Assembly (NCBI GenBank): GCA_022843465.1
Contig: JALHNO010000002.1
Coordinates: 124,001-188,000 of the forward strand
From: Pseudomonadota bacterium
Lineage (GTDB): Bacteria; Pseudomonadota; Gammaproteobacteria; Xanthomonadales; Ahniellaceae
Direction: 5' to 3'
Length of the DNA: 64,000 nucleotides
The notes under the pieces were generated by a model, which was given only the letters and a program-made list of their open reading frames with translations, searched no databases and was not told the origin of the DNA. Of the stretch, positions 1-64,000 are shown one piece after another. The position numbers were made by a program, and so were the translations under genes. Within the stretch, counting starts at the first letter, position 1. Every line of letters begins with the position of its first letter.

Positions 1-339
1 TGGTATGCCCTGCTGGTCCTTCTGGTCATGGCATCGCTGGCCGGTATTCCGCTGTTCGTGGGTTTCCTGGCGAAATTGCAGGTACTCAAGGCTGCCGTCG
101 ACTCCGGGATGCTGTGGTTGGCCGTGGTCGCTGGCGCCTTCGCGGTGATCGGTGCGTTCTACTATCTGCGCGTCATCAAGGTGGTCTATTTTGACGACCC
201 GCCCGCGGAAGCGTTGCCTGCTGCGCCGGCGGACCTTCCGTTCAATCTGGTGCTGGGAGCCAACGCGCTGGCGCTGGTTGGATTGGGCGTGCTGGGTGGT
301 CCGCTGATGGCCTGGTGTGTGCGCGCAGTGGCCGGCTGA
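1..339 (+). CDS. nuoN: NADH-quinone oxidoreductase subunit N, C-terminal end (partial)
   Basis: The frame is open from the first base and ends at 339, so only the last 112 residues of a membrane subunit are present. The segment is very hydrophobic, with about three membrane helices, and contains an AGIPLFVGFLAK stretch and a YYLRVIKVVYFD stretch typical of the end of NuoN. NuoN is one of the antiporter-like, proton-pumping subunits of respiratory complex I in the inner membrane. It would be the last gene of the nuo operon. In Xanthomonadales the nuo operon precedes the initiator tRNA and rimP, which matches what follows. Identification is firm; the start lies outside the window. Confidence 0.93.
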   Translation, partial: WYALLVLLVMASLAGIPLFVGFLAKLQVLKAAVDSGMLWLAVVAGAFAVIGAFYYLRVIKVVYFDDPPAEALPAAPADLPFNLVLGANALALVGLGVLGGPLMAWCVRAVAG

Positions 340-520
340 TGCGCTGCGCTGCGGGTGGCGGGCAAGTGCTGCGCCGCCTCGGTTGCCTGGTCACCCGTGC
401 GGACGGGTTCATTGGGGTTCAGTATCGCCGAGACTGCGCGGCATCAGCCTCTGCGCATCAGTGCGGGAGATTTTTCGCACTGGATTGCGTCGCTGATTAT
501 CGCTGCGCCGCCAAATAAAG
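340..520. other. Intergenic spacer without recognisable feature
   Basis: Between the nuoN stop and the tRNA promoter I see no coding frame with family resemblance, no T-tract hairpin and no RNA gene. Frames that read through here on the plus strand are upstream extensions of rimP or short chance frames. Confidence 0.5.
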
Positions 521-549
521 TTGCTTTGCAGGTACGCACTGATTACACT
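521..549 (+). promoter_or_regulatory. Candidate sigma70 promoter of tRNA-fMet
   Basis: TTGCTT (521-526) and TACACT (544-549) are separated by 17 bp, and the predicted start point is only a few bases before the tRNA 5' end at 563. The -35 box matches the consensus at three of six positions and the -10 at four, so the call rests mostly on spacing and position. Confidence 0.45.
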
Positions 550-562
550 GCGCGCCGGCTGA

Positions 563-639
563 TGCGGGGTGGAGCAGTCTGGCAGCTCGTCGGGCTCATA
601 ACCCGAAGGTCGCAGGTTCAAATCCTGCCCCCGCTACCA
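563..639 (+). tRNA. tRNA-fMet (CAU), initiator
   Basis: A full 77-nt cloverleaf with encoded CCA. The anticodon loop CUCAUAA is closed by three consecutive G:C pairs (GGG/CCC), the hallmark of initiator tRNA. The acceptor stem pairs only from position 2 (GCGGGG with CCCCGC). Position 1 is U and position 72 is U, so the 1:72 pair is unpaired, as initiators require, though E. coli uses C:A. In E. coli the metY initiator tRNA gene also heads the rimP-nusA-infB operon, so the position agrees. Confidence 0.95.
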
Positions 640-651
640 TCGGTACCTGGG

Positions 652-680
652 AAAAGCCTCTACTGGAGGCTTTTTTCTTT
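652..680 (+). terminator. Rho-independent terminator after tRNA-fMet
   Basis: Stem AAAAGCCTC (652-660) pairs with GAGGCTTTT (666-674) around a five-base loop and runs into a T-rich tail. It lies 13 nt after the tRNA. Confidence 0.8.
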
Positions 681-746
681 TGAGTCGAATGGATTCCGGA
701 GCAATCCGGCATTCACGCGCAGGGACGCAAGGCCCAAGCGCGAACG

Positions 747-773
747 AACGGGCCGGTGCGCCCGTTTTTTTTT
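747..773 (+). terminator. Second intrinsic terminator or attenuator upstream of rimP
   Basis: Stem AACGGGC (747-753) and GCCCGTT (760-766) with a six-base loop are followed by nine T residues. It stands between the tRNA and rimP, so transcription of the nusA operon from the tRNA promoter must read through two terminators. NusA itself acts at such sites, so feedback is possible but unproven. Confidence 0.75.
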
Positions 774-822
774 GGTTCTTGTTCATTGTCGATCTGTTTC
801 AACAGGTGATCTGGATTTTCCC

Positions 823-1359
823 GTGAATGCTCAGCAACTGACCCAATTGATCTCGCCCATAGTCACGACACTCGGTCTCGAGTGCCTGGGAGTCGAGTAT
901 GGGCAACACAGCAGCAACAGCCTGCTGCGCATCTACATCGATGTTGCGGATCGTCCGGTGACCGTCGAGGATTGTGAAATCGTCAGCCGTGAGGTCAGTG
1001 CGCTGATGGATGTCAACGATCCGATCAGCGGTCACTACACGCTGGAAGTCTCGTCGCCGGGACTCGATCGGCCCCTGTTCACTGCGGCGCAGTTCGAGCG
1101 CTTTGTCGGTTCGGTGGCAAAAGTGAGCGTCAGCCTGCCGATTTCGGGGCGCAAACGTTTCCAAGGGCGTATCCTGCGAGTTGCAGACCAGTCGATCGTG
1201 CTCGACCAGGATGGTCTGGAGGTGACAATCGGCCACGACAACGTCGAAAAGGCGCGACTGGTCCCTGATTTTGGTCCCGCTGCCCCGGTCCGGCCGCGCT
1301 CTCCGTCGAAGGCGGGCGCGCCAGCAAAGGGCAAGCGGAGCAATGCAAAGAAGAAGTAG
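823..1359 (+). CDS. rimP: Ribosome maturation factor RimP
   Basis: A 178-residue protein needed for maturation of the 30S ribosomal subunit. It carries the family's conserved LEVSSPGLDRPL segment at about residues 84-95 and the N-terminal pattern of a LGLECLGVEY strand. The C-terminal SH3-like domain is followed by a basic tail ending in KKK. The GTG at 823 is chosen because similarity to the family begins at MNAQQLTQLI. No strong ribosome-binding site stands directly before it; an AGGTGA lies 13 nt upstream. It is the first protein gene of the rimP-nusA-infB-rbfA-truB-rpsO-pnp order and lies 45 bp before nusA. Confidence 0.93.
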   Translation: MNAQQLTQLISPIVTTLGLECLGVEYGQHSSNSLLRIYIDVADRPVTVEDCEIVSREVSALMDVNDPISGHYTLEVSSPGLDRPLFTAAQFERFVGSVAKVSVSLPISGRKRFQGRILRVADQSIVLDQDGLEVTIGHDNVEKARLVPDFGPAAPVRPRSPSKAGAPAKGKRSNAKKK

Positions 1360-1404
1360 TTTCATGAATCTGTCGTGCCTGCGGGTGCGGTTTCTGGAGT
1401 TGAT

Positions 1405-2901
1405 ATGAGCAAAGAGCTGCTGCTGGTTGTTGATGCCGTCGCCAATGAAAAGGGCGTCGACGAGGGCGTCATTTTCGAGGCGATGGAAGCGGCTCTCGCT
1501 TCGGCTGCCAAGAAGCGCTATCACGAGCAGGACGTGGCGATCCGCGTGCAGATCGACCGTCAGACCGGCGAGTACGAGACCTATCGTCGCTGGGAAGTGA
1601 TTGCCGATGACATCGTCATGGAATCGCCCGAGCGGATGATGCGGATGATGGACGCAGTCGACGAAAAGGCTGATGTGGAGATCGGCGATTTCATCGAAGA
1701 GCGCGTCGACAACGCCGAGTTCGGTCGCATCTCGGCGCAGGCAGCCAAGCAGGTGATCGTGCAGCGGGTGCGCGAGGCAGAGCGCGCGCAAGTCGTCGAT
1801 GCCTACGCCGACCGGATCGGCGATCTGGTCACCGGCATCGTCAAGCGCGTCGAGCGCGGCAGTGTATTTCTGGATCTTGGCGGCAATGCCGAGGCCTTCA
1901 TCCCGCGCGACAAGGCGATCCCGCGCGAGAATGTGCGTGCCGGTGACCGCGTTCGCGGCTATCTGTACGAGGTCCGCACCGAAGCACGCGGACCCCAGCT
2001 GTTCGTTTCGCGCACGGCACCCGAATTCATGATGGAGTTGTTCAAGCTCGAAGTGCCCGAGGTTGGTCAGGGCATGGTGACCATCATGGGCTGTGCACGC
2101 GATCCGGGCGACCGCGCCAAGATCGCAGTCAAGGCCAATGACCATCGCACCGATCCGATCGGCGCCTGTATCGGCATGCGCGGTTCGCGCGTGCAGGCGG
2201 TGTCGAACGAACTCAATGGCGAGCGCGTCGACATCATCCTGTGGAACGAGAACCCGGCCCAGTTCGTCATCAATGCGATGGCACCGGCCGAGGTGCAGTC
2301 CATCATCGTCGATGAAGAGCGCCACAGCATGGACGTTGCTGTTGCCGAGGACAAACTGTCGCAGGCGATCGGCCGCGGCGGCCAGAATGTGCGGCTGGCC
2401 AGCAAGCTTTCGGGCTGGCAGCTCAATGTGATGACCCAGGACCAGATCCAGCAGAAGAGCGAGGTCGAGCAGGAGACCGCGCGCGCCCTGTTCATCGAGA
2501 AGCTGGAAGTGGATGCCGAAATCGCCTCGATCCTGGTTCAGGAAGGCTTCTCGTCGATCGAGGAAATTGCCTACGTGCCGGAGAGCGAGTTGCTCGCGGT
2601 CGAAGAATTCGACCAGGATGTGGTGGAGGAACTGCGTGCGCGTGCGCGTGATGCGCTGCTCACCCAGATGCTCGCCGCCGAAGAAGATCTGGAAGAGAAC
2701 AAACCCGCCGATGATCTGCTGGCGGTCGAGGGAATGGATGAAGCCACGGCGTTTGCACTGGCCGAGCGCGGTATCCGGACCCAGGACGATCTTGCCGATC
2801 TGGCAGCCGATGAACTCGAGGGTATTGAAGGCCTTACCGAGGAGCGTGCTGCGGCGTTGATCATGGCGGCACGCGCGCCACTGTTTGCCGGGCTGGAATA
2901 A
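1405..2901 (+). CDS. nusA: Transcription termination/antitermination protein NusA
   Basis: 498 residues binding RNA polymerase and nascent RNA to control pausing, termination and antitermination. In order: an N-terminal polymerase-binding domain (1-130), an S1 domain (about 138-200, VTGIVKRVERGSVF), two KH domains with IGMRGSRVQAV near 255 and IGRGGQNVRLAS near 322, and two acidic helix-hairpin-helix repeats from about 365 to the end, as in gammaproteobacterial NusA. An ATG ten codons upstream of a frame extension was rejected in favour of 1405, which has TGGAG six bases ahead and starts with MSKELLLVVDAVANEK, the usual family start. It is co-transcribed with infB (38 bp gap). Confidence 0.97.
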   Translation: MSKELLLVVDAVANEKGVDEGVIFEAMEAALASAAKKRYHEQDVAIRVQIDRQTGEYETYRRWEVIADDIVMESPERMMRMMDAVDEKADVEIGDFIEERVDNAEFGRISAQAAKQVIVQRVREAERAQVVDAYADRIGDLVTGIVKRVERGSVFLDLGGNAEAFIPRDKAIPRENVRAGDRVRGYLYEVRTEARGPQLFVSRTAPEFMMELFKLEVPEVGQGMVTIMGCARDPGDRAKIAVKANDHRTDPIGACIGMRGSRVQAVSNELNGERVDIILWNENPAQFVINAMAPAEVQSIIVDEERHSMDVAVAEDKLSQAIGRGGQNVRLASKLSGWQLNVMTQDQIQQKSEVEQETARALFIEKLEVDAEIASILVQEGFSSIEEIAYVPESELLAVEEFDQDVVEELRARARDALLTQMLAAEEDLEENKPADDLLAVEGMDEATAFALAERGIRTQDDLADLAADELEGIEGLTEERAAALIMAARAPLFAGLE

Positions 2902-2939
2902 GCGGACGCTGCGCCCGAATGCATCTTGAGAGGTACTGA

Positions 2940-5639
2940 ATGTCTGACGTCACTGTTCAACAATTGGCCCAAGTCCTCGGCATGACTGTCGACAAACTGG
3001 TCGCGCAGTTTGCCGAAGCCGGTATGAAGGTGTCTGGGCCGGCGCAGGTCGTCACCAGTACCGAGAAGATGAAACTGCTCGGCTTCCTGCGGCGCACCCA
3101 CGGCAAGAAGGATTTGCCAGCTGGTGAGGAAGAGGCTGGCCCGCGCCAGATCACCCTGCGCCGCAAGCAGGTCGGTGAGATCACGGTTTCCAGTGGTGCT
3201 GCCAAGGGCAAGACGGTCAACGTCGAAGTGCGCCAGAAGCGCACCTACGTCAAGCGTACCGAACTCGAAGAGCAGACCCAGCCAGTTGTCGAGGCCGACG
3301 ACTCCGAACGCGAACGCGCACTCAAACTGCTCGCCGAATCGCGTGCGCAGAACCAGGCCGAGGATCAGCGCCTGCGCGAAATCGACAGCAGGCGACGTGC
3401 TGAAGAAGAAGCCAAGCGGGCCGCGGTCGAATCGGCACGCAAGCAGGCGGAAGAATCCGCGGCCGTACTGGCGGAGCCGGAAGCGGTGGCGGACGAGCCG
3501 CAGGCGGTCGAGGCCACGGTTGTGGTTGAGCGCAAGCCCGAGGAGCGCAAGCCGGTAGAACGCCGCCCCGAGGCCAAGAAGGCCGGATCGCCGTCGCGTC
3601 CAGGTGAGCGCACTCCGGAACGGGTGCCGCCCAAGAAGGCCGGCTCCGAGCCGCCGCACCGCCACAAGGGCAATCGCGGCAGCCACCTGTCGCCGATCGG
3701 TGGCGATGTGCCTGAGGACGACGCAGCAGTAGCGCGCTTCACCGGCGGTGAATTGCACCTTTCGGTTGATCATGCCGCGCGCCGTGCCAAGAAAAAGCCG
3801 CGCAGCAAGTTCGATGATCGTTCGCGCGGCAACGCCCAGGTCGGTTCCGGCGGCTTCTCGCGCCCGACCGCGCCCGTGACCAAGGAGGTTGCGCTCGGTG
3901 ACAGCATCATCGTCGCCGATCTGGCCGCGCGTCTGGCGGTCAAGGGTTCCGAGATCGTCAAGGTGCTGTTCAAGATGGGCACGATGGTGACGATCAATCA
4001 GGTTATCGATCACGATACGGCTGTGCTTGCCGTCGAGGAACTCGGCCACAAGGCCGTGCGTGCCAACGACTCGGACGCCGAATCCGCCCTCGCCGCTGCG
4101 CATGCCGATGACCAGGGTGAAGGCGCACCACGTCCTCCGGTGGTGACCATCATGGGTCATGTCGACCATGGCAAGACCTCGTTGCTCGACTACATCCGCC
4201 GTGCCAAGGTCGCGGCCGGCGAGGCCGGTGGCATCACCCAGCACATCGGTGCCTACCATGTGACGACCGACAAGGGCGTCATCAGCTTCCTGGATACACC
4301 CGGCCATGCCGCGTTTACCCAGATGCGCGCACGCGGTGCCAAGCTCACCGATATCGTCATTCTTGTGGTCGCCGCCGATGATGGCGTGATGCCGCAGACG
4401 ATCGAGGCCGTGCAACATGCCAAGGCGGCCAATGTTCCGCTGATCGTTGCGGTCAACAAGATGGACAAGGCCGATGCCGATCCGGAGCGGGTGAAGCAGG
4501 GCTTGATCCAGCACGAAGTCGTGCCCGAGGAATGGGGTGGCGATGTCATTTTCGTGCCGGTTTCGGCGAAAACCGGCATGGGTGTCGATGCCCTGCTCGA
4601 CGCCATCCTGGTGCAGTCGGAAGTGATGGAATTGACCGCAGCACCCGATGGCCGCGCCACCGGCACCGTGGTCGAATCCAGTCTCGACAAGGGCCGCGGC
4701 CCGATGGCCACCGTGCTGGTTCAGCAGGGACGTCTGAAAAAGGGTGATTTCATCGTCTGCGGCATCGAGTATGGCCGCGTGCGCGCCCTCTTCGACGAGT
4801 CGAGCGCACAGGTCACCGAGGCTGGGCCGTCGATCCCGGTGGTTGTCCTTGGACTTTCCGGTGTTCCGAATGCGGGCGATGACTTCATGGTGGTTGCCGA
4901 TGAGCGACTCGCCAAGGACGTCGCCCACCAGCGCGAACAGAAGCGGCGCGAGTCGCGTCTGGTCAAGCAGGCCTCGACGCGTCTGGACGACATGTGGTCC
5001 CAGGTCGCCACTGGCAGCGACCAGAACCGCGTGCTCAACCTCGTGGTGAAGGCCGATGTCCAGGGCTCCGCCGAGGCGTTGCGTGATTCGCTGACGCGCC
5101 TGTCGACCGACATGATCAAGATCAATGTGGTCTCCAGTGGCGTTGGCGGCATCACCGAGTCGGACGCGACCCTGGCGGCCGCATCCAAGGCCGTGATGAT
5201 CGGTTTCAATGTGCGTGCCGATGCCTCGGCCCGCAAGATCGTCAGTGAAAACAATCTGGACCTGCGCTATTTCTCGATCATCTACGACGTCATCGACCAG
5301 GTGAAGCAGGTTGCTTCCGGTCTGCTCGGCATGGAAGTGCGCGAGGAGATCATCGGCGTCGCCCAGGTACGCGATGTGTTCCGTTCGTCGAAGTTTGGCC
5401 AGATCGCCGGCTGCATGGTCATCGAGGGCTGGGTCCGTCGCAACAAGCCGATCCGTGTGCTGCGCGACAATGTCGTGGTCTTCCAGGGCGAACTGGAATC
5501 GCTGCGCCGTTTCAAGGAAGCGGTGGACGAAGTACGCAATGGCATGGAGTGCGGCATCGGCGTCAAGCAATACAACGACGTCAAGGCCGGCGACCAGATC
5601 GAGTGCTTTGAGCGCATCGAAGTCCAGCGTACGCTTTAA
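2940..5639 (+). CDS. infB: Translation initiation factor IF-2
   Basis: 899 residues. This GTPase brings fMet-tRNA to the 30S P site. The IF2_N domain occupies residues 1-50 and is followed by a long charged, Lys/Glu/Arg-rich linker (about 115-330). A second IF2_N-like segment is near 320-370. The G domain has GHVDHGKT at 406-413 and NKMD at 506-509. Domains II, III and C2 follow. GAGAGG eight bases ahead of the ATG supports the start. As in E. coli, internal starts could give shorter isoforms, but I cannot decide this from sequence. Confidence 0.97.
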
Positions 5640-5746
5640 GTCACGGGTCGCCCCGCCACGTTCTGTGGTCGGGCGGCCCCCTGAATCTCTGCGCGCTGTG
5701 CCAGTCGCAACTGGTTGCGGTTCGCGGGCGCCAAACGGGAGCCGTC

Positions 5747-6184
5747 ATGGGCCACGCCAATTTCAATCGAATCGATCGCATTACCGCACTGTTTCGCAAG
5801 GAGCTGGGTGCCCTTGTGCATGATGCCGTGCGTGAGAAGCTGGTGCCTTCGGTATCGGTGTCGGATGTCGAGGCAACGCGCGATCTTGCCTATGCCGATG
5901 TCTTTGTGACCGCCTTCCTGCCCGAGGATGGCGAATCCGCCGTTCGCACCCTCAACGATCTTGCCTGGCAGTTCCGCATGGAACTGGCCAAGCGGGTGGA
6001 TCTGCGCACGGTGCCGGAACTGCGCTTCAAGTACGACGATTCTGTCGATCGCGGCGAGCGTATCGAGGGACTGCTGCGGGGTGACATGGTGCTGGAGCAG
6101 GTCGCACTCGATATCACCCGCAAGCCGGCCAAGCCCGCCAAGGCGGCAAAGACGGCCAAGCGCGCTCCGCGCCGCAAGAGCTGA
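5747..6184 (+). CDS. rbfA: 30S ribosome-binding factor RbfA
   Basis: 145 residues. RbfA binds the 30S subunit near the 5' end of 16S rRNA and assists late assembly and cold adaptation. The family pattern is complete: FNRIDRITALFRKEL at the start, VSVSDVEATRDLAYADVFV in the KH-like core, and LRTVPELRFKYDDSVDRGERI near the end. The last 25 residues are a Lys/Ala/Pro-rich basic tail not present in short homologues, probably an rRNA-contacting extension. It lies 107 bp after infB and 52 bp before truB. Confidence 0.95.
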   Translation: MGHANFNRIDRITALFRKELGALVHDAVREKLVPSVSVSDVEATRDLAYADVFVTAFLPEDGESAVRTLNDLAWQFRMELAKRVDLRTVPELRFKYDDSVDRGERIEGLLRGDMVLEQVALDITRKPAKPAKAAKTAKRAPRRKS

Positions 6185-6236
6185 TCTGCCGCCGCAGTGC
6201 GGTTGCTCCGTTCCCGTCCGTGAATATGCCCGGCTG

Positions 6237-7172
6237 ATGTCGCTGCTGACTTCCATCCTGTTGCTCGACAAGCCCCTGGGCCTGAGTTCGAACGCGGCGC
6301 TGCAGCGCGTGCGCTGGTTGCTCGGCAAGCCCAAGGCCGGCCATACCGGCACACTCGACCCGCTTGCAACCGGCATGCTGCCGATCTGCATCGGCGAGGC
6401 CACGCGGTTCGCCGGGCTGCTGCTGGCCGAGTCGAAGTGCTATCGCACGCGCATCGCATTTGGCACTGAGACAGCAAGCGGCGATCGTGATGGCGAAGTC
6501 GTTGCCGAAGCGGCAGTACCGGCGCTGTCGGAAGACCGGATCCGCCCGGTGCTGGCGGACTTCTGCGGCGAGATCACCCAGGTGCCGCCGATGTATTCGG
6601 CGATCAAGCATCAGGGCGTGCCGCTCTACAAGCTGGCCCGCGCCGGTGAAAGTGTCGTCGTCAAGCCCAGACAGGTGCGTGTCGATCGCATCGAACTGAT
6701 TGCTCTGGGCAGCGACTGCATCGAACTTGAAGTGACCTGTGGCTCCGGCACCTATATCCGCACCCTCGGCATGGACATCGCCCGGGCGCTGGGTACGGTG
6801 GGCCATCTGGCGGCCCTGCGTCGCTGCTGGGTCAGCCCGTTCGAACTGGCCCCGATGGCCTCGCTGGACGAGGTCCGTTTGTGGAGCGAGACCGGCATGG
6901 TTGGCGATCCGCCCTGGCTGGTGCCAGTGGAATCGGCCCTGACCGGCTTCCCGATCCTGGAACTCGGCACTGAGCAGACTGGCCATCTGAAGCACGGCCG
7001 GCCTTGCCCGCAAATCGGCCGAACTGCGGGTGTCTACCGGCTGCGCGACCCGGAGGCCGCATTCTTCGGGCTCGGTGAAGTCGACCCGGCCGGAACCCTG
7101 CGGGCCAGGCGTCTGCTGACCACCGGCCATCAGGCTGGCCGCCCCGGTTATTCACGATCCGATGCTTGTTAG
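6237..7172 (+). CDS. truB: tRNA pseudouridine-55 synthase TruB
   Basis: 311 residues forming pseudouridine at position 55 of the T loop in most tRNAs. The catalytic motif GTLDPLATGM is present with Asp41 as nucleophile, followed by KCYRTRIAFG and the YSAIKHQGVPLYKLAR segment. The frame is open much further upstream through rbfA, but the family start MSLLTSILLLDKPLGL is at 6237. No clear ribosome-binding site is seen, so coupling to rbfA translation is possible. The TAG stop (7170-7172) is built into the -35 box of the rpsO promoter. Confidence 0.95.
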   Translation: MSLLTSILLLDKPLGLSSNAALQRVRWLLGKPKAGHTGTLDPLATGMLPICIGEATRFAGLLLAESKCYRTRIAFGTETASGDRDGEVVAEAAVPALSEDRIRPVLADFCGEITQVPPMYSAIKHQGVPLYKLARAGESVVVKPRQVRVDRIELIALGSDCIELEVTCGSGTYIRTLGMDIARALGTVGHLAALRRCWVSPFELAPMASLDEVRLWSETGMVGDPPWLVPVESALTGFPILELGTEQTGHLKHGRPCPQIGRTAGVYRLRDPEAAFFGLGEVDPAGTLRARRLLTTGHQAGRPGYSRSDAC

Positions 7173-7195
7173 AAAAGTGTAGGCGCGGTTAGAAT
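7166..7195 (+). promoter_or_regulatory. Sigma70 promoter of rpsO overlapping the truB stop codon
   Basis: TTGTTA (7166-7171) and TAGAAT (7190-7195) with an 18-bp spacer. The -35 box contains the truB stop. The predicted start point near 7202 leaves an 85-nt leader before rpsO, long enough for the S15 autoregulatory fold known from E. coli, which I did not resolve here. Confidence 0.65.
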
Positions 7196-7286
7196 ACTGG
7201 GCTGTCCCTACGTCAAATTGAATCGCGCAGACGGTGGCACTGCCCCCGGTAGTGCAGGGCTCACCTCTCAAAGTCAGGAATTCACC

Positions 7287-7556
7287 ATGTCGCTCAACGT
7301 TGAAAACACCAGCAAGATCATCGCCGACAACAAGCGTTCGGCCAACGATACCGGTTCGCCGGAAGTACAGGTCGCGCTGCTGACCGCGCGCATCGAGGCG
7401 CTGGCGCCCCACTTCCAGGCGCACAACAAGGATCATCATTCGCGGCGTGGTCTGCTGAAGATGGTCAACACCCGTCGCCGTCTGCTGAGCTATCTCAAGG
7501 CCAAGGACAGCAACCGCTACAAGGCGCTGATCGAGAAGCTCGGACTCCGCCGCTAA
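7287..7556 (+). CDS. rpsO: 30S ribosomal protein S15
   Basis: 89 residues, exactly the usual S15 length. S15 binds 16S rRNA h20-h22 and is a primary assembly protein; it also forms bridge B4 with the 50S subunit. The signature [14 protein letters not shown] and the [21 protein letters not shown] segment are intact. The start is set by the family N-terminus [12 protein letters not shown]; a longer in-frame extension upstream has no similarity. CAGGA lies eight bases ahead. It has its own promoter and is followed by a strong hairpin before pnp. Confidence 0.98.
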
Positions 7557-7565
7557 GTCGAATGA

Positions 7566-7593
7566 CGAAAAAGTGCCCGAGGGCACTTTTTCG
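7566..7593 (+). terminator. Intrinsic terminator between rpsO and pnp
   Basis: A perfect 13-bp inverted repeat, from CGAAAAAGTGCCC (7566-7578) to its complement at 7581-7593, ends in five T residues. In E. coli a terminator and an RNase III site lie at the same place; pnp expression here may therefore be partly read-through. Confidence 0.85.
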
Positions 7594-7700
7594 TTTGTGG
7601 GCGTCCGAAATTCGTGTCGCCGGTCGGCCTGTCTGACCGGATCGGGTGCCGGCGAGGGCGTCGGCACTTCTGGGAAGAATCTCTTTAAAAGGAAATGGTC

Positions 7701-9803
7701 GTGGCAAAAGTAGTCAAAAGTTTTCAGTATGGCAGTCACACGGTAACCCTCGAGACCGGCGAGATCGCCCGTCAGGCAAGTGGCGCAGTGGTTGTGCGCA
7801 TGGACGACACGGTCGTGCTGGTCACGGCAGTGGGCAACCGCTCGGCCAAGGAAGGACTCGACTTCTTCCCGCTCACCGTCGACTACCAGGAGAAGTTCTA
7901 TGCCGGTGGCCGTATCCCCGGTGGCTTCTTCAAGCGCGAAGGCCGCCAGACCGAGAAAGAGACGCTGACCTCGCGCCTGATCGATCGTCCGATCCGCCCG
8001 CTGTTTCCGGAAGGCTTCCACCACGAAGTGCAGATCATCGCCAACGTGCTGTCACTCAACCCGGAAGTCGACAGCGACATCCCGGCCCTGATCGGCGCCT
8101 CGGCAGCGCTCGCGCTGTCGGGCATGCCGTTCGCTGGCCCGATCGGCGCAGCCAAGGTCGGCTATGCCGATGGCAAGTACCTCCTCAATCCGACCACGAC
8201 CGAATTGAAGACTTCCCAGCTCGAGCTGGTTGTCGCCGGTACCGCCAACGCCGTGCTGATGGTGGAATCGGAAGCCCAGCTGCTGTCCGAGGACGTGATG
8301 CTGGGCGCCGTGATGTTCGGCCATCAGCAGATGCAGGCCGCCATCAAGGCGATCAATGAGCTGGCCGCCGAAGTCGGCGTCACCCCGTGGAACTGGAAGG
8401 CCCCTACCAAGAACGAAGCCATGATCAGCGCGATCAAGACCGCGGTGGGTTCGCGTCTTGACGGCGTTTTCCAGGTGCGTGACAAACTCGAGCGCCGCGA
8501 CGCGATGTCGGCGCTGAAGAAGGAAGTGCTGGCCTCGCTCAAGGAATCCGCCGAGGCCAATGGCTGGCTCGCCAGCGACATGTCCAAGGAATTCGGCGAG
8601 CTCGAATACCAGACCATGCGCGCCTCGGTGCTGAGCAGCCGCAAGCGCATCGACGGTCGTGACCTGGTCACGGTGCGTCCGATCGCCGTGAGCACCGGCG
8701 TATTGCCGCGCACCCATGGCTCGGCGCTGTTTACCCGCGGCGAGACCCAGGCACTGGTCGTTGCCACGCTGGGCACCGCGCGCGATGGTCAGGTGATCGA
8801 CGCGGTCTCCGGCGAGTACAAGGAACACTTCCTGTTCCACTACAACTTTCCGCCGTTCTCGGTCGGTGAAGCGGGTCGCATGATGGGCCCGAAGCGCCGC
8901 GAAATCGGCCACGGCCGACTCGCCAAGCGCGGCGTGCTGGCGGTGATGCCGACCATAGAATCGTTCCCGTACACGATCCGCTGCGTCTCCGAAATCACCG
9001 AGTCCAATGGTTCCTCGTCGATGGCCTCGGTCTGCGGATCGTCGCTGGCGATGATGGATGCCGGTGTGCCGCTGAAGGCGCCGGTGGCTGGTATCGCGAT
9101 GGGTCTGATCAAGGAAGGCAGCGACTTCGCCATTCTGTCTGACATCCTCGGCGACGAAGATCATCTCGGCGACATGGATTTCAAGGTGGCCGGTTCCGAG
9201 AGCGGCATCTCGGCGCTGCAGATGGACATCAAGATCGACGGCATCACCGAAGAGATCATGAAGGTTGCGCTGGCGCAGGCCAAGCAGGGCCGTCTGCATA
9301 TCCTCGGCGAGATGGCCAAGGTCATCAGCACGCCGCGTTCGGAAATGTCCGAGTACGCCCCGCGTCTGCTGACCATCAAGATTCATCCGGACAAGATCCG
9401 CGAAGTGATCGGCAAGGGTGGCGCAGTCATCCAGGCGATCACCAAGGAGACCGGCACCCAGATCGACATCCAGGACGACGGCACCATCGTCATCGCCTCG
9501 GTCAATCGCGAAGGTGCGCTGGCCGCCAAGGAGCGCATCGAGCAGATCACCTCCGACGTCGAGCCAGGTCGCATCTACGAGGGCAAGGTCGCCAAGCTGA
9601 TGGATTTCGGTGCCTTCGTGACGATCCTGCCCGGCAAGGACGGCCTGGTGCATGTTTCGCAGATCGCCAACGAGCGCGTCGAAAAGGTTTCCGACAAGCT
9701 CAAGGAAGGCGATATCGTCAAGGTCAAGGTGCTCGAAGTCGACAAGCAGGGCCGTATCCGCCTGAGCATGAAGGCGGTCTACGAGGATTCCGAGGGCGGC
9801 TGA
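7701..9803 (+). CDS. pnp: Polyribonucleotide nucleotidyltransferase (PNPase)
   Basis: 700 residues; phosphorolytic 3'-5' exoribonuclease of the degradosome. Two RNase PH-like domains (about 10-215 and 310-540, with [12 protein letters not shown] and [16 protein letters not shown]) flank an all-helical domain. A KH domain follows at about 555-615 ([15 protein letters not shown]), then an S1 domain at about 620-690. An ATG at 7695 in the same frame is only one base from the AAAAGGA ribosome-binding site (7687-7693), whereas the GTG at 7701 has seven-base spacing, so I use 7701; the difference is two residues. Confidence 0.96.
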
Positions 9804-9830
9804 TTCGATAACGTTTGATTTGCAATCATG

Positions 9831-9860
9831 GAAAGGCGGGCCGTGGCCCGCCTTTCTGTT
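9831..9860 (+). terminator. Terminator of the nusA-pnp operon
   Basis: A 12-bp perfect stem, GAAAGGCGGGCC (9831-9842) with its complement at 9845-9856, is followed by a short interrupted T run. It separates pnp from the convergent diguanylate cyclase and may serve both. Confidence 0.65.
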
Positions 9861-9884
9861 TGCGGATTTGGCAGCAGGATATGC

Positions 9885-11312
9885 TCAGTCCCCGAGTGTC
9901 CGGTTGCGGCCCTGGGCCTTGGCGCGGTAGAGCGCAGCATCGGCGCGACGCAGTGCCTGCTCCGGCGAGAAATTCGCGTCGGGTACGCTGGCGATCCAGC
10001 CAATGCTGACGCTCAGTGGAATATTGTGCTGCTGGAATTGGCTCGGTGAATCGGCCACCTGGGCGCGCAGGGCCTCCAGCTGGGCGCCGAACTGCGCCGG
10101 TTCGACATCCTGGCCGATGATCAGAAACTCCTCGCCGCCAAGCCGCAGCACGCGGAAACCCGCGTCAGCGAAACAGCGCATCAGGGTCGCTGCGATCTGG
10201 CGCAATGCGGCATCACCTGCGGCATGGCCATAGCGGTCATTGATCGCCTTGAAATGATCGATATCGACCATGGCCAGCCCCAGCGGCTTGCGCTCCACCT
10301 TGCAGTGATCAGCTGCCGCCTCCAGCATCTCATCGAGCGGCACGCGGTTGTAGAGACCGGTCAGCGCGTCGATCCGGCTGACTTCGCGAAGCCGGGCATT
10401 GGCGGCTGCCAGGGCAAGATTGAGCCGACGCAGCTTGAAGCCCCAAACAAGCATCGCGGCAATGGCGAGTAGTGCCCAGGGCAGTAGCTTCCACAGCAGT
10501 GAGTAGTCGAAGCCATGCTCGTAGCGCACCGGCATCCAGCGATTGGTTATCCGCTGGATCGTTTGCGGGTCGAGATCCTGCACGAGGGTGGCGAAGATTT
10601 CGCCGAGCATTGGCTCGTCATTGCGCGTAGCGACGCGCAGGTTGGCGTCGAGTCCCACGGTGCCGGCAATCTTGAGATTGCGGATGTGATTGCGCTGCAA
10701 GGCGGTGCTGATCGACGCCATATTGCCGAACAGGGCAAACACCTGGCGCGACTGCACCAGGGAGAAACCCTCCTCGTAGTTGGCCACTTCCACGATGCGG
10801 ATTCCCGGGTGACGCAATTTGATCTCGGCGATCGAGGATACGCCGCGCAGCATGGCGGTGGTCTGGTCCGCCAGCTGATCGGTGCTGCGAACGAAGGGCA
10901 CGTCGAGATCGGTGACGACGACGCCGGGGATGGTCAGGTAAGGTTCGGAGAAGTCAAAAAACCTGCGCCGTTCCGTGCTCGCCGAAGCCAACGAGAGAAT
11001 GTCGCAGTCGCGCTGACGGGCGAGTTGCTCGGACTCAGGCCAGCTGCGTGTGACGATCAATTCGATTCGGAGGTCGCCGCGTAGCGCCATCGCGGTGATC
11101 AGGTCAGCGCCGATGCCAACATGGCGACCCTCGTCGTCGATCGACTCCAGCGGCATCCAGTCGGGATCGACGCACATCCGGATCGGGCCGCGCTCGGCCA
11201 GCCAGGCGCCCTGCTCGTCCGTCAACGGCGATGGCGACTGTGCGGACAACGCAGAGGCAGCCAACAACAGGCCGAGCGTGCGCACAGGGGGCAGGAAACG
11301 GTGGATTCGCAT
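9885..11312 (-). CDS. Membrane diguanylate cyclase with periplasmic solute-binding sensor domain
   Basis: 475 residues. A cleavable-looking signal peptide (1-24) leads into a periplasmic domain of the extracellular solute-binding protein family 3 type (about 30-260, with IRMCVDPDWMPLESID and FDFSEPYLTIPG). One membrane helix follows at about 269-290, then a cytoplasmic GGDEF domain (about 310-475). The active site reads GGEEF near residue 391 and the DALTGLYNR motif is intact, so c-di-GMP synthesis is expected. The position five residues before GGEEF that would form the RxxD inhibitory site does not match, so product inhibition may be absent. The ligand is unknown; amino acids are typical for the sensor family. 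It stands alone, convergent with pnp and divergent from the cyanophycin genes. Confidence 0.9.
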   Translation of the reverse strand: MRIHRFLPPVRTLGLLLAASALSAQSPSPLTDEQGAWLAERGPIRMCVDPDWMPLESIDDEGRHVGIGADLITAMALRGDLRIELIVTRSWPESEQLARQRDCDILSLASASTERRRFFDFSEPYLTIPGVVVTDLDVPFVRSTDQLADQTTAMLRGVSSIAEIKLRHPGIRIVEVANYEEGFSLVQSRQVFALFGNMASISTALQRNHIRNLKIAGTVGLDANLRVATRNDEPMLGEIFATLVQDLDPQTIQRITNRWMPVRYEHGFDYSLLWKLLPWALLAIAAMLVWGFKLRRLNLALAAANARLREVSRIDALTGLYNRVPLDEMLEAAADHCKVERKPLGLAMVDIDHFKAINDRYGHAAGDAALRQIAATLMRCFADAGFRVLRLGGEEFLIIGQDVEPAQFGAQLEALRAQVADSPSQFQQHNIPLSVSIGWIASVPDANFSPEQALRRADAALYRAKAQGRNRTLGD

Positions 11313-11588
11313 TCAGTCGACGGCAGGCACCGAAAGGCTCAGTGGATTTCAGGGTAGCGCATTCGCCGCGGACAAGCCGCCCGTCGGTCTGCGCAGCGCT
11401 GGCGATAGGCGGAAATTCACGATGGTTTTCCTCGCTGTCAATGCCGCCATTGCGATGGTGCTGGAATGCTCCGCAACAGGCGCTGCAGGTTCGTCGTGAT
11501 CACCACGGCGGACGGGGCGCGGCGCTGCCTCGGGTCTGGCCTGCAAGGCTGGTATGATGCCAATTGTCTGAAAGTCTGCAGGTGTTGA

Positions 11589-12431
11589 ATGTGTCCGAGC
11601 AAGGTCCCTGACGGGGAAGAGCGTGGCTGGATCGTCCCGATCGGCGGCGCAGAAGAAAAAGAAGACAATCCGAGCATCCTGCAACGTTTCGTTCGTGTCT
11701 GCGGTGGCAGCAATGCCAATATCGTGATCGTGCCGACCGCCAGCCGACTGGCCGATACCGGGCCCCGTTATGAGCGCATCTTCCGCGAGTTGGGTGCCGC
11801 GGAGGCCGTGTCCGTTGATTTTGAATCGCGCTCGGATGGCGACGATGCCCGCAAGCTGGGTCAGCTCAAGCGGGCGACCGGCATCTTCCTCACCGGCGGC
11901 AATCAGCTTCGGATTACCACCCTGCTTGGCGGCACCGATGCGGCGCGGGTGATCCGCGCGCAGAATGCCAACGGCGTGCACGTGGCGGGGACCAGTGCCG
12001 GCGCCAGTGTGCTGAGCGAACACATGATAGCTTTCGGCGACGAGGGATCGTCGGCGCTGGCCGGCAGCGTGCGGCTGGCGCCGGGCCTGGGCCTGACCAA
12101 TCGCTTCATCATCGACCAGCATTTTCGTCAGCGCGATCGCCTGGGCAGGCTGGTCACGGCCCTCGCCTATAACCCGTTTGCAATCGGGATCGGTCTGGAC
12201 GAGGACACCGCTGCCTTCATCGCGCCGGACAACACCCTGGAGGTCGAGGGCAGCGGCGGCGTCACCGTCGTCGATGCCGCCGGCCTGCAGTTCTCATCGA
12301 TGGACAGCATCGACGAGGGGCAGCCGGTCTGTCTGCTGGGATTGACCGTCCATATGCTGGTTGCGGGCGCCACCTTCAATTTGCATACTCGGGTTGCCCA
12401 GGCCAATAGCTTGCTCAGCCGCAAGACCTGA
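11589..12431 (+). CDS. cphB: Cyanophycinase
   Basis: 280 residues of the serine peptidase S51 family. Cyanophycinase hydrolyses the storage polymer multi-L-arginyl-poly-L-aspartate to beta-Asp-Arg dipeptides. The family features are an IVPIGGAEEK start, the IVIVPTASR strand, FLTGGNQLR, and the nucleophile elbow GTSAGA with Ser136, close to the Ser132 of cyanobacterial CphB. An AGGTG five bases ahead of the ATG supports the start. It lies 77 bp before cphA on the same strand, so synthesis and breakdown are encoded together. No isoaspartyl dipeptidase gene for the next step is in the window. Confidence 0.92.
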   Translation: MCPSKVPDGEERGWIVPIGGAEEKEDNPSILQRFVRVCGGSNANIVIVPTASRLADTGPRYERIFRELGAAEAVSVDFESRSDGDDARKLGQLKRATGIFLTGGNQLRITTLLGGTDAARVIRAQNANGVHVAGTSAGASVLSEHMIAFGDEGSSALAGSVRLAPGLGLTNRFIIDQHFRQRDRLGRLVTALAYNPFAIGIGLDEDTAAFIAPDNTLEVEGSGGVTVVDAAGLQFSSMDSIDEGQPVCLLGLTVHMLVAGATFNLHTRVAQANSLLSRKT

Positions 12432-12508
12432 AGTCGGGCTGCGACACCCGGATCCCATTCCTCGGGGTTCTGTGTCCGACAACGTTCCACGACCCCAAGG
12501 AGCTTTGC

Positions 12509-15298
12509 ATGCGCATTCTCGATCGTGCGGTTTATGTCGGACCGTCCCTTTATGCGCATTTTCCGGTCATCCGGCTGGAGCTCGATCTGGGCGAACTGGA
12601 GCAATGGCCAACGTCCAAGCTCGGTCCAGCATTCGTCGATGGCCTGGTCGCGGCTCTGCCTGGGCTGGCCGAACATGGCTGCTCGTATCGGACGCCGGGC
12701 GGGCTCATTCGCAGAATGACCGAGGATGAAGGGACCTGGCTCGGCCATGTGCTCGAACATGTCGCCATCGAAGTGCAGAATGTCGCCGGCGAAGATGTCA
12801 GTTTCGGCAAGACCCGCAGTACCGACAAACCCGGCGTCTACTCGGTGGTCTACGAGTACGCACAGAAGGAAGAGGGCATCGAAGCCGGCGAACTGTCGAT
12901 GCGACTGCTGTGCTCGCTGCTGCCGGAGTCGCTGCGGCCGGCCGGCATCGTCCCCGAGGACTGGGACTGGATCACGGCGCGTGACGAGTTCATCCGTTTC
13001 GCCCAGCGGCGGGCACTGGGGCCTTCCACGGCCTCCCTGGTGCGTGCCGCCGAGGCACGCGGGATCCCCTGGTTCCGCCTGAATGATCAGTCGCTGGTGC
13101 AGTTGGGCCAGGGCAAGTTCCAGCAGCGGATCCAGGCCACGATCACCGGACGCACCTCGCATATTGCGGTGGAGCTGGCCAGCGACAAGGAAGAAACCAA
13201 CAAGATTCTGGGTGCGCTCGGTCTGCCGGTGCCGCGGCAGGAACTGGTGCAGAGTGAGTCGCAGGCCCTGCGCGCCGCGCGCCGCATAGGCTATCCGGTG
13301 GTGACCAAACCCTACAACGGCAATCATGGTCGCGGCATTTCGATCCGTTTGTTGAACGAGGAAGAAGTCGCTGCCGGATTCCGCAAGGCGCAGGAGATCT
13401 CGCGCTCGGTGATTGTCGAGACCTATCTTGAAGGCGATGATCATCGCTTGCTGGTCGTCAATGGCGAACTGGTGGCGGCGACGCGGCGCACGCCGGGTCA
13501 CGTCGTCGGCGATGGCAGCCGCAGCATTGCGGAACTGGTCGAGATCGTGAACCAGGATCCGCGCCGCGGTGTCGGCCACGAAAAGGTGCTGACACGCCTG
13601 CAACTCGATGCCCAGGCCGAGATGATGATGACGCGAGCGGGTCACAGCGCGGAGTCAGTTCCGGCTGCCGGTGAAGTGGTGTATCTGCGCTCGACGGCGA
13701 ATCTCTCGACTGGCGGCACGGCGACTGATGTCACCGACATCATCCATCCCGACAACCGGGAAATGGCGGTGCGTGCGATCCGTGCCATCGGGCTTGATGT
13801 CGGCGGCGTGGATTTTCTGTCGACCAATATCGCCGAGAGTTATCGCAAGATCGGCGGTGGTATCTGCGAGGTCAATGCTGCCCCTGGCTTCCGCATGCAT
13901 GTGGCGCCGAGCGAAGGCACGCCGCGCGATGTCGCGGCGCCGGTGATTGACATGCTGTTCCCGCAGGGGGCGCCGACCCGGGTGCCGATCGCGGCCATCA
14001 CCGGCACCAATGGCAAGACCACCACGGCGCGCATGCTGGCGCACATCACCAAGATGGCCGGCTACACCCCGGGCCTGACCACTACCGATGGCGTCTACAT
14101 CGATGGTCAGCGCACGGTCGAAGGCGATATGACCGGGCCGGTTTCGGCGCGCATGGTGCTGTCCGATCCGCAGATCGATCTGGCCGTGCTGGAGACGGCG
14201 CGTGGTGGTCTGCTGCGCGCCGGCATGGGGGTACGCAATGTCAATGTCGGTGCCGTGCTGAACGTGCAGTCCGACCATCTGGGTCTGAAGGGCATCGACA
14301 CGCTTGAACAGCTGGCCGAGCTCAAGCGCATCGTGATCGAGGTCGCCGAGGATTGCGCGGTACTCAATGCCGATGATCCGCAGGTATTGCGGATGTCCGG
14401 CTACACCGATGCCAGGGTGATCTGTTACGTCACGCTCAATCCCTCGCATGGACTGGTGCGCGAGCATATCCGTGCCGGCGGCCGTGCCTGCGCGCTCGAG
14501 GCGGGCGTCAATGGCCACATGATCACGCTGTATGACAAGGGCAGTCATATCCCCTTGCTGTGGACACATCTGATCCCGGCGACGCTCGAGGGCAGGGCCC
14601 TGCACAATGTGCAGAACGCGATGTTCGCGGCCGCCATCGCCTATTCGCTGGGCGTCAAACTCGATGCCATCCGCCAGGGACTGCGCACCTTCGACACCAC
14701 ATTCTTCCAGGCACCCGGCCGGATGAACGTGTTCAACGAGCATCCGTTCAAGGTGCTGTTCGACTACGGCCATAATGCGCATGCGGTCAATGCGATGGCC
14801 GATCTCGCCCAGCGCCTGGATGCGAGTGGCCGCAGGATCGTGGTGCTGGCCGGGCCAGGCGATCGCCGTGACGAGGATCTGGTTGCGATCGCTGATGCCG
14901 TGGCCGGGCGTTTCGATCACTACATCTGCCGCCGCGATGATGGCCTGCGTGGTCGCGATGGTGATGAGGTGCCAAAAATCCAGTCGCGTGCGCTGATGGC
15001 GAAGGGCGTCGACAAGGACGCGATCTCGATCATTCCCGACGAGCAGGAAGCCATCGATGCGGCCCTGCGCATGGGGCGACCGGGAGACCTGCTGCTGATC
15101 TTCGCGGATGCTCTGGTGCGTTCCTGGAAGCAGGTCATCAAGTTCCGTCCCGAGGGCAGTGTCGCGCCGATATCGCGACCGGTCTCCGCCGATGTGGTGT
15201 TGCCGACGGCCAGTGCCGAGGACCTGTCCCTGCTCAATATGGAAGGCATGGTGCGTGACGAACGTGGTATCCATTTTTCGCGGGAATCGGAAGACTAG
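12509..15298 (+). CDS. cphA: Cyanophycin synthetase
   Basis: 929 residues. CphA1 enzymes alternately add Asp to the backbone and Arg to the side chains, using two ATP-dependent active sites. The order is as in the family: an N-terminal domain (1-160), an ATP-grasp domain (about 197-480, with KPYNGNHGRGIS and the YRKIGGGICEVNAAPG strand), and a Mur-ligase-like domain with P-loop GTNGKT at about 499-504, ETARGGLLRAGMG and QSDHLGLKG. Nothing essential appears missing, so both activities are expected. An ordinary start with AAGGAGC eight bases ahead is seen. About 35 extra C-terminal residues extend beyond many homologues. Confidence 0.94.
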   Translation: MRILDRAVYVGPSLYAHFPVIRLELDLGELEQWPTSKLGPAFVDGLVAALPGLAEHGCSYRTPGGLIRRMTEDEGTWLGHVLEHVAIEVQNVAGEDVSFGKTRSTDKPGVYSVVYEYAQKEEGIEAGELSMRLLCSLLPESLRPAGIVPEDWDWITARDEFIRFAQRRALGPSTASLVRAAEARGIPWFRLNDQSLVQLGQGKFQQRIQATITGRTSHIAVELASDKEETNKILGALGLPVPRQELVQSESQALRAARRIGYPVVTKPYNGNHGRGISIRLLNEEEVAAGFRKAQEISRSVIVETYLEGDDHRLLVVNGELVAATRRTPGHVVGDGSRSIAELVEIVNQDPRRGVGHEKVLTRLQLDAQAEMMMTRAGHSAESVPAAGEVVYLRSTANLSTGGTATDVTDIIHPDNREMAVRAIRAIGLDVGGVDFLSTNIAESYRKIGGGICEVNAAPGFRMHVAPSEGTPRDVAAPVIDMLFPQGAPTRVPIAAITGTNGKTTTARMLAHITKMAGYTPGLTTTDGVYIDGQRTVEGDMTGPVSARMVLSDPQIDLAVLETARGGLLRAGMGVRNVNVGAVLNVQSDHLGLKGIDTLEQLAELKRIVIEVAEDCAVLNADDPQVLRMSGYTDARVICYVTLNPSHGLVREHIRAGGRACALEAGVNGHMITLYDKGSHIPLLWTHLIPATLEGRALHNVQNAMFAAAIAYSLGVKLDAIRQGLRTFDTTFFQAPGRMNVFNEHPFKVLFDYGHNAHAVNAMADLAQRLDASGRRIVVLAGPGDRRDEDLVAIADAVAGRFDHYICRRDDGLRGRDGDEVPKIQSRALMAKGVDKDAISIIPDEQEAIDAALRMGRPGDLLLIFADALVRSWKQVIKFRPEGSVAPISRPVSADVVLPTASAEDLSLLNMEGMVRDERGIHFSRESED

Positions 15299-15372
15299 TG
15301 AGACGCACCACTTCGGCTTCGCGGTCGCGCCCAGAGCGCCTGGACCAGAGCGTCACCTTCCGTGGCTGCGGC

Positions 15373-15437
15373 GGCAAGGCCGTGCCCGCTACGCTAGGCT
15401 ACCGCTCCGCTCGTGGGCCTTCCCGCGCTGCCTTGCC
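15373..15437. repeat. Palindromic GC-rich element between cphA and the CphA-like gene
   Basis: Arms GGCAAGGC (15373-15380) and GCCTTGCC (15430-15437) enclose a core of short, repeated CGCTACGCTAGGCTAC-type words with further GCCC/GGGC pairing. The style resembles the small dispersed repeats common in Xanthomonadales genomes. The GTG at 15413 used as the start of the next gene lies inside it. Whether it is repeated elsewhere in this genome cannot be seen here. Confidence 0.45.
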
Positions 15438-17248
15438 TGTGGGCGGCTAGCTTGTTTCCGGCGGCTCCCTCATTCGCGGATTCGCGTCGTCTGACCGGAC
15501 CGAACCGTCACTTCGCGGTGCCCGCTGCGGTGCTCGAGGGGTTGGCGGGACCCGATCTGGACGATGGCTTGCCGGCGCGCTGGCGGCACGATGTCGAGCT
15601 TGCTGCGCGGCATCTGGGCTGGGCGGCGCCGCGCACCGATGTCCGCCGCAATCCGGCGGGCGCATTGTTCGCGATGACGGCACCGGCTGATCAGCTGTAC
15701 ACCGCAACCGAAGTCAACGAGTGGGCATGGCAACGGGCAAGCCGGCATGACGATGGCTTTCATGCGCCAGGCTACGCGGCAATCCGGGATGAGGCGCTGG
15801 CACTGGAGACCTTGCGCCGCTATGCGGTCGCCGAGCGCAACCCACGCCTGCTGGCATTGCGCGCGGCGGCCGAGCGCATCAAGGTGCCCCTCCATGTCGA
15901 CGATGAAGTGGTGTCACTCGGTGAGGGACGTGGTCGGCTGATGTTCGCGGCCGACGCGCTTCCCGATCTGCAGACACTGGATTGGACTGGCCTGCATCGC
16001 ATTCCCAAGATCGCCGTGACCGGTTCCAACGGCAAGACCACGAGCGTGCGCCTGCTGGCACGGCTATGGCGCGCGGCTGGTCTGCGTACCGGCCACAGTT
16101 GCACCGATGGTCTCTATATTGACGGCCAGTTGATCGAGGCTGGCGATTTTTCCGGTCCGGCCGGCGCCCGCAGCATCTTGCGTCGCGAGGATGTCGAGGC
16201 CGCGGTGCTGGAGACTGCACGCGGCGGCATCCTGCGTCGTGGGCTCGGCCTCGGTCAGGCCGATGTCGCCCTGGTGACCAATGTCAGTGCGGATCACTTT
16301 GGCGAGTACGGGGTCTACAGTCTGGATGACCTCGCCGAGGTCAAGCTCAGCGTTGCCCACCTGATCGCTGACGACGGTGTTCTGGTATTGAACGCAGACG
16401 ATGATTCCCTGGTTCGACACGCCGCCAACCTGCACTGCCGGATTGCCTGGTTCGCACTCCGCGATGAGCATCCGATCCTGGAGGCCCATCGAAGTGCTGG
16501 CGGCGCCACTTGCGCAGTGCGCGAGGGTGAGCTCGTACTGAACGACGGCAGAGGGGAGTACGCCCTGGGGGCAGTCGCAGACATGCCGCTGAGTGTCGGT
16601 GGCATCGCCCGCTACAACATTGCCAACCTCGCGGGTGCCGCCCTGTGCGCGTTCCTCGCAGGCATTCCGCTCGCAGGACTTGCCGAAGTGCTGACGCACT
16701 TTGGCGCGAATCGCGAGGACAACAGCGGCCGCCTGCAGCGCTGGAACCTTGGCGGCATCGTGGTTCTGCTCGATTACGCGCACAACCCGGAAGGCCTCGA
16801 TGGTTTTCTGACAATCGCGCGGCATGCGCAGCACGGGCGCCTTGGTCTGCTGCTCGGGCAGGCCGGAAATCGCGATGACGCGGACGTGCGTCAACTCGCG
16901 ATCGTGGCGGCGCGGCATCGTCCGGATCGCATCGTGCTGAAGGACATCGCCGGCTACATGCGCGGACGCGTACCCGGAGAAATCGCCGAGATTCTGCGCG
17001 CTGCGCTGATTGCCGCAGACGTGTCGACTGACGCCTTGCTGACCTTGCTCGATGAAGTCGAGGCGGCGCGCAGCCTGTTGCAGTGGGCGCGTGCGGGTGA
17101 CGTGGTTGCCTTGCCGGTGCACGCAAGTGCAGCACGCAGCGCGCTCACCAGTCTGCTCAATCGAATGGAAGTCGAGCAATGGAATGCCGGTGAACCTGTG
17201 CCCGAGACCATTCGCCCGGCCGCCGGCTTGACGAACTGCGCGTCATGA
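15413..17248 (+). CDS. CphA-like Mur ligase family protein lacking the ATP-grasp domain
   Basis: 611 residues as framed. The C-terminal two thirds match the Mur-like domain of the adjacent CphA: P-loop GSNGKTT at about 204, CTDGLYIDGQ, ETARGGILRRGLG, SADHFGEYG, LAEVKL and LDYAHNPEG. The N-terminal part also seems related to the CphA N-domain (SRRLTGPN at the start; VSLGEGRGR at 167 resembles VQLGQGKFQ in CphA). About 265 residues forming the ATP-grasp domain are absent between these points. It probably ligates an amino acid to an acceptor, perhaps in cyanophycin metabolism, but the substrate is unknown. The GTG start lies in a palindrome and gives a false-looking signal peptide; TTG at 15452 is an alternative. 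It overlaps the next gene by 4 bp. Confidence 0.75.
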   Translation: MGLPALPCLWAASLFPAAPSFADSRRLTGPNRHFAVPAAVLEGLAGPDLDDGLPARWRHDVELAARHLGWAAPRTDVRRNPAGALFAMTAPADQLYTATEVNEWAWQRASRHDDGFHAPGYAAIRDEALALETLRRYAVAERNPRLLALRAAAERIKVPLHVDDEVVSLGEGRGRLMFAADALPDLQTLDWTGLHRIPKIAVTGSNGKTTSVRLLARLWRAAGLRTGHSCTDGLYIDGQLIEAGDFSGPAGARSILRREDVEAAVLETARGGILRRGLGLGQADVALVTNVSADHFGEYGVYSLDDLAEVKLSVAHLIADDGVLVLNADDDSLVRHAANLHCRIAWFALRDEHPILEAHRSAGGATCAVREGELVLNDGRGEYALGAVADMPLSVGGIARYNIANLAGAALCAFLAGIPLAGLAEVLTHFGANREDNSGRLQRWNLGGIVVLLDYAHNPEGLDGFLTIARHAQHGRLGLLLGQAGNRDDADVRQLAIVAARHRPDRIVLKDIAGYMRGRVPGEIAEILRAALIAADVSTDALLTLLDEVEAARSLLQWARAGDVVALPVHASAARSALTSLLNRMEVEQWNAGEPVPETIRPAAGLTNCAS

Positions 17249-18288
17249 GCCGGCTGGCTGATCCGGTTGGCGCCGCGCTGCTGGCGCCTTTGCATGAAGG
17301 CTGGCTGCCGGTACCAATGGTTGGCCGTGTGCTGTTTGCCAATGCGCGTGCGCTGCCGGCGATGCCGGTGGCCACGGCGCGCCTGGTGTGTGAGCAGGAT
17401 TTCAAGCCGTACGCGGATCTGCTCGATCCCGCGACGCTGGCTGCGCCGACAGATTGCGGCGAACGATTTGCGCTGGCCTTGCTGCTGCCGCACCGGCAGC
17501 GCGACCAGATGCGTTGTCTGCTGGCCGAGACCGCGCTGCGCCTGGCTGCGGACGCTGTATTGCTTTGCGCGGCCGCCAACAACGAGGGCGCGCGCTCGCT
17601 GCAGGCGGATGCCGAACGTCTGCTCGGACCGCTGCAGCAGGCCTCGCTGCACAAATGCCGGGTGCTCTGGAGTCGGCCCGGCGAGCGCGTACTCGATCGC
17701 AGCCTGGCTGCCGAATGGATCGCGGCCGCGGCACCGCGTGTGGTCGCCGGCACCCGCCTGCTGAGCGCGCCCGGCGTGTTTTCCTTCGATCACATCGATC
17801 CCGGCTCGGCCCTGCTCGTCGCCCGGCTGCCGGTTGATCTCGCTGGTGCGGGCGCCGACCTCGGGGCCGGCTGGGGATATCTGTCGTCGCAGTTGCTTCT
17901 GAGGTGTCCTCGCGTGACATCGCTGGATCTGTACGAGGCCGACGCGCGCGCGCTCGCGCTGGCGCGCCGCAACCTGCACGCGCAATGCGACGGCTCAGCA
18001 GCCAGGACGCCTTTGCTGGATTTTCACTGGCTCGATGTCACCGCCGGTCTGGACCGGCGCTACGATTTTATCGTCAGTAATCCGCCGTTTCATGTCGGGC
18101 ATGCCGGAGAACCTGAGCTCGGTCGCCGCTTCATCGCGGTTGCTGCCGCAGCCCTGAATCCCGGCGGTCGATTGCTGGTGGTGGCCAATCGCCATCTGCC
18201 TTACGAGGCCGCGCTGGCCAAGGCATTTTCCCGAGTCGACAAGTGCGCCGAGACGCAGGGATTCAAGGTGTTCGAAGCGATACGCTAG
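17245..18288 (+). CDS. rsmC: RsmC/RlmG-type class I methyltransferase (probable 16S rRNA m2G1207)
   Basis: 347 residues, close to the 343 of E. coli RsmC. A degenerate N-terminal domain (1-165) is followed by a Rossmann SAM-binding domain with GADLGAGWGYLSSQ near 200 and the guanine-N2 methyltransferase signature NPPFH near 277-281. RsmC methylates G1207 of 16S rRNA; RlmG has the same build and acts on 23S rRNA, so the exact target is not certain. The ATG overlaps the stop of the CphA-like gene by 4 bp (ATGA), indicating coupled translation. This pairing is unusual for an rRNA methyltransferase. Confidence 0.8.
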   Translation: MSRLADPVGAALLAPLHEGWLPVPMVGRVLFANARALPAMPVATARLVCEQDFKPYADLLDPATLAAPTDCGERFALALLLPHRQRDQMRCLLAETALRLAADAVLLCAAANNEGARSLQADAERLLGPLQQASLHKCRVLWSRPGERVLDRSLAAEWIAAAAPRVVAGTRLLSAPGVFSFDHIDPGSALLVARLPVDLAGAGADLGAGWGYLSSQLLLRCPRVTSLDLYEADARALALARRNLHAQCDGSAARTPLLDFHWLDVTAGLDRRYDFIVSNPPFHVGHAGEPELGRRFIAVAAAALNPGGRLLVVANRHLPYEAALAKAFSRVDKCAETQGFKVFEAIR

Positions 18289-18453
18289 TGTGCAATGCCG
18301 CACCAGTTTCTCCCGATGCGTCCGGAGCCATCATCGCCGCCGCTGTCAGGGGCAGAAGGGTGCGACGGTTCTCTCGCTGGCTGGCAGGCAATAGACTGGG
18401 CGGCGGAGCCCTTGCAACAACGTATTCGGGCACGCCCCAGGCAGGACGCAGAG

Positions 18454-19152
18454 ATGAAGCTGGTGAAATATCTATCGCGACTGGGCTACGGCAGTCGCCG
18501 GGAAATCGAGGCGATGATGGCCGACGAGCGCGTCTGCGATCGCGCCGGGCAGCCATTTGCTGAGCGTGATACGCCGGCGCACGACGACATCCATATCGAT
18601 GGCGAAGCGCTTGATCCGGCCCCTGGTCTGGTACTGATGCTGCACAAGCCGGTCGGCTATGTCTGCTCGACCAAGGACGCCGGGCGTCTGGTCTATGACC
18701 TGCTGCCGCGGCGCTTCCGTCTGCGCGATCCGCTGGTCTCGCCGGTAGGTCGACTGGACCGCGATACCTCCGGACTGCTGCTGTTCACCGATGACGGTCA
18801 GTTGCTGCACCGGATCACCTCACCGAAGCGACATCTGCCCAAGGTCTATGAGGTTGAGTTGGCCAGCGATCTGCGCGGCGATGAAGCGGACACGTTTGCC
18901 AGCGGCACCCTGATGCTGGAATCCGAGACCCGTGCTCTGGCGCCCGCCGAACTGGAAGTGCTGACACCGCGGCGCGCCCGCATCGTATTGATTGAAGGTC
19001 GCTACCATCAGGTGCGCCGGATGTTCGCCGCGGTCGGCAATCATGTGCTGAGCCTGCACCGCTGTCGCATTGGTATGTTGGAACTGGCCGAGCTCAGCGC
19101 CGGATCGTGGCGCTATCTCGATGACCAGGAAATTGCATCGCTCAGTCAATGA
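18454..19152 (+). CDS. rsuA: 16S rRNA pseudouridine-516 synthase RsuA
   Basis: 232 residues from the chosen ATG. An S4 RNA-binding domain (1-60, KYLSRLGYGSRREIEAMM) leads to the catalytic domain with GRLDRDTSGLLL, in which Asp102 aligns with the nucleophile Asp102 of E. coli RsuA. The GRYHQVRRMFAAVGNHV motif follows. The frame is open for another 53 codons upstream, but similarity starts at MKLVKYLSRLG, and AGGA lies eight bases ahead. RsuA acts on early 30S particles. It follows rsmC by 165 bp. Confidence 0.9.
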   Translation: MKLVKYLSRLGYGSRREIEAMMADERVCDRAGQPFAERDTPAHDDIHIDGEALDPAPGLVLMLHKPVGYVCSTKDAGRLVYDLLPRRFRLRDPLVSPVGRLDRDTSGLLLFTDDGQLLHRITSPKRHLPKVYEVELASDLRGDEADTFASGTLMLESETRALAPAELEVLTPRRARIVLIEGRYHQVRRMFAAVGNHVLSLHRCRIGMLELAELSAGSWRYLDDQEIASLSQ

Positions 19153-19237
19153 CGCCGATGCCTGCCCAACTGGCAGCCCGGCTTGCGCAACCTGCTCCGT
19201 TGCAGGAGCAGACTGCGCCTGAAGGCTATCAGTCGCC

Positions 19238-19609
19238 TCAGCTCGAGCGGCAGCCACCGGTCGGCAGGGTCTCCCGATCACCGTCGTTGTAGAGCACGTC
19301 GATGGTGGTGCCATCCTCGCTCACGCGGGTGATGCGTCCGGCATACCACTCGTTGCCGTTCTTCCAGCGACATTCGATGCGCGTGCCTTCCTTCCAGTCA
19401 TAGGGACGGATCAGGTGCAGGCCCAGGGTTTCCCGCGTGCCGTCGTCGTAAACGATGGTGACGGAATTGCCGGCGCGGCTCTCGATCACACCCGGGAACC
19501 AGTAATCACCACCACGCCATTGTCCGAGCACCCAGTCGCCGCGTTGCTGGGCAGTGGCCGCCATCGCGGCGAACAGAAAGAGGCAGAGCAGGATGAGTCT
19601 TGTTTTCAT
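19238..19609 (-). CDS. Small secreted protein with two Tudor/Agenet-like repeats
   Basis: 123 residues. A clear signal peptide (1-22, cleavage after ATA) precedes two similar segments of about 45 residues. Each starts with a W and has a WFPG/WYAG-type turn, then a strand of the form TIVYDDGTRET or IDVLYNDGDRET. This pattern is typical of Tudor-like SH3 barrels, which in eukaryotes read methylated residues; the role in a bacterial periplasm is unknown. AGGAAACC ahead of the ATG supports this start; a longer frame upstream is not supported. It stands between rsuA (convergent) and mfd (same strand, upstream). Confidence 0.7.
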   Translation of the reverse strand: MKTRLILLCLFLFAAMAATAQQRGDWVLGQWRGGDYWFPGVIESRAGNSVTIVYDDGTRETLGLHLIRPYDWKEGTRIECRWKNGNEWYAGRITRVSEDGTTIDVLYNDGDRETLPTGGCRSS

Positions 19610-19669
19610 GATGGTTTCCTGAGGATGAACTACGTGCCGGGTGCTGGCATTGATGTCTGTGCGGAGCGT

Positions 19670-19696
19670 GCGGGCAGGAATCCGTTTCCTGCCCGC
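19670..19696 (-). terminator. Strong hairpin downstream of mfd
   Basis: An 11-bp perfect stem (GCGGGCAGGAA at 19670-19680 and its complement at 19686-19696) with a five-base loop lies between mfd and the Tudor-like gene. It has no T-tract, so termination is only a guess. Confidence 0.4.
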
Positions 19697-19886
19697 AGCT
19701 GTGCGCCAGCCTAGCAAGCGCGCTCTTGCCGCCACAACCTGTCGACCGCATTCCCGTTGGAAAACAGACGCGACGATGTCCGTCCGTCTTGGCTGACACA
19801 ATCAACGGAATTCTGCGCGGTGATGACCTGGTGATGACGACTGGGCATTCCGGGCGCCCTGGCTACCGATTGTTCTCGCTGGCCGC

Positions 19887-22800
19887 TCAGCGTGCGGCCA
19901 GCTTGCCCAGCAGTTGTTCCGCCATCGCCATGCGCTGTGCCGGCTCGGGCATCTCGTGACGGAGCCTGAGCTTGTCCTGGCCATCCAGTGTGTAGATCCT
20001 GGGCTGCGTCTGGATCATCCGGATGATCGTCATCGGATCGATGTCGGGCTGGGCGCGGAAGAAGAGTCGTCCCCCCTTGCTGTCGAAATCCAGTTTGCGA
20101 ATGCCCAGCGACTGGCAGCGCAGCTTGATCGCCGTGATCGCGAACAGGGATTTGACCTGCGCCGGCAGCAATCCGAAACGATCGATCATTTCGACTTGCA
20201 GTTCGCGCAGTTCCTCGTCGTCATTGGCCGAGGCAATGCGCTTGTAGAGCGTGAGCCGGGTGTGGACATCCGGCAGATAGTCATCGGGGATCAGCGCGGC
20301 GATCCGCAACTCGACTTCACTGCGGCGCTCGTCGCGCGACTCCAGATCCGGAATCTTGCCGGCCTTGAGCGCTGCCACGGCGCGTTCAAGCATCTCGGTA
20401 TACATCGAGAAGCCGACTTCCTGGATCTGACCGCTTTGCTCCTCGCCCAGCAATTCACCGGCGCCGCGGATTTCCAGATCGTGGGTTGCCAGGGTGAATC
20501 CGGCGCCCAGTTCATCGAGCGAGGCGATCGCTTCCAGGCGCTTCTCGGCATCGGCCGTCATTGCCTTGCGTTCCGGCGTGATCAGATAGGCATAGGCGCG
20601 ATGGTGCGAGCGCCCGACGCGACCGCGCAACTGGTGCAACTGGGCGAGACCGAACTTGTCGGCACGGTGGATGATGATGGTGTTGGCGCTGGGCACGTCG
20701 ATGCCGGACTCGATGATGGTCGTGCACAGCAGGACGTTGAAGCGCTGCCGGTAGAAATCCAGCATCACCGACTCCAGTTCCTTCTCCGGCATCTGGCCAT
20801 GGGCGATCCGGATGCGCGCTTCGGGCACCAGTTCCTGCAGGCTGCGACTCATCTTCTCGATGGTCTCGACTTCGTTGTGCAGGAAATAGATCTGGCCGCC
20901 GCGCGAAAGCTCGCGCTGAAAGGCTTCTTTCAGCAGCGCGTTGTCCCAGGTCGATACGAACGTCTGGACGGCGACGCGATGAGCTGGCGGGGTGCCGATG
21001 ATGCTCAGATCGCGCAGGCCGGACATCGCCATGTTCAAGGTGCGCGGGATCGGTGTGGCGGTCAGCGTCAGCAGATCGACCTCGGCCCGCAGCTTCTTGA
21101 ATTGCTCTTTCTGGCGCACACCGAAACGCTGCTCTTCATCAACGATGACCAGCCCAAGGTCCTTGAAGCGGACGTCGTTCTGCAGCAGCTTGTGGGTGCC
21201 GATCACGATGTCGATCTGACCCGCCGCGATGCGCCGCAGCGCCTCATCGATCTCCTTCTTGGTCTTGAAGCGCGACAGCACCTCGACACGGATCGGCCAT
21301 TCGGCGAAGCGGTCGCTGAAATTCTGGAAGTGCTGCTGGGCGAGCAGGGTGGTAGGCACCAGCAGCGCTACCTGCTTGCCAGCATGGGCAGCGACAAAGG
21401 CGCCGCGCACGGCGACTTCGGTCTTGCCAAAGCCGACATCGCCACAGACCACGCGATCCATCGGTCTGGGCTTCTGCAGATCGACGATCACCGATTCGAT
21501 GGCGCTGGACTGATCCGGTGTTTCCTCGAATGGAAACGCAGCGGCGAACTGTTCGTAGGAGGCCCGATCGAAGGGCATCGATGTGCCCGGCCGGGCCTCA
21601 CGGCGTGCATAGATTTCCAGCAGTTCGGCGGCGGCATCGCGCACTTTCTCGGCGGCACGACGTTTGGCGCGGGTCCAGGCCTCGCCGTTGAGCGCATGCA
21701 GCGGTGCCATTTCGGGGGCGGCGCCGGTGTAGCGTCCGACCAGATGCAGATTGGCCACCGGCACATAGAGCTTGTCGCCCTTGGCGTACTCGATACTGAG
21801 AAATTCGCCGACCTCGCCACCGATCTCCAGTTTGGTCAACCCGAGGTAGCGGCCGACGCCGTGGTCTTCGTGCACGATCGGTGCGCCCAGACTGAGCTCG
21901 CCGAGATCGCGGATGATGGTGTCGGGATCGCGACCGGCGCGCTTGCGGCGGCGCGCCTGCTGCACGCGCTCGCCGTACAACTGGCGCTCGGTGAGCACCA
22001 CCACGGGCGGCTCGGTGGTGGCCAGGCCATCGTCGAGTTCGGCGACCGTGATCGCAAGCCGGGCGTCGGATTCCAGGAAGGCGTGCCAGGAGGGCAGCGA
22101 CTGCGGACGCAGGGCAAAGCCTTCGAGCATTTCGCGCAGGGCTTCGCGGCGACCTGGCGAGTCGGATGCAATCAGCACGCGGCCGGGATAATGCGCAAGG
22201 AATTGTCGGAGTTCGCGGGCCGGATCGGCGTCCTTGCGCTGGATCGGCAAGGCCGGCGCTGGCTGCGCGCCGAGTACATGGGCGCTGCCCGGGTTGGGCT
22301 CGGCGCTGAGTTCGATCCGTGCCAGCAGATTCAACTGCGCGCGCAGAGCTTCCGGCGCGAGGTAGAGCTCGGTCGGTGGCAGCACCGGGCGCTCGATGTC
22401 GTGGGCACGACTCTCGTGCCGCAGTCCGACCTGCTTCCAGAACTGCGCGGCGGATTCGAGCGCGCCTTCTTCAATGGCCAGCAGGGCGCGATCGCCCATG
22501 TAGTCAAACAGGGTATCGAGCTGATCGAAAAACAGGGGCAGGTAATACTCGATGCCTGCCGGCGCCACGCCCTCGCGCAGATCCTGGTAGATCGGGCTGC
22601 GCCTGGGGTCGATGTCGAAGCGCTCGCGCAGTCGAGTCCTGAAATCCCGCGTGGCCGTTTCGGTCAACGGGAACTCGCGGGCCGGCAGCAGGTTGACCTG
22701 GTCGAAGCGATTGAGCGAGCGCTGCGATTCGACGTCGAAGCCGCGAATCGAATCAATATCCTCATCGAGCAGTTCGATCCGGTAGGGCGTCGCCGAGCCC

Positions 22801-23330
22801 ATCGGAAAAATATCGAGCAGGGCACCGCGACTGGCGTAGTCGCCGGGTTCGAGTACCTGCGGCACATGGCGGTAGCCGGCGCCATCCAGTCGCCGTCGCT
22901 CAGCCTCGATCTGCAGCGATTGGCCGACCTTGAGCACCAGGCTTGAGCCAGCGATGAAGCGGCGCGGTGCAACCCGCTGCATCAGGGTGGCGACCGGCAC
23001 CACGACCACGCCGCGGCGCAGACTCGGCAACTGGTAGAGCGTGCTGATGCGCTGAGAAACGATATCGGGATGTGGCGAAAATACGTCGTAGGGCAGGGTT
23101 TCCCAATCGGCGAAATGCACCAGTGGCAGCTCGGGATCAAGAAATACGCGCAGTTCCGATTCCAGCTGGTGCGCGCCGTGGGTATCGCGTGCCACCACGA
23201 CCAGCAGTCCGTCATGCAGACGCGCAGCCTCGGCGAAGGCCAGCGCCTTGGCCGAGCCAGCGGGTGTACGCCAGTGGGCGCGTTTGTGGCCGGCCTGGGG
23301 CAGCGGCGGCGACAGCAGGAGACGGGTCAT
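19887..23330 (-). CDS. mfd: Transcription-repair coupling factor Mfd
   Basis: 1147 residues, the normal size. Mfd removes RNA polymerase stalled at DNA lesions and recruits UvrA. It shows the UvrB-like N-terminal region (1-350), the polymerase-interacting domain around 480-540, and a RecG-like translocase with Walker A GDVGFGKT near 627 and a DEEQ box near 728. GTATIPRTLNM-type motif Ia and the TRCF RAD motif region (RGRVGRSHHRAYAYL) follow, then a C-terminal TRCF domain. The ATG at 23330 gives MTRLLLSPPLPQ; the frame extends 107 codons further upstream without similarity. Divergent from the YafK-like gene. Confidence 0.96.
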   Translation of the reverse strand: MTRLLLSPPLPQAGHKRAHWRTPAGSAKALAFAEAARLHDGLLVVVARDTHGAHQLESELRVFLDPELPLVHFADWETLPYDVFSPHPDIVSQRISTLYQLPSLRRGVVVVPVATLMQRVAPRRFIAGSSLVLKVGQSLQIEAERRRLDGAGYRHVPQVLEPGDYASRGALLDIFPMGSATPYRIELLDEDIDSIRGFDVESQRSLNRFDQVNLLPAREFPLTETATRDFRTRLRERFDIDPRRSPIYQDLREGVAPAGIEYYLPLFFDQLDTLFDYMGDRALLAIEEGALESAAQFWKQVGLRHESRAHDIERPVLPPTELYLAPEALRAQLNLLARIELSAEPNPGSAHVLGAQPAPALPIQRKDADPARELRQFLAHYPGRVLIASDSPGRREALREMLEGFALRPQSLPSWHAFLESDARLAITVAELDDGLATTEPPVVVLTERQLYGERVQQARRRKRAGRDPDTIIRDLGELSLGAPIVHEDHGVGRYLGLTKLEIGGEVGEFLSIEYAKGDKLYVPVANLHLVGRYTGAAPEMAPLHALNGEAWTRAKRRAAEKVRDAAAELLEIYARREARPGTSMPFDRASYEQFAAAFPFEETPDQSSAIESVIVDLQKPRPMDRVVCGDVGFGKTEVAVRGAFVAAHAGKQVALLVPTTLLAQQHFQNFSDRFAEWPIRVEVLSRFKTKKEIDEALRRIAAGQIDIVIGTHKLLQNDVRFKDLGLVIVDEEQRFGVRQKEQFKKLRAEVDLLTLTATPIPRTLNMAMSGLRDLSIIGTPPAHRVAVQTFVSTWDNALLKEAFQRELSRGGQIYFLHNEVETIEKMSRSLQELVPEARIRIAHGQMPEKELESVMLDFYRQRFNVLLCTTIIESGIDVPSANTIIIHRADKFGLAQLHQLRGRVGRSHHRAYAYLITPERKAMTADAEKRLEAIASLDELGAGFTLATHDLEIRGAGELLGEEQSGQIQEVGFSMYTEMLERAVAALKAGKIPDLESRDERRSEVELRIAALIPDDYLPDVHTRLTLYKRIASANDDEELRELQVEMIDRFGLLPAQVKSLFAITAIKLRCQSLGIRKLDFDSKGGRLFFRAQPDIDPMTIIRMIQTQPRIYTLDGQDKLRLRHEMPEPAQRMAMAEQLLGKLAAR

Positions 23331-23412
23331 GCGTGGACGAGGTCGGATGGGCCGGGCAGGATATCGCAGCTGGCCTGACGATGGCGTGACCCGATCGCTT
23401 GCGCGATGATGT

Positions 23413-24189
23413 GTGCAGACACTCACTTGGGAGCAGGCTTTGGCAGCCGGACTGTTTGTGCGAAGCGTGATCGTGCTTGCCGGGCTGTCGCTGCTGGCGG
23501 TGCCGCTGCTGGTGGCGCTGCCCGATGTCACGGCAGCCGATGCCGGCGGCCGTGCCGGCGCCGCCCGCGCTCGGGCGCTACCGCGTCTGCAATCGGCACT
23601 TGCAGAACATCGGGTGCAGGCTGGTGATCCGGTGCTGATTCGCATCTTCAAACAGGAGCGCGAGCTTGAGCTGTGGATGCAGCCGCGTGGAGAGAAGTTC
23701 CGCCGTGTGCAGACGTATCCGATCTGCGCCTATTCCGGCCAACTCGGACCCAAGACGCGTCAGGGTGACGGCCAGGCCCCCGAGGGTTTCTATCGCGTCG
23801 GCAAGGGTCAGCTGAATCCTGCCAGCAGCTATCACCTTTCCTTCAACCTCGGATATCCCAATGCCTATGAGCGCGCCCAGGGTTGGACCGGCGACTATCT
23901 GATGGTGCACGGCAATTGCGTGTCGATCGGCTGCTATGCGATGGGTGATGCCGCCATCGAGGAGATCTATACCCTGGTTTCGGCGGCGCTCGATGGCGGC
24001 CAGGATGCCGTGCCGGTGCACGCCTTTCCGTTTCATCTGGACACTGCCCACGAGGTGCAACGCCGCGCTTCGGAACACGCAGAATTCTGGGCGCAACTGG
24101 CTGAGGGCTACCGCGCCTTCGAGGCGAATCCGGTGCCGCCCCGGATCAGCGTGCGCGCGGGCCGCTATCTGGTGCAGTCGGCTGACTGA
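23413..24189 (+). CDS. L,D-transpeptidase/YafK (DpaA) family protein
   Basis: 258 residues at most. After a hydrophobic N-terminal segment that acts as signal peptide, the YkuD-type catalytic domain carries HGNCVSIGCYAMGD with His166 and Cys174. The close spacing and the GCYAM ending are typical of the YafK/DpaA subgroup, which in E. coli cuts the Braun lipoprotein off peptidoglycan rather than making 3-3 cross-links. The start is uncertain: GTG 23413, TTG 23440 (best ribosome-binding site, GGAG) or GTG 23458 (best signal peptide, MRSVIVLAGLSLLAVPLL). Divergent from mfd. Confidence 0.82.
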   Translation: MQTLTWEQALAAGLFVRSVIVLAGLSLLAVPLLVALPDVTAADAGGRAGAARARALPRLQSALAEHRVQAGDPVLIRIFKQERELELWMQPRGEKFRRVQTYPICAYSGQLGPKTRQGDGQAPEGFYRVGKGQLNPASSYHLSFNLGYPNAYERAQGWTGDYLMVHGNCVSIGCYAMGDAAIEEIYTLVSAALDGGQDAVPVHAFPFHLDTAHEVQRRASEHAEFWAQLAEGYRAFEANPVPPRISVRAGRYLVQSAD

Positions 24190-24271
24190 GTGCGGTTTCG
24201 ACAACGTTCCGGCAGCGCAGTAGTCTGTAGGCGCTTTTCGATCTCCGCTGCGTGTCCGCCGGGAGTAGCGC

Positions 24272-24622
24272 ATGGATTTGAGCACACTGCAGGAATGGGT
24301 CGCCGGCTGGCCGGGCGTCAGCCATGAAATCAAGTGGCATGACGATGTGGTCTTCATGGTGGCTGGCAAGATGTTCGTCGTGCACTGCTTCCAGGGCAAG
24401 AACCAGGGCCAGCTCAGTTTCAAGGTCGAGGATGAGCGCTTTCTTGAACTTACCGATCGCCCGCACGTGATTCCGGCGCCCTACATGGCGCGCGCACACT
24501 GGATTTCGCTGTTGCCGTCCTGCGAGATGGACAGTAGCGAGAAGCGGGCGATGGTGCGGCGATCCTACGAACTGGTGCGCGCCAAACTGACACGCAAGCT
24601 GCAGGCGGAACTCGCGGATTGA
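24272..24622 (+). CDS. MmcQ/YjbR family protein
   Basis: 116 residues, the full length of the family. The fold is of the CyaY/double-wing DNA-binding type, but no cellular role is established. Family marks are the KWHDDVVFMVAGKMF strand, the LSFKVEDERFLELTD segment, and the APYMARAHWISL block. GGGAG seven bases ahead of the ATG. It is convergent with the acetyltransferase gene, and no operon partner is evident. Confidence 0.82.
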   Translation: MDLSTLQEWVAGWPGVSHEIKWHDDVVFMVAGKMFVVHCFQGKNQGQLSFKVEDERFLELTDRPHVIPAPYMARAHWISLLPSCEMDSSEKRAMVRRSYELVRAKLTRKLQAELAD

Positions 24623-24642
24623 GCCCGACGCTGGCGCCGTCG

Positions 24643-25233
24643 TCAGGTTGCAGCCGGGTTGCCGAGATCGAGCCATACCCGGGTAACGCCGGGCTCTTCC
24701 AGCAGCGGGCGTCGCCTGAAGCCGAGTTGATCGGCCAGCATCAGCATGTTCGCGTTCTCATTCATCACATCGCCGAACACCGCGCGCAGTTTGCGTCGCC
24801 GCGCAAACTGGATCAGTTTGCGCATCATGTAGTAGCCCAGACCCATTCCGGTCAGCGGACGTCCTACCAGCAGGGCAAATTCGGCCAATCCGGTTGCCCG
24901 GTCAAAGCTCAGTCGGGCGACAGCACCGATCAAGGCCTCGCCTGCGGGTAGCGGCTCGCTGGCGACCAGGGCAAATTCGCGTTCGTTGTCCAGTTCGCAG
25001 AGCTGGCGTGCATACTCTGGTGTCAGTTCGGTGATCGGGTGCATGAAGCGCATGCGCACCTCTTCGGGCGAAAGCGTAGAGAATCCGGCGCGCAGAGGCT
25101 CGACATCGAGCGGGCTGATCGGCCGCAGCAGCAGTTCGCGGCCGTTCGGCAGGCTGAGCATTTCCTGCCACAGTCCAACCCGGCGGCGTGCGATGGCGGG
25201 TCTGCGGCGACCGGTTGGTTTCATGTTGCGCAT
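24643..25233 (-). CDS. GNAT family N-acetyltransferase
   Basis: 196 residues. A short Arg-rich N-terminus is followed by LPNGRELLLRPISPLDVEPL and FSTLSPEEVRMRFMHP, a pattern seen in the acetyltransferase domain of Pat/YfiQ-like protein acetyltransferases and their single-domain relatives. Motif A is present as GRPLTGMGLGYYMMRKLI, giving the pyrophosphate-binding loop of acetyl-CoA. The acceptor is unknown. Two ATGs (25233 and 25224) are possible; neither has a convincing ribosome-binding site. Confidence 0.78.
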   Translation of the reverse strand: MRNMKPTGRRRPAIARRRVGLWQEMLSLPNGRELLLRPISPLDVEPLRAGFSTLSPEEVRMRFMHPITELTPEYARQLCELDNEREFALVASEPLPAGEALIGAVARLSFDRATGLAEFALLVGRPLTGMGLGYYMMRKLIQFARRRKLRAVFGDVMNENANMLMLADQLGFRRRPLLEEPGVTRVWLDLGNPAAT

Positions 25234-25301
25234 TATCCGTCGAATCCGCCGAAACAATGTTCTACCGGCGACAACGGCGCGCAGCAAACTGTGGGCGCCG
25301 T

Positions 25302-25802
25302 TCAGAGTACGACACCGACACCCACCGACCAATGCAGCCGGTCGAACTGGAATCCAGGCGGCCAGCGCCGGATCTGGGCCGAACCGATGATGGGGTAGAC
25401 ATAGCGCGAACTGCCGATCATGCCCTCGCGCCGGCCGATCAGGCGACCGCGCGTCGTGAGAAACAGTCCCTCGGGAAAATCCACCGACTCGACATAGCCC
25501 GGCAGGCGAATGCGGAACCTTCCCTGCGATGGCGCGCCGGGCAGGGGCCGCTGGCCACGATCGAGCGGGAATGCCAGCACCTCGACCTCGGAAACGTCCT
25601 CCAGATGATGCACCTTGATGATGGCACCGCCCCAGATGACGTCGATATCGTCCAGCGATTGTTCGACGGCCTGCCAGGGCGCGATGGCGGTCTGGGCACC
25701 GCCAGGATCAAATGCCGGTGCCGCGCAGCCGGCCAGCAGGGCCAGCAGGGTCAGCAGCGGCAGTGCATATCGGATTGCTGATCGACGGGTTGCGCGCAGC
25801 AT
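25302..25802 (-). CDS. slp: Slp family outer-membrane lipoprotein
   Basis: 166 residues. A signal peptide with lipobox LLAGC makes Cys26 the lipidation site. The body has the Slp features IIWGGAIIKVHHL-like strand (VIWGGAIIKVHH), PLDRGQRP and the GRFRIRLPGYVESVDF block. In E. coli Slp is induced at stationary phase or starvation; its molecular job is not known. GGAG lies seven bases before the ATG. It lies 12 bp after rlmJ on the same strand, so the two may be co-transcribed. Confidence 0.85.
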   Translation of the reverse strand: MLRATRRSAIRYALPLLTLLALLAGCAAPAFDPGGAQTAIAPWQAVEQSLDDIDVIWGGAIIKVHHLEDVSEVEVLAFPLDRGQRPLPGAPSQGRFRIRLPGYVESVDFPEGLFLTTRGRLIGRREGMIGSSRYVYPIIGSAQIRRWPPGFQFDRLHWSVGVGVVL

Positions 25803-25814
25803 GGTGCATCTCCT

Positions 25815-26666
25815 TCAGTCCTCTACCAGCCATTCCATTTGATGCTGGCTGAACCGGCTCTGAGCGAGATGTTGTGCAAGCACCGGAAGACACTCGCCGA
25901 TGCTGCGATCAATCCGGTACGGCGCATTGATCAGCGCCATGCCGCAGCCGTTGAGGCGCAAGGCCGAATTGTCCGGGTGCAGCAGCAGTTCGGCGACCAG
26001 CACCTTGCGCAGGCCGCTGTTCTGCAGCCAGCGGTGAAACGGGGTGATGTGCTGGCGCAACTTGATCGGGTACCAGATCGCGAATACGCCGGTCGGCCAC
26101 CGGTCCATGGCGTGGCGCAGGCTGCGCTCGATCAGCCGGAACTCTTCCGCCTGTGCCTCGAATGGCGGGTCGATCAGCACCAGTCCGCGCTTCTCCCTGG
26201 GTGGCAGCAGCGCCTTCAGCGCCTGGTAACCATCACGCTGATGCACGGCGACCCGGCTGTCGTTCTTGAAGAGATTGCGCAACTGCGCGTACTCGAGGTC
26301 CTGCAGTTCGCACAGTTGCAAGCGATCCTGATCGCGCAGCAGGGCTGCGGCGATTGCTGGAGATCCCGGGTAAAAGCCCTCGGGGCTGCCGCCATTCTGC
26401 GGGCCCTGCGAGCGCACGAGGTTGAGATAGGCATGGATCAGGGTGGGCAGGCGATCGGCGGCAAACAGGCGACGGACACCGTCGTGGGCTTCCCCGGTTT
26501 TTTGTGCCTCGATACCGCCGAGGTCGTAGCGCCCGGCACCGGCATGCGTGTCGACATAGCAGAACGGGGTTTGCTTGGCCTTCATCGATTCGATGCATGC
26601 GACCAGGACCAGATGTTTCAGTACGTCGGCAAAATTGCCCGCGTGGTAGGCATGTCGGTAGTTCAA
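25815..26666 (-). CDS. rlmJ: 23S rRNA (adenine-2030-N6)-methyltransferase RlmJ
   Basis: 283 residues. RlmJ methylates A2030 of 23S rRNA. The family start NYRHAYHAGNFADVLKH, the THAGAGRYDLG motif I and the catalytic DPPF motif (LVLIDPPFEAQ) are all present, as is the KRGLVLIDPP strand. The start codon is TTG at 26666, because similarity begins exactly there and there is no ATG or GTG nearby in frame. A GGGGAT element lies about five bases ahead. Confidence 0.92.
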   Translation of the reverse strand: MNYRHAYHAGNFADVLKHLVLVACIESMKAKQTPFCYVDTHAGAGRYDLGGIEAQKTGEAHDGVRRLFAADRLPTLIHAYLNLVRSQGPQNGGSPEGFYPGSPAIAAALLRDQDRLQLCELQDLEYAQLRNLFKNDSRVAVHQRDGYQALKALLPPREKRGLVLIDPPFEAQAEEFRLIERSLRHAMDRWPTGVFAIWYPIKLRQHITPFHRWLQNSGLRKVLVAELLLHPDNSALRLNGCGMALINAPYRIDRSIGECLPVLAQHLAQSRFSQHQMEWLVED

Positions 26667-26825
26667 GGCGATCCCCGCTGCAGTCGCCCCGAGTATGCGG
26701 GTTGCGCCGGTCCGCTCGCAACGGCTGGTCTGTGAAGCAGGTCAACAAGCCGTGAACCGGTCCAGTCCGGTGCCCGCATCAGTCCCAGGCAAGGATCAGG
26801 CGCGATGACGTCTGGCGGGCAGCGT

Positions 26826-27362
26826 TCAGACCAGCAACAGGGAGCATCCGGCGAGGGCGCTGCCGATGGCGATGGCGGCCAGCACATCGCTGGGATAGTG
26901 CAGGCCGAGCACCACCCGTGAGAGCGCGATCATCAGCGCCAGTGGCAGCAGAATCCATGCAAGCAGCGGGAAATGGCTGCAGGCCACCACGCTGAACGCG
27001 GTGGCGTGCAGGGTATGGCCGGACGGGAAGCTGAATTCGTCCAATGGCTGGATCAGGGCATGGATGCTGCGATGGCGGGCAAACGGTCGCAGCCTCCGTG
27101 TTCTGCTCTTGAGGCTTCGATAAAGCACGAGACAGCATAACCCGACCATCGCCAGGTGCAGGGCAGCCAGGGCGCCAGGGCGGCCACCGAATACACCGAG
27201 CACGGCGATCAGCGCATACCAGAGTGGACCGTCGCCGAGACGGCTCACGACTCGGAATATGGCAGCGACCCGGGCACGGTCGCCCCAGTTGTTGAGGCGC
27301 TGACAGATGCCGAGATCCGGGCCGGCCATCCAGGAGCGGATACGGGCCTGGGTCGGATTCAC
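26826..27362 (-). CDS. PAP2 superfamily membrane phosphatase
   Basis: 178 residues with about five membrane helices. The three phosphatase motifs are present: KSRTRRLRPF, FPSGHTLHA, and SRVVLGLHYPSD. Members act on undecaprenyl pyrophosphate, phosphatidate, phosphatidylglycerophosphate or lipid A. It starts with GTG at 27362, overlapping the stop of the glycosyltransferase by 4 bp (GTGA), so the two are translated together and likely work on the same lipid pathway. The substrate cannot be read from sequence. Confidence 0.85.
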   Translation of the reverse strand: MNPTQARIRSWMAGPDLGICQRLNNWGDRARVAAIFRVVSRLGDGPLWYALIAVLGVFGGRPGALAALHLAMVGLCCLVLYRSLKSRTRRLRPFARHRSIHALIQPLDEFSFPSGHTLHATAFSVVACSHFPLLAWILLPLALMIALSRVVLGLHYPSDVLAAIAIGSALAGCSLLLV

Positions 27363-28498
27363 GCGGCATGCCTCGCAGCATCTCCGGCCAGCAGATCGAG
27401 CAGGCGCTGGGCAACCTGCGTCTGGTCCAGACTGGCGACGGCGGCGCGCGCCAGCAGACGCATCTCCGCGCGTTGGGCGCGATCCGCGGCAAGCTGGCTT
27501 GCGGCCTGGATGTATGCGCCGCTGTCGCCAAACGCAACGGTACGACCGGAGACGCCATTGTGTATGTGTTCGCGCGCCGCCGCATAGTCGAACGCCACCA
27601 CCGGCAGGCCGCTGGCCATTGCCTCCAGGGTGACATTGCCAAAGGTGTCTGTGAGGCTGGGAAACAGGAACAGATCACCGCTTGCGAAATGGCGTGATAG
27701 ATCATTGCCGCGCTGTACGCCGCAGAAAATGTGCTCGGGATTCTGCCGCCGCAGTTCCGCCAATGCCGGACCATCGCCAACCCAGACCATGCGTGCATCC
27801 GGGACCCGTGTCTTGATCTGCCTGAAGCTCTCGACCACCAGGTCCAGGTTTTTCTCCGGGGCAAGGCGACCGACATGCAGGATGACGGGTGCGTCGTCGG
27901 CCGCACCCCATTCGGAACGCAGCGCGGGGTCACGGAAGCGTGGATCGAAGCGCTGGGTATCGACCGCGCGTGCCAGGTGGGTGACGCAACGGAAGCCCTG
28001 CGCACGGAGCGCCTCGAGCAGTTCGCGCGTCGGCACCAGGGTGAGGTCGCCGCGGTTGTGAAAGCGGCGCAGCCAGGACAGCACAATCGGGGTCAGCAGT
28101 CCGGCGCCATAGTGGGCTACGTAGTCGTCGAATCGGGTATGAAAACCGGTCGCCGCACGGATTCCCAGTTCGCGTGCAGTGCGCACCGCCGACCAGCCCA
28201 AGGGGCCCTCGGTGGCGACGTAGATGGCATCCGGACGCCGTTGCCGCCAGTGTCGGCGGAACAGGCGGGTGCTTGGCAGGCCAAATCGCAGATCCGGGTA
28301 ACGCGGAATGCGCAGGCCGCGGACCAGATGCTGCTCCAGTCCAGGCTCGGCCGCGTCGACACCCTGCTGCACTTGCCGAGGTCGCGTCAATTCGACTTCG
28401 TGTCCGAGTCCGAGCATCTGCTGGACGAAGTGCTGGACGGTCAATGCCACGCCGTTGACTTCGGGTGGGTAGGTTTCGGTGATGACCGCGATGCGCAT
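27359..28498 (-). CDS. GT4 family glycosyltransferase
   Basis: 379 residues with the GT-B fold. The N-terminal half starts MRIAVITETYPPEVNGVA, as in MgtA, SqdX and related lipid or polyisoprenoid glycosyltransferases. The C-terminal half has VGRLAPEKNLDLVVESF, which binds the nucleotide sugar, and the EX7E-type segment FPSLTDTFGNVTLEAMASG. GGAGC seven bases ahead supports the ATG at 28498. It is coupled to the PAP2 phosphatase and stands about 250 bp after ppx. Its nearest known analogues make mannolipids or sulfo/glucuronolipids; the sugar and acceptor here are not determined. Confidence 0.85.
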   Translation of the reverse strand: MRIAVITETYPPEVNGVALTVQHFVQQMLGLGHEVELTRPRQVQQGVDAAEPGLEQHLVRGLRIPRYPDLRFGLPSTRLFRRHWRQRRPDAIYVATEGPLGWSAVRTARELGIRAATGFHTRFDDYVAHYGAGLLTPIVLSWLRRFHNRGDLTLVPTRELLEALRAQGFRCVTHLARAVDTQRFDPRFRDPALRSEWGAADDAPVILHVGRLAPEKNLDLVVESFRQIKTRVPDARMVWVGDGPALAELRRQNPEHIFCGVQRGNDLSRHFASGDLFLFPSLTDTFGNVTLEAMASGLPVVAFDYAAAREHIHNGVSGRTVAFGDSGAYIQAASQLAADRAQRAEMRLLARAAVASLDQTQVAQRLLDLLAGDAARHAA

Positions 28499-28551
28499 GC
28501 CGAAGCTCCATTCCTCGGAGCAGCAGTGTGCTGCGCGCATGTTGCGTCGTG

Positions 28552-28580
28552 GTGACCCGCGTGTTCCAGTGCGATGACAC
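28552..28580 (-). promoter_or_regulatory. Weak candidate Pho box upstream of the glycosyltransferase
   Basis: On the minus strand, units GTGTCAT, CTGGAAC and GGGTCAC stand at an 11-bp period, compared with CTGTCAC, CTGAAAC and CTGTCGT before phoB. Only the first unit is close to the consensus CTGTCAT and no good -10 box follows, so this may be chance. Confidence 0.25.
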
Positions 28581-28748
28581 TGCGGAAGATTCTGGGCAAG
28601 TCATCGAGATGTCCTCGACACCCTGCGTCGAATCGGGAAACCAGGATCAGGCCGCCTTGCGGTCGCCGACTCCTGCAGCCTTCTGGTTGCCGATGGATAC
28701 TGGCGACTCTCGCGGCTGGCACACGCGAGCTGCCCGGTCGGCTCAGCG

Positions 28749-30263
28749 TTACGGCAACTCCTGCGTAGAGACCTCGAGCTTCAGGCCCAGTTCGACCAGA
28801 TGATCGCGCTCCTGGTCCAGGTCGGTGCGGGTCAGCGGATGCGACTCCAGCCAGCGCTTGGGCAGCACCAGACTCAGGCTGTCATCACGCGCGATCGCAA
28901 TCAGCCGGGGCGGCCGCTCGTCGACGCGTGCGCGATGCAGGAGTGCGGCCAGGCGCAGCAGTACCATCACGTGCTTGACCGGCTGCGCGATGCGCGCGGG
29001 TCGGTTGCGCAACTTGCTGGCGGGCGGATTGCGGCGGTGACCGCGTACGATGATCGCGAGCACTTCCTGGTCGGAGCGGGTGAACCCGGCCAGATCGGAG
29101 TTCTCCAGCAGATACTCGGCGTGCTGATGGTGTTGGCTGTGCGCGATCGCCAGGCCAATCTCATGGACGCGGGCGGCGAACTGCAGCCAGGTGCGGTGCT
29201 CGTCATCGAGATTCCAGGCGGCGGCGACCTGGTCGAAGAGATACATCGCCATGCGTTCGACTCTGCGTGCCTGGGCGTGGTCAACCGCATAGCGCTGGCC
29301 AAGTCCATCGATGGTGGCGAGTCTGGGATCGCTGTGCGCTGCGCGACCGAGCATGTCGTACAGCAGGCCCTCGCGCATCGCGGTCTCGGCAACTTGCAGG
29401 GACTTTATTCCCAGAGTTTCCATCACCGTGTCGAATACCACGAAGCCGCCGGCGATGATGGCGCGACGATCCTCCTGGAGGCCGGGCAGGTCGAGTCGAT
29501 CGGCGTGTCCGGCGCGCAGCAGGCGATCGCGGATCTCGTTGACGCTGGCGCGGTTGATGCTGCCCTCGCGATTGCCCAGGGCGCGCGCGATCGCGCCAAT
29601 GGACTTCACGGTACCCGATGATCCATAGACCTCGGTCCAGCCACGTGCGCGGAAATCTGCGGCGAACTGCTGCAGTTCCAGCGCGATGCTGGCCTGGGCG
29701 CCGGCATAGCGCTTGCGGCTGATCTGGCCGTCGCCAAACCAGAGTTTGGAGGTCGCCACGCATCCCATCTGCAGGCTCTCGCGCTCGAGCGCTTCGAGAC
29801 CTTCGCCGATGATGAACTCGGTACTGCCGCCACCGATATCGATCACCAGCCGGCGTGCGCCATTGTCCTTCAGGCCATGGGCAACACCGAGGTAGATCAG
29901 GCGCGCTTCTTCGCGGCCAGAGACGATTTCAACCGGATGACCAAGTGCGGTTTCCGCCGCAATCAGGAAAGGACGCGGCGCTTTGAGCTTGCGCAGCGTC
30001 TGGGTGCCGACCACCCAGACCCGTTCGTGCGGCAGATGGGCCAGTCGTTGTCCGAATTTGGCAAGACAGGTCAAGGCCTCGCGACGCTTCGCCGGGCTGA
30101 GCGAGCCATCCTCACCCAGTCCAGCGCCCAGCCGGATGCTCTCGCGCAGGCGATCGATGACGCGCAGTTGACCGTGTTCGACGCGAGCCACCACCAGATG
30201 GAAACTGTTCGAGCCGAGATCGACCGCTGCAAGTTCGTCGCCATCCTGGAGTGTGTTCGGCAT
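28749..30263 (-). CDS. ppx: Exopolyphosphatase (Ppx/GppA family)
   Basis: 504 residues. Ppx releases orthophosphate from polyphosphate ends; the related GppA hydrolyses pppGpp, and single copies may do both. The N-terminal sugar-kinase/Hsp70-like domains contain AAVDLGSNSFHLVVARV, IVSGREEARLIYLG and DIGGGSTEFIIG, with the catalytic Glu in the REEAR segment. The C-terminal part is an HD-like helical domain, as in the long Ppx forms. It starts 8 bp after ppk, which argues for the polyphosphate role. Confidence 0.92.
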   Translation of the reverse strand: MPNTLQDGDELAAVDLGSNSFHLVVARVEHGQLRVIDRLRESIRLGAGLGEDGSLSPAKRREALTCLAKFGQRLAHLPHERVWVVGTQTLRKLKAPRPFLIAAETALGHPVEIVSGREEARLIYLGVAHGLKDNGARRLVIDIGGGSTEFIIGEGLEALERESLQMGCVATSKLWFGDGQISRKRYAGAQASIALELQQFAADFRARGWTEVYGSSGTVKSIGAIARALGNREGSINRASVNEIRDRLLRAGHADRLDLPGLQEDRRAIIAGGFVVFDTVMETLGIKSLQVAETAMREGLLYDMLGRAAHSDPRLATIDGLGQRYAVDHAQARRVERMAMYLFDQVAAAWNLDDEHRTWLQFAARVHEIGLAIAHSQHHQHAEYLLENSDLAGFTRSDQEVLAIIVRGHRRNPPASKLRNRPARIAQPVKHVMVLLRLAALLHRARVDERPPRLIAIARDDSLSLVLPKRWLESHPLTRTDLDQERDHLVELGLKLEVSTQELP

Positions 30264-30271
30264 GTCCGGTC

Positions 30272-32353
30272 TCAGTGACAGAGCTTGGCGAGCAGGGCTT
30301 GCTGAGCGGAATGCGGCATGCTGTCACCACAACTGACACGCAGATAGCTGCCATCGGCGAGCAATTGCCAGGCCTGCTGATTGTCGGACTGGTAGTTCTC
30401 GATTTCCTCCTCCACGACCCGGCGCGCCAGTGCCTCATCAAGGATCGGAAACGACACTTCGATCCGTCGCAACAGATTGCGGTCGAGCCAGTCCGCGCTC
30501 GAGCAGTAGAGTTCGGGTGCCCCCATGTTGGCGAACCAGTAGACGCGGCTGTGCTCGAGAAAGCGTCCGACCAGGGAGCGCACGGTGATGTTCTCGGACA
30601 CGCCTGGTACACCGGGTCGCAGGCAACAGGTGCCGCGCACCATCAATTCGATCTTTACGCCGGCGCGCGAGGCGGTATACAGGCTGAGGATTACCTGCGG
30701 TTCGTTGAGGTGGTTGATCTTGGCGCGAATGGCTGCCGGTTGTCCGCTCAGCGCAATTTCAGTCTCGCGCGCAATTTTCTGCAGCAGGGTCTTGTGCATC
30801 GTGAACGGTGACTGCAACAGATGACGCAGCTTGATCAGGGGGCCCAGCCCGGAGATCTGCTGGAACATCTTGTGGACGTCCTCGCCAATCTCGGGATGGC
30901 AGGTGAGCAGTGCCAGATCGGTGTAGGTGCGCGCGGTTCCGGCATGGTAATTGCCGGTGGAAAGATGCACATAGCGACGCAGGCCGGTGGCCTCGCGGCG
31001 CACGATCAGCAGCATTTTTGCATGGGTCTTGTAACCGACCACGCCATAGACCACCTGCGCCCCCGCGGCCTGCAGGCGATCGGCAAGTCCGAGGTTGGCT
31101 TCTTCATCGAAGCGTGCGCGCAGTTCGATGACCACGGTGACATCCTTGCCGGCCCGCGCCGCATCGACCAGGTAGCCGACCAGGGGCGAATCAATGCCGG
31201 TGCGATACAGGGTCTGCTTGATCGCCATCACCTCGGGGTCGGTGCTCGCCTGACGCAACAGGTCGAGCACGGTGACGAACGAGTCGAACGGGTGGTGCAG
31301 CAGTACATCGCCCTCGCGCACGGCGTCGAACACGGTCGCTGCCGCCGCCAGTCGCGGTTGCACACGTGGCGCGAACTTCGGAAATTTCAGATCCGGCCGG
31401 TCGGTCATGTCGAACACCGCCGAAATTCGGCTGAGGTTGACTGGGCCGTTGCAACGGTAGATGTCGTCCTCGCTGAGTTCGAAGTTCGCCATCAGGAACT
31501 TGAGCGTGACCTTGGGACAGGTATCGGCGACTTCCAGGCGTACCGCCTGGGCGAAACCGCGGCCGTGCAATTCGTCTTTCAGCGCGTGGGCGAGGTCCTC
31601 GGTTTCGTCTTCGTCGACGATCAGTTCGCTGTTGCGGGTGACGCGGAACTGATACGAGCCCTTCACCTGCATCCCCGAGAACAGCTCGTCGACAAACTCA
31701 TGCAGGATGCTGGAGAGCAGAACAAAATCCTGCGAGCCGTCGCTGAGTTCGGCCGGCAGACGGATCACCCGCGGCAGTGAACGCGGTGCCCGTACGATTG
31801 CCATATGGCCTTCGCGTCCGAACGCATCCTTGCCCTTGAGCACCACGGCAATGTTCAGGCTCTTGTTGAGAATGCGCGGGAACGGATGCGCCGGGTCCAG
31901 TCCCAGTGGCGACAGTACGGGCAGGATCTGGGTCTGGAAATAGGTCTGCAGCCAGCGCCGCTGGCGCGCATTCCACTCGTCCCGCATCTGGATGCGAATG
32001 CCGTGCTTTTTCAGGGCCGGTCGCAGCACCTTGTTCCACAACTGGTACTGCGCGTCGACCAGTTCCAGTGCCCGCGTCCGAATCCGTTTGAAGGTCTCCA
32101 GCGGGCTGAGACCGTCCGGCGTCGCCGGGCCACCGCCGTAGGCAATCTGCTGCTTGAGCGCAGCGACGCGGATCTCGAAGAATTCGTCGATATTGGTCGA
32201 GCAGATGCACAGGAAACGCAGACGTTCGAGCAGCGGGATCGCCGGGTCCTGGGCCTGGGCAAGCACGCGCGCGTTGAACTCGAGTTGCGAAAGTTCGCGA
32301 TTGATGTACAGACTGGGGTCGCGCAGGTCCTTGGCTTCGTTCTTGCGACTCAT
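30272..32353 (-). CDS. ppk1: Polyphosphate kinase PPK1
   Basis: 693 residues. PPK1 makes polyphosphate from ATP reversibly at the membrane. The N-terminal domain shows YINRELSQLEFNARVL, the head domain CICSTNIDEFFEIRVAALK, and the two C-terminal phospholipase-D-like domains contain KTHAKMLLI and HLSTGNYHAGTARTYTDL with the conserved His residues. The ATG lies 2 bp after the phoR stop and the stop 8 bp before ppx, so phoR-ppk-ppx is surely one transcript. Full length, no damage. Confidence 0.96.
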   Translation of the reverse strand: MSRKNEAKDLRDPSLYINRELSQLEFNARVLAQAQDPAIPLLERLRFLCICSTNIDEFFEIRVAALKQQIAYGGGPATPDGLSPLETFKRIRTRALELVDAQYQLWNKVLRPALKKHGIRIQMRDEWNARQRRWLQTYFQTQILPVLSPLGLDPAHPFPRILNKSLNIAVVLKGKDAFGREGHMAIVRAPRSLPRVIRLPAELSDGSQDFVLLSSILHEFVDELFSGMQVKGSYQFRVTRNSELIVDEDETEDLAHALKDELHGRGFAQAVRLEVADTCPKVTLKFLMANFELSEDDIYRCNGPVNLSRISAVFDMTDRPDLKFPKFAPRVQPRLAAAATVFDAVREGDVLLHHPFDSFVTVLDLLRQASTDPEVMAIKQTLYRTGIDSPLVGYLVDAARAGKDVTVVIELRARFDEEANLGLADRLQAAGAQVVYGVVGYKTHAKMLLIVRREATGLRRYVHLSTGNYHAGTARTYTDLALLTCHPEIGEDVHKMFQQISGLGPLIKLRHLLQSPFTMHKTLLQKIARETEIALSGQPAAIRAKINHLNEPQVILSLYTASRAGVKIELMVRGTCCLRPGVPGVSENITVRSLVGRFLEHSRVYWFANMGAPELYCSSADWLDRNLLRRIEVSFPILDEALARRVVEEEIENYQSDNQQAWQLLADGSYLRVSCGDSMPHSAQQALLAKLCH

Positions 32354-32355
32354 CT

Positions 32356-33732
32356 TCAGGCAGTCCTGGTATCGGCAACACGATCGGGGGCTGCCATTGA
32401 AGCAGAACTGTCCACACCGGTGGCTGGTTTTTCCAGGCGCGAGGCCGGAAACTCGCAGTGGAACACGCTGCCGAGGCCGAGTTCACTCTCGATCCGCAGG
32501 CGGGCCTGGTGCAGGGCCAGAACATGTTTGGCGATCGAGAGCCCGAGCCCGGTGCCTCCCTTTTCCCGGGAGCGGCTGGTCGACACCCGATAGAATCGTT
32601 CGGTGATGCGGGGCAGGTGTTCGGCCGGAATGCCATGGCCGGTGTCATGCACACTGAGTACAGCACCATCCGGCAGATCGCTCCAGCGGATGTCGATGCG
32701 GCCACCGGCAGGTGTGTAGCGCACCGCGTTGAACACCAGATTGGAGAATGCGCTGTGCAGATCCTTGGCTGAGCCGACCAGATCGCTGCGGCTGTCCAAT
32801 CGCGTCGCGATCCTGTGCTGGCCGCCAGAAAGCGCTTCGGCTTCGCGCTTGAGCAGGGACAGCATGGCTTCCATGCTGACCGGCTCGTCGTGCAGTCCTT
32901 CCTGGGCATCAAGACGCGACAGTGTCAGCAGGTCCTCGACAATCTGCGTCATCCGCGTCGACTGCCGGCGCATTTCGACAATCATCCCGCTCGAATCGGG
33001 CAGGTCTTCAGGCTCGATCAGATCGAGGTAGCCGTGGATCACCGTGAGCGGTGTGCGCAGCTCGTGGGAGACATTGGCGACGAAATCGCGGCGGACCTGT
33101 TCCAGCTTGAGCAGGGTGCTGATGTCGCGCACGACCAGCAGCCACTGCGACTCGGCATAGGGTATCAGCCGCATGCTCAGGCGGATGTCGCTGTTGCCGG
33201 GGGCAGGCACATCGATCAAGGGCTGGTCGGTGCGTTCGGCACTGAGCCATTCGAGGATATCCCGGTTGTGCAGCAGGTGATCGATCACCTGCCCGCGATG
33301 CAGATGTCGATCGAGCGCGAGCAGCCTTTGCGCGGAGATATTGGACCACACCAGTTGCCGGGTATTGCTCAACACCATCACGCCGTCAGGCAGTGCCTCG
33401 GCGGCCTCGCGGTAGGCGCGCAGCAACTGCACCAGACGTCGTCGCCGTTGCCGACCGGCCTGATGGCGCGCATGCACATAGCCAGCGATATCGCTCCAGA
33501 CGCCCATATCGTTGGGAGGGGCGCTGCGCTGGCGGCCACGCACCCAGCGCTGCAGGCGCATCAGGCTGGTCAGCGACCACAGCGCGTAGATCGCAAATGC
33601 AATCATCAGCGCTTCGACGATCGCCTGCATCGCCGCCCCGAGGGCCGCGGCGACGGCGACCAGTACGACCAGACGACCGATCGACACCTGCCAGGAATGG
33701 GACCGCAGGAAACTCAGCTCGGAATCGGCCAT
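32356..33732 (-). CDS. phoR: Phosphate regulon sensor histidine kinase PhoR
   Basis: 458 residues. Two adjacent hydrophobic segments in the first 65 residues anchor the protein, with almost no periplasmic loop, as in E. coli PhoR. A PAS domain (about 105-210) follows, then the HisKA domain with FVANVSHELRTPL (His223) and the HATPase domain with N box NLVFNAVRYTP and GTGLGLSIAKHVL. PhoR senses phosphate through the Pst transporter and PhoU, neither of which is in the window. It starts 24 bp after phoB. Confidence 0.95.
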   Translation of the reverse strand: MADSELSFLRSHSWQVSIGRLVVLVAVAAALGAAMQAIVEALMIAFAIYALWSLTSLMRLQRWVRGRQRSAPPNDMGVWSDIAGYVHARHQAGRQRRRRLVQLLRAYREAAEALPDGVMVLSNTRQLVWSNISAQRLLALDRHLHRGQVIDHLLHNRDILEWLSAERTDQPLIDVPAPGNSDIRLSMRLIPYAESQWLLVVRDISTLLKLEQVRRDFVANVSHELRTPLTVIHGYLDLIEPEDLPDSSGMIVEMRRQSTRMTQIVEDLLTLSRLDAQEGLHDEPVSMEAMLSLLKREAEALSGGQHRIATRLDSRSDLVGSAKDLHSAFSNLVFNAVRYTPAGGRIDIRWSDLPDGAVLSVHDTGHGIPAEHLPRITERFYRVSTSRSREKGGTGLGLSIAKHVLALHQARLRIESELGLGSVFHCEFPASRLEKPATGVDSSASMAAPDRVADTRTA

Positions 33733-33756
33733 GGTGCCAGTGTAGCGGCGGCCCGC

Positions 33757-34446
33757 TCAGACCAGAATCGAAAAGCGATAACCGGACCCACGTACCGTCT
33801 GGACCAGGTTGTCCTTGCCGAACGGCTCCAGCGTCTTGCGCAACCGGCGGATGTGCACATCCACCGTGCGCTCCTCGACATAGACCGTGCCGCCCCAGAC
33901 ATGATCGAGCAGTTGGTCGCGGGCGTACACCCGGTCGGCGTGGGTCATGAAAAAATACAGCAGCCGATACTCGGTCGGTCCGATCGAGACCGGCTTGCCA
34001 TCGGCGAACACCCGATGTGCCGCGCCATCGATGCGCAGCCCGGCGACTTCCACGTTGCCGTTCTCGCTGTCGCCGAGCGTGCGCCGCATCACCGCCTTGA
34101 CGCGTGCGACCAGTTCGCGCGCGGAGAACGGCTTGACGACGTAGTCATCGACGCCGGCATCGAGGCCATGCACGCGGTCGTCTTCCTCTCCACGTGCCGT
34201 CAGCATGATGATGGGGACCTCACGGGTCAGTTCATCGCGGCGCAGGCGTCGCGCGTAATCGATGCCACTGACGCCGGGCAGCATCCAGTCGAGCAGGATG
34301 AGGTCGGGTACCTTGCGCGCGATGGCCTCCTGGGCAGCGCGGACGTCGGGCGCGTGCTCGGCACGCATTCCGGCACGGGAGAGGGCGACCGCAATCATTT
34401 CGCGGATGGCGGCTTCGTCTTCGACAATGAGGATGTGCTTCTGCAT
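33757..34446 (-). CDS. phoB: Phosphate regulon response regulator PhoB
   Basis: 229 residues. The receiver domain (1-120) carries the acidic pair in IVEDEAAIREM and the phosphoacceptor Asp in LILLDWMLPG, and the output domain is an OmpR-type winged helix (about 130-229, ending VRGSGYRFS). PhoB binds Pho boxes of two CTGTCAT-like units. Such a box lies immediately upstream (34478-34506), so autoregulation is expected. No ribosome-binding site is obvious before the ATG. First gene of phoB-phoR-ppk-ppx. Confidence 0.96.
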   Translation of the reverse strand: MQKHILIVEDEAAIREMIAVALSRAGMRAEHAPDVRAAQEAIARKVPDLILLDWMLPGVSGIDYARRLRRDELTREVPIIMLTARGEEDDRVHGLDAGVDDYVVKPFSARELVARVKAVMRRTLGDSENGNVEVAGLRIDGAAHRVFADGKPVSIGPTEYRLLYFFMTHADRVYARDQLLDHVWGGTVYVEERTVDVHIRRLRKTLEPFGKDNLVQTVRGSGYRFSILV

Positions 34447-34472
34447 AGGGGGTCATGTAATGGGTAGGCTGC

Positions 34473-34506
34473 ATTACACGACAGATCTGTTTCAGGTGTG
34501 TGACAG
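34473..34506 (-). promoter_or_regulatory. Pho box and -10 element of phoB-phoR-ppk-ppx
   Basis: Reading the minus strand, three 7-bp units, CTGTCAC (34506-34500), CTGAAAC (34495-34489) and CTGTCGT (34484-34478), repeat with an 11-bp period. Exactly ten bases after the second unit comes TGTAAT (34478-34473), a five-of-six match to the -10 consensus. This is the geometry of PhoB-activated promoters, where the box replaces the -35 element. The leader to the phoB ATG would be about 20 nt. Confidence 0.8.
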
Positions 34507-34603
34507 CGTGATCCCGGCCACAAGTCTAGCCGCAGTCCACGCGGGCGGCTGCCCGATCCTCGCGGATCGCAGCTGGTGGTCCGGGTTCCGCCGGGTTGGC
34601 CGC

Positions 34604-36100
34604 TCAGGACGGCCGTTGCGAACGGTTGCGCAGTCGCTCGACTTCAAGCACCCAGGGCGTGATCGCCTGGATGCGCGCCTCGACGCGGGCGCGCTGGTAG
34701 TAGTCCAGCTTGGGCCGCTCCAGCAGACGACGCAACTGTTCCATGGCGTCCAGTGGCCGGCCGTTGAGCAAGGCGACTTCGGCATGCGCCTCGAGCGCGC
34801 GCAGCTCCTGCCCGGCCAGTTCCGAGGCGCGGGCATAGGATTGCTGCACGGAAGGGTCGTCGCCATGGCGCACCAGCAGATCGCGGAGCACGGCGCTGGC
34901 CAGTGCGCCGCGCTCGCTGTCGCCGGTGCGCACCAGTTCGTTGGCATAGCCCAGCTGCACGGCACGATTGCCGGGAAAATTCTTCGCCAGCCGTTCCAGC
35001 CTGGTCAGTGCCTCGGCACTGTCATCATTGGCGCTGAGCGCCTCGGCCAATGGCAGTTCGAACAGAGGTTCGTTGGGCCGTTCGGCTGCCATCACCTTCA
35101 ATGCCGCAAGCGCCGGACGCGGCTGGGCGCCATACAGCTGGGCCAGGGCGAGGCCGTAGCGCAGCGAGGGCTGCAGCGACGCTTCCGCCGTATCCAGCTT
35201 CTTCTGGTACTCGCCGATCAGATCGGCGGGCGCAATTGCAGTCAGTACGTGTGCGCGCTCGCGCATCAAGTGGAATCTGGCTTCGTCTGGGCGTTCCAGC
35301 GCCGCAGGACGCAACTGGTCACGTTCAATGGCGGCGGCGCGATCCTTGGCCTCGGTGACGCGCGACAGTGTGACCGGATGGGTGCGCAGGAACTCCGGCC
35401 TTTCCCGCCCGTTGGCGCGCATGGCGCGACCCATCCGGGCAAAGGTGGTGGCCATGGCACCCGGGTCGAACCCGGAATTGTGCAGGGTGTGGATGCCGAT
35501 GCGGTCGGCCTCGTACTCGTTGTTGCGAGTGAAGTTGATCGATTGCTGCTGCAACAGGCCCATTCCGCTGATCAAGGCGGCTTCGGTGCCATCGCCACTG
35601 GCGCCCTGGGCTGCAATGACCGCGCCGATCATGGCCAGCGCGATCGGCAGCGTGGCCTTCTGCATGGATTCCCAGGCACGCACCAGGTGCCGCTGCGAAA
35701 CATGGGCAATCTCGTGTGCCAGCACCGCGGCCAGCTCGCTTTCGGATTCGAAGGCGTAGATCAGCCCGACATTGACGCCGACATAGCCGCCCGGGGCGGC
35801 AAAGGCGTTGATCTCGTCGGAGCGGACCACGAAGAAGGTGAAGTCATCGGCCTGGCGTTCGCTGTAGGCGACCAGGCGATAGCCGAGCGCACGCAGATAG
35901 TCGGCGACCAGGGGGTCTTCGATGATCAGGTTCTGCCGCCGCAACTCGCGCAGCAGGCTTTCGCCATAGCGGCTCTCTTCTTCTGGCGACAGCAGGCGAT
36001 CGGCCGACGCGCCCATGTCGGGCAGCGCAATGTTTCCGGACGCGGCCAGCGGCTGCAGTGTGCAGAGGGCTATAATCAGGGCGAGTAATCGGGTCAGCAC
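34604..36100 (-). CDS. bepA: Periplasmic M48 metalloprotease with TPR domain (BepA-like)
   Basis: 498 residues from GTG 36100. A signal peptide (1-22, MLTRLLALIIALCTLQPLAA) precedes the peptidase M48 domain with zinc site LAHEIAHVSQRH (HEIAH at 129-133) and the downstream Glu in NNEYEADRIGIH. The C-terminal half is a tetratricopeptide-rich helical region (about 310-490). BepA assists or degrades outer-membrane proteins such as LptD at the BAM complex. A longer in-frame extension upstream overlaps the divergent tusD and has no signal sequence, so it was rejected. It stops 157 bp before phoB and is divergent from the tus genes. Confidence 0.9.
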   Translation of the reverse strand: MLTRLLALIIALCTLQPLAASGNIALPDMGASADRLLSPEEESRYGESLLRELRRQNLIIEDPLVADYLRALGYRLVAYSERQADDFTFFVVRSDEINAFAAPGGYVGVNVGLIYAFESESELAAVLAHEIAHVSQRHLVRAWESMQKATLPIALAMIGAVIAAQGASGDGTEAALISGMGLLQQQSINFTRNNEYEADRIGIHTLHNSGFDPGAMATTFARMGRAMRANGRERPEFLRTHPVTLSRVTEAKDRAAAIERDQLRPAALERPDEARFHLMRERAHVLTAIAPADLIGEYQKKLDTAEASLQPSLRYGLALAQLYGAQPRPALAALKVMAAERPNEPLFELPLAEALSANDDSAEALTRLERLAKNFPGNRAVQLGYANELVRTGDSERGALASAVLRDLLVRHGDDPSVQQSYARASELAGQELRALEAHAEVALLNGRPLDAMEQLRRLLERPKLDYYQRARVEARIQAITPWVLEVERLRNRSQRPS

Positions 36101-36163
36101 GGTGATTCGAGCGGCCTTGGAGCGGGTGTCTAGCCTAGCGCGACTTTCAGGAAGCGTCTTAAC

Positions 36164-36511
36164 GTGGTCTACGGTCTGTTCATCCAGGATTCGCCGGGCG
36201 CCGAACTCGGCTTCCCGGCCGCTGCCCGATTTCTTGCCGGCTTGCTCAGTCGCGGTCACAGCGTCCGCCAGATATTCCTGTATGCCGACGCTGTGCTCGC
36301 AGTCACCCAGCCCCGGCACTCAGGTTTGCCTGGACTGGATATGCTGTTGGACCTCGCGCTGGCGCACAAGGTTCCCGTACTCGCCTGCCAATCGGCGATC
36401 GAGCGTCTTGCCCTGGTCAGCGCGGCAGATACACCCGTAACCGTCGGTAGTCTGGGACAGTGGTTCGACGCCTGTTACGAAATGGATCGCATCATGGGCT
36501 TTGGTGCATGA
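36164..36511 (+). CDS. tusD: Sulfurtransferase complex subunit TusD/DsrE
   Basis: 115 residues of the DsrE family. It accepts sulfur from TusA and passes it on within the TusBCD (DsrEFH) hexamer towards 2-thiouridine formation in tRNA. The persulfide Cys is in VPVLACQSAIERLAL. The start is GTG, with AGGAAG nine bases ahead. A perfect TATAAT at 36071-36076 on this strand could serve as a -10 box, but no -35 accompanies it. First of four overlapping genes tusD-C-B-E. Confidence 0.88.
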   Translation: MVYGLFIQDSPGAELGFPAAARFLAGLLSRGHSVRQIFLYADAVLAVTQPRHSGLPGLDMLLDLALAHKVPVLACQSAIERLALVSAADTPVTVGSLGQWFDACYEMDRIMGFGA

Positions 36512-36852
36512 GCAGGATCCTCGTGGTGCTGCGCAGTGCGCCGGGACCGCGGGCGCGCGAGGCGGTAGACGTCTGCCTGGCGGCCCTGGCCTACGAGCAT
36601 GATGTTTCCGTCCTGCTGATTGCCGCTGGCGTCCTGGCACTGAAGGCGGTACCGGCATCTGCCGGTTCCACCCTGCCTGATCTGCCGCGGGCACTGGAGG
36701 CCTGCCGTCATCATGGGCTGGGTCGTCTGGCGGCCAGTCAGTCCTGTCTGCTGGAGCGCGCGCTGGTCTGCGATATCGCTGATGTCGAACTGCTGGCGGC
36801 GCCCGCCATCGGCCTGCTCATCGAGGAGCATGCTCATGTCCTCAGCTTCTGA
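36508..36852 (+). CDS. tusC: Sulfurtransferase complex subunit TusC/DsrF
   Basis: 114 residues of the DsrE/F fold. It starts at an ATG overlapping the tusD stop by 4 bp, and the frame extends upstream without family similarity. TusC is a structural and functional partner in the TusBCD hexamer. The pattern SRILVVLRSAPGPRAREAVDVCLA is typical of the TusC N-terminus. Similarity is weaker than in its neighbours, and the assignment leans on order. Confidence 0.82.
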   Translation: MSRILVVLRSAPGPRAREAVDVCLAALAYEHDVSVLLIAAGVLALKAVPASAGSTLPDLPRALEACRHHGLGRLAASQSCLLERALVCDIADVELLAAPAIGLLIEEHAHVLSF

Positions 36853-37162
36853 GGGTGGCGTGCTGCATCTGCTCAGTTCAGCGCAGGGCATGGTCCTGCC
36901 GGAGGGGTTGCTGATTTCGCTGTCTGCACAGGACAGCATCGTCCTGCTCGCCGATGCAGTGTTGCTGGCCCTGGCCGGCAATGCGCTGGACTGGGCGCTT
37001 GTTCCTGAAGGGGTTCAGGTGCTGGCCCTGCAGAGCGATCTTGAACAGCGCGGACTGGGCGCGCATGCCCTGCATCCGCACGTCGAGCGCGGCGATGACC
37101 TGGCCTGGGTGATCGCCAGTGAGCGCCACCCGCGCAGCATCAGTTGGGGAGGCGGTCGATGA
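36836..37162 (+). CDS. tusB: Sulfurtransferase complex subunit TusB/DsrH
   Basis: 108 residues. The gene begins inside the end of tusC (17-bp overlap), with GAGGAG seven bases ahead of ATG 36836. Family marks are VLHLLSSAQ near the start, SIVLLADAVLLAL, and a tryptophan close to the C-terminus (ISWGGG). The protein has no cysteine, as in E. coli TusB, whereas the DsrH of sulfur oxidisers has one. This bears on whether the complex is of Tus or Dsr type. Confidence 0.82.
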   Translation: MSSASEGGVLHLLSSAQGMVLPEGLLISLSAQDSIVLLADAVLLALAGNALDWALVPEGVQVLALQSDLEQRGLGAHALHPHVERGDDLAWVIASERHPRSISWGGGR

Positions 37163-37488
37163 GCAGGGACATCCTCGCCACGCTGCGGCTGGACGCTCGT
37201 GGCTATCTGCTGGATGGCGCGGCCTGGTCGCCTGAAATTGCCGTGGCAATGGCCGAGCAGGACGCGATCGTACTGGGTCCGGAACACTTCGAGATCATCG
37301 GGTTCCTCCGCGACTACCATGCCCGCTTCGGGCTGGCGCCGCCGATGCGCCTGCTGGTCAAGGAGATCGGCCGCCAGTTTGGTCCCGATAAAGCATCGAG
37401 CCGTTATCTTTATCGGCTGTTCCCGGAGGGTCCGGCCCGGCAGGCTTGCCGGTATGCCGGGCTGCCCAAGCCGACTTCCTGCGTCTGA
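37159..37488 (+). CDS. tusE: TusE/DsrC family sulfur carrier with two C-terminal cysteines
   Basis: 109 residues, overlapping the tusB stop by 4 bp. The family block EHFEIIGFLRDYHARFG and the flexible C-terminal arm are intact. The arm has both the penultimate Cys108 and Cys97 eleven residues before it. TusE of E. coli, acting in tRNA thiolation, has only the penultimate one; the pair with ten residues between is the mark of DsrC, which carries a trisulfide in dissimilatory sulfur metabolism. No dsrAB is in the window. Named tusE for context; function between the two types is open. Confidence 0.85.
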   Translation: MSRDILATLRLDARGYLLDGAAWSPEIAVAMAEQDAIVLGPEHFEIIGFLRDYHARFGLAPPMRLLVKEIGRQFGPDKASSRYLYRLFPEGPARQACRYAGLPKPTSCV

Positions 37489-37506
37489 TCCGAGTAATCG
37501 CGCCCC

Positions 37507-37764
37507 ATGAATCGCATCGAGATGTACACCACCGCCATCTGTCCCTACTGCCTGGCGGCGAAGAACTTCCTCAGTCGCAAGGGACTGACCGTGGAAGAGA
37601 TCCGCATTGATCTGGATCCCGCGCAGCGGCAGGAAATGGTCAGCAAGACGCGGCGGATGACGGTCCCGCAAATTTTTGTCAACGGTCATCACGTCGGTGG
37701 CTATGACGATCTGGTCTCGCTTGATCGCCGGGGCGAACTGGCGCCGCTGCTGCACTCCGATTGA
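37507..37764 (+). CDS. grxC: Glutaredoxin 3
   Basis: 85 residues. Thioredoxin fold with the dithiol site CPYC (Cys12, Cys15), the cis-Pro segment MTVPQIFVNG and the glutathione-binding GGYDDL. It reduces disulfides and glutathionylated proteins with glutathione. It starts 18 bp after tusE on the same strand, so it probably belongs to the same transcript and may help keep the sulfur-relay cysteines reduced, which is inference. Confidence 0.95.
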   Translation: MNRIEMYTTAICPYCLAAKNFLSRKGLTVEEIRIDLDPAQRQEMVSKTRRMTVPQIFVNGHHVGGYDDLVSLDRRGELAPLLHSD

Positions 37765-37820
37765 CCGCGAGCTCTGCCCGCCGCCAGCATTCGTCGTCCC
37801 CCATCAAGGAATCGCAGTCC

Positions 37821-38186
37821 ATGTCAGACCGTATCGAGGAGTTTGCCGAGTTCCGCAAGCGCATGAATGAGCGGATTCTTGCCGAAGACAACCAGGTGGT
37901 GCGGCGCTTCTTCGCGCTTGATACACAGACCTACAAGGCCGGGGCGCTGGCGCTGAAGACCAAGGAAATGCTGGGCCTGGTGGCGTCCCTGGTGTTGCGC
38001 TGCGACGACTGCATCAGTTACCACATCGCCCAGTCGCATGCCGCCGGTGTCAGCCGCGAGGAGTTCTTCGAGGTATTCAGTGTCGGTCTGGTCGTCGGCG
38101 GTTCGATCGTCATTCCGCATCTGCGCCGCGCGGTGGATTTTCTCGATCAGCTTGAGGCGGGCGCCGCGGCAAGCCCGAGCGACTGA
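37821..38186 (+). CDS. Carboxymuconolactone decarboxylase (AhpD-like) family protein
   Basis: 121 residues. The small all-helical AhpD fold with the redox site CDDCISYH (Cys61, Cys64, His68), which in AhpD supplies electrons to a peroxiredoxin. The family start MSDRIEEFAEFRKRMN fixes the ATG at 37821. It follows grxC by 56 bp; a role in thiol redox balance would fit both neighbours but is not shown. Confidence 0.87.
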   Translation: MSDRIEEFAEFRKRMNERILAEDNQVVRRFFALDTQTYKAGALALKTKEMLGLVASLVLRCDDCISYHIAQSHAAGVSREEFFEVFSVGLVVGGSIVIPHLRRAVDFLDQLEAGAAASPSD

Positions 38187-38231
38187 CTTTTGTTGCAGCA
38201 TGCCGCCGGCTAGAATGGCCGGCTGACCCCA

Positions 38232-38373
38232 GGGAATCTCTCAAATCCTCCTCTGTGATCCGATTGCCGCATTGCGCAGTGCTCGGAGTCCTCATGTACC
38301 AGCACGTACACTGCGGTTCCTGCGCTCCGTGCGCCTTGCACTCGAACCGCAAGGGAGGATTTGAGAGGTTCCC
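38232..38373. repeat. 142-bp palindromic element with 20-bp inverted repeats upstream of icd
   Basis: Left arm 38232-38251 (GGGAATCTCTCAAATCCTCC) and right arm 38354-38373 are inverted copies with one mismatch. Inside are two smaller hairpins: TGTAC/GTACA around a six-base loop, and GCGGTTC/GAACCGC enclosing GCGC/GCGC. The overall form is like a small non-autonomous repeat element or a structured leader. It ends 21 bp before the icd start and so would lie in the mRNA if transcription begins further upstream. Confidence 0.6.
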
Positions 38374-38394
38374 CCCACCAGACTGGAGAGCCCC

Positions 38395-39399
38395 ATGAGC
38401 ACGACGATCGCGGTGATTCGCGGAGACGGTATCGGACCGGAGATCATGGATGCGACCCTGCGCGTCCTCGATGCTCTGGCCGTCGGGCTGAAATACGAGT
38501 TTGTCGACGCCGGTATGACCGCTTACGAGAAGCACGGTGTGCTGTTGCCGCAGCCCACGCTCGATGCGATTGGCCGGCACCGGGTTGCCTTGAAGGGACC
38601 GTTGACCACGCCGATCGGCGAAGGCTTCAGCTCGATCAATGTCGAGCTGCGTCGACGCTTTGATCTCTACGCCAACGTGCGTCCCGCCATCACGTTCCCG
38701 GGGACGCGAGCGCGTTACGACAACATCGATCTGATCACGGTGCGCGAGAACACCGAAGGCGCCTATGGTGCCGAAGGTCAGACCATGTCGGCCGATGGCC
38801 AGCAGGCGCAGTCGCTGATCCGGGTTACCCACCGCGGCTCCGAACGCATCCTGCGCTATGCCTTCGAACTGGCCGATCGCCTGGGTCGCAAGAAGGTCAC
38901 GATCGTGCACAAGGCCAATATCATGAAGACCACTTCAGGCCTGTTCCTGAAGGTGGGCCGTGAAGTAGCCGCCGAATATCCGCAGATCGAAACCAACGAG
39001 ATGATTGTCGACAACACCTGCATGCAGCTGGTGATGCGCCCCGAGCAATTCGATGTGATCGTCACTACCAATCTGTTCGGCGACATCATTTCCGATCTCT
39101 GCGCAGGGCTGGTGGGTGGGCTCGGACTGGCGCCGGGCGCCAATATCGGAAGCGATGGCGCGATCTTCGAGGCGGTGCATGGATCGGCCCCGGACATCGC
39201 CGGCAAGGGCATTGCCAATCCCTGCGCACTGCTGCTGGGTGCCGGCCAGATGCTTGATCATCTTGCCATGCAGGATCAGGCACGCCGATTGCGCGCTGCG
39301 ATCCGCGCCACCATGGCGGCGAAAGATCGGGTCACTCCGGATCTGGGTGGCAGCGGCAACACCAGCGCCTTCGCCGACGCGATCATCAGCCGGCTCTGA
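38395..39399 (+). CDS. icd: Isocitrate dehydrogenase, probably NAD-dependent
   Basis: 334 residues. Beta-decarboxylating dehydrogenase of the TCA cycle, converting isocitrate to 2-oxoglutarate. The start IAVIRGDGIGPEI, substrate loop SSINVELRRRFDLYANVRP, catalytic Tyr in ENTEGAYG, and metal site NLFGDIISDL are intact. The cofactor loop reads HGSAPDIAGKGIANP; the Asp-Ile after Pro is typical of NAD-specific enzymes, where NADP enzymes have Lys-Tyr. Homoisocitrate or isopropylmalate dehydrogenase are less likely from the substrate loop. GGAGAG seven bases ahead. Confidence 0.9.
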   Translation: MSTTIAVIRGDGIGPEIMDATLRVLDALAVGLKYEFVDAGMTAYEKHGVLLPQPTLDAIGRHRVALKGPLTTPIGEGFSSINVELRRRFDLYANVRPAITFPGTRARYDNIDLITVRENTEGAYGAEGQTMSADGQQAQSLIRVTHRGSERILRYAFELADRLGRKKVTIVHKANIMKTTSGLFLKVGREVAAEYPQIETNEMIVDNTCMQLVMRPEQFDVIVTTNLFGDIISDLCAGLVGGLGLAPGANIGSDGAIFEAVHGSAPDIAGKGIANPCALLLGAGQMLDHLAMQDQARRLRAAIRATMAAKDRVTPDLGGSGNTSAFADAIISRL

Positions 39400-39407
39400 G
39401 TCAGCGC

Positions 39408-39437
39408 GATCCCCGATGCCGTTGGGCAACGGGGATC
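39408..39437. terminator. Bidirectional hairpin between icd and the metalloprotease gene
   Basis: GATCCCCG (39408-39415) pairs with CGGGGATC (39430-39437), with further GTTG/CAAC pairing in the loop. It fills the 46-bp gap between two convergent stops. No T-tract is present. Confidence 0.45.
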
Positions 39438-39445
39438 GGTGCGCA

Positions 39446-41722
39446 TCATTGCGGTTGCTGGTCTGCTGCAGGGATCGACAGGATCGTCAGCGGAGAAGCG
39501 GTTCGGGCGAAGGTGCCCGCCTCGATACCGGGCCAACTGGCCGAGTAGCTGACCTGACTGCCCGCGCTGCCGGCCGGCTGCAGACTGAAGCTGATCGATC
39601 CGACATCACTGTCACGTCCAGCCGGAAAGCCGGCAGGCAACGCGCAGGTTCGGCAATAGCCGTTGCGGCTCAGCAGATCGACCGTGCTGCCGGCAGAAAG
39701 TGCGTCCACCGTGGCCAGCGCCCAGCGCGGTTTGCCCTGGCCATCGTAGTAGTAGAGGATGCTGAACAAGCCGCCGGAACCCGCATTCGGCAATGAGCCC
39801 AGCGACAGTCCCCAGCCGGAATCCTGCGGTCCCGCATACCAGGTGCCGGTCATATCGACGCTGGGACGCAGGCCTGCTGGAATCAGCTCCTGCATGCACC
39901 AGGTCTGCTCGCTGTCGTCGCCGATGGTGAAGGTCATCACCGCCAGATAACCACTGAACGCGGCCGCCGCCACGCAGGTGGGGGCGTTCGCAGCCTGGAC
40001 AAAATCCAGTCGCAGGCGGCCGCGGACACTGGCATCGACCTGCTGGCGCTGGCCGGAAGGGCGCGTGGGGTCGTAGGTGAACCTTTGCAGACTGTTGCCG
40101 TTGACGTCCGGCTCCGGCAGGAATCGGCCATCGAGGAATCGCCCTGAGGTCAGAAACCATTCCGGATTGCCGGCAGCGTCATAGGTATAGAAAATCAGCA
40201 CGTAGACATCGCCACCGGCTGTGACCGGAGAGAACTCGATGCCGTGACCGCTATGGCGCGGATCGTAGAAAAATCCGCCGAACGGAACCGGGTCGATGCC
40301 GGCGCTGGTCTCGGCATTGCTCCAGCCCACCGCGTCCAGCATTGGCCGCGCCAGTGACAGCGTTCTCGGTGCGCCGACGATGAAGGGTCGCATCAGTTCG
40401 CCGGAAAAGCCGTCCTGGTCGATGTGCGAAACCGAGGAACCGGCGGAAATCGGATTGGGCGCGTACAACTGCACGTAATTGTCCGGTGCCGGCAGTGCGC
40501 GTCGCGGATTGCTGATCGAGTTGGTCGCCGAGGCGTCGATCCACTTGAGCCCCGAGCCGGCCGCCGCGGCCTGCATGCGCTCGGCGTCGCTGAGTTGATT
40601 GAACGGGCGCAACTGACCCGCTTGCAGCCAGGACAGCTGGGCCGAAAAGATGTCGTCGGTGCCGAGAAACTTTGTGCCGGCGTCGCTGCCGCTGTCCGGG
40701 TCAATCTCGACCAGGCTGATGAAGCCGAGGCCATGGGTGATTTCGTGCAGTGCCACCGTGATGAAATCCGGACTGCTGGTGGTCGATGCCTGGAAGCCAT
40801 AGTGGAAACCCACGGCCCCCAGTGCGCTCGCTGTATCGACCTGGTTGTTGAAGGTCGCGCGAATCTGGGCCCGGCTGCAATCGTCGTCGAGTGCCTTGCA
40901 GAAGGCGGTGCCGCTGAGGCGCGCGGTTGGCCCATCCGCGTACCAGGTGTACTTGCGCGGCATCGAGGGCAGATCGGTCACCAGGGTACGTGGACCGGCT
41001 TGTGCCAGGGTCACCGAATTGCCGGTGCCCAGATTGTCCCAGCAGGCGTCGATATTGATCGGAACCGGACTCTGCAGTTCCTGTGCCAGCAATTCGGCGG
41101 CACGCAGCATGGCATTGCGGCGCTGCGCGCCGAGTGTCGTGCCGGTGTTGCCGGCCGAAGGCGTCGCCGGCGTATTGTCGAACCATTCGGATGTGCTGCA
41201 GGGTTGCTGTGCATTGCCCACCGCGTTGAAGTTGACGGCAAAACTGGCAGCCGCCGGTTCGCTCTGCGAGAGCGTGGCAGTCAGCGCAATGCTGGCAGGG
41301 ATGCTGGTGCCCTGGGCAAGGTTCAGATTGACGATCAGCAGGTACCAGGGGCCCGCGCGCAACGGTTCTGCGCCGGTGCGACCAATCTGCAGCCATTCCG
41401 CATTGTCCGGGCCGATCGAGCGATAGTGCGAGAGCTCCTCGATGTAGCTCAGGCTGATCGGGCGCCCGCCACTCAATGAATCCGGGAATGGTGTGCCATG
41501 GCGCAGATACATGCCGATGTTCACGCCGGCCGTGGAAGAGTCCAGATTGATGCGCAGGAAACGATCGCTGGACGCGGCATTGATGAAATAGCTGGTCGTC
41601 AGGCTGTTGGCGGCAAGGTTGAAACTGACGGGCGTACCGGACTGCAACGGAATGCTCGGCGCAGCCTGCAATCCGGCCGCCAGCAACAGAAAGGTCAGGC
41701 TCGCGAGCAGAAAGCGCTTCAC
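39446..41722 (-). CDS. Secreted zinc metalloprotease with duplicated C-terminal domain
   Basis: 758 residues. A signal peptide (1-19, MKRFLLASLTFLLLAAGLQA) is followed by a PPC-like beta domain (about 25-165), a protease domain with VALHEITHGLGFISL (HEITH at 326-330), and two copies of a domain with the pattern DPRHSGHGIEF...YTYDAAGNPEWFL (about 475-600) and GPQDSGWGLSL...YYYDGQGKPRWAL (about 620-745). The second domain type recurs at C-termini of secreted proteins in this group. Substrate unknown. GTG 41722 overlaps the stop of the small upstream gene by 4 bp; AGGAG stands two bases ahead. Confidence 0.8.
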   Translation of the reverse strand: MKRFLLASLTFLLLAAGLQAAPSIPLQSGTPVSFNLAANSLTTSYFINAASSDRFLRINLDSSTAGVNIGMYLRHGTPFPDSLSGGRPISLSYIEELSHYRSIGPDNAEWLQIGRTGAEPLRAGPWYLLIVNLNLAQGTSIPASIALTATLSQSEPAAASFAVNFNAVGNAQQPCSTSEWFDNTPATPSAGNTGTTLGAQRRNAMLRAAELLAQELQSPVPINIDACWDNLGTGNSVTLAQAGPRTLVTDLPSMPRKYTWYADGPTARLSGTAFCKALDDDCSRAQIRATFNNQVDTASALGAVGFHYGFQASTTSSPDFITVALHEITHGLGFISLVEIDPDSGSDAGTKFLGTDDIFSAQLSWLQAGQLRPFNQLSDAERMQAAAAGSGLKWIDASATNSISNPRRALPAPDNYVQLYAPNPISAGSSVSHIDQDGFSGELMRPFIVGAPRTLSLARPMLDAVGWSNAETSAGIDPVPFGGFFYDPRHSGHGIEFSPVTAGGDVYVLIFYTYDAAGNPEWFLTSGRFLDGRFLPEPDVNGNSLQRFTYDPTRPSGQRQQVDASVRGRLRLDFVQAANAPTCVAAAAFSGYLAVMTFTIGDDSEQTWCMQELIPAGLRPSVDMTGTWYAGPQDSGWGLSLGSLPNAGSGGLFSILYYYDGQGKPRWALATVDALSAGSTVDLLSRNGYCRTCALPAGFPAGRDSDVGSISFSLQPAGSAGSQVSYSASWPGIEAGTFARTASPLTILSIPAADQQPQ

Positions 41723-41988
41723 TGCTCCTGCTCCAGTCGTCGCGGAGCACGCGCGCTTTCGGCGTGCTTGTGCTCGCAATGCAGCAGCACGCTGCCATCG
41801 GCCTGCAGGGTCGCATCGATGCGGGTCTGTACCTGGGCATCGCTGAGCCGCTCGCGGCTTGTGGTCCCGGCAGCGATCGGCGTCAGGTCCAGCGGATGGG
41901 ACGCCGCCGCGGGTATGTCGGCAGCAGGGGCGGTGTGTGCGGCCGTCAGCGCCAGCACCAGAACAAGGGTCTTGCATGGAGGGTTCAT
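41719..41988 (-). CDS. Small secreted protein of unknown function coupled to the metalloprotease
   Basis: 89 residues. A signal peptide (about 1-23, cutting after APAADI or shortly before) precedes a short hydrophilic body. Near the end is a Cys/His cluster CEHKH, possibly metal-binding, and the C-terminus is charged. I recognise no family. Its stop overlaps the metalloprotease start (GTGA), so translation is coupled and the product may serve that enzyme, for example in folding, inhibition or metal delivery. It starts 4 bp after thiD. Confidence 0.65.
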   Translation of the reverse strand: MNPPCKTLVLVLALTAAHTAPAADIPAAASHPLDLTPIAAGTTSRERLSDAQVQTRIDATLQADGSVLLHCEHKHAESARAPRRLEQEQ

Positions 41989-41992
41989 GGGT

Positions 41993-42847
41993 TTACCGTT
42001 TACTCGGAACTGTTGCGGATTGCCGGCTCATTTTAGCCCAATCCGCGCTGGTGACGACTTCGCCGATGCCAGGACTGCAGACGCCGTCACGGCCCAGTCG
42101 CAAGGGCTGTTGCAGCGCCGACTGCAGATAGTCGTGGGCGCCGCGTACGGCGCGGTCAAGCGACTGACCAAGTGCAAGTCCTGCCGCGATCGCGCTGGCA
42201 TAGGTGCAGCCGGTCCCATGTGTCCTGATCGGCAGTCTGCGCGCCGCGAGTTCCATCGCGCCAGTGGCATCGGCGAAGATGTCGATCATGCGGCTGCCGC
42301 GACCATGTCCACCTTTCAGCAACACCGCACCCGCGCCCAATGCAACCAGTTCCTGGGCCGCACTGCGACGAGCCTTCAGGGTGTCCAGCGGCCGGCCAAG
42401 CAGAGCCTCGGCCTCGGGAATATTCGGCGTGATCACGCGGCACACGGGCAGCAGATGCCTGCGAACAAACCGGAGTCCGGCCGGGTCGAGCAAGCGGCCG
42501 CCTGAGGTTGCCAGCAGCACGGGATCGAGCACGATCGGCTGGGGCAGGCCGCAGATGCGCTCGAAGACCAGTCGGGCGGTCTTCGCTGTGCCCAGCATGC
42601 CGAGCTTGATGGCGGCAATCTGGATATCGTCCAGCACGGCATCGAGTTGCGCCGCCACCTGGACTGCGGGCAGCAGATTGAGCGCGCGCACCTCGCGGGT
42701 GTTCTGCGCCGTGGCAGCCGTAACGACGCAGGCGCCGGCGATGCCGTGGGCATGCACGGCGCGCAGGTCCGCCTGCAGACCGGCGCCGCCGCCGGAGTCG
42801 GAACCGCCGATCAGCAAGACAGCGGAGGTGTTGTTTTTTTGCGACAT
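41993..42847 (-). CDS. thiD: Hydroxymethylpyrimidine/phosphomethylpyrimidine kinase ThiD
   Basis: 284 residues. Ribokinase-fold enzyme phosphorylating HMP and HMP-P for thiamine synthesis or salvage. Motifs: GGSDSGGGAGLQADLRA at the start, DPVLLATSGGRLL, and HGTGCTYASAIAAGLALG near 215 with the catalytic region. The frame runs 53 codons further upstream, but the family start is MSQKNNTSAVLLIGG. No TPP riboswitch could be found in the 120 bp ahead. It probably heads a transcript with the two genes that follow. Confidence 0.92.
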   Translation of the reverse strand: MSQKNNTSAVLLIGGSDSGGGAGLQADLRAVHAHGIAGACVVTAATAQNTREVRALNLLPAVQVAAQLDAVLDDIQIAAIKLGMLGTAKTARLVFERICGLPQPIVLDPVLLATSGGRLLDPAGLRFVRRHLLPVCRVITPNIPEAEALLGRPLDTLKARRSAAQELVALGAGAVLLKGGHGRGSRMIDIFADATGAMELAARRLPIRTHGTGCTYASAIAAGLALGQSLDRAVRGAHDYLQSALQQPLRLGRDGVCSPGIGEVVTSADWAKMSRQSATVPSKR

Positions 42848-42910
42848 GTTGGTTCCATGGGCCGCGACCAGAGCGCGAATGATGACCCAAGGGCCGTGCG
42901 AACGGGGTAT

Positions 42911-42939
42911 TTGACGTCCTGTTGTTTTTTTGAGACGAT
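42911..42939 (+). promoter_or_regulatory. Candidate promoter of the outer-membrane protein gene
   Basis: TTGACG (42911-42916), five of six to consensus, then 17 bp and GACGAT (42934-42939), a weak -10. The predicted start is about 24 bases before the ATG at 42970. Confidence 0.4.
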
Positions 42940-42969
42940 GTCGTGGACTCGCAACATTGCCTGGGGACC

Positions 42970-44112
42970 ATGATCCAATCGAAACGCCAATCCGGCCGTT
43001 CTGCACTGAGCTTGCTGTCAGTGGCGGTGGCGTGTGCGATCAGCGCCCCGGTCTCCGCGCAGTCCGAGGTGATGGATGCATGGCGTGATTACGCACGCGC
43101 CTCGATCACACCTGATTTCGCCTGGGCGGACAAGCCGACTCTGGAGGCGCCTTCGGTGATGGGTCGTGTGCTTGGCAGCGAGCGGCCCGTGGTCAGGCTC
43201 GAGTTCGGCAGTGCCGATGCTTCGTTGCCGCTCAGCCTGAGCTTCAACAGCAGTCTGGCTAGCGAATCTCCGCACAGCAGTGCCTCGTTCGGCGCGCTCA
43301 GCGAGGTCGAGGTGCCGCGCGCTGGGCTAGTGCAGGATGTGCTTGCAGCGGGTGTCAGCCGCGCCGTAAGCGACAATACCCGGGTTACCGCGGCTGTGCT
43401 GATCGCCAACCAGCAATTTGCCTCGTTCGGTCTGGGCACCGAGTTGATCGAGCAAGGAATCAATGCGCCGCAGGACATCGCCGAGTCGTCTTCTGGCGTC
43501 GGCGTCCGGGTCGGTTTCGAACAGGTCTTGAGTGATCGTCTGATTGTGGCCACCTCGGTGCAGTCACGCATCGACATGGAGGCCTTCCAGAGCTATCGCG
43601 GTGTGCATTCCGGGCCGGGTGATTTTGATCTGCCGGCGCGCGCCAGTGTGGTGGCACGCTGGAGCCCGTTGTCGTTTGCGGACATTTCATTCTCGGCGCA
43701 GCGCGTGTTCTACAGTGATCTGGTCGCGTTCCACAGCGCCTCGCTGCCGGTGCGCGTGCTCTCACTGCTCAATGACGGCAGCACACCCGAGTTCACCTGG
43801 CAGGATCTGGATATCTTCGGTGCGGATATCGGCTTCCAGTTGGGCGCCGCTGATCGCCTGACGCTGCGCTACAGCAGCCAGCAGCAGCCGCAGCTGACTT
43901 CGCTGGTGCTCAGCAACGCGTTTGGCAACAGCTATACCGACCAGAACTTTGCGGTCGGCTACGAGCATCGCTTCGAGCGTGCAGGGCAGCTTCGATTTGC
44001 TGCGAGCTATGCACCGTCGGAGTACTTCTTGGGCAATATTTCTGGTCTCGATTCCAGCGATCCAGGTCGATCGATGGTGGAAGCCGAGGCCGTTTGGCGT
44101 TTTGACTTCTGA
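42970..44112 (+). CDS. Predicted outer-membrane beta-barrel protein
   Basis: 380 residues. Signal peptide (about 1-32, ending PVSAQS). The mature part alternates short amphipathic strands with turns, and the chain ends WRFDF, an aromatic C-terminus recognised by the BAM machinery. Acidic turns and the many aromatic strand ends fit a 12- to 14-stranded barrel. I cannot place it in FadL, porin or TonB families; no plug or TonB box is seen. GGGGA before the ATG. A good terminator follows. Confidence 0.7.
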   Translation: MIQSKRQSGRSALSLLSVAVACAISAPVSAQSEVMDAWRDYARASITPDFAWADKPTLEAPSVMGRVLGSERPVVRLEFGSADASLPLSLSFNSSLASESPHSSASFGALSEVEVPRAGLVQDVLAAGVSRAVSDNTRVTAAVLIANQQFASFGLGTELIEQGINAPQDIAESSSGVGVRVGFEQVLSDRLIVATSVQSRIDMEAFQSYRGVHSGPGDFDLPARASVVARWSPLSFADISFSAQRVFYSDLVAFHSASLPVRVLSLLNDGSTPEFTWQDLDIFGADIGFQLGAADRLTLRYSSQQQPQLTSLVLSNAFGNSYTDQNFAVGYEHRFERAGQLRFAASYAPSEYFLGNISGLDSSDPGRSMVEAEAVWRFDF

Positions 44113-44140
44113 TTTTCGGTTTCAGGGCTTGAATCCACTC

Positions 44141-44166
44141 GGGGCTCCATTGGAGCCCCTTTTTTT
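44141..44166 (+). terminator. Rho-independent terminator of the outer-membrane protein gene
   Basis: GGGGCTCC (44141-44148) and GGAGCCCC (44152-44159) with a three-base loop and seven T residues. It also faces the convergent PIN-PhoH gene. Confidence 0.85.
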
Positions 44167-44221
44167 GCCCGACGTTCCTGATGCCACGTTGCGATCCTCC
44201 GACGCGACGCGTGCCTATGAC

Positions 44222-45619
44222 CTATAGGCTTTCCGAGGCGAAATCGGCCAGTCGCGAGCGCTCGCCACGGCGCAGCGTGATATGGGCGCTGTGCTGCCAG
44301 CCCTTGAAGCGATCCACGGCATACGTCAGACCGGACGTGGTCTCGGTCAGGTAAGGCGTGTCGATCTGTTCGACGTTGCCAAGGCAGATCATCTTGGTGC
44401 CGGGCCCGGCACGTGTCAGCAGGGTCTTCATCTGCTTGGGTGACAGATTCTGTGCCTCGTCGATGATGACGTAGCGATTGAGAAAGGTACGTCCGCGCAT
44501 GAAATTCATCGAACGGATCTTGATGCGCGACGCCAACAGATCGTTGGTCGCCGCGCGACCCCAGGAGCCGCCTTCCTGCGGGTCTGCGAGCACTTCCAGG
44601 TTGTCGGTAAGCGCACCCATCCACGGCGTCATCTTTTCCTCTTCGGTGCCGGGAAGAAAACCGATGTCTTCGCCAACTGAAACCGTAGCGCGGGTCATGA
44701 TGATTTCGCGGTAACGCTGCTGGTCCATGACCTGGGCCAGTCCGGCTGCGAGGGCGAGCAAGGTCTTGCCGGTGCCGGCCGTCCCCAGCAGGGTGACAAA
44801 ATCGATCTCCGGGTCCATCAGCGCATTCATCGCGAAATTCTGTTCGCGATTGCGCGCGTGTACACCCCAGACCGAGTGATTGCCGCCGCTGAAATCGTCG
44901 ACGATCTGCAGCGTCGCCACGCCATCGCGTACCTTGAGTACACGGAACTCGGGCTCGTCGTCGCCATTGAGAAACAGGAACTGGTTCGGGTGCCAGTTGT
45001 CGTCCTTGCGCAATTTGATCTCGTAGAAGCTGTGACCCTTTTCCGACCAGGAGCGCAGATTGCGGCTGTGCTTGCTCCAGAAATCAGCTGGAAGTTCGGC
45101 GAGTCCGGTGTAGAGCAGGCTGAAATCATCGAGCGCGCGATCGTTCTCGTAATCTTCGGCCGGCACGCCGAAGATCGAGGCCTTGATGCGCAGATTGATG
45201 TCCTTGGAAATCAACACCACGTCGGCCTGCGGGTTCTGCTCCCGCAGCACCAGGATCGATGCCAGGATCTGATTGTCCGGGATGGCCTTCAGTCGCGTCT
45301 TCGCCGGCAGGGCATCGCTGGTCTGGAACAGCAGCCGGCCGATCTGGCCGTTCTTGCGCAGCCGCAACTCTTTCGGCCGCAACAGCTTGAGGCCCTTCTC
45401 GATGTTTTCAGCGCCGTTGGATTCGATCAGTTCGTTGATGAAGCGACTGACCTGGCGGGCATTGCGGGCGACCTCCGAAGTGCCCTTTTTTCCTGCGTCG
45501 AGTTCTTCGAGGACCGTCATCGGCAGGAACACATCGTGTTCCTCGAATCGGTAGATCGCAGTTGGATCATGCATCAGCACATTGGTGTCCAGAACATAGA
45601 TGCGCTTGCTTGCTGACAT
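44222..45619 (-). CDS. PIN domain-PhoH ATPase fusion protein (PhoH2)
   Basis: 465 residues. The N-terminal PIN domain (1-150) has IYVLDTNVLMHDP and further acidic residues of the RNase site (PDNQILA, LISKDINLRIKA). The C-terminal PhoH domain (about 260-465) has Walker A GTAGTGKTLLALAAG and VIIDEAQN. PhoH2 proteins of mycobacteria unwind and cut RNA. GTG at 45622 has better spacing to AGGAG (nine bases) than ATG 45619 (twelve), so one more residue is possible. It stands alone with no antitoxin gene next to it. Confidence 0.9.
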   Translation of the reverse strand: MSASKRIYVLDTNVLMHDPTAIYRFEEHDVFLPMTVLEELDAGKKGTSEVARNARQVSRFINELIESNGAENIEKGLKLLRPKELRLRKNGQIGRLLFQTSDALPAKTRLKAIPDNQILASILVLREQNPQADVVLISKDINLRIKASIFGVPAEDYENDRALDDFSLLYTGLAELPADFWSKHSRNLRSWSEKGHSFYEIKLRKDDNWHPNQFLFLNGDDEPEFRVLKVRDGVATLQIVDDFSGGNHSVWGVHARNREQNFAMNALMDPEIDFVTLLGTAGTGKTLLALAAGLAQVMDQQRYREIIMTRATVSVGEDIGFLPGTEEEKMTPWMGALTDNLEVLADPQEGGSWGRAATNDLLASRIKIRSMNFMRGRTFLNRYVIIDEAQNLSPKQMKTLLTRAGPGTKMICLGNVEQIDTPYLTETTSGLTYAVDRFKGWQHSAHITLRRGERSRLADFASESL

Positions 45620-45767
45620 CACGGTGTACTACTCCTGGCCGGGGAGGGATGCGCGACGCGAGAAGCGTCGTCGCGGGTGAAACGCGAAGGGTCGAGCGGG
45701 AGGGAAGGGGGCGCTTCGGCGTGGCGCACAGGCGCTGGACGCAACGGGGCGAGGACTCGGCGCGTAC

Positions 45768-46316
45768 TCAAAATTTCATCGGATCCATGATGGCATCGAG
45801 GTTGAGCGAATCGCAGAACTCCAGGAAGTCGTCACGCAGTGCGGCGATGTGGGTTTTCGAGGGAATGCCGATGGTGATCTGCGAGGAAAACATTTCGGCC
45901 CCGGTCTGCATCGCGCGGAACCGGCTGGAGGTCAGGCTCTCCACCGAGATGCCGTGGTGCGCGAAAAATTCCGCCAGCTGAAAAAGTATGCCCGGCTTGT
46001 CGGCCGCGACAACCTCGATCAGATAGGGCAGCAGATCGGTCTGCATCGGCTTGGCGCCCGAGCGATGGACGTGTACCTTGATCGCTTCGTCGCGTTCGAT
46101 GCGCGCGGTCGAGGTCTCCAGCTTGGCGATGGCATCCCAGGAGCCGACCGCGAGCAGGCTGACGCTGACGTGCGTGCCCAGCGCCGAAAGCCGCGATTCC
46201 ACCAGCACGCAGCCACATTCGCTGATGCGTTTGGCGAGGGCCATCAGAGGTGACTTGTCCTGTGGCGCGATCGCCGCCAGCAGCAGATAGTTCTCGTTCG
46301 ATGTGGGTCGTGCCAC
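45768..46316 (-). CDS. gcvR: Glycine cleavage system regulator GcvR-like, two ACT domains
   Basis: 182 residues. Two tandem ACT domains: NYLLLAAIAPQDKSPLMALAKRI (about 8-80) and LIEVVAADKPGILFQLAEFFA (about 95-175). GcvR binds glycine and restrains GcvA at the gcvTHP promoter; it does not bind DNA itself. Start GTG 46316 with GGAA eight bases ahead. In E. coli gcvR is likewise divergent from dapA, so the context agrees. No gcvA is in the window. Confidence 0.82.
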   Translation of the reverse strand: MARPTSNENYLLLAAIAPQDKSPLMALAKRISECGCVLVESRLSALGTHVSVSLLAVGSWDAIAKLETSTARIERDEAIKVHVHRSGAKPMQTDLLPYLIEVVAADKPGILFQLAEFFAHHGISVESLTSSRFRAMQTGAEMFSSQITIGIPSKTHIAALRDDFLEFCDSLNLDAIMDPMKF

Positions 46317-46359
46317 GAATGATTTCCGCTGATGGCCGGAGCAGGCCTGCAAGCAGAAT

Positions 46360-46385
46360 ACTTGTGGCCCAACAGGGCCGCAAGT
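46360..46385. repeat. Inverted repeat in the gcvR-dapA divergent region
   Basis: ACTTGTGGCCC (46360-46370) and GGGCCGCAAGT (46375-46385) around AACA; ten of eleven pairs are Watson-Crick and the other is G-T. There is no T-tract. It could be an operator or a leader hairpin 32 bp before dapA. Confidence 0.45.
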
Positions 46386-46417
46386 AACATCAATTCATCC
46401 CCCTGAGTGGCCCGACC

Positions 46418-47320
46418 ATGCAATTGCAAGGCAGTATCTGTGCGCTTGTCACGCCGTTTGATTCCGACGGGAGCCTAGACCTCAAGGCTTTGCGGGCGCT
46501 GATCGACTGGCACGTCGAGGCGGGTACATCGGCTCTGGTGATCGCGGGCTCCACCGGTGAGGCTGCCTTGATCAGCGAGATCGAGTACGAGACCCTGATT
46601 GCCGAGTCGGTTCTGCAGGCGCGCGGGCGGCTGCCGATCATTGCGGGTATTGGCGCACCGGCAACCGCGGCATCGCTGGCACTCGCCAGACGGGCCACTG
46701 CCCAGGGTGCCCAGGCGGTGCTGGCGGTCACGCCCTACTATGTGCGGCCGACCCAACTTGGTCTGCTGGCGCACTACCGCAGAATTGCCGATGCCGGTGG
46801 CCTGCCGGTGCTGCTCTACAACGTACCCGGTCGGACCGGATGCGATCTTCTGCCCGAGACGGTTGCCGAACTGGCGCAGCACCCCGGGATCATCGGAGTG
46901 AAGGAAGCGGTCGCTGAACATGGTCGCATGCTTGAGCTCGTGAAGCTGGCGAGTGACCGCTTCTGTGTGCTCAGTGGTGATGATCCAACGGCTCTGCGCG
47001 CCATGACCGCCGGCGCTGTCGGTACCATTTCGGTTGCGGCAAATGTAGTCCCGCGCAGCTTTGCGCGTCTCTGCGCATTTGCCCGCAGCGGCGATCTTGC
47101 TGCCGCAGGGCGGATCGACGCAGATCTGCAGACGCTCTACCGGGCGCTTGGTGTCGAGTCCAACCCGATCCCGGCCAAGTGGCTGTTGCAGGCCATGGGC
47201 CGGCTGCAAGGACACCTGCGGCTACCCTTACACCCCTTGTCGGACGCGCATCACGAATTCGTTGGCAGCTGTCTGCCCGATATTCATCGTTGCGAGGCTA
47301 CAATGACCGGCGAACATTGA
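46418..47320 (+). CDS. dapA: 4-hydroxy-tetrahydrodipicolinate synthase
   Basis: 300 residues. TIM-barrel aldolase that condenses pyruvate with aspartate semialdehyde in lysine and diaminopimelate synthesis. The Schiff-base Lys162 is in GIIGVKEAV and Tyr134 in LYNVPGRTG; the GSTGEAALI loop is intact. E. coli numbers are 161 and 133, so length agrees. It is followed by bamC with a 13-bp gap, as in E. coli. Confidence 0.96.
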   Translation: MQLQGSICALVTPFDSDGSLDLKALRALIDWHVEAGTSALVIAGSTGEAALISEIEYETLIAESVLQARGRLPIIAGIGAPATAASLALARRATAQGAQAVLAVTPYYVRPTQLGLLAHYRRIADAGGLPVLLYNVPGRTGCDLLPETVAELAQHPGIIGVKEAVAEHGRMLELVKLASDRFCVLSGDDPTALRAMTAGAVGTISVAANVVPRSFARLCAFARSGDLAAAGRIDADLQTLYRALGVESNPIPAKWLLQAMGRLQGHLRLPLHPLSDAHHEFVGSCLPDIHRCEATMTGEH

Positions 47321-47333
47321 CTGGACGGACGAG

Positions 47334-47903
47334 ATGAAGCTTTCGAATGTGCTGCGCGTTGGATTGGCGGTGTCGTTGTGTGGCCTGGCAGGATGCGGCT
47401 GGTTCTCGCGCGAACGCAAAGAGGTCTATCAGGAAGCGCAGCAGGGCAAGGCGCTTGAAATTCCGCCCGAGCTGGACTCGCCCGCGCGGCGCAGCGTCAT
47501 GCAGGTCCCACCTGGTCCGGTCAGCCAGGAGGGCATCAGCGAGAAGCCGGTCAGCGATGTCCAGGCCGGCGCCGCCGACATCACCGAGCAGTTGTTCATC
47601 GACGCCTCGCCCGGCGAGGCGTTCGAACGTGTGCGCGATGCGCTCGAGCAGGCGCAGATCGGAACCCTGGGTGCCATCGACGCCGATCGGCGCACCATCA
47701 CGATTACCGTAGAGATCGAAACGATCGAGCCACGCTGGCTGCGCAAGGACAAGGTCAATCGGCGTCAGCTGTTGCGTGTGGTCCGCGTCGTGGCCGATGG
47801 CGCCAAGTCACGCGTGCTGGTGGCCGATGGCAATGGCAATGACGTCGATGACGAGGGCAGCAAGAAAGTGTTGCTCGCAGTGCGCGAGCGCGTGCTCGAT
47901 TGA
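47334..47903 (+). CDS. bamC: BAM complex lipoprotein BamC, short form
   Basis: 189 residues. Signal peptide with lipobox LAGC puts the lipidated Cys at 22. The unstructured BamC signature YQEAQQGKALEIPPELDSP is present, then a single helix-grip domain with SPGEAFERVRDALEQ and DADRRTITITVEI. E. coli BamC is 344 residues with two such domains; here only the first is encoded. The stop is clean and there is no frameshift sign, so this looks like a natural short form. Position after dapA supports the assignment. Confidence 0.82.
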   Translation: MKLSNVLRVGLAVSLCGLAGCGWFSRERKEVYQEAQQGKALEIPPELDSPARRSVMQVPPGPVSQEGISEKPVSDVQAGAADITEQLFIDASPGEAFERVRDALEQAQIGTLGAIDADRRTITITVEIETIEPRWLRKDKVNRRQLLRVVRVVADGAKSRVLVADGNGNDVDDEGSKKVLLAVRERVLD

Positions 47904-47909
47904 TTGCCG

Positions 47910-47933
47910 CGGGTCGCTGATGAAGGCGACCCG
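47910..47933. terminator. Hairpin between convergent bamC and fdxA
   Basis: CGGGTCGC (47910-47917) and GCGACCCG (47926-47933) with an eight-base loop lie in the gap between the two stops. No T-tract, so function is uncertain. Confidence 0.4.
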
Positions 47934-47966
47934 ATTGCGCAGGCGCGGCGATCACGTTGCCGTGGC

Positions 47967-48290
47967 CTAGCGCTCGAGCAGATCCAGTTTGTCCGGTTTG
48001 CCGTCCCAGGACTTGGCGTCCTCGGGCGGTTCCTTGCGTTCGGTGATCACTGGCCAGGCCTTGGCGAGTTCGCCATTGAGCGCGATGAACTTTTCCTGGC
48101 CGGCGGGCACGTCATCCTCGGGATAGATCGCGTTGGCCGGACACTCGGGCTCGCAGAGGGTACAGTCGATGCACTCTTCAGGATCGATCACGAGAAAATT
48201 GGGGCCCTCGTGGAAGCAGTCCACAGGACACACTTCGACACAGTCCATGTATTTGCACTTGATGCAATTTTCCGTAACGACGTATGTCAT
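47967..48290 (-). CDS. fdxA: Seven-iron ferredoxin FdxA
   Basis: 107 residues. The first half holds two cluster motifs, [18 protein letters not shown] and [12 protein letters not shown], for one [3Fe-4S] and one [4Fe-4S] centre. The rest is the FdxA-type C-terminal extension with [17 protein letters not shown]. Electron partners are not known. The ATG is 21 nt after the 3' end of tRNA-Glu, so both probably come from one transcript. Confidence 0.94.
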
Positions 48291-48311
48291 GGAACCTGTT
48301 CGAAGCCGGAG

Positions 48312-48387
48312 TGGTACTCCCAAGGGGAATCGAACCCCTGTTTTCGCCGTGAGAGGGCGACGTCCTGGACCGCTAGACGATGGGAGC
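48312..48387 (-). tRNA. tRNA-Glu (CUC)
   Basis: A 76-nt cloverleaf with encoded CCA. The anticodon arm is UCGCC-CUCUCAC-GGCGA, giving anticodon CUC for GAG codons. The acceptor stem pairs GCUCCCA with UGGGAGU (a G-U at 1:72). The T loop GGTTCGATTCC is normal. UUC is the essential glutamate tRNA in bacteria, so CUC is an additional gene suited to a GAG-rich genome. Confidence 0.93.
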
Positions 48388-48417
48388 GTGGCTTGAGGCC
48401 GGTGAAAAGAGCGGCGT

Positions 48418-48445
48418 AGTATAGCGACTGTTTTCAATCGGACAA
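48418..48445 (-). promoter_or_regulatory. Promoter of tRNA-Glu-fdxA
   Basis: On the minus strand TTGTCC (48445-48440), 16 bp, then TATACT (48423-48418). The -10 matches five of six. The predicted start point leaves about 24 nt before the mature tRNA end. Confidence 0.65.
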
Positions 48446-48508
48446 GTCCGTTACGCTGGGCAGCCTGTTTCATGCCCGCGTTTCTCGCGCCAGACCCCCA
48501 CGCCCCAC

Positions 48509-49927
48509 ATGCTGAAAAGATTATTCGATCGCGCCTTCCGCCGCGGCAAGCCTGCTCCGACCGCGTCAGCCGTGTCCGGCAGCCTGCCCGATGATGTCGA
48601 GGCGAAGCTGGTCAGCATCCCGCGCGAGCAGCATTCGATCTCGCGGCGAAATATCAGCCCCAATGCGCTGCGCGTGCTCTACAAGCTCCGCGATGGCGGC
48701 TTTGCCGCCTACCTGGTGGGTGGTGCGGTCCGCGATCTGCTGCTGGACGGGCACCCCAAGGACTTTGACGTCGCCACAGATGCCCACCCCGAACAAGTCA
48801 AGCAGCTGTTTCGCAACTGCCGGCTGATCGGGCGCCGGTTTCGGTTGGCGCACGTGCATTTTGGTGCCGAAATCATCGAGGTAGCGACCTTCCGTGGTAC
48901 CGAGGACGATGGCAGTGGTGCCCGTGAACTGGTTGATGGCCGCATTGTGCGCGACAACGTGTACGGCTCCATCGAAGAGGATGCGGTCCGCCGCGATTTC
49001 ACCATCAACGCGCTGTACTACGCGGTTGAGGACTTCTCCGTTCGTGACTATGTTGGCGGCTTCCAGGATGTTCAGCAGCGTGTGCTGCGCCTGATTGGCG
49101 ATCCTGACCGCCGCTTCCGTGAAGATCCTGTGCGCATGCTGCGGGCAGCGCGGTTTTCTGCAAAGTTGGGCTTCTCGATCGACCCCGCCGCGGTTTCGGC
49201 AATGGGCCGCCTGCGTCAGCTCATTGTCGGCGCGCCACCGGCGCGACTGTTCGACGAAAGCATCAAGCTGTTCATGGCCGGCCATGCACTGCAGAGCTTC
49301 CGTGTGCTGCGCGAGCTGCAATTGCTTGATTCGCTGCTGCCGGCAACCGCCGACGCGATGCGCCAGGACCCGGCAGCCCTGGTGCTGGTCGAATCCGCCT
49401 TGCAAAGCACCGATGAGCGCGTGCGGGCCGGCAAGCCGGTTACGCCGGCATTTCTTTTTGCGGCGCTGCTCTGGCCAGCCATGCAGGCCGCAGTTGCCCG
49501 TCGCGTCGCCAGCGAAGGGCTGGACGCCTGGTTGTCCGGCGCCCAGGAAGTGGTCAGCGAACAGTGCGCGCGGATCGCACTGCCCAAGCGCTTTTCACTG
49601 CCGATGCAGGAGATCTGGTTGCTGCAACCACGGCTCGATGCCTGCGCGCGCAAGCGCGCCGGGCGGCTTCTGGCGCATCCGCGGTTTCGGGCAGCCTACG
49701 ACTTTCTGTTGTTCCGGGCGCGCGGTGACGATCGCCTGAATGCTGCAGCGGAATTCTGGACGGGCCTGCAACCTGGCGCCGCGCCCGATGCCGCGGTACG
49801 CACCGTCGTGGCGACGGATTCGGCCAGTAGCGATGAGGCGGCCGCGCCGCGCAAGCGCCGACGTCGCCGGCGCAAACCCGCGGGCGCCAAGTCCTCGACG
49901 ACCCCTGCTGATTCCGCGGGCGATTGA
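48509..49927 (+). CDS. pcnB: Poly(A) polymerase I
   Basis: 472 residues. Adds 3' A-tails that mark RNA for decay. Nucleotidyltransferase superfamily head with [21 protein letters not shown] (the DxD metal site), [11 protein letters not shown], and the neck region [21 protein letters not shown]. The Arg/Lys-rich C-terminal tail (KRRRRRRKP) and N-terminal [10 protein letters not shown] fit PcnB rather than the CCA-adding enzyme. The stop overlaps the folK start by 1 bp. Confidence 0.95.
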
Positions 49928-50487
49928 TGTCGCCGGCAAGCGGCGAGCGGGCTTACATCGGCCTTGGCGCCAATCTGGGCGCACCTGCGCAGCAGATTCA
50001 GCACGCAATACGCGCGCTCGGCGGTCTGCCAGCAACGCGTCTGCTCGCCGAAAGTGCGCTCTACCGGAGTGCGCCCTGGGGTCTGACCGAGCAACCCGAC
50101 TTTCTCAATGCCATCGTGGCGATCGATACCGGGCTCGCGCCGCAGGCCCTGATCGAGTCGATGCTCAGCGTCGAGCGTGCGCTGGGGCGTCTGCGTGATG
50201 GTGCCCGCTGGGGCCCACGACGCATCGATCTTGACCTGATCCTGTACGGCGAGCGCTCCTTCGCCACCACCGATCTTTGTGTTCCGCATCCGCGCTTTCA
50301 GCAACGCGCCTTTGTGCTGCTTCCGCTGATCGAAGTCGCGGCGCAGCTCGATGATCGGCGGCTGCCACAGTGGCGCCAGAATCTGAGCAATCTCCCCCAT
50401 GACGATGTGGTAAGAATGCCTGTTGAATCTACCGCCGCGCCAGGTCCCGATCGCATGAGCGCGCACAGCCACTGGACATCGTCATGA
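49927..50487 (+). CDS. folK: 2-amino-4-hydroxy-6-hydroxymethyldihydropteridine pyrophosphokinase
   Basis: 186 residues. Transfers pyrophosphate from ATP to the pterin in folate synthesis. AYIGLGANLG at the start, YRSAPWGLTEQPDFLNAIV, the RRIDLDLILYG motif with the metal-binding Asp pair, and VPHPRFQQRAFVLLPL are intact. ATG 49927 overlaps the pcnB stop by one base, and the panB start overlaps the folK stop by 4 bp. The order pcnB-folK-panB-panC is common in gammaproteobacteria. Confidence 0.95.
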   Translation: MSPASGERAYIGLGANLGAPAQQIQHAIRALGGLPATRLLAESALYRSAPWGLTEQPDFLNAIVAIDTGLAPQALIESMLSVERALGRLRDGARWGPRRIDLDLILYGERSFATTDLCVPHPRFQQRAFVLLPLIEVAAQLDDRRLPQWRQNLSNLPHDDVVRMPVESTAAPGPDRMSAHSHWTSS

Positions 50488-51305
50488 ACGTCGCCGATCC
50501 CGCATCTGCCAGTCTGCCCATTACCGTGCCTTCGCTGCGCAAAATGAAGGCTGACGGCAAGCAGATCGTGGCGGCCACCGCCTACGATGCCAGCTTCGGG
50601 TCATTGCTTGACCGCTGTGGTGTGGATCTGGTGCTGGTGGGTGATTCCTTGGGCATGGTGGTACAGGGGCATGCCACCACGCTCAGCGTGGATATCGAAC
50701 AGATGATCTATCACAGCGCGGCAACGGCGCGTTCGGTGGCGCGTGCCCTGCTGGTCGCCGATATGCCGTTCGCCAGCTACCCGGAGCCCGCGGTCGCGTT
50801 CCGCAACGCCGCGCGGTTGCTCGCCGAAGGGCATGCCAGCATGGTCAAGCTCGAAGGCGACGGACCGGTGCTCGATTGCCTGCGCTATCTGAGCGATCGC
50901 GAAATTCCGGTGTGCGCGCACATCGGAATGACGCCGCAATCCGTGCTGCGTTTTGGTGGCTTTCGCGTGCAGGGTCGTAACGACGCTGCGGCCATGCGCA
51001 TCAGGGACGCGGCAGTGGCTGTCGAGCAGGCCGGTGCCGAGATTCTGGTGCTCGAATGCGTGCCATCGACACTGGCCGCTGAAATACGCGCGCTGGTTTC
51101 GATTCCGGTCATCGGCATCGGCGCCGGCCCCGACTGCGACGGCCAGATCCTCGTCAGCTACGATCTGCTCGGGCTCAGCGCTGGCAAGCGGCCGCGCTTC
51201 GTCAAGAATTTTCTTCAGGGGCGTGGCAGTGTTGATGAGGCTGTGCTGGCGTACGCGGCCGATGTGCGCAGCGGTGCGTTTCCCGCTGCCGAGCACAGCT
51301 ACTGA
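50484..51305 (+). CDS. panB: 3-methyl-2-oxobutanoate hydroxymethyltransferase
   Basis: 273 residues. First committed enzyme of pantothenate synthesis, using methylene-tetrahydrofolate. TAYDASFGSLLDRCGVDLVLVGDSLGMVVQGH, split here as TAYDASFGSLLDR and LVGDSLGMVVQGH, holds the metal and substrate residues. The catalytic Glu is in LVLECVPSTLAAEI and the loop IPVIGIGAGPDCDGQ is present. Translation is coupled to folK. Confidence 0.96.
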   Translation: MNVADPASASLPITVPSLRKMKADGKQIVAATAYDASFGSLLDRCGVDLVLVGDSLGMVVQGHATTLSVDIEQMIYHSAATARSVARALLVADMPFASYPEPAVAFRNAARLLAEGHASMVKLEGDGPVLDCLRYLSDREIPVCAHIGMTPQSVLRFGGFRVQGRNDAAAMRIRDAAVAVEQAGAEILVLECVPSTLAAEIRALVSIPVIGIGAGPDCDGQILVSYDLLGLSAGKRPRFVKNFLQGRGSVDEAVLAYAADVRSGAFPAAEHSY

Positions 51306-51313
51306 GGCCTGGC

Positions 51314-52156
51314 ATGCTGCTTGAATCCGCCATCGCGCAGTTGCGTGCCCAGGTCGCTGCCTGGCGCAATCAGGGTGATACCGTGGTGCTGGTTCCGACC
51401 ATGGGCAACCTGCACGCTGGCCACTATGCCCTGATCGAGCGCGCCCGCAAACTGGGCACTCGTGTGGTTGCCAGCATCTTCGTCAACCCTTCCCAGTTTG
51501 GACCGAGCGAGGATTTTGCTGCCTACCCGCGCACCCTCGATCATGATGCCGCCGGTCTCGCCGCGCATGGTTGCGACCTGCTGTTTCATCCAGGCATCGA
51601 TGAGGTCTACCCTTATGGCGTAGAGCGTGCGGTGACGGTGGCGGTGCCTGAACTCGGTGACATCCTCTGCGGTGCATTCCGACCCGGTCATTTCAACGGC
51701 GTGGCGACGGTTGTGCTGAGGCTGTTGAACATGGTGCAGCCCGATGTCGCGGTATTCGGTCAGAAGGACTATCAGCAACTCCTGGTGATCGAGCGCGTGG
51801 TCCGCGACATGCAGGTGGCTGTGCGCATCGAGTCGGCTCCGACCGTCCGCGAGGACTCCGGTCTGGCGATGAGTTCGCGCAATCAGTATCTGTCGGACGC
51901 CGAGCGCGAACGGGCCGCTGAGCTGCATCGCTGCCTGCAGTGGATGACGGCGCAACTGCGCAGCGGACAGGTGGTCGTCGCTATCGAGGCGGAGGCAACG
52001 GCCCGCCTCGGAGCAGCAGGGTTCAAGGTCGACTACGTGGCGGTTCGCCGGGCCTCCGACCTGATGCCGGTGGAAAATTTTGAGCCCGGGGCCCGGGTTG
52101 TCCTGGTGGCAGCCCGTATCGGCAAGGCTCGGTTGATAGATAACCTGCTGATTTGA
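51314..52156 (+). CDS. panC: Pantothenate synthetase
   Basis: 280 residues. Joins pantoate and beta-alanine with ATP. The nucleotidyltransferase signatures VPTMGNLHAGHYALI (HIGH-like), VFGQKDYQQL and the KMSKS-like MSSRNQYLS are all present. It follows panB by 8 bp. panD, which supplies beta-alanine, is not in this cluster; a hairpin terminator follows instead. Confidence 0.96.
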   Translation: MLLESAIAQLRAQVAAWRNQGDTVVLVPTMGNLHAGHYALIERARKLGTRVVASIFVNPSQFGPSEDFAAYPRTLDHDAAGLAAHGCDLLFHPGIDEVYPYGVERAVTVAVPELGDILCGAFRPGHFNGVATVVLRLLNMVQPDVAVFGQKDYQQLLVIERVVRDMQVAVRIESAPTVREDSGLAMSSRNQYLSDAERERAAELHRCLQWMTAQLRSGQVVVAIEAEATARLGAAGFKVDYVAVRRASDLMPVENFEPGARVVLVAARIGKARLIDNLLI

Positions 52157-52228
52157 AATAGTATTGTGGTCTGGTTCGGACACCTTGTCCAAGGTTTGTT
52201 GGGTTTTTGCAACATCGGTTGTTCTGCT

Positions 52229-52249
52229 GCAACAGCCTGTTGCTTTTTT
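52229..52249 (+). terminator. Terminator of pcnB-folK-panBC
   Basis: GCAACA (52229-52234) and TGTTGC (52238-52243) with a three-base loop and six T residues, 72 bp after panC. The stem is short. Confidence 0.6.
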
Positions 52250-52278
52250 GCACTCAGGCGAGTAGAGTTCGAATCGCC

Positions 52279-52389
52279 GGTGAGTACCTTGATCGCTTCC
52301 GAGTGATCCTCACCTAAGCAGGGCGCATTGTTTAAGTAATCGTCACTCCGATTCAACCCTCGCTGGAATTCAGCGAGGGTTTTTTTTTG
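52279..52389 (+). ncRNA. Candidate structured small RNA between panC and pgi
   Basis: A 111-nt segment framed by structure at both ends. Hairpin one: GGTGAG (52279-52284) with CTCACC (52309-52314), a six-base bulge, then GATCGCT with AGTGATC capped by a UCCG tetraloop. About 40 unpaired, A/U-richer bases follow. Hairpin two is a strong terminator at 52355-52389. It is preceded by the pan terminator and possible promoter words (TTGCAC 52248-52253, TCGAAT 52269-52274, spacing 15). No coding frame fits. It ends 155 bp before pgi, which has its own leader. I do not recognise an Rfam family. Confidence 0.5.
52355..52389 (+). terminator. Strong Rho-independent terminator of the small RNA candidate
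   Basis: An 11-bp perfect stem, AACCCTCGCTG (52355-52365) with its complement at 52371-52381, a five-base loop and nine T residues. Confidence 0.88.
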
Positions 52390-52544
52390 CGCGCAGTTCG
52401 GCGTTGGTGACGCGAACCCGACGACTTCAATGGCGGCATCCGCGCCAGCCGTTGAAATTGCCCGGCACCAGTGCGAGTCTTGGGCGCTGAAGTTCTCGTG
52501 CACACCGGTCCGGAGGTGCGCGACCCATCCACTCAGGAGTCCCC

Positions 52545-54095
52545 GTGCTGGAACATCACAAGCAGAGACTGTCGCGCACCCGCATCGCCGATCTGGTTGC
52601 CACCGGAGGCGAGGAACGCAACCGCTTGCTGCAGTGCCGCGTTGGTCCCCTGTACGCGGATTTCTCACGGTCGCTGATGGATGGCCCGGCGCTGGCGTCC
52701 TTGCTCACTCTGGCCGAGCAGGCAGCGGTGCCCGCGGCGGTAGCTGCCATGTTCGCGGGTGAGCGCATCAATGCCACCGAAGATCGCGCTGTGCTGCATA
52801 CGCTGCTGCGCGCGCCACCGGCTTCAGCGCCAGCATCACTTTCGCAGGAGGCCGAATGGGTGTTCCAGGCACGCGAACGCATGCGCGAATGCGTAGCCCG
52901 CTTGCGTGGTCGCGGGTTCGCTGATGGTCGCCGCGTGCGTCATGTCATCAATGTCGGGATTGGGGGTTCCGATCTTGGACCGCGGCTGCTGCTTGATGCC
53001 TTGCCGGCCGAGGTCGACAGCCCCGAAGTCCATTTCCTCTCTGGTGTCGACGGCCATGCGCTGGATCGGCTGATGGCCAGGCTGGATCCCGCCTGCACCC
53101 TGGTGGTGATGGTGTCCAAGAGCTTTTCGACGCGCGAAACCCTGCTCCACGGCGGTCTGCTGCGGCAGTGGCTTGAGGCTGGCCTCGACAAGGATCGGGC
53201 ACGCGAACGCCTGTTTGCGGTGACTTCGCGACCGGATGCGGCGGTTGCCTTTGGGGTATCCGAGATGCAGGTGCTGTCGATCTGGGACTGGGTCGGTGGT
53301 CGCTATTCGTTGTGGTCAGCGGTCAGTTTCGCGGTCGCATTGCGTCTCGGGATTTCCCGCTTCGATGCCTTTCTGGACGGTGCGGCATCGATGGATGAGC
53401 ACTTCCGGGCGGCGCCGATGGCGCAGAACCTTCCTGTGCTGGCAGCCCTGATGGGCTACTGGCATCGCAATCTGCTGGGCTATTCAAGCCTCTGTGTGGT
53501 CCCCTACGACCCACGCCTGCGCGAGTTTCCAAATTATCTGCAGCAGCTCGAAATGGAGAGCAATGGCAAGTCGGTGCAACTCGATGGCAGTTCGGTAGCG
53601 GGTGCCACCGTCCCCGTGGTCTGGGGCGGTGTCGGTACCGATGTCCAGCATGCATTCTTCCAGGCACTGCATCAGGGCACTGAAGTGGTGCCGGTCGATT
53701 TTGTCGGCGTCATCAATCCGGATCATGGCCACGATGCGCATCACAATGCGCTGCTCGCAAACATGCTGGCACAGAGCGCTGCGCTTGCCGATGGCACGCC
53801 GGAGCTCGGCGCCGATCCGCATCGTCACCATCCGGGCAATCGGCCGAGCGCGGTCTATCTGCTCGACAGCCTGTCGCCCCAATCCCTGGGTGCGCTGATC
53901 GCCTTGTACGAACACAAGGTATTCGTGCAGTCGCGACTCTGGGGTGTCAACGCCTTCGACCAATGGGGTGTCGAACTCGGCAAGAAGCTCGCCAATTCGC
54001 TGGAGCAGGCGATGGCGCGTGGTCAGGTGCCGGATGCTGCCGATCCGGTCACCCGCCGGCTGATCGCGGAAATTGCGGCGCGTCGTCGGCGCTGA
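52545..54095 (+). CDS. pgi: Glucose-6-phosphate isomerase
   Basis: 516 residues. Interconverts glucose-6-phosphate and fructose-6-phosphate. The two family signatures are present in substance: VSKSFSTRETLLHG (about 190) and the catalytic GGRYSLWSAVSF region. The QLEMESNGKSVQLDG segment follows, and KVFVQSRLWGVNAFDQWGVELGK near the end (read in two parts, KVFVQSRLWGVNAFDQ and WGVELGK) completes it. The start is GTG with AGGAG five bases ahead. Slightly shorter than E. coli Pgi (549). Confidence 0.96.
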   Translation: MLEHHKQRLSRTRIADLVATGGEERNRLLQCRVGPLYADFSRSLMDGPALASLLTLAEQAAVPAAVAAMFAGERINATEDRAVLHTLLRAPPASAPASLSQEAEWVFQARERMRECVARLRGRGFADGRRVRHVINVGIGGSDLGPRLLLDALPAEVDSPEVHFLSGVDGHALDRLMARLDPACTLVVMVSKSFSTRETLLHGGLLRQWLEAGLDKDRARERLFAVTSRPDAAVAFGVSEMQVLSIWDWVGGRYSLWSAVSFAVALRLGISRFDAFLDGAASMDEHFRAAPMAQNLPVLAALMGYWHRNLLGYSSLCVVPYDPRLREFPNYLQQLEMESNGKSVQLDGSSVAGATVPVVWGGVGTDVQHAFFQALHQGTEVVPVDFVGVINPDHGHDAHHNALLANMLAQSAALADGTPELGADPHRHHPGNRPSAVYLLDSLSPQSLGALIALYEHKVFVQSRLWGVNAFDQWGVELGKKLANSLEQAMARGQVPDAADPVTRRLIAEIAARRRR

Positions 54096-54103
54096 GCGGG
54101 TCC

Positions 54104-54150
54104 GGCGTCCTCAGGTTCCACGCTGCCGGGCCTTCCCGACCTGAGGCGCC
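54104..54150. terminator. Bidirectional hairpin between convergent pgi and queG
   Basis: CCTCAGGT (54109-54116) and ACCTGAGG (54139-54146), extended by GGCG/CGCC with one bulged base. The loop is 22 bases and itself GC-rich. No T-tract. Confidence 0.45.
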
Positions 54151-54154
54151 GTGC

Positions 54155-55246
54155 TCAGGCGAGGGCACGCTGATGTTGCTGCAACGCCCAGGCGACATGT
54201 TCTCGCACCATCGCATTCTGATCCTCGCGACGTTGTTGCAGGGCCTGCAGCACCGCGCTCGAGGCTGGCGCGTTGCCGAGTGCGACGGCAATATTGCGCA
54301 GCCAGCGCGCATAGCCGATGCGGCGGATCGCCGAACCTTCGGTTCGCTGCAGAAACTCGGTCTCGCTCCAGGCAAAAAGCTCGACCAGGCTGCTGGCATC
54401 GAGCGCGTGGCGGGCACGAAAATCCGGCTCGGCGGAAAGCTTGGCGAATTTGTTCCAGGGACAGACCAGCTGGCAGTCATCACAGCCGTAGATGCGATTG
54501 CCCATCAGTGGCCGCAGTGCTTCCGGGATCGCTTCGTCGAGCTCGATGGTCAGATAGGAGATGCAGCGGCGCGCATCGACCTGGTAGGGCGCGACAATGG
54601 CCTGGCTGGGGCAGATGTCGATGCAGCGCGTGCAGGTGCCGCAGTAATTGCCCGATTCGGCGATGTCGGCAGGCAAGGGCAGGTCGGTGTACAGCTCGCC
54701 GAGGAAAAACCATGAGCCGGTCCGGCTATGGATCAGATTGCTGTGCTTGCCGATCCAGCCCAGGCCGGCATTGCGCGCCAGTGCCTTTTCCAGCACCGGG
54801 GCGCTGTCACAGAAGGCGCGATAGCCGAACGCGCCCACCTCGGCAATGATCAGGTCGGCGAGCTTCTGCAGGCGCGAACGCACCAGCTTGTGGTAATCGC
54901 GGCCGAGTGCGTAGCGAGATATGTAAGCGAGTTCAGGGCTGTCGAGCACGCTCTGCATGTCGCTGCTGTCCGGGCTTAGATAATCCATTCGCACAGAAAT
55001 CACGCTGAGCGTGCCGGGCTGTAGCTCTGCCGGTCGGGAACGCCGCGTGCCGTGCCGTTCCATGTACGCCATGCGGCCATGGCGGCCGGCGGCCAACCAG
55101 TCGAGCAGGTGGGCTTCGTCCTCGGCGAGGCTGGCATTGCTGATGCCGCAGTCCTGGAAGCCGAGTTCACTGGACCATTGCCGTATCCGTCTACTCAATG
55201 CGGTCAGATCGACGAGTGTTTTCGCGCTGGATGGCTGGCTGCTCAC
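54155..55246 (-). CDS. queG: Epoxyqueuosine reductase QueG
   Basis: 363 residues from GTG 55246. Cobalamin-dependent last step of queuosine synthesis in tRNA. The N-terminal cobalamin domain (LGRDYHKLVRSRL, FGYRAFCDSAPVLEK, RNAGLGWIGKHSNL) precedes two [4Fe-4S] motifs, CGTCTRCIDICPSQAI and CDDCQLVCPWNKF, and a C-terminal HEAT-like part. The frame continues upstream into the divergent nnr gene; the GTG giving MSSQPSSAKT is the natural limit. 22 bp separate it from nnr. Confidence 0.94.
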   Translation of the reverse strand: MSSQPSSAKTLVDLTALSRRIRQWSSELGFQDCGISNASLAEDEAHLLDWLAAGRHGRMAYMERHGTRRSRPAELQPGTLSVISVRMDYLSPDSSDMQSVLDSPELAYISRYALGRDYHKLVRSRLQKLADLIIAEVGAFGYRAFCDSAPVLEKALARNAGLGWIGKHSNLIHSRTGSWFFLGELYTDLPLPADIAESGNYCGTCTRCIDICPSQAIVAPYQVDARRCISYLTIELDEAIPEALRPLMGNRIYGCDDCQLVCPWNKFAKLSAEPDFRARHALDASSLVELFAWSETEFLQRTEGSAIRRIGYARWLRNIAVALGNAPASSAVLQALQQRREDQNAMVREHVAWALQQHQRALA

Positions 55247-55256
55247 GATGCGCCAG

Positions 55257-55262
55257 TATAAT
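55257..55262 (+). promoter_or_regulatory. Perfect -10 element immediately before nnr
   Basis: TATAAT ends seven bases before the ATG at 55269. No good -35 box is found 16-18 bp upstream. If used, transcription would start at or next to the start codon. Confidence 0.4.
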
Positions 55263-55268
55263 CTGCGG

Positions 55269-56753
55269 ATGATCGAGTCAACCTGTCCTTCTGCCGATGC
55301 CAGTTTGCATAGTGCGCACTCCATGCGCGCGTTGGAGGCGCGTCTGGTCGCTGATGGCGACATCGATACCCATGCGTTGATGCAGCGCGCCGGTCAGGCG
55401 GTATTTCAGTGCGCGCGCACGCACTGGAACGAAGCTGCGGTCTGGCGCATTTTTTGCGGCAACGGCAACAATGGCGGCGACGGCTATGTGGTCGCGCGGC
55501 TGGCCTTGCAGGCCGGCATCGCGGTGCAACTGATCCGCGTCGGCACGCCCGGGTCGGCTGCCGAAGCCAGTGCGGCGCGGGCGGCCTGGTTGCGCAGCGG
55601 CGGCGAATCCGGACTTGGCGATCTCGCCGGGCTGCTGTCCCCCGACCTGCAGATCGATTGTCTGTTCGGGATCGGTCTGTCGCGCGCGCCTGCAGGTGAA
55701 TATCTGGAGGCCATTGCTGCAATCAATGCCGAGGCCTGCCCAACGCTCTCAGTCGACGTTCCATCGGGTCTGGTCGCGGACACTGGCGCTACGCCCGGGC
55801 TCTGCGTCGGCGCTTCGAGGACACTGGCATTGATTGCCTGGAAGCAGGGGCTGTTCACCGGTCGTGCCGCCGCCCACGTCGGTCGCCTCCAGCTCGATAC
55901 GCTGGGGATGCCGATCGCCACTCATTGCGAGGTGCGCCTGACCGCGGCCGAGGACATCCGGCGGCTGCTGCCGCCGCGCGATCGCGCGGCGCACAAGGGT
56001 CACCATGGGCACGTGCTGGTGATCGGTGGTGAACACGGGATGGGGGGTGCCGCACTGCTCACCGCTGAAGCTGCGCTGCGTGCCGGTGCCGGCTGGGTGA
56101 CCTTGGCAACACGCGCCAATCATGTTGCCGCTGCTCTGGCTCGACGGCCCGAAATCATGGTGCGTACCTGTGCGCATCCCGACAGTCTCCGCCCCTTGCT
56201 GGAACGCGCGACGATCGTGGTGGTCGGTCCCGGACTCGGCAGCGAAGACTGGGGCCGGATGCTGCTCGACGCAGCGCTCGCCTCGGGCAAGCCGCTGGTG
56301 CTGGATGCCGATGCCTTGAACATGATCGCGGGATCAGGCGCGCCGATCCCGGCGAATTCGATCTGTACGCCGCATCCCGGTGAAGCGGCGCGTCTGCTCG
56401 CCTGCACCGTGGCCGAGGTTGAGCGGGATCGCTTTGCGGCGCTGCGCGCGCTGCTGCGGCGCGGTGGCGGCGCCGCCGTGCTCAAGGGCGCTGGAACACT
56501 GGTGGGTAGTGCGTCTGACCAAATCGACGTCTGTGCCTATGGAAATCCCGGCATGGCCAGTGCCGGCATGGGCGACGTGCTCAGCGGCATCATTGCGGCC
56601 CTGTACGCTCAGGGACTCTCCGCGTTCGACGCGGCCCGCGCGGGCGTGTACCTGCATGCGCGGGCCGGCGATCTGGCGGCTAACCAGATGGGCGAACGCG
56701 GTCTGCTCGCTTCCGATCTGATCGCCTGCCTGCCGCAGGTGATCAATCCATGA
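55269..56753 (+). CDS. nnr: Bifunctional NAD(P)HX epimerase/dehydratase
   Basis: 494 residues. Repairs hydrated NADH and NADPH. The N-terminal YjeF_N epimerase domain (about 1-215) has FCGNGNNGGDGYVVARL and VDVPSGLVADTG. The C-terminal ADP/ATP-dependent dehydratase domain (about 225-490) has GHHGHVLVIGGEHGMGGAA, VVVGPGLG, TPHPGEAARLL and the NPGMASAGMGDVLSGI motif. An ATG at 55248 would add seven residues but lies before the TATAAT. Its end overlaps tsaE by 4 bp, as in many gammaproteobacteria. Confidence 0.93.
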   Translation: MIESTCPSADASLHSAHSMRALEARLVADGDIDTHALMQRAGQAVFQCARTHWNEAAVWRIFCGNGNNGGDGYVVARLALQAGIAVQLIRVGTPGSAAEASAARAAWLRSGGESGLGDLAGLLSPDLQIDCLFGIGLSRAPAGEYLEAIAAINAEACPTLSVDVPSGLVADTGATPGLCVGASRTLALIAWKQGLFTGRAAAHVGRLQLDTLGMPIATHCEVRLTAAEDIRRLLPPRDRAAHKGHHGHVLVIGGEHGMGGAALLTAEAALRAGAGWVTLATRANHVAAALARRPEIMVRTCAHPDSLRPLLERATIVVVGPGLGSEDWGRMLLDAALASGKPLVLDADALNMIAGSGAPIPANSICTPHPGEAARLLACTVAEVERDRFAALRALLRRGGGAAVLKGAGTLVGSASDQIDVCAYGNPGMASAGMGDVLSGIIAALYAQGLSAFDAARAGVYLHARAGDLAANQMGERGLLASDLIACLPQVINP

Positions 56754-57229
56754 GCATCGAGCTGGCCTTGCCCGATCTGGCAGCGACCGAACGTCTGGGT
56801 GCGCAGCTTGCGGCGCTGCTGCGCCCGCCGTTGCTGATCGGATTGCGCGGCGATCTGGGTGCCGGCAAGACCAGCCTGGTTCGCGCCATCATCCAGACAC
56901 GCCTGCCAGGTACGCGGGTCAAGAGCCCGACCTTCACCCTGCTGGAATCCTACGAGCTGCCTGACGGCGTCCTGCATCACCTGGATCTTTACCGGATGGA
57001 ATCGCCGGAGCAGCTGCGCCAGCTTGGCCTTGATGAGTTGCTGGCGCCCGATGCGCTGGTGCTGGTCGAATGGCCAGAGCAGGGCATGGGGGTGCTGCCG
57101 GCGCTCGATCTGGACCTGGAGTTGGTCCATGTCGGGCTGGCTCGTTCGCTGCGACTGGATGGGCTCAGCGCTCTCGGGCAGGGCGTCGAGCGGTCGCTGG
57201 CACAACTGCTTTCAATTGAAGGCGCTTGA
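56750..57229 (+). CDS. tsaE: tRNA threonylcarbamoyladenosine biosynthesis ATPase TsaE
   Basis: 159 residues. P-loop ATPase that works with TsaD and TsaB to make t6A37 in ANN-reading tRNAs. Walker A GDLGAGKTS near residue 34, VKSPTFTLLESYEL and HLDLYRMESPEQL are the family marks. Overlaps nnr (ATGA). The run nnr-tsaE-amiC-mutL matches the E. coli order nnr-tsaE-amiB-mutL. Confidence 0.95.
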   Translation: MSIELALPDLAATERLGAQLAALLRPPLLIGLRGDLGAGKTSLVRAIIQTRLPGTRVKSPTFTLLESYELPDGVLHHLDLYRMESPEQLRQLGLDELLAPDALVLVEWPEQGMGVLPALDLDLELVHVGLARSLRLDGLSALGQGVERSLAQLLSIEGA

Positions 57230-57327
57230 CCCGTTTTGTCATGCGAATCCGAGAAACCTTTCGCAGGTGGCGGATTTTCAAAGAAAAAACCTTGCAATTC
57301 CGGAATGATCGCGGTTGAATACCGGGC

Positions 57328-58635
57328 ATGATCATGCGCGCCGGTCAGGCTCTGGGACTGTTGTTGGCTATGGTCGGCGCGGCAACCGCGTCGGCGGCCG
57401 AGTTCCGCTCGGTCCGTTATTGGGATGCCAGCGACCATACCCGCGTGGTTTTCGATATCAGCGCGCCAATCCAGTACAAGCTGTTTGTGCTGGAATCCCC
57501 GCATCGTGTCGTACTCGACATCCCGGCTGCCTCGGCCGCCTCGCTCGGCGTGCCCAACAGCACCGGCGTGGTGCGTGGGGTACGGACCGGTCGCCAGGGC
57601 AAGAATCTGCGCCTGGTGCTCGATCTCGAGCGCGCGGTACAGCCGAAGACCTTTCTGCTGGCACCTGCCGGAGAACATGGCCACCGCCTGGTTGTCGACC
57701 TGTTCGAGCAGGAGTCACGTCCGGCCGTCGTCAAGACCGAGGCGCAACTGCGCCCCAGCGGTGAACGCAAGGTCATTGTCGCAATCGACGCCGGTCATGG
57801 CGGCGAAGATCCGGGCGCGCTGGGCGCAGCAGGTTCCCGTGAGAAGGACATCACTCTGGCGGTCGCCAAGTCGCTGGCCGCCGAGATCAATGCGCATGCG
57901 GGCATGAGTGCCGTGCTGATCCGCGACGGCGATTTTTTCATTCCGCTGGAGAAGCGCTACGCCTTGGCGCGTGAGGCCAAGGCGGATCTGTTTGTGTCGA
58001 TCCATGCCGATGCCTTCACCAACAAGGCGGCGCGTGGTTCTTCGGTGTTCGTGCTTTCTCAGCGTGGCGCTTCGAGTGAGGCCGCGCGCATGCTGGCGCG
58101 CCAGGAAAACCAGGCCGATCTGGTCGGCGGTGTCTCGCTTGGCGACAAGGATTCCATGCTCGCCGCCGTGCTGCTCGATCTCTCGCAGGGTGCCACCATG
58201 GGCGCCAGCGAAGTGGTGGCCTCGAACGTGCTGCGCGGGCTGGCGCGGATCGGCAATCTGCACAAGCGCGAACTGCAGCGCGCCAACTTCGTGGTCTTGC
58301 GCTCGCCGGATGTGCCATCCATCCTGGTGGAAACCGCCTTCATCAGCAATCCGGCGGAAGAAAAGCGACTCAACGATCCCGGGCATCGCGCCAAGCTGGC
58401 GTCGGCGGTGACCGAGGGTATCCGCGAGTATTTCTCCAGCGCACCGCCGCAGGGCACCTGGTTTGCGGCCAATCCGCAGCGGCCCTCGCATCATGTGGTG
58501 GCGCGCGGCGAGTCGCTGTCGGCGATCGCCCAGCGTCATGGCTGCAGCGTCACCGCGCTGCGCGAAACCAACAAGCTGCAGTCCGACAATGTCTGGGCGG
58601 GCGCCGTGCTCAAGCTGCCACCGCGCCAGGGCTGA
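57328..58635 (+). CDS. amiC: N-acetylmuramoyl-L-alanine amidase with AMIN and LysM domains
   Basis: 435 residues. Signal peptide (1-23, ending ASAAE), AMIN domain for septal peptidoglycan targeting (about 25-130), Amidase_3 zinc domain (about 148-370) with [34 protein letters not shown] in part, and [14 protein letters not shown]-terminal LysM domain (about 388-432) has [16 protein letters not shown]. It splits daughter cells by cutting septal murein. The position in the mutL cluster is that of amiB in E. coli; AmiC/AmiB naming is by convention only. A second ATG two codons downstream (57334) is possible. Confidence 0.92.
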
Positions 58636-58685
58636 GGCGGCGCGATCGCGTACAATCGGAGGTCATTCCACCATCGACCTGCCCC

Positions 58686-60506
58686 GTGCGCATTCGTCAG
58701 CTTCCCGAAAACCTGATCAACCAGATCGCGGCCGGCGAGGTCATCGAACGCCCGGCATCGGTGGTCAAGGAACTGGTCGAGAACAGTCTGGACGCAGGCG
58801 CTACCCGGATCGAGATCGCGTTGGAGGCCGGCGGCGTCAAGCTGGTGCGCGTGCGCGACAATGGCAGTGGCATCGCGGCGGATGATCTTGCGTTGGCGCT
58901 GACCCGGCATGCCACCAGCAAGATCGGCTCGCTCGACGATCTGGAATCGGTGCGCAGCATGGGCTTTCGCGGTGAAGCCCTGCCGAGCATCGCCTCGGTT
59001 TCGCGCTTTCGGCTGATCTCGCGCACCGCCGACGCGGAAACTGCTTACAGCATCGAGTCGGACAATGGCCAGCTGTCCGCCATCCGGCCGGCGCAGCATC
59101 CGCCAGGCAGTACCGTCGAAATGCATGAGCTGTTCTTCAATGTACCGGCGCGCCGCAAGTTTTTGCGTGCCGAGCGTACCGAACTGGGTCACATCGAGGA
59201 GAGCCTGCGCGCGTTTGCGCTAGCCCGTCCCGAGGTGGCGTTCTCGCTCACGCACAATGGGCGCGCGCTGGTGCGCGATGCCGCCAGCGGCCAGGTGCCC
59301 GAGGCGCGCGTCGATGCCATGCTCGGTGAAGAATTCCTGCTCAACAGCCTGCGCATCGAACACAGTGCTGCCGGTCTCCATCTGCATGGCTGGGTCGGCC
59401 TGCCGACCGCGTCACGCGCACAATCGGATCGCCAGTTCTTCTATGTGAACCGGCGCCTGGTGCGCGATCGCGTCGTCGCCCATGCTGTGCGTCAGGCCTA
59501 TGCCGATGTGCTGTTTCACGGTCGCCATCCGGCCTTTGTACTGTTTCTGGAAATCGATCCGCACCAGGTTGACGTCAATGTCCACCCAGCGAAGGCCGAA
59601 GTGCGCTTTCGCGAATCCCGTCTGGTCCATGACTTTCTGTACCGCACCCTGCATGAGGCGCTCGCACAGACCCGCGCCGGGATGGCGGTTGCAGTTCCCG
59701 TGGGCATGGCTGGGATGCCGCTGGCTACCGGAGCAGCGGGCAATCAGCCGACGGCAGCATGGCTGGGCAACCAGCAGGGTGGTCTGGGTCTGCGGGTGAA
59801 TGAGCAATTGGCGGCCTATGCATCCCTCTACGGGGGGGCGGAGCGCGGAACCCTGCAGTCGCCGATGATCCTGGCGGACGCTGACGGCAGTGCCGGGCTC
59901 AGCACGCCCGGGCGGGAAGAAATTCCACCGCTGGGATTTGCCATCGCGCAACTGCATGGGGTCTATGTGCTGGCAGAGAATGCCCAGGGCCTGATCATTG
60001 TCGACATGCATGCCGCGCATGAACGCATCGCCTACGAGCGCCTGAAGAGCGAGCAGGCCTGTGGTGCCATTCCGTCGCAGATGCTGCTGGTGCCGATCTC
60101 GATGATGGTCAGCACGCGTGAGGCCGATGCCGCCGAGTCGCACACCGCGGAACTCGCCGGACTCGGCATCGAACTGGGCCGCTCGGGACCGCAACGCATC
60201 ACGATCCGGCGCATTCCGGTCGTGCTGGACGGAGCCGATGTCGAGCGCCTGCTGCGTGACGTGCTGGCCGAGTTCAGTCAGCACGAGAGCTCACGACGTC
60301 TGCAGGAAGTGCAGAACGAGATACTCGCCACGATGGCCTGCCATGGTTCGATCCGGGCCAACCGGCGGCTCTCGATTGCCGAGATGAATGCGCTGTTGCG
60401 ACAGATGGAGTCGACCGAACGCTCGGCCCAGTGCAATCATGGCCGACCGACCTGGATTGCCCTGGGTATGCAGGACCTGGACCGGCTGTTCCTGCGCGGC
60501 CAATGA
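58686..60506 (+). CDS. mutL: DNA mismatch repair protein MutL with endonuclease motif
   Basis: 606 residues. GHKL ATPase domain (1-330) with [20 protein letters not shown] (ATP site), DNGSGI and [15 protein letters not shown]. The C-terminal dimerisation domain has [12 protein letters not shown] starting at Asp440, which fits the metal-binding endonuclease motif DxHA-x2-E-x4-E, plus the accompanying [13 protein letters not shown] and CNHGRP motifs. E. coli MutL lacks these and relies on MutH. Here MutL should itself nick, as in Pseudomonas. Start is GTG. Confidence 0.95.
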
Positions 60507-60527
60507 TGCGAGAGGAGTGAGTGAACC

Positions 60528-61511
60528 ATGCGTTACAGAGGACTGATGGCTGCATCGTTGGCGGTCGCGCTCGGCGCCTGCAACAAACCTGCGCCGGAGC
60601 AACCGGGCGCCGAGCCACCTGCGGCGGTGGCCGGTTCGACGACGGTGCCGGTGGATGCCCATGTGACCGAGATCGAGCAGTGGCGCGCCCGGCGTATCAG
60701 CAATCTGACCAAGCCAGATGGCTGGCTGTCCCTGGTCGGACTGCATTGGCTCAACGAGGGCGAGCAGACCGTCGGCGCTGGTGCCGATCGCGCGGTGGTG
60801 CTCGCAGTTGGCCCGCAGAAACTGGGGGCGATTACCGTCAGCGGCATTGCGGCGTCGCTGGCGCTGGAGCCGGGATCCGAGGGTGTCCGGGTGCAGTGCC
60901 ATGGCCCCGATGACTGGGCGGATCTGCCGACTCAGGCTAATCCGTATCCACTGAAGCCCGATAGCAGCGATGCGCCGTGTCGCCTGCTGCTGGGGGAGAA
61001 GATCAGCATTTCGCTGATCGAGCGCGGCGGAAAACTGGCCTTGCGGGTAAAGGATGCCGATGCCGCCACGCGCAGCGGCTTCGCCGGTATTCCCTCGTAC
61101 GACATCGCCTCCGACTGGCGTATCGAAGCGGTCTGGACGCCGCATCAGGTGATGCAGGAAATCGAGATCCAGAATGTACTCGGCATGATCGAGAAAATGC
61201 CCAATCCCGGCTACGCAAGCTTCACTCGTGACGGCAGGGAGTTCCGGCTGTATCCGGTCATCGAGGCTGGCGAAACCGACTATTTCTTCATCTTCGCCGA
61301 TCGCACCAGCGGTCGCGAGACCTATGGGCCCGGGCGTTTCTTCTACGCCACACCGGCGGTAGACGGCCGCATCGTCCTGGATTTCAACAAGGCCTACAAC
61401 CCGCCCTGCGCCTTCACCGAATACTCGACCTGTCCGTTGCCGCCACCGGAAAACCGGCTCGATCTGGCGGTGACTGCCGGTGAGAAGAAGTATCTGCCGG
61501 TCGGCCACTGA
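60528..61511 (+). CDS. DUF1684 lipoprotein
   Basis: 327 residues. The signal peptide ends in a lipobox-like LGAC, so Cys18 is probably lipidated. A Pro/Ala-rich linker (20-45) leads to a DUF1684 domain with WRARRISNLTKPDGWLSLVG (20 residues) at its start and the diagnostic C-terminal pattern DFNKAYNPPCAFTEYSTC, followed by PLPPPENRL. The biochemical role of the family is not known. It follows mutL by 21 bp and may share its transcript. Confidence 0.87.
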   Translation: MRYRGLMAASLAVALGACNKPAPEQPGAEPPAAVAGSTTVPVDAHVTEIEQWRARRISNLTKPDGWLSLVGLHWLNEGEQTVGAGADRAVVLAVGPQKLGAITVSGIAASLALEPGSEGVRVQCHGPDDWADLPTQANPYPLKPDSSDAPCRLLLGEKISISLIERGGKLALRVKDADAATRSGFAGIPSYDIASDWRIEAVWTPHQVMQEIEIQNVLGMIEKMPNPGYASFTRDGREFRLYPVIEAGETDYFFIFADRTSGRETYGPGRFFYATPAVDGRIVLDFNKAYNPPCAFTEYSTCPLPPPENRLDLAVTAGEKKYLPVGH

Positions 61512-61583
61512 CCGCGGCCAGATTCGGCATGGTTGCGGCCGGCAGCGTGGTCGAAGCGGCGGCCGCGTCGTCTGCGAATTGAC

Positions 61584-62369
61584 TCAGGTACGCGGGCCAA
61601 AGCTTGGCTTGCGCCGTTCCAGGAATGCTGCGGTACCTTCTCGCATATCGGCGGTAGCGGCACAGACACCAAAGGCCTGCGACTCGTAGTCGAGCGCGAC
61701 GTCGATCGAGGCCTCAGCACCGAGCGTGATCGCATTGAGGATGCCATTGAGCGCCTGCGGAGCCGACTGCGCCAATTGCTGCGCGAGCGCATTCACCTCG
61801 GCATCCAGTTGCTCGGCAGCGACCACACGGTTGACTATGCCAAGTTCGAGCGCTCTGGCCGCATTGATCTGGTTGCCAAGCAGGCAGAGCTCAAGGCTCG
61901 CGCTGCGACCGGCAAGTCGCAGCAGACGTTGCGTGCCGCCGAAGCCGGGCAGCACGCCCAGATTGATTTCGGGCTGTCCGAATTTCGCAGTATCCGCGGC
62001 AATGCGCAGATGGCAGGCCATGGCCAGTTCCATGCCGCCACCCAGCGCAAACCCATTGATGCGCGCGATCACCGGTTTGCCCAGGCGCTCGATGGCGGTC
62101 ATCAAGCCTTGTCCGTAGCGCGAGAAGGCCAGCGCCTGGACGCCGTCCAGTTGCGCCAGCTCACTGATGTCGGCGCCGGCGATAAACGCCTTGGCTCCGG
62201 CGCCGGTAATGACCACCACGCCGATCGCGTCGTCCTGACTGGCCTCTTCAATGGCCAGGCGCAGCTCGCGGATGGTCTGGCGATTGAGCGCGTTCAGTTT
62301 GTCCGGGCGATTGATGGTAATCGTGCAGATGCGCGCTGCGCAGTCGATCAGCAGGTTCTGATAGCTCAT
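61584..62369 (-). CDS. Enoyl-CoA hydratase
   Basis: 261 residues of the crotonase family. The oxyanion-hole strands AFIAGADISEL and GFALGGGMELAMACH are present. Both hydratase glutamates are there: in QPEINLGVLPGFGGTQRL and ASLELCLLG, corresponding to Glu144 and Glu164 of the rat enzyme. This points to short-chain enoyl-CoA hydratase in fatty or amino-acid breakdown. It stands alone, divergent from the FKBP gene. GGAG seven bases ahead. Confidence 0.9.
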   Translation of the reverse strand: MSYQNLLIDCAARICTITINRPDKLNALNRQTIRELRLAIEEASQDDAIGVVVITGAGAKAFIAGADISELAQLDGVQALAFSRYGQGLMTAIERLGKPVIARINGFALGGGMELAMACHLRIAADTAKFGQPEINLGVLPGFGGTQRLLRLAGRSASLELCLLGNQINAARALELGIVNRVVAAEQLDAEVNALAQQLAQSAPQALNGILNAITLGAEASIDVALDYESQAFGVCAATADMREGTAAFLERRKPSFGPRT

Positions 62370-62579
62370 GGGGTACTCCGGAAGAAGGCCGCGAATTGTA
62401 GTGTCTCGCGGCTCCCGGCGGTCATGAACAGCGGCTGAGCACGCCCGCCCTCCGGGGAATTATCGGCGCCGTTCGGGGTCTGCGGCATTGCCACAATCCC
62501 TGCGTGACGGCGCGGCCCGGTGTTCTGTAGAATGCCCGCTTTCGCCCCCGCGAAACTGTTTCCCACCTGGAGAATACCC

Positions 62580-63257
62580 ATGATGTTGCGTTTTGGCGCC
62601 GTCGCTTTGGCGGCCTTGATTGCGGGCAATGTTGCCGCGCAGGACACAAGCACGGAAAAGGGCAAGCTGAGCTACGCGATCGGCTACGAGATTGGCAATG
62701 ACTTCGTCGAGAAGAAGCTTGACGTCGATCTCGCCATTGTACTGCGTGCGCTCCAGGACGGTTACGCCAAGCGTGCGCCGACCGTGGCTGCACCTGAAAT
62801 GCGTGCCGCGCTCGAAAAGATGAGCGAGAAACTCAAGACCGAGGCGATGGCCAAGTACGAAGCGCTTGCGCGTGAGAACAAGGTCAAGGCCGACAAGTTC
62901 ATGTCGGAGAACAAGGTCAAGAAGGGCATCGTGACACTGCCGAGCGGCATCCAGTACCGCATCATCGAGGATGGTTCGGGCAAGCGTCCGCTGAAGAACA
63001 GCGAAGTTTCCGTGCACTATCGCGGCTCGCTGACCAGCGGCCTGGAGTTCGATTCCTCGTTTGCGCGCGGCGTACCGGCTTCGTTCAAGGTCGACGCGGT
63101 GCTCAAGGGCTGGCAGGAAGTGCTGCCGCTGATGAAGGTGGGCGACCACTGGCAGATCTTCCTGCCGCCGGATCAGGCCTATGGCATGCGTGGTCAGGGA
63201 CCGATCGGCCCGAATGAAGCGCTGGTCTTCGAGATCAAGCTGGTCGACGTCAAGTAA
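62580..63257 (+). CDS. FKBP-type peptidyl-prolyl isomerase, Mip/FkpA-like
   Basis: 225 residues. Signal peptide (1-20, ending NVAAQ). The N-terminal helical dimerisation domain (about 25-115) has LSYAIGYEIGNDF and a long charged helix. The FKBP domain (about 120-225) has VSVHYRGSLTSGLEFDSSF, VLKGWQEVLPLMKVGDHW and IFLPPDQAYG with the proline-binding aromatics. It is a periplasmic folding catalyst. Two adjacent ATGs (62580, 62583) both suit the TGGAGA element. TAGAAT at 62528-62533 may be the -10 box. Confidence 0.92.
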   Translation: MMLRFGAVALAALIAGNVAAQDTSTEKGKLSYAIGYEIGNDFVEKKLDVDLAIVLRALQDGYAKRAPTVAAPEMRAALEKMSEKLKTEAMAKYEALARENKVKADKFMSENKVKKGIVTLPSGIQYRIIEDGSGKRPLKNSEVSVHYRGSLTSGLEFDSSFARGVPASFKVDAVLKGWQEVLPLMKVGDHWQIFLPPDQAYGMRGQGPIGPNEALVFEIKLVDVK

Positions 63258-63319
63258 TCGCCGTACTTTGCGGGGGCCGGCTCCAGTTCTCTGGTGCCGG
63301 CCTCTTGCGTTTGGATCCC

Positions 63320-63529
63320 ATGGGATTTTTCATTTCCAGCTACAACCGCCCCCAGCTCACGCCCTGCATCAGCGTATGCAATCTGCGCGATGACGGTCTG
63401 TGCGAAGGCTGCCTGCGCACCGGCGACGAGATTTCGAACTGGGGATCGATGGCTGAGAGCGAGCGGCTGCGCGTCATGTTCGAAGTCCTGCCGGAACGCA
63501 GGGCACGTGAGGAATGCTCGGGTGGTTGA
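63320..63529 (+). CDS. DUF1289 family protein
   Basis: 69 residues. Contains four cysteines in the pattern TPCISVCNLRDDGLCEGCLR, the signature of DUF1289, then TGDEISNW. Probably binds a metal such as zinc, but the function is unknown. The ATG at 63320 is preferred to an upstream TTG. Its end overlaps the Nudix gene by 8 bp. Confidence 0.87.
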   Translation: MGFFISSYNRPQLTPCISVCNLRDDGLCEGCLRTGDEISNWGSMAESERLRVMFEVLPERRAREECSGG

Positions 63530-64000
63530 AGGGCTCTACGGCCGGATTGCCCGATCGCTGCATCGGCTCGACGATCCGCCGCGGGGACCAGGCTGGAACC
63601 ATGTCGACGTCGCCGATCTGCTCACTGCCGGCCGGCCGATCGAGGCCGCGGTCCTGGTGGCCCTGATCGAGCGCGACGATGCCGTTACCGTCCTGCTGAC
63701 CCAGCGCAGCGATCATCTGGCCCGGCACGCCGGTCAGATCAGTTTTCCCGGTGGGCGAATTGAAGCTGACGATGCCGGCCCGAGTGCGGCGGCGCTGCGA
63801 GAGACGCGTGAGGAAGTGGGGATCGGCCCGGAGTGGATCGAACCGCTGGGATATCTGGATCCGCTCGACACCATCACCCAGTTCCGGATCGTACCGGTGG
63901 TAGCGCGTCTGCGACCCGGTTTCGAGGTGCGTCCGGATCACAATGAGGTGGCCGAGGTCTTCGAGGTGCCGTTGTCGGTTTTTCTTGATGAGTCGCGTGC
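63522..64000 (+). CDS. Nudix hydrolase, CoA pyrophosphatase type (partial)
   Basis: The first 159 codons are in the window and the gene runs off the end. LLTQRSDHLARHAGQISFPG (the extra motif of CoA-cleaving Nudix enzymes, NudL/YeaB) leads into the Nudix box, with GGRIEADD and ALRETREEVGI. It should hydrolyse CoA and derivatives to phosphopantetheine and 3',5'-ADP. GTG 63522 has GAGGA eight bases ahead; GTG 63507 in the same frame is possible. It overlaps the DUF1289 gene. Confidence 0.88.
   Translation, partial: MVEGLYGRIARSLHRLDDPPRGPGWNHVDVADLLTAGRPIEAAVLVALIERDDAVTVLLTQRSDHLARHAGQISFPGGRIEADDAGPSAAALRETREEVGIGPEWIEPLGYLDPLDTITQFRIVPVVARLRPGFEVRPDHNEVAEVFEVPLSVFLDESR

Follow-up and report, generated by a model that had tools for sequence, protein, structure and literature searches.

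Cyanophycin synthetase 1 (CphA1; PDB 7LG5, 7LGQ, 7WAE), which makes cyanophycin, a nitrogen-storage polymer, is among the closest described relatives of the protein reported here. It consists of an N-domain, an ATP-grasp G domain and a Mur-type M domain, the limits of which in TeCphA1 are residues 1–161, 162–487 and 488–876, respectively (PMC9427784). The M domain works on the side chain of the C-terminal aspartate of the chain (PMC9262961, PMC9427784), and the N-domain carries a metallopeptidase motif, Cx19HxxEH (PMC9262961). Known CphA enzymes need an added primer or cut existing chains (PMC9262961). The shortest primer that CphA1 accepts is (beta-Asp-Arg)-Asp.

In a reduced relative, CphA2 (PDB 8FXH), the working site is the ATP-grasp domain. 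CphA2, which is found in cyanobacteria, polymerizes beta-Asp-Arg dipeptides with its one active site (PMC10206079), and its N-domain lacks the peptidase motif (PMC9262961).

Here we describe a clade of CphAs with a C-terminal tail that ends in an invariant aspartate and is linked to a second, shorter ligase. For the latter we coin the family name MURL, which denotes proteins with an SRRLTG start, a truncated N-domain, a CphA-type Mur domain and an adjoining tail-bearing CphA. The association is new here; no paper on the MURL gene or the CphA tail was found in the literature searched, and older CphA surveys may mention them.

Results and Discussion

The window analyzed is a 64,000 nt stretch of a Pseudomonadota contig. 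It contains a 611-aa frame on the plus strand (15413–17248), open from a GTG codon to the stop. Translation probably begins further downstream, with TTG 15452 the likelier codon, because family members begin 5–15 codons before the conserved SRRLTG and TTG 15452 is the nearest in-frame candidate. On this basis, and with a 58-member alignment, the MURL gene is placed at 15452–17248. Upstream, on the same strand, lie cphB (11589–12431), encoding a cyanophycinase of peptidase family S51 (TIGR02069, 246 bits; cut-off 126.6), and cphA (12509–15298), encoding a 929-aa cyanophycin synthetase 1 (TIGR02068, 1105.8 bits; cut-off 850) that the tree places in the tail-bearing clade. An earlier note on this DNA had placed the gene inside a cyanophycin cluster. 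The genes 3' of MURL resemble those for an rRNA methyltransferase and an RsuA-type pseudouridine synthase. Scanning the cluster for promoters and terminators yielded no signal above chance. The window protein shows all the features of the MURL family, its tail CphA neighbor included.

A Pfam search of MURL returned only Mur_ligase_M (residues 202–412) and Mur_ligase_C (439–566), with no match to an ATP-grasp domain or to the CphA N-domain, whereas the neighboring CphA matches a RimK-type ATP-grasp domain. The ATP-grasp domain is thus absent from this CphA relative, as had been proposed. The spacing given for it also holds, with about 35 residues between VSLGEG and the P-loop in MURL against about 300 in CphA. 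The proposed likeness of VSLGEGRGR to VQLGQGKFQ of CphA is real, since profile–profile comparison aligns N-region residues 99–152 with CphA 147–203 (P-value 1.9e-5). A start SRRLTGPN common to both proteins had been claimed as well, but the neighboring CphA reads RAVYVGPSLYA there, and the start alone scores no better than chance (probability 3%).

Structural models nevertheless show that the N-terminal fold is shared with CphA. The MURL N-domain, which opens with the conserved SRRLTG (15482–15946, plus strand), was modeled alone with AlphaFold2 (pLDDT 88.7). The ten best rows of a structure search with this model were all CphA1 or CphA2 (Z 8.0–10.1; the next, unrelated row 6.3), and the alignments covered about 145–150 of 157 residues against chain residues 2–201, with a best VIA-align Z of 10.1 over 150 residues; Foldseek gave E 4.6e-5. 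An unrelated N-terminal fold, which would have spoken against the earlier reading, is ruled out by these matches. The full-length AlphaFold2 model (pLDDT 94.5) superposes on Trichodesmium CphA1 over 403 residues (rmsd 3.2, Z 39.8), with model residues 1–411 on chain residues 4–723. Read against the TeCphA1 domain limits, the range of the structural match indicates that MURL retains the N-domain together with the beginning of the G region and lacks the remainder of the ATP-grasp domain. The junction at the site of that domain lies at 15947–16015 (plus strand).

Among 124 MURLs, the motif HxxEH was absent from all when the 200 residues before the P-loop were examined. Judged from these sequences, the MURL N-domain has lost the Cx19-21HxxEH metallopeptidase motif that is typical of most CphA1s. 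The tail-bearing CphAs keep it: Cx21HxxEH is present in 95 of the 95 that could be read; in another five, the pattern does not apply because the reading began too far upstream. The spacing of 21 in tail CphAs (the window protein at 12509–15298 included) differs from Cx19HxxEH in most other motif-bearing CphAs.

In five MURL genes (L042, L054, L062, L068 and L077), an in-frame DUF559 insert of about 170 aa follows the N-domain. In both members examined (L042 and L062), the insert is flanked by inverted repeats, of 27 and 46 nt. Reading the insert as a functional domain was set aside in view of these repeats; it is apparently a nested mobile element that has been kept in frame.

The Mur part of MURL comprises a core (Mur_ligase_M, 16016–16648), in which the P-loop TGSNGKTT, ETARGG, DH and the K602 equivalent are kept, and a lid (Mur_ligase_C, 16727–17110), in which DNxGR, DYAHN and RGR are kept, both on the plus strand. 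It matches positions 477–848 of the CphA model TIGR02068 at 1.2e-102, compared with 3e-28 for MurE and 1e-6 for FolC, and is 35% identical to the neighboring CphA. The scores stay below the family cut-offs, at 344.5 bits for TIGR02068 (cut-off 850) and 94.7 for the MurE model (cut-off 257.3).

We compared active sites across 106 MURLs, 94 tail CphAs and 49 other CphAs, using Synechocystis numbering. K499, T522, E558, R561, D585, H586, K602, N696, R731, D745, H748 and R805 are kept in 99–100% of the MURLs and R807 in 97%, which supports the complete Mur-like site described in the earlier note. Roles in CphA1 have been reported for K499, T522, E558, R731 and H748 (PMC9427784) and for D585 and H586 (PMC9262961). 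Two positions that contact cyanophycin in SuCphA1 (PMC9262961) have changed. E607, still Glu in 98% of tail CphAs, is R, K or H in 81% of MURLs, and S603 has mostly given way to Leu or Phe. Position 567 is Arg in 99% of MURLs. Residue 801, which is D or E in 92% of MURLs, coincides in position with the loop by which MurE selects its amino acid. With the catalytic residues kept, the changes at 607, 603 and 567 would fit an amino-acid ligase with an acidic acceptor and no arginine-rich chain. Loss of an acidic pair before RGR was also considered as a sign of a non-arginine substrate and was rejected, because CphA, too, does not generally have the second acid, and the first is retained.

A tree of 82 Mur domains, FolC not among them, groups the MURLs together as one clade (support 100) and apart from the tail-bearing CphA clade (support 99), with a support of 100 for the split between MurE and the CphA side, which includes MURL. 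The Mur part therefore groups with CphA rather than with MurE, and the FolC model scores far lower; a placement with MurE or FolC would have counted against the earlier reading. The further suggestion that MURL is a duplicate of the neighboring CphA does not survive the tree, which rules out a recent duplication of that gene. Across species, MURLs are 28–56% identical to the window MURL, and their linked CphAs are 57–88% identical to the window CphA. Both the lower identity and the position outside the neighbor's clade point to an old lineage, and on this phylogeny MURL is a single ancient paralogue family that branches deeply on the CphA side. The loss of HxxEH, the ancient and widespread family, and the partner CphA tail ending in aspartate go beyond what the earlier note had seen.

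MURL thus shares with CphA1 the N-domain fold, a full M domain, the catalytic residues and the side of the Mur tree, and differs from it in lacking the ATP-grasp G domain and HxxEH and in its altered polymer contacts. Like CphA2, it is a reduced CphA relative with one (in MURL, predicted) working ligase site and an N-domain without the peptidase motif; unlike CphA2, it keeps the Mur site instead of ATP-grasp and sits beside a full CphA1. Its description as the reverse of CphA2 is thus apt for the architecture and does not extend beyond it. MurE (UDP-MurNAc-tripeptide synthetase) has the same ligase fold and chemistry on a separate branch.

Two plasmid-encoded proteins have a similar architecture, with an N-domain and a Mur domain but no ATP-grasp domain: a 622-aa protein of Legionella adelaidensis (L130:8476-10344), encoded beside a cyanophycinase and an isoaspartyl peptidase, and a 724-aa CphA-like protein of Deinococcus deserti (L131:7026-9200). 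In contrast to MURL, both have a full N-domain with a Pfam match, form separate branches within CphA and have no adjoining tail CphA. They branch apart from MURL in the tree, and their losses of ATP-grasp are parallel ones. In a CphA-like protein encoded on a D. taeanensis plasmid (L132:6702-9218), the ATP-grasp domain is barely recognizable. At four loci without MURL (L119, L123, L126 and L127), tandem CphAs occur, a full one and a copy of 670–780 aa in which the Mur domain is shortened at the C-terminus, the opposite truncation to that of MURL.

MURL occurs in Lysobacterales, in other Gamma-, Beta- and Alphaproteobacteria and on some contigs labeled Holophagaceae, nearly always in the order cphB-cphA-MURL. 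In one scan of 80 loci, mostly from Lysobacterales with some from Beta- and other Gammaproteobacteria and from Holophagaceae-labeled contigs, this order was fixed wherever flanks were present, and Shinella and Ruegeria plasmids have the same order, with the MURL genes labeled "Mur ligase family protein" by NCBI. All 116 linked MURLs lie directly downstream of cphA on the same strand, with 21–287 nt from the cphA stop to SRRLTG. Within the family of the source organism (10 genomes), cphA and MURL are both found in six and neither in four at the threshold used. In a class-wide sample, 13 of 274 genomes passed the CphA cut-off; all six with a CphA at least 57% identical to that of the window carry MURL, compared with none of the seven in which CphA is 37–43% identical. 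In a phylum-wide sample of 398 genomes, five have MURL, each with an adjoining CphA, and 24 have CphA-type matches only. In one genome (G299), cphA and MURL are on different contigs and CphA still ends in aspartate. Another (G291, 99% complete) has MURL with no CphA detected, which reflects either an assembly gap or a true loss; this MURL (L149) adjoins a long minus-strand ORF resembling an ABC transporter.

The CphAs linked to MURL form one clade in the tree and have an additional C-terminal tail, a variable linker followed by a conserved tip, that is absent from CphAs not accompanied by MURL. In the window, the linker lies C-terminal of the Mur-like domain (15134–15253) and the tip, RDERGIHFSRESED, at 15254–15295, both on the plus strand. 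The tail measures 53–96 residues from SWKQ to the end, and its tip has no aligned counterpart in solved CphA1 chains. In a set of 22 plasmid records, the alignment reaches the end of the query (925–929) only in the four that have MURL; the remaining full-length CphAs stop at 867–896.

The last residue of the tail is aspartate without exception among 103 distinct tips, which were picked by the DERG motif alone with the last residue disregarded. Glu or Asp occupies position −4 in 102 of these, whereas D, E, S, A, N, G and T all occur at position −2, and the length from DERG to the C-terminus has a range of four residues. In the window, the residue is D929, encoded by GAC at 15293–15295 (plus strand) ahead of the stop TAG. 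Asp is the last residue in 118 of the 120 complete CphA entries linked to MURL (a set with some overlapping loci); the two others are an N-masked sequence (L006) and one in which the stop is lost right after ...AAEEAD (L146). Among 70 entries lacking MURL (again with some overlapping loci), just two have a terminal Asp; these are tail CphAs whose contigs break off before MURL would follow. Every tail CphA with a complete flank has MURL alongside.

A Shine–Dalgarno sequence or an overlap with the MURL start was considered as the cause of the terminal Asp. Both codons are used (GAC in 69 tips, GAT in 34), and all 13 cases with a cphA–MURL gap above 90 nt retain Asp, which rejects that origin and indicates that the constraint acts on the amino acid. 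Because the tail CphAs form one clade, the association with MURL represents, on the tree, a single evolutionary gain kept by descent and not a repeated origin. Its strength lies in long retention and in one invariant residue, and the genome collections determine which of these loci were sampled.

The M domain of CphA1 acts on the C-terminal Asp of its chain, which suggests the C-terminus of CphA itself as the MURL acceptor, and the sequence evidence points there; the cyanophycin side chains or other acceptors suggested in the earlier note would be the alternatives. We propose that MURL is an active ATP-dependent Mur-type ligase whose acceptor is the C-terminal Asp of the CphA tail, to which it adds an amino acid, probably Arg, creating an anchored primer; we give this reading a probability of roughly one in three. 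MURL would phosphorylate the side-chain carboxylate of the terminal Asp and couple an amino acid, most likely Arg, to the activated residue, as the CphA1 M domain does on the growing chain. The product, CphA-Asp(beta-Arg)-COOH, would match the chain end that the CphA G domain extends with Asp, and this addition would give an anchored (beta-Asp-Arg)-Asp, a tethered minimal primer from which CphA could extend a chain on its own tail. The N-domain metallopeptidase of CphA could then release the tail-anchored chain. A CphA ending in Glu-x-x-Asp is, unmodified, no minimal primer. What we infer is which acceptor and amino acid MURL uses and that it serves priming; the architecture, catalytic residues, co-occurrence, tail and invariant Asp are observed. 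The proposal would explain together why MURL has the Mur site alone, why the partnership is strict, why the tail ends in Asp and why the charge has changed. That MURL is an active ligase with a function dependent on the CphA tail seems probable on balance, while the fuller claim, that a dedicated Mur-type ligase modifies the C-terminal Asp and makes the polymerase its own covalent primer, is doubtful. Glycogenin starts its polymer on the protein itself. The likeness would be one of logic only, as enzyme and polymer are unrelated and a separate modifying enzyme is proposed for CphA.

Several observations weigh against priming on the tail. Tail CphAs may already produce primers by cleavage, since they keep Cx21HxxEH, and G291 has MURL with no CphA detected. 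Docking or self-regulation would be equally plausible roles for the invariant Asp. If it docks, the tip would recruit MURL to the CphA tetramer, where MURL would modify the cyanophycin chain by adding Arg, or for example Lys, to unfinished Asp, with effects on repair, rate or composition. Tethered docking motifs usually combine a variable linker and a conserved tip, as the tail does, the catalytic residues of MURL are kept, and two long helices in its N-domain (H32-47 and H71-89) are likely counterparts of the polymer-binding helices of CphA1 (PMC9262961). However, docking alone explains poorly why the final residue must be Asp while its neighbors vary, the polymer-contact Glu607 is mostly basic in MURLs and CphA already owns an intact M domain; we regard this reading as unlikely.

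A role independent of the tail is unlikely: MURL would use beta-Asp-Arg, free Asp or some other peptide with a terminal Asp, for instance to make a soluble primer or to recycle the dipeptides that CphB releases, and the tail would serve an unrelated purpose. This would suit the fixed position of MURL beside cphB and cphA, the G291 genome and the L. adelaidensis protein, beside which no cphA is annotated in the stretch read, although that protein is not a MURL by the tree and the strict co-occurrence with the tail and the invariant Asp would be left unexplained. The Asp might instead enter the M-domain acceptor site of its own or a neighboring CphA subunit, as a self-primer or self-inhibitor, with MURL only regulating or stabilizing CphA. 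The M domain does recognize a C-terminal Asp (PMC9262961), and tails of 53–96 residues are long enough to reach. Such self-use is improbable, as it explains neither why MURL keeps every catalytic residue nor why it lies beside every tail CphA with a complete flank.

Conclusions

In a large proteobacterial group, CphA has a tail with an invariant last residue and is accompanied by a second ligase, so that the origin of the first primer becomes directly testable. The family now named only "Mur ligase family protein" thereby gains a possible function, and cyanophycin production in other hosts could be affected if a cphA of the tail clade were moved without MURL. If the proposal of a tail-anchored primer is true, cyanophycin in these bacteria would be a self-primed polyamide, and its start would be a new kind of enzymatic modification of a protein C-terminus, on the side chain of aspartate.
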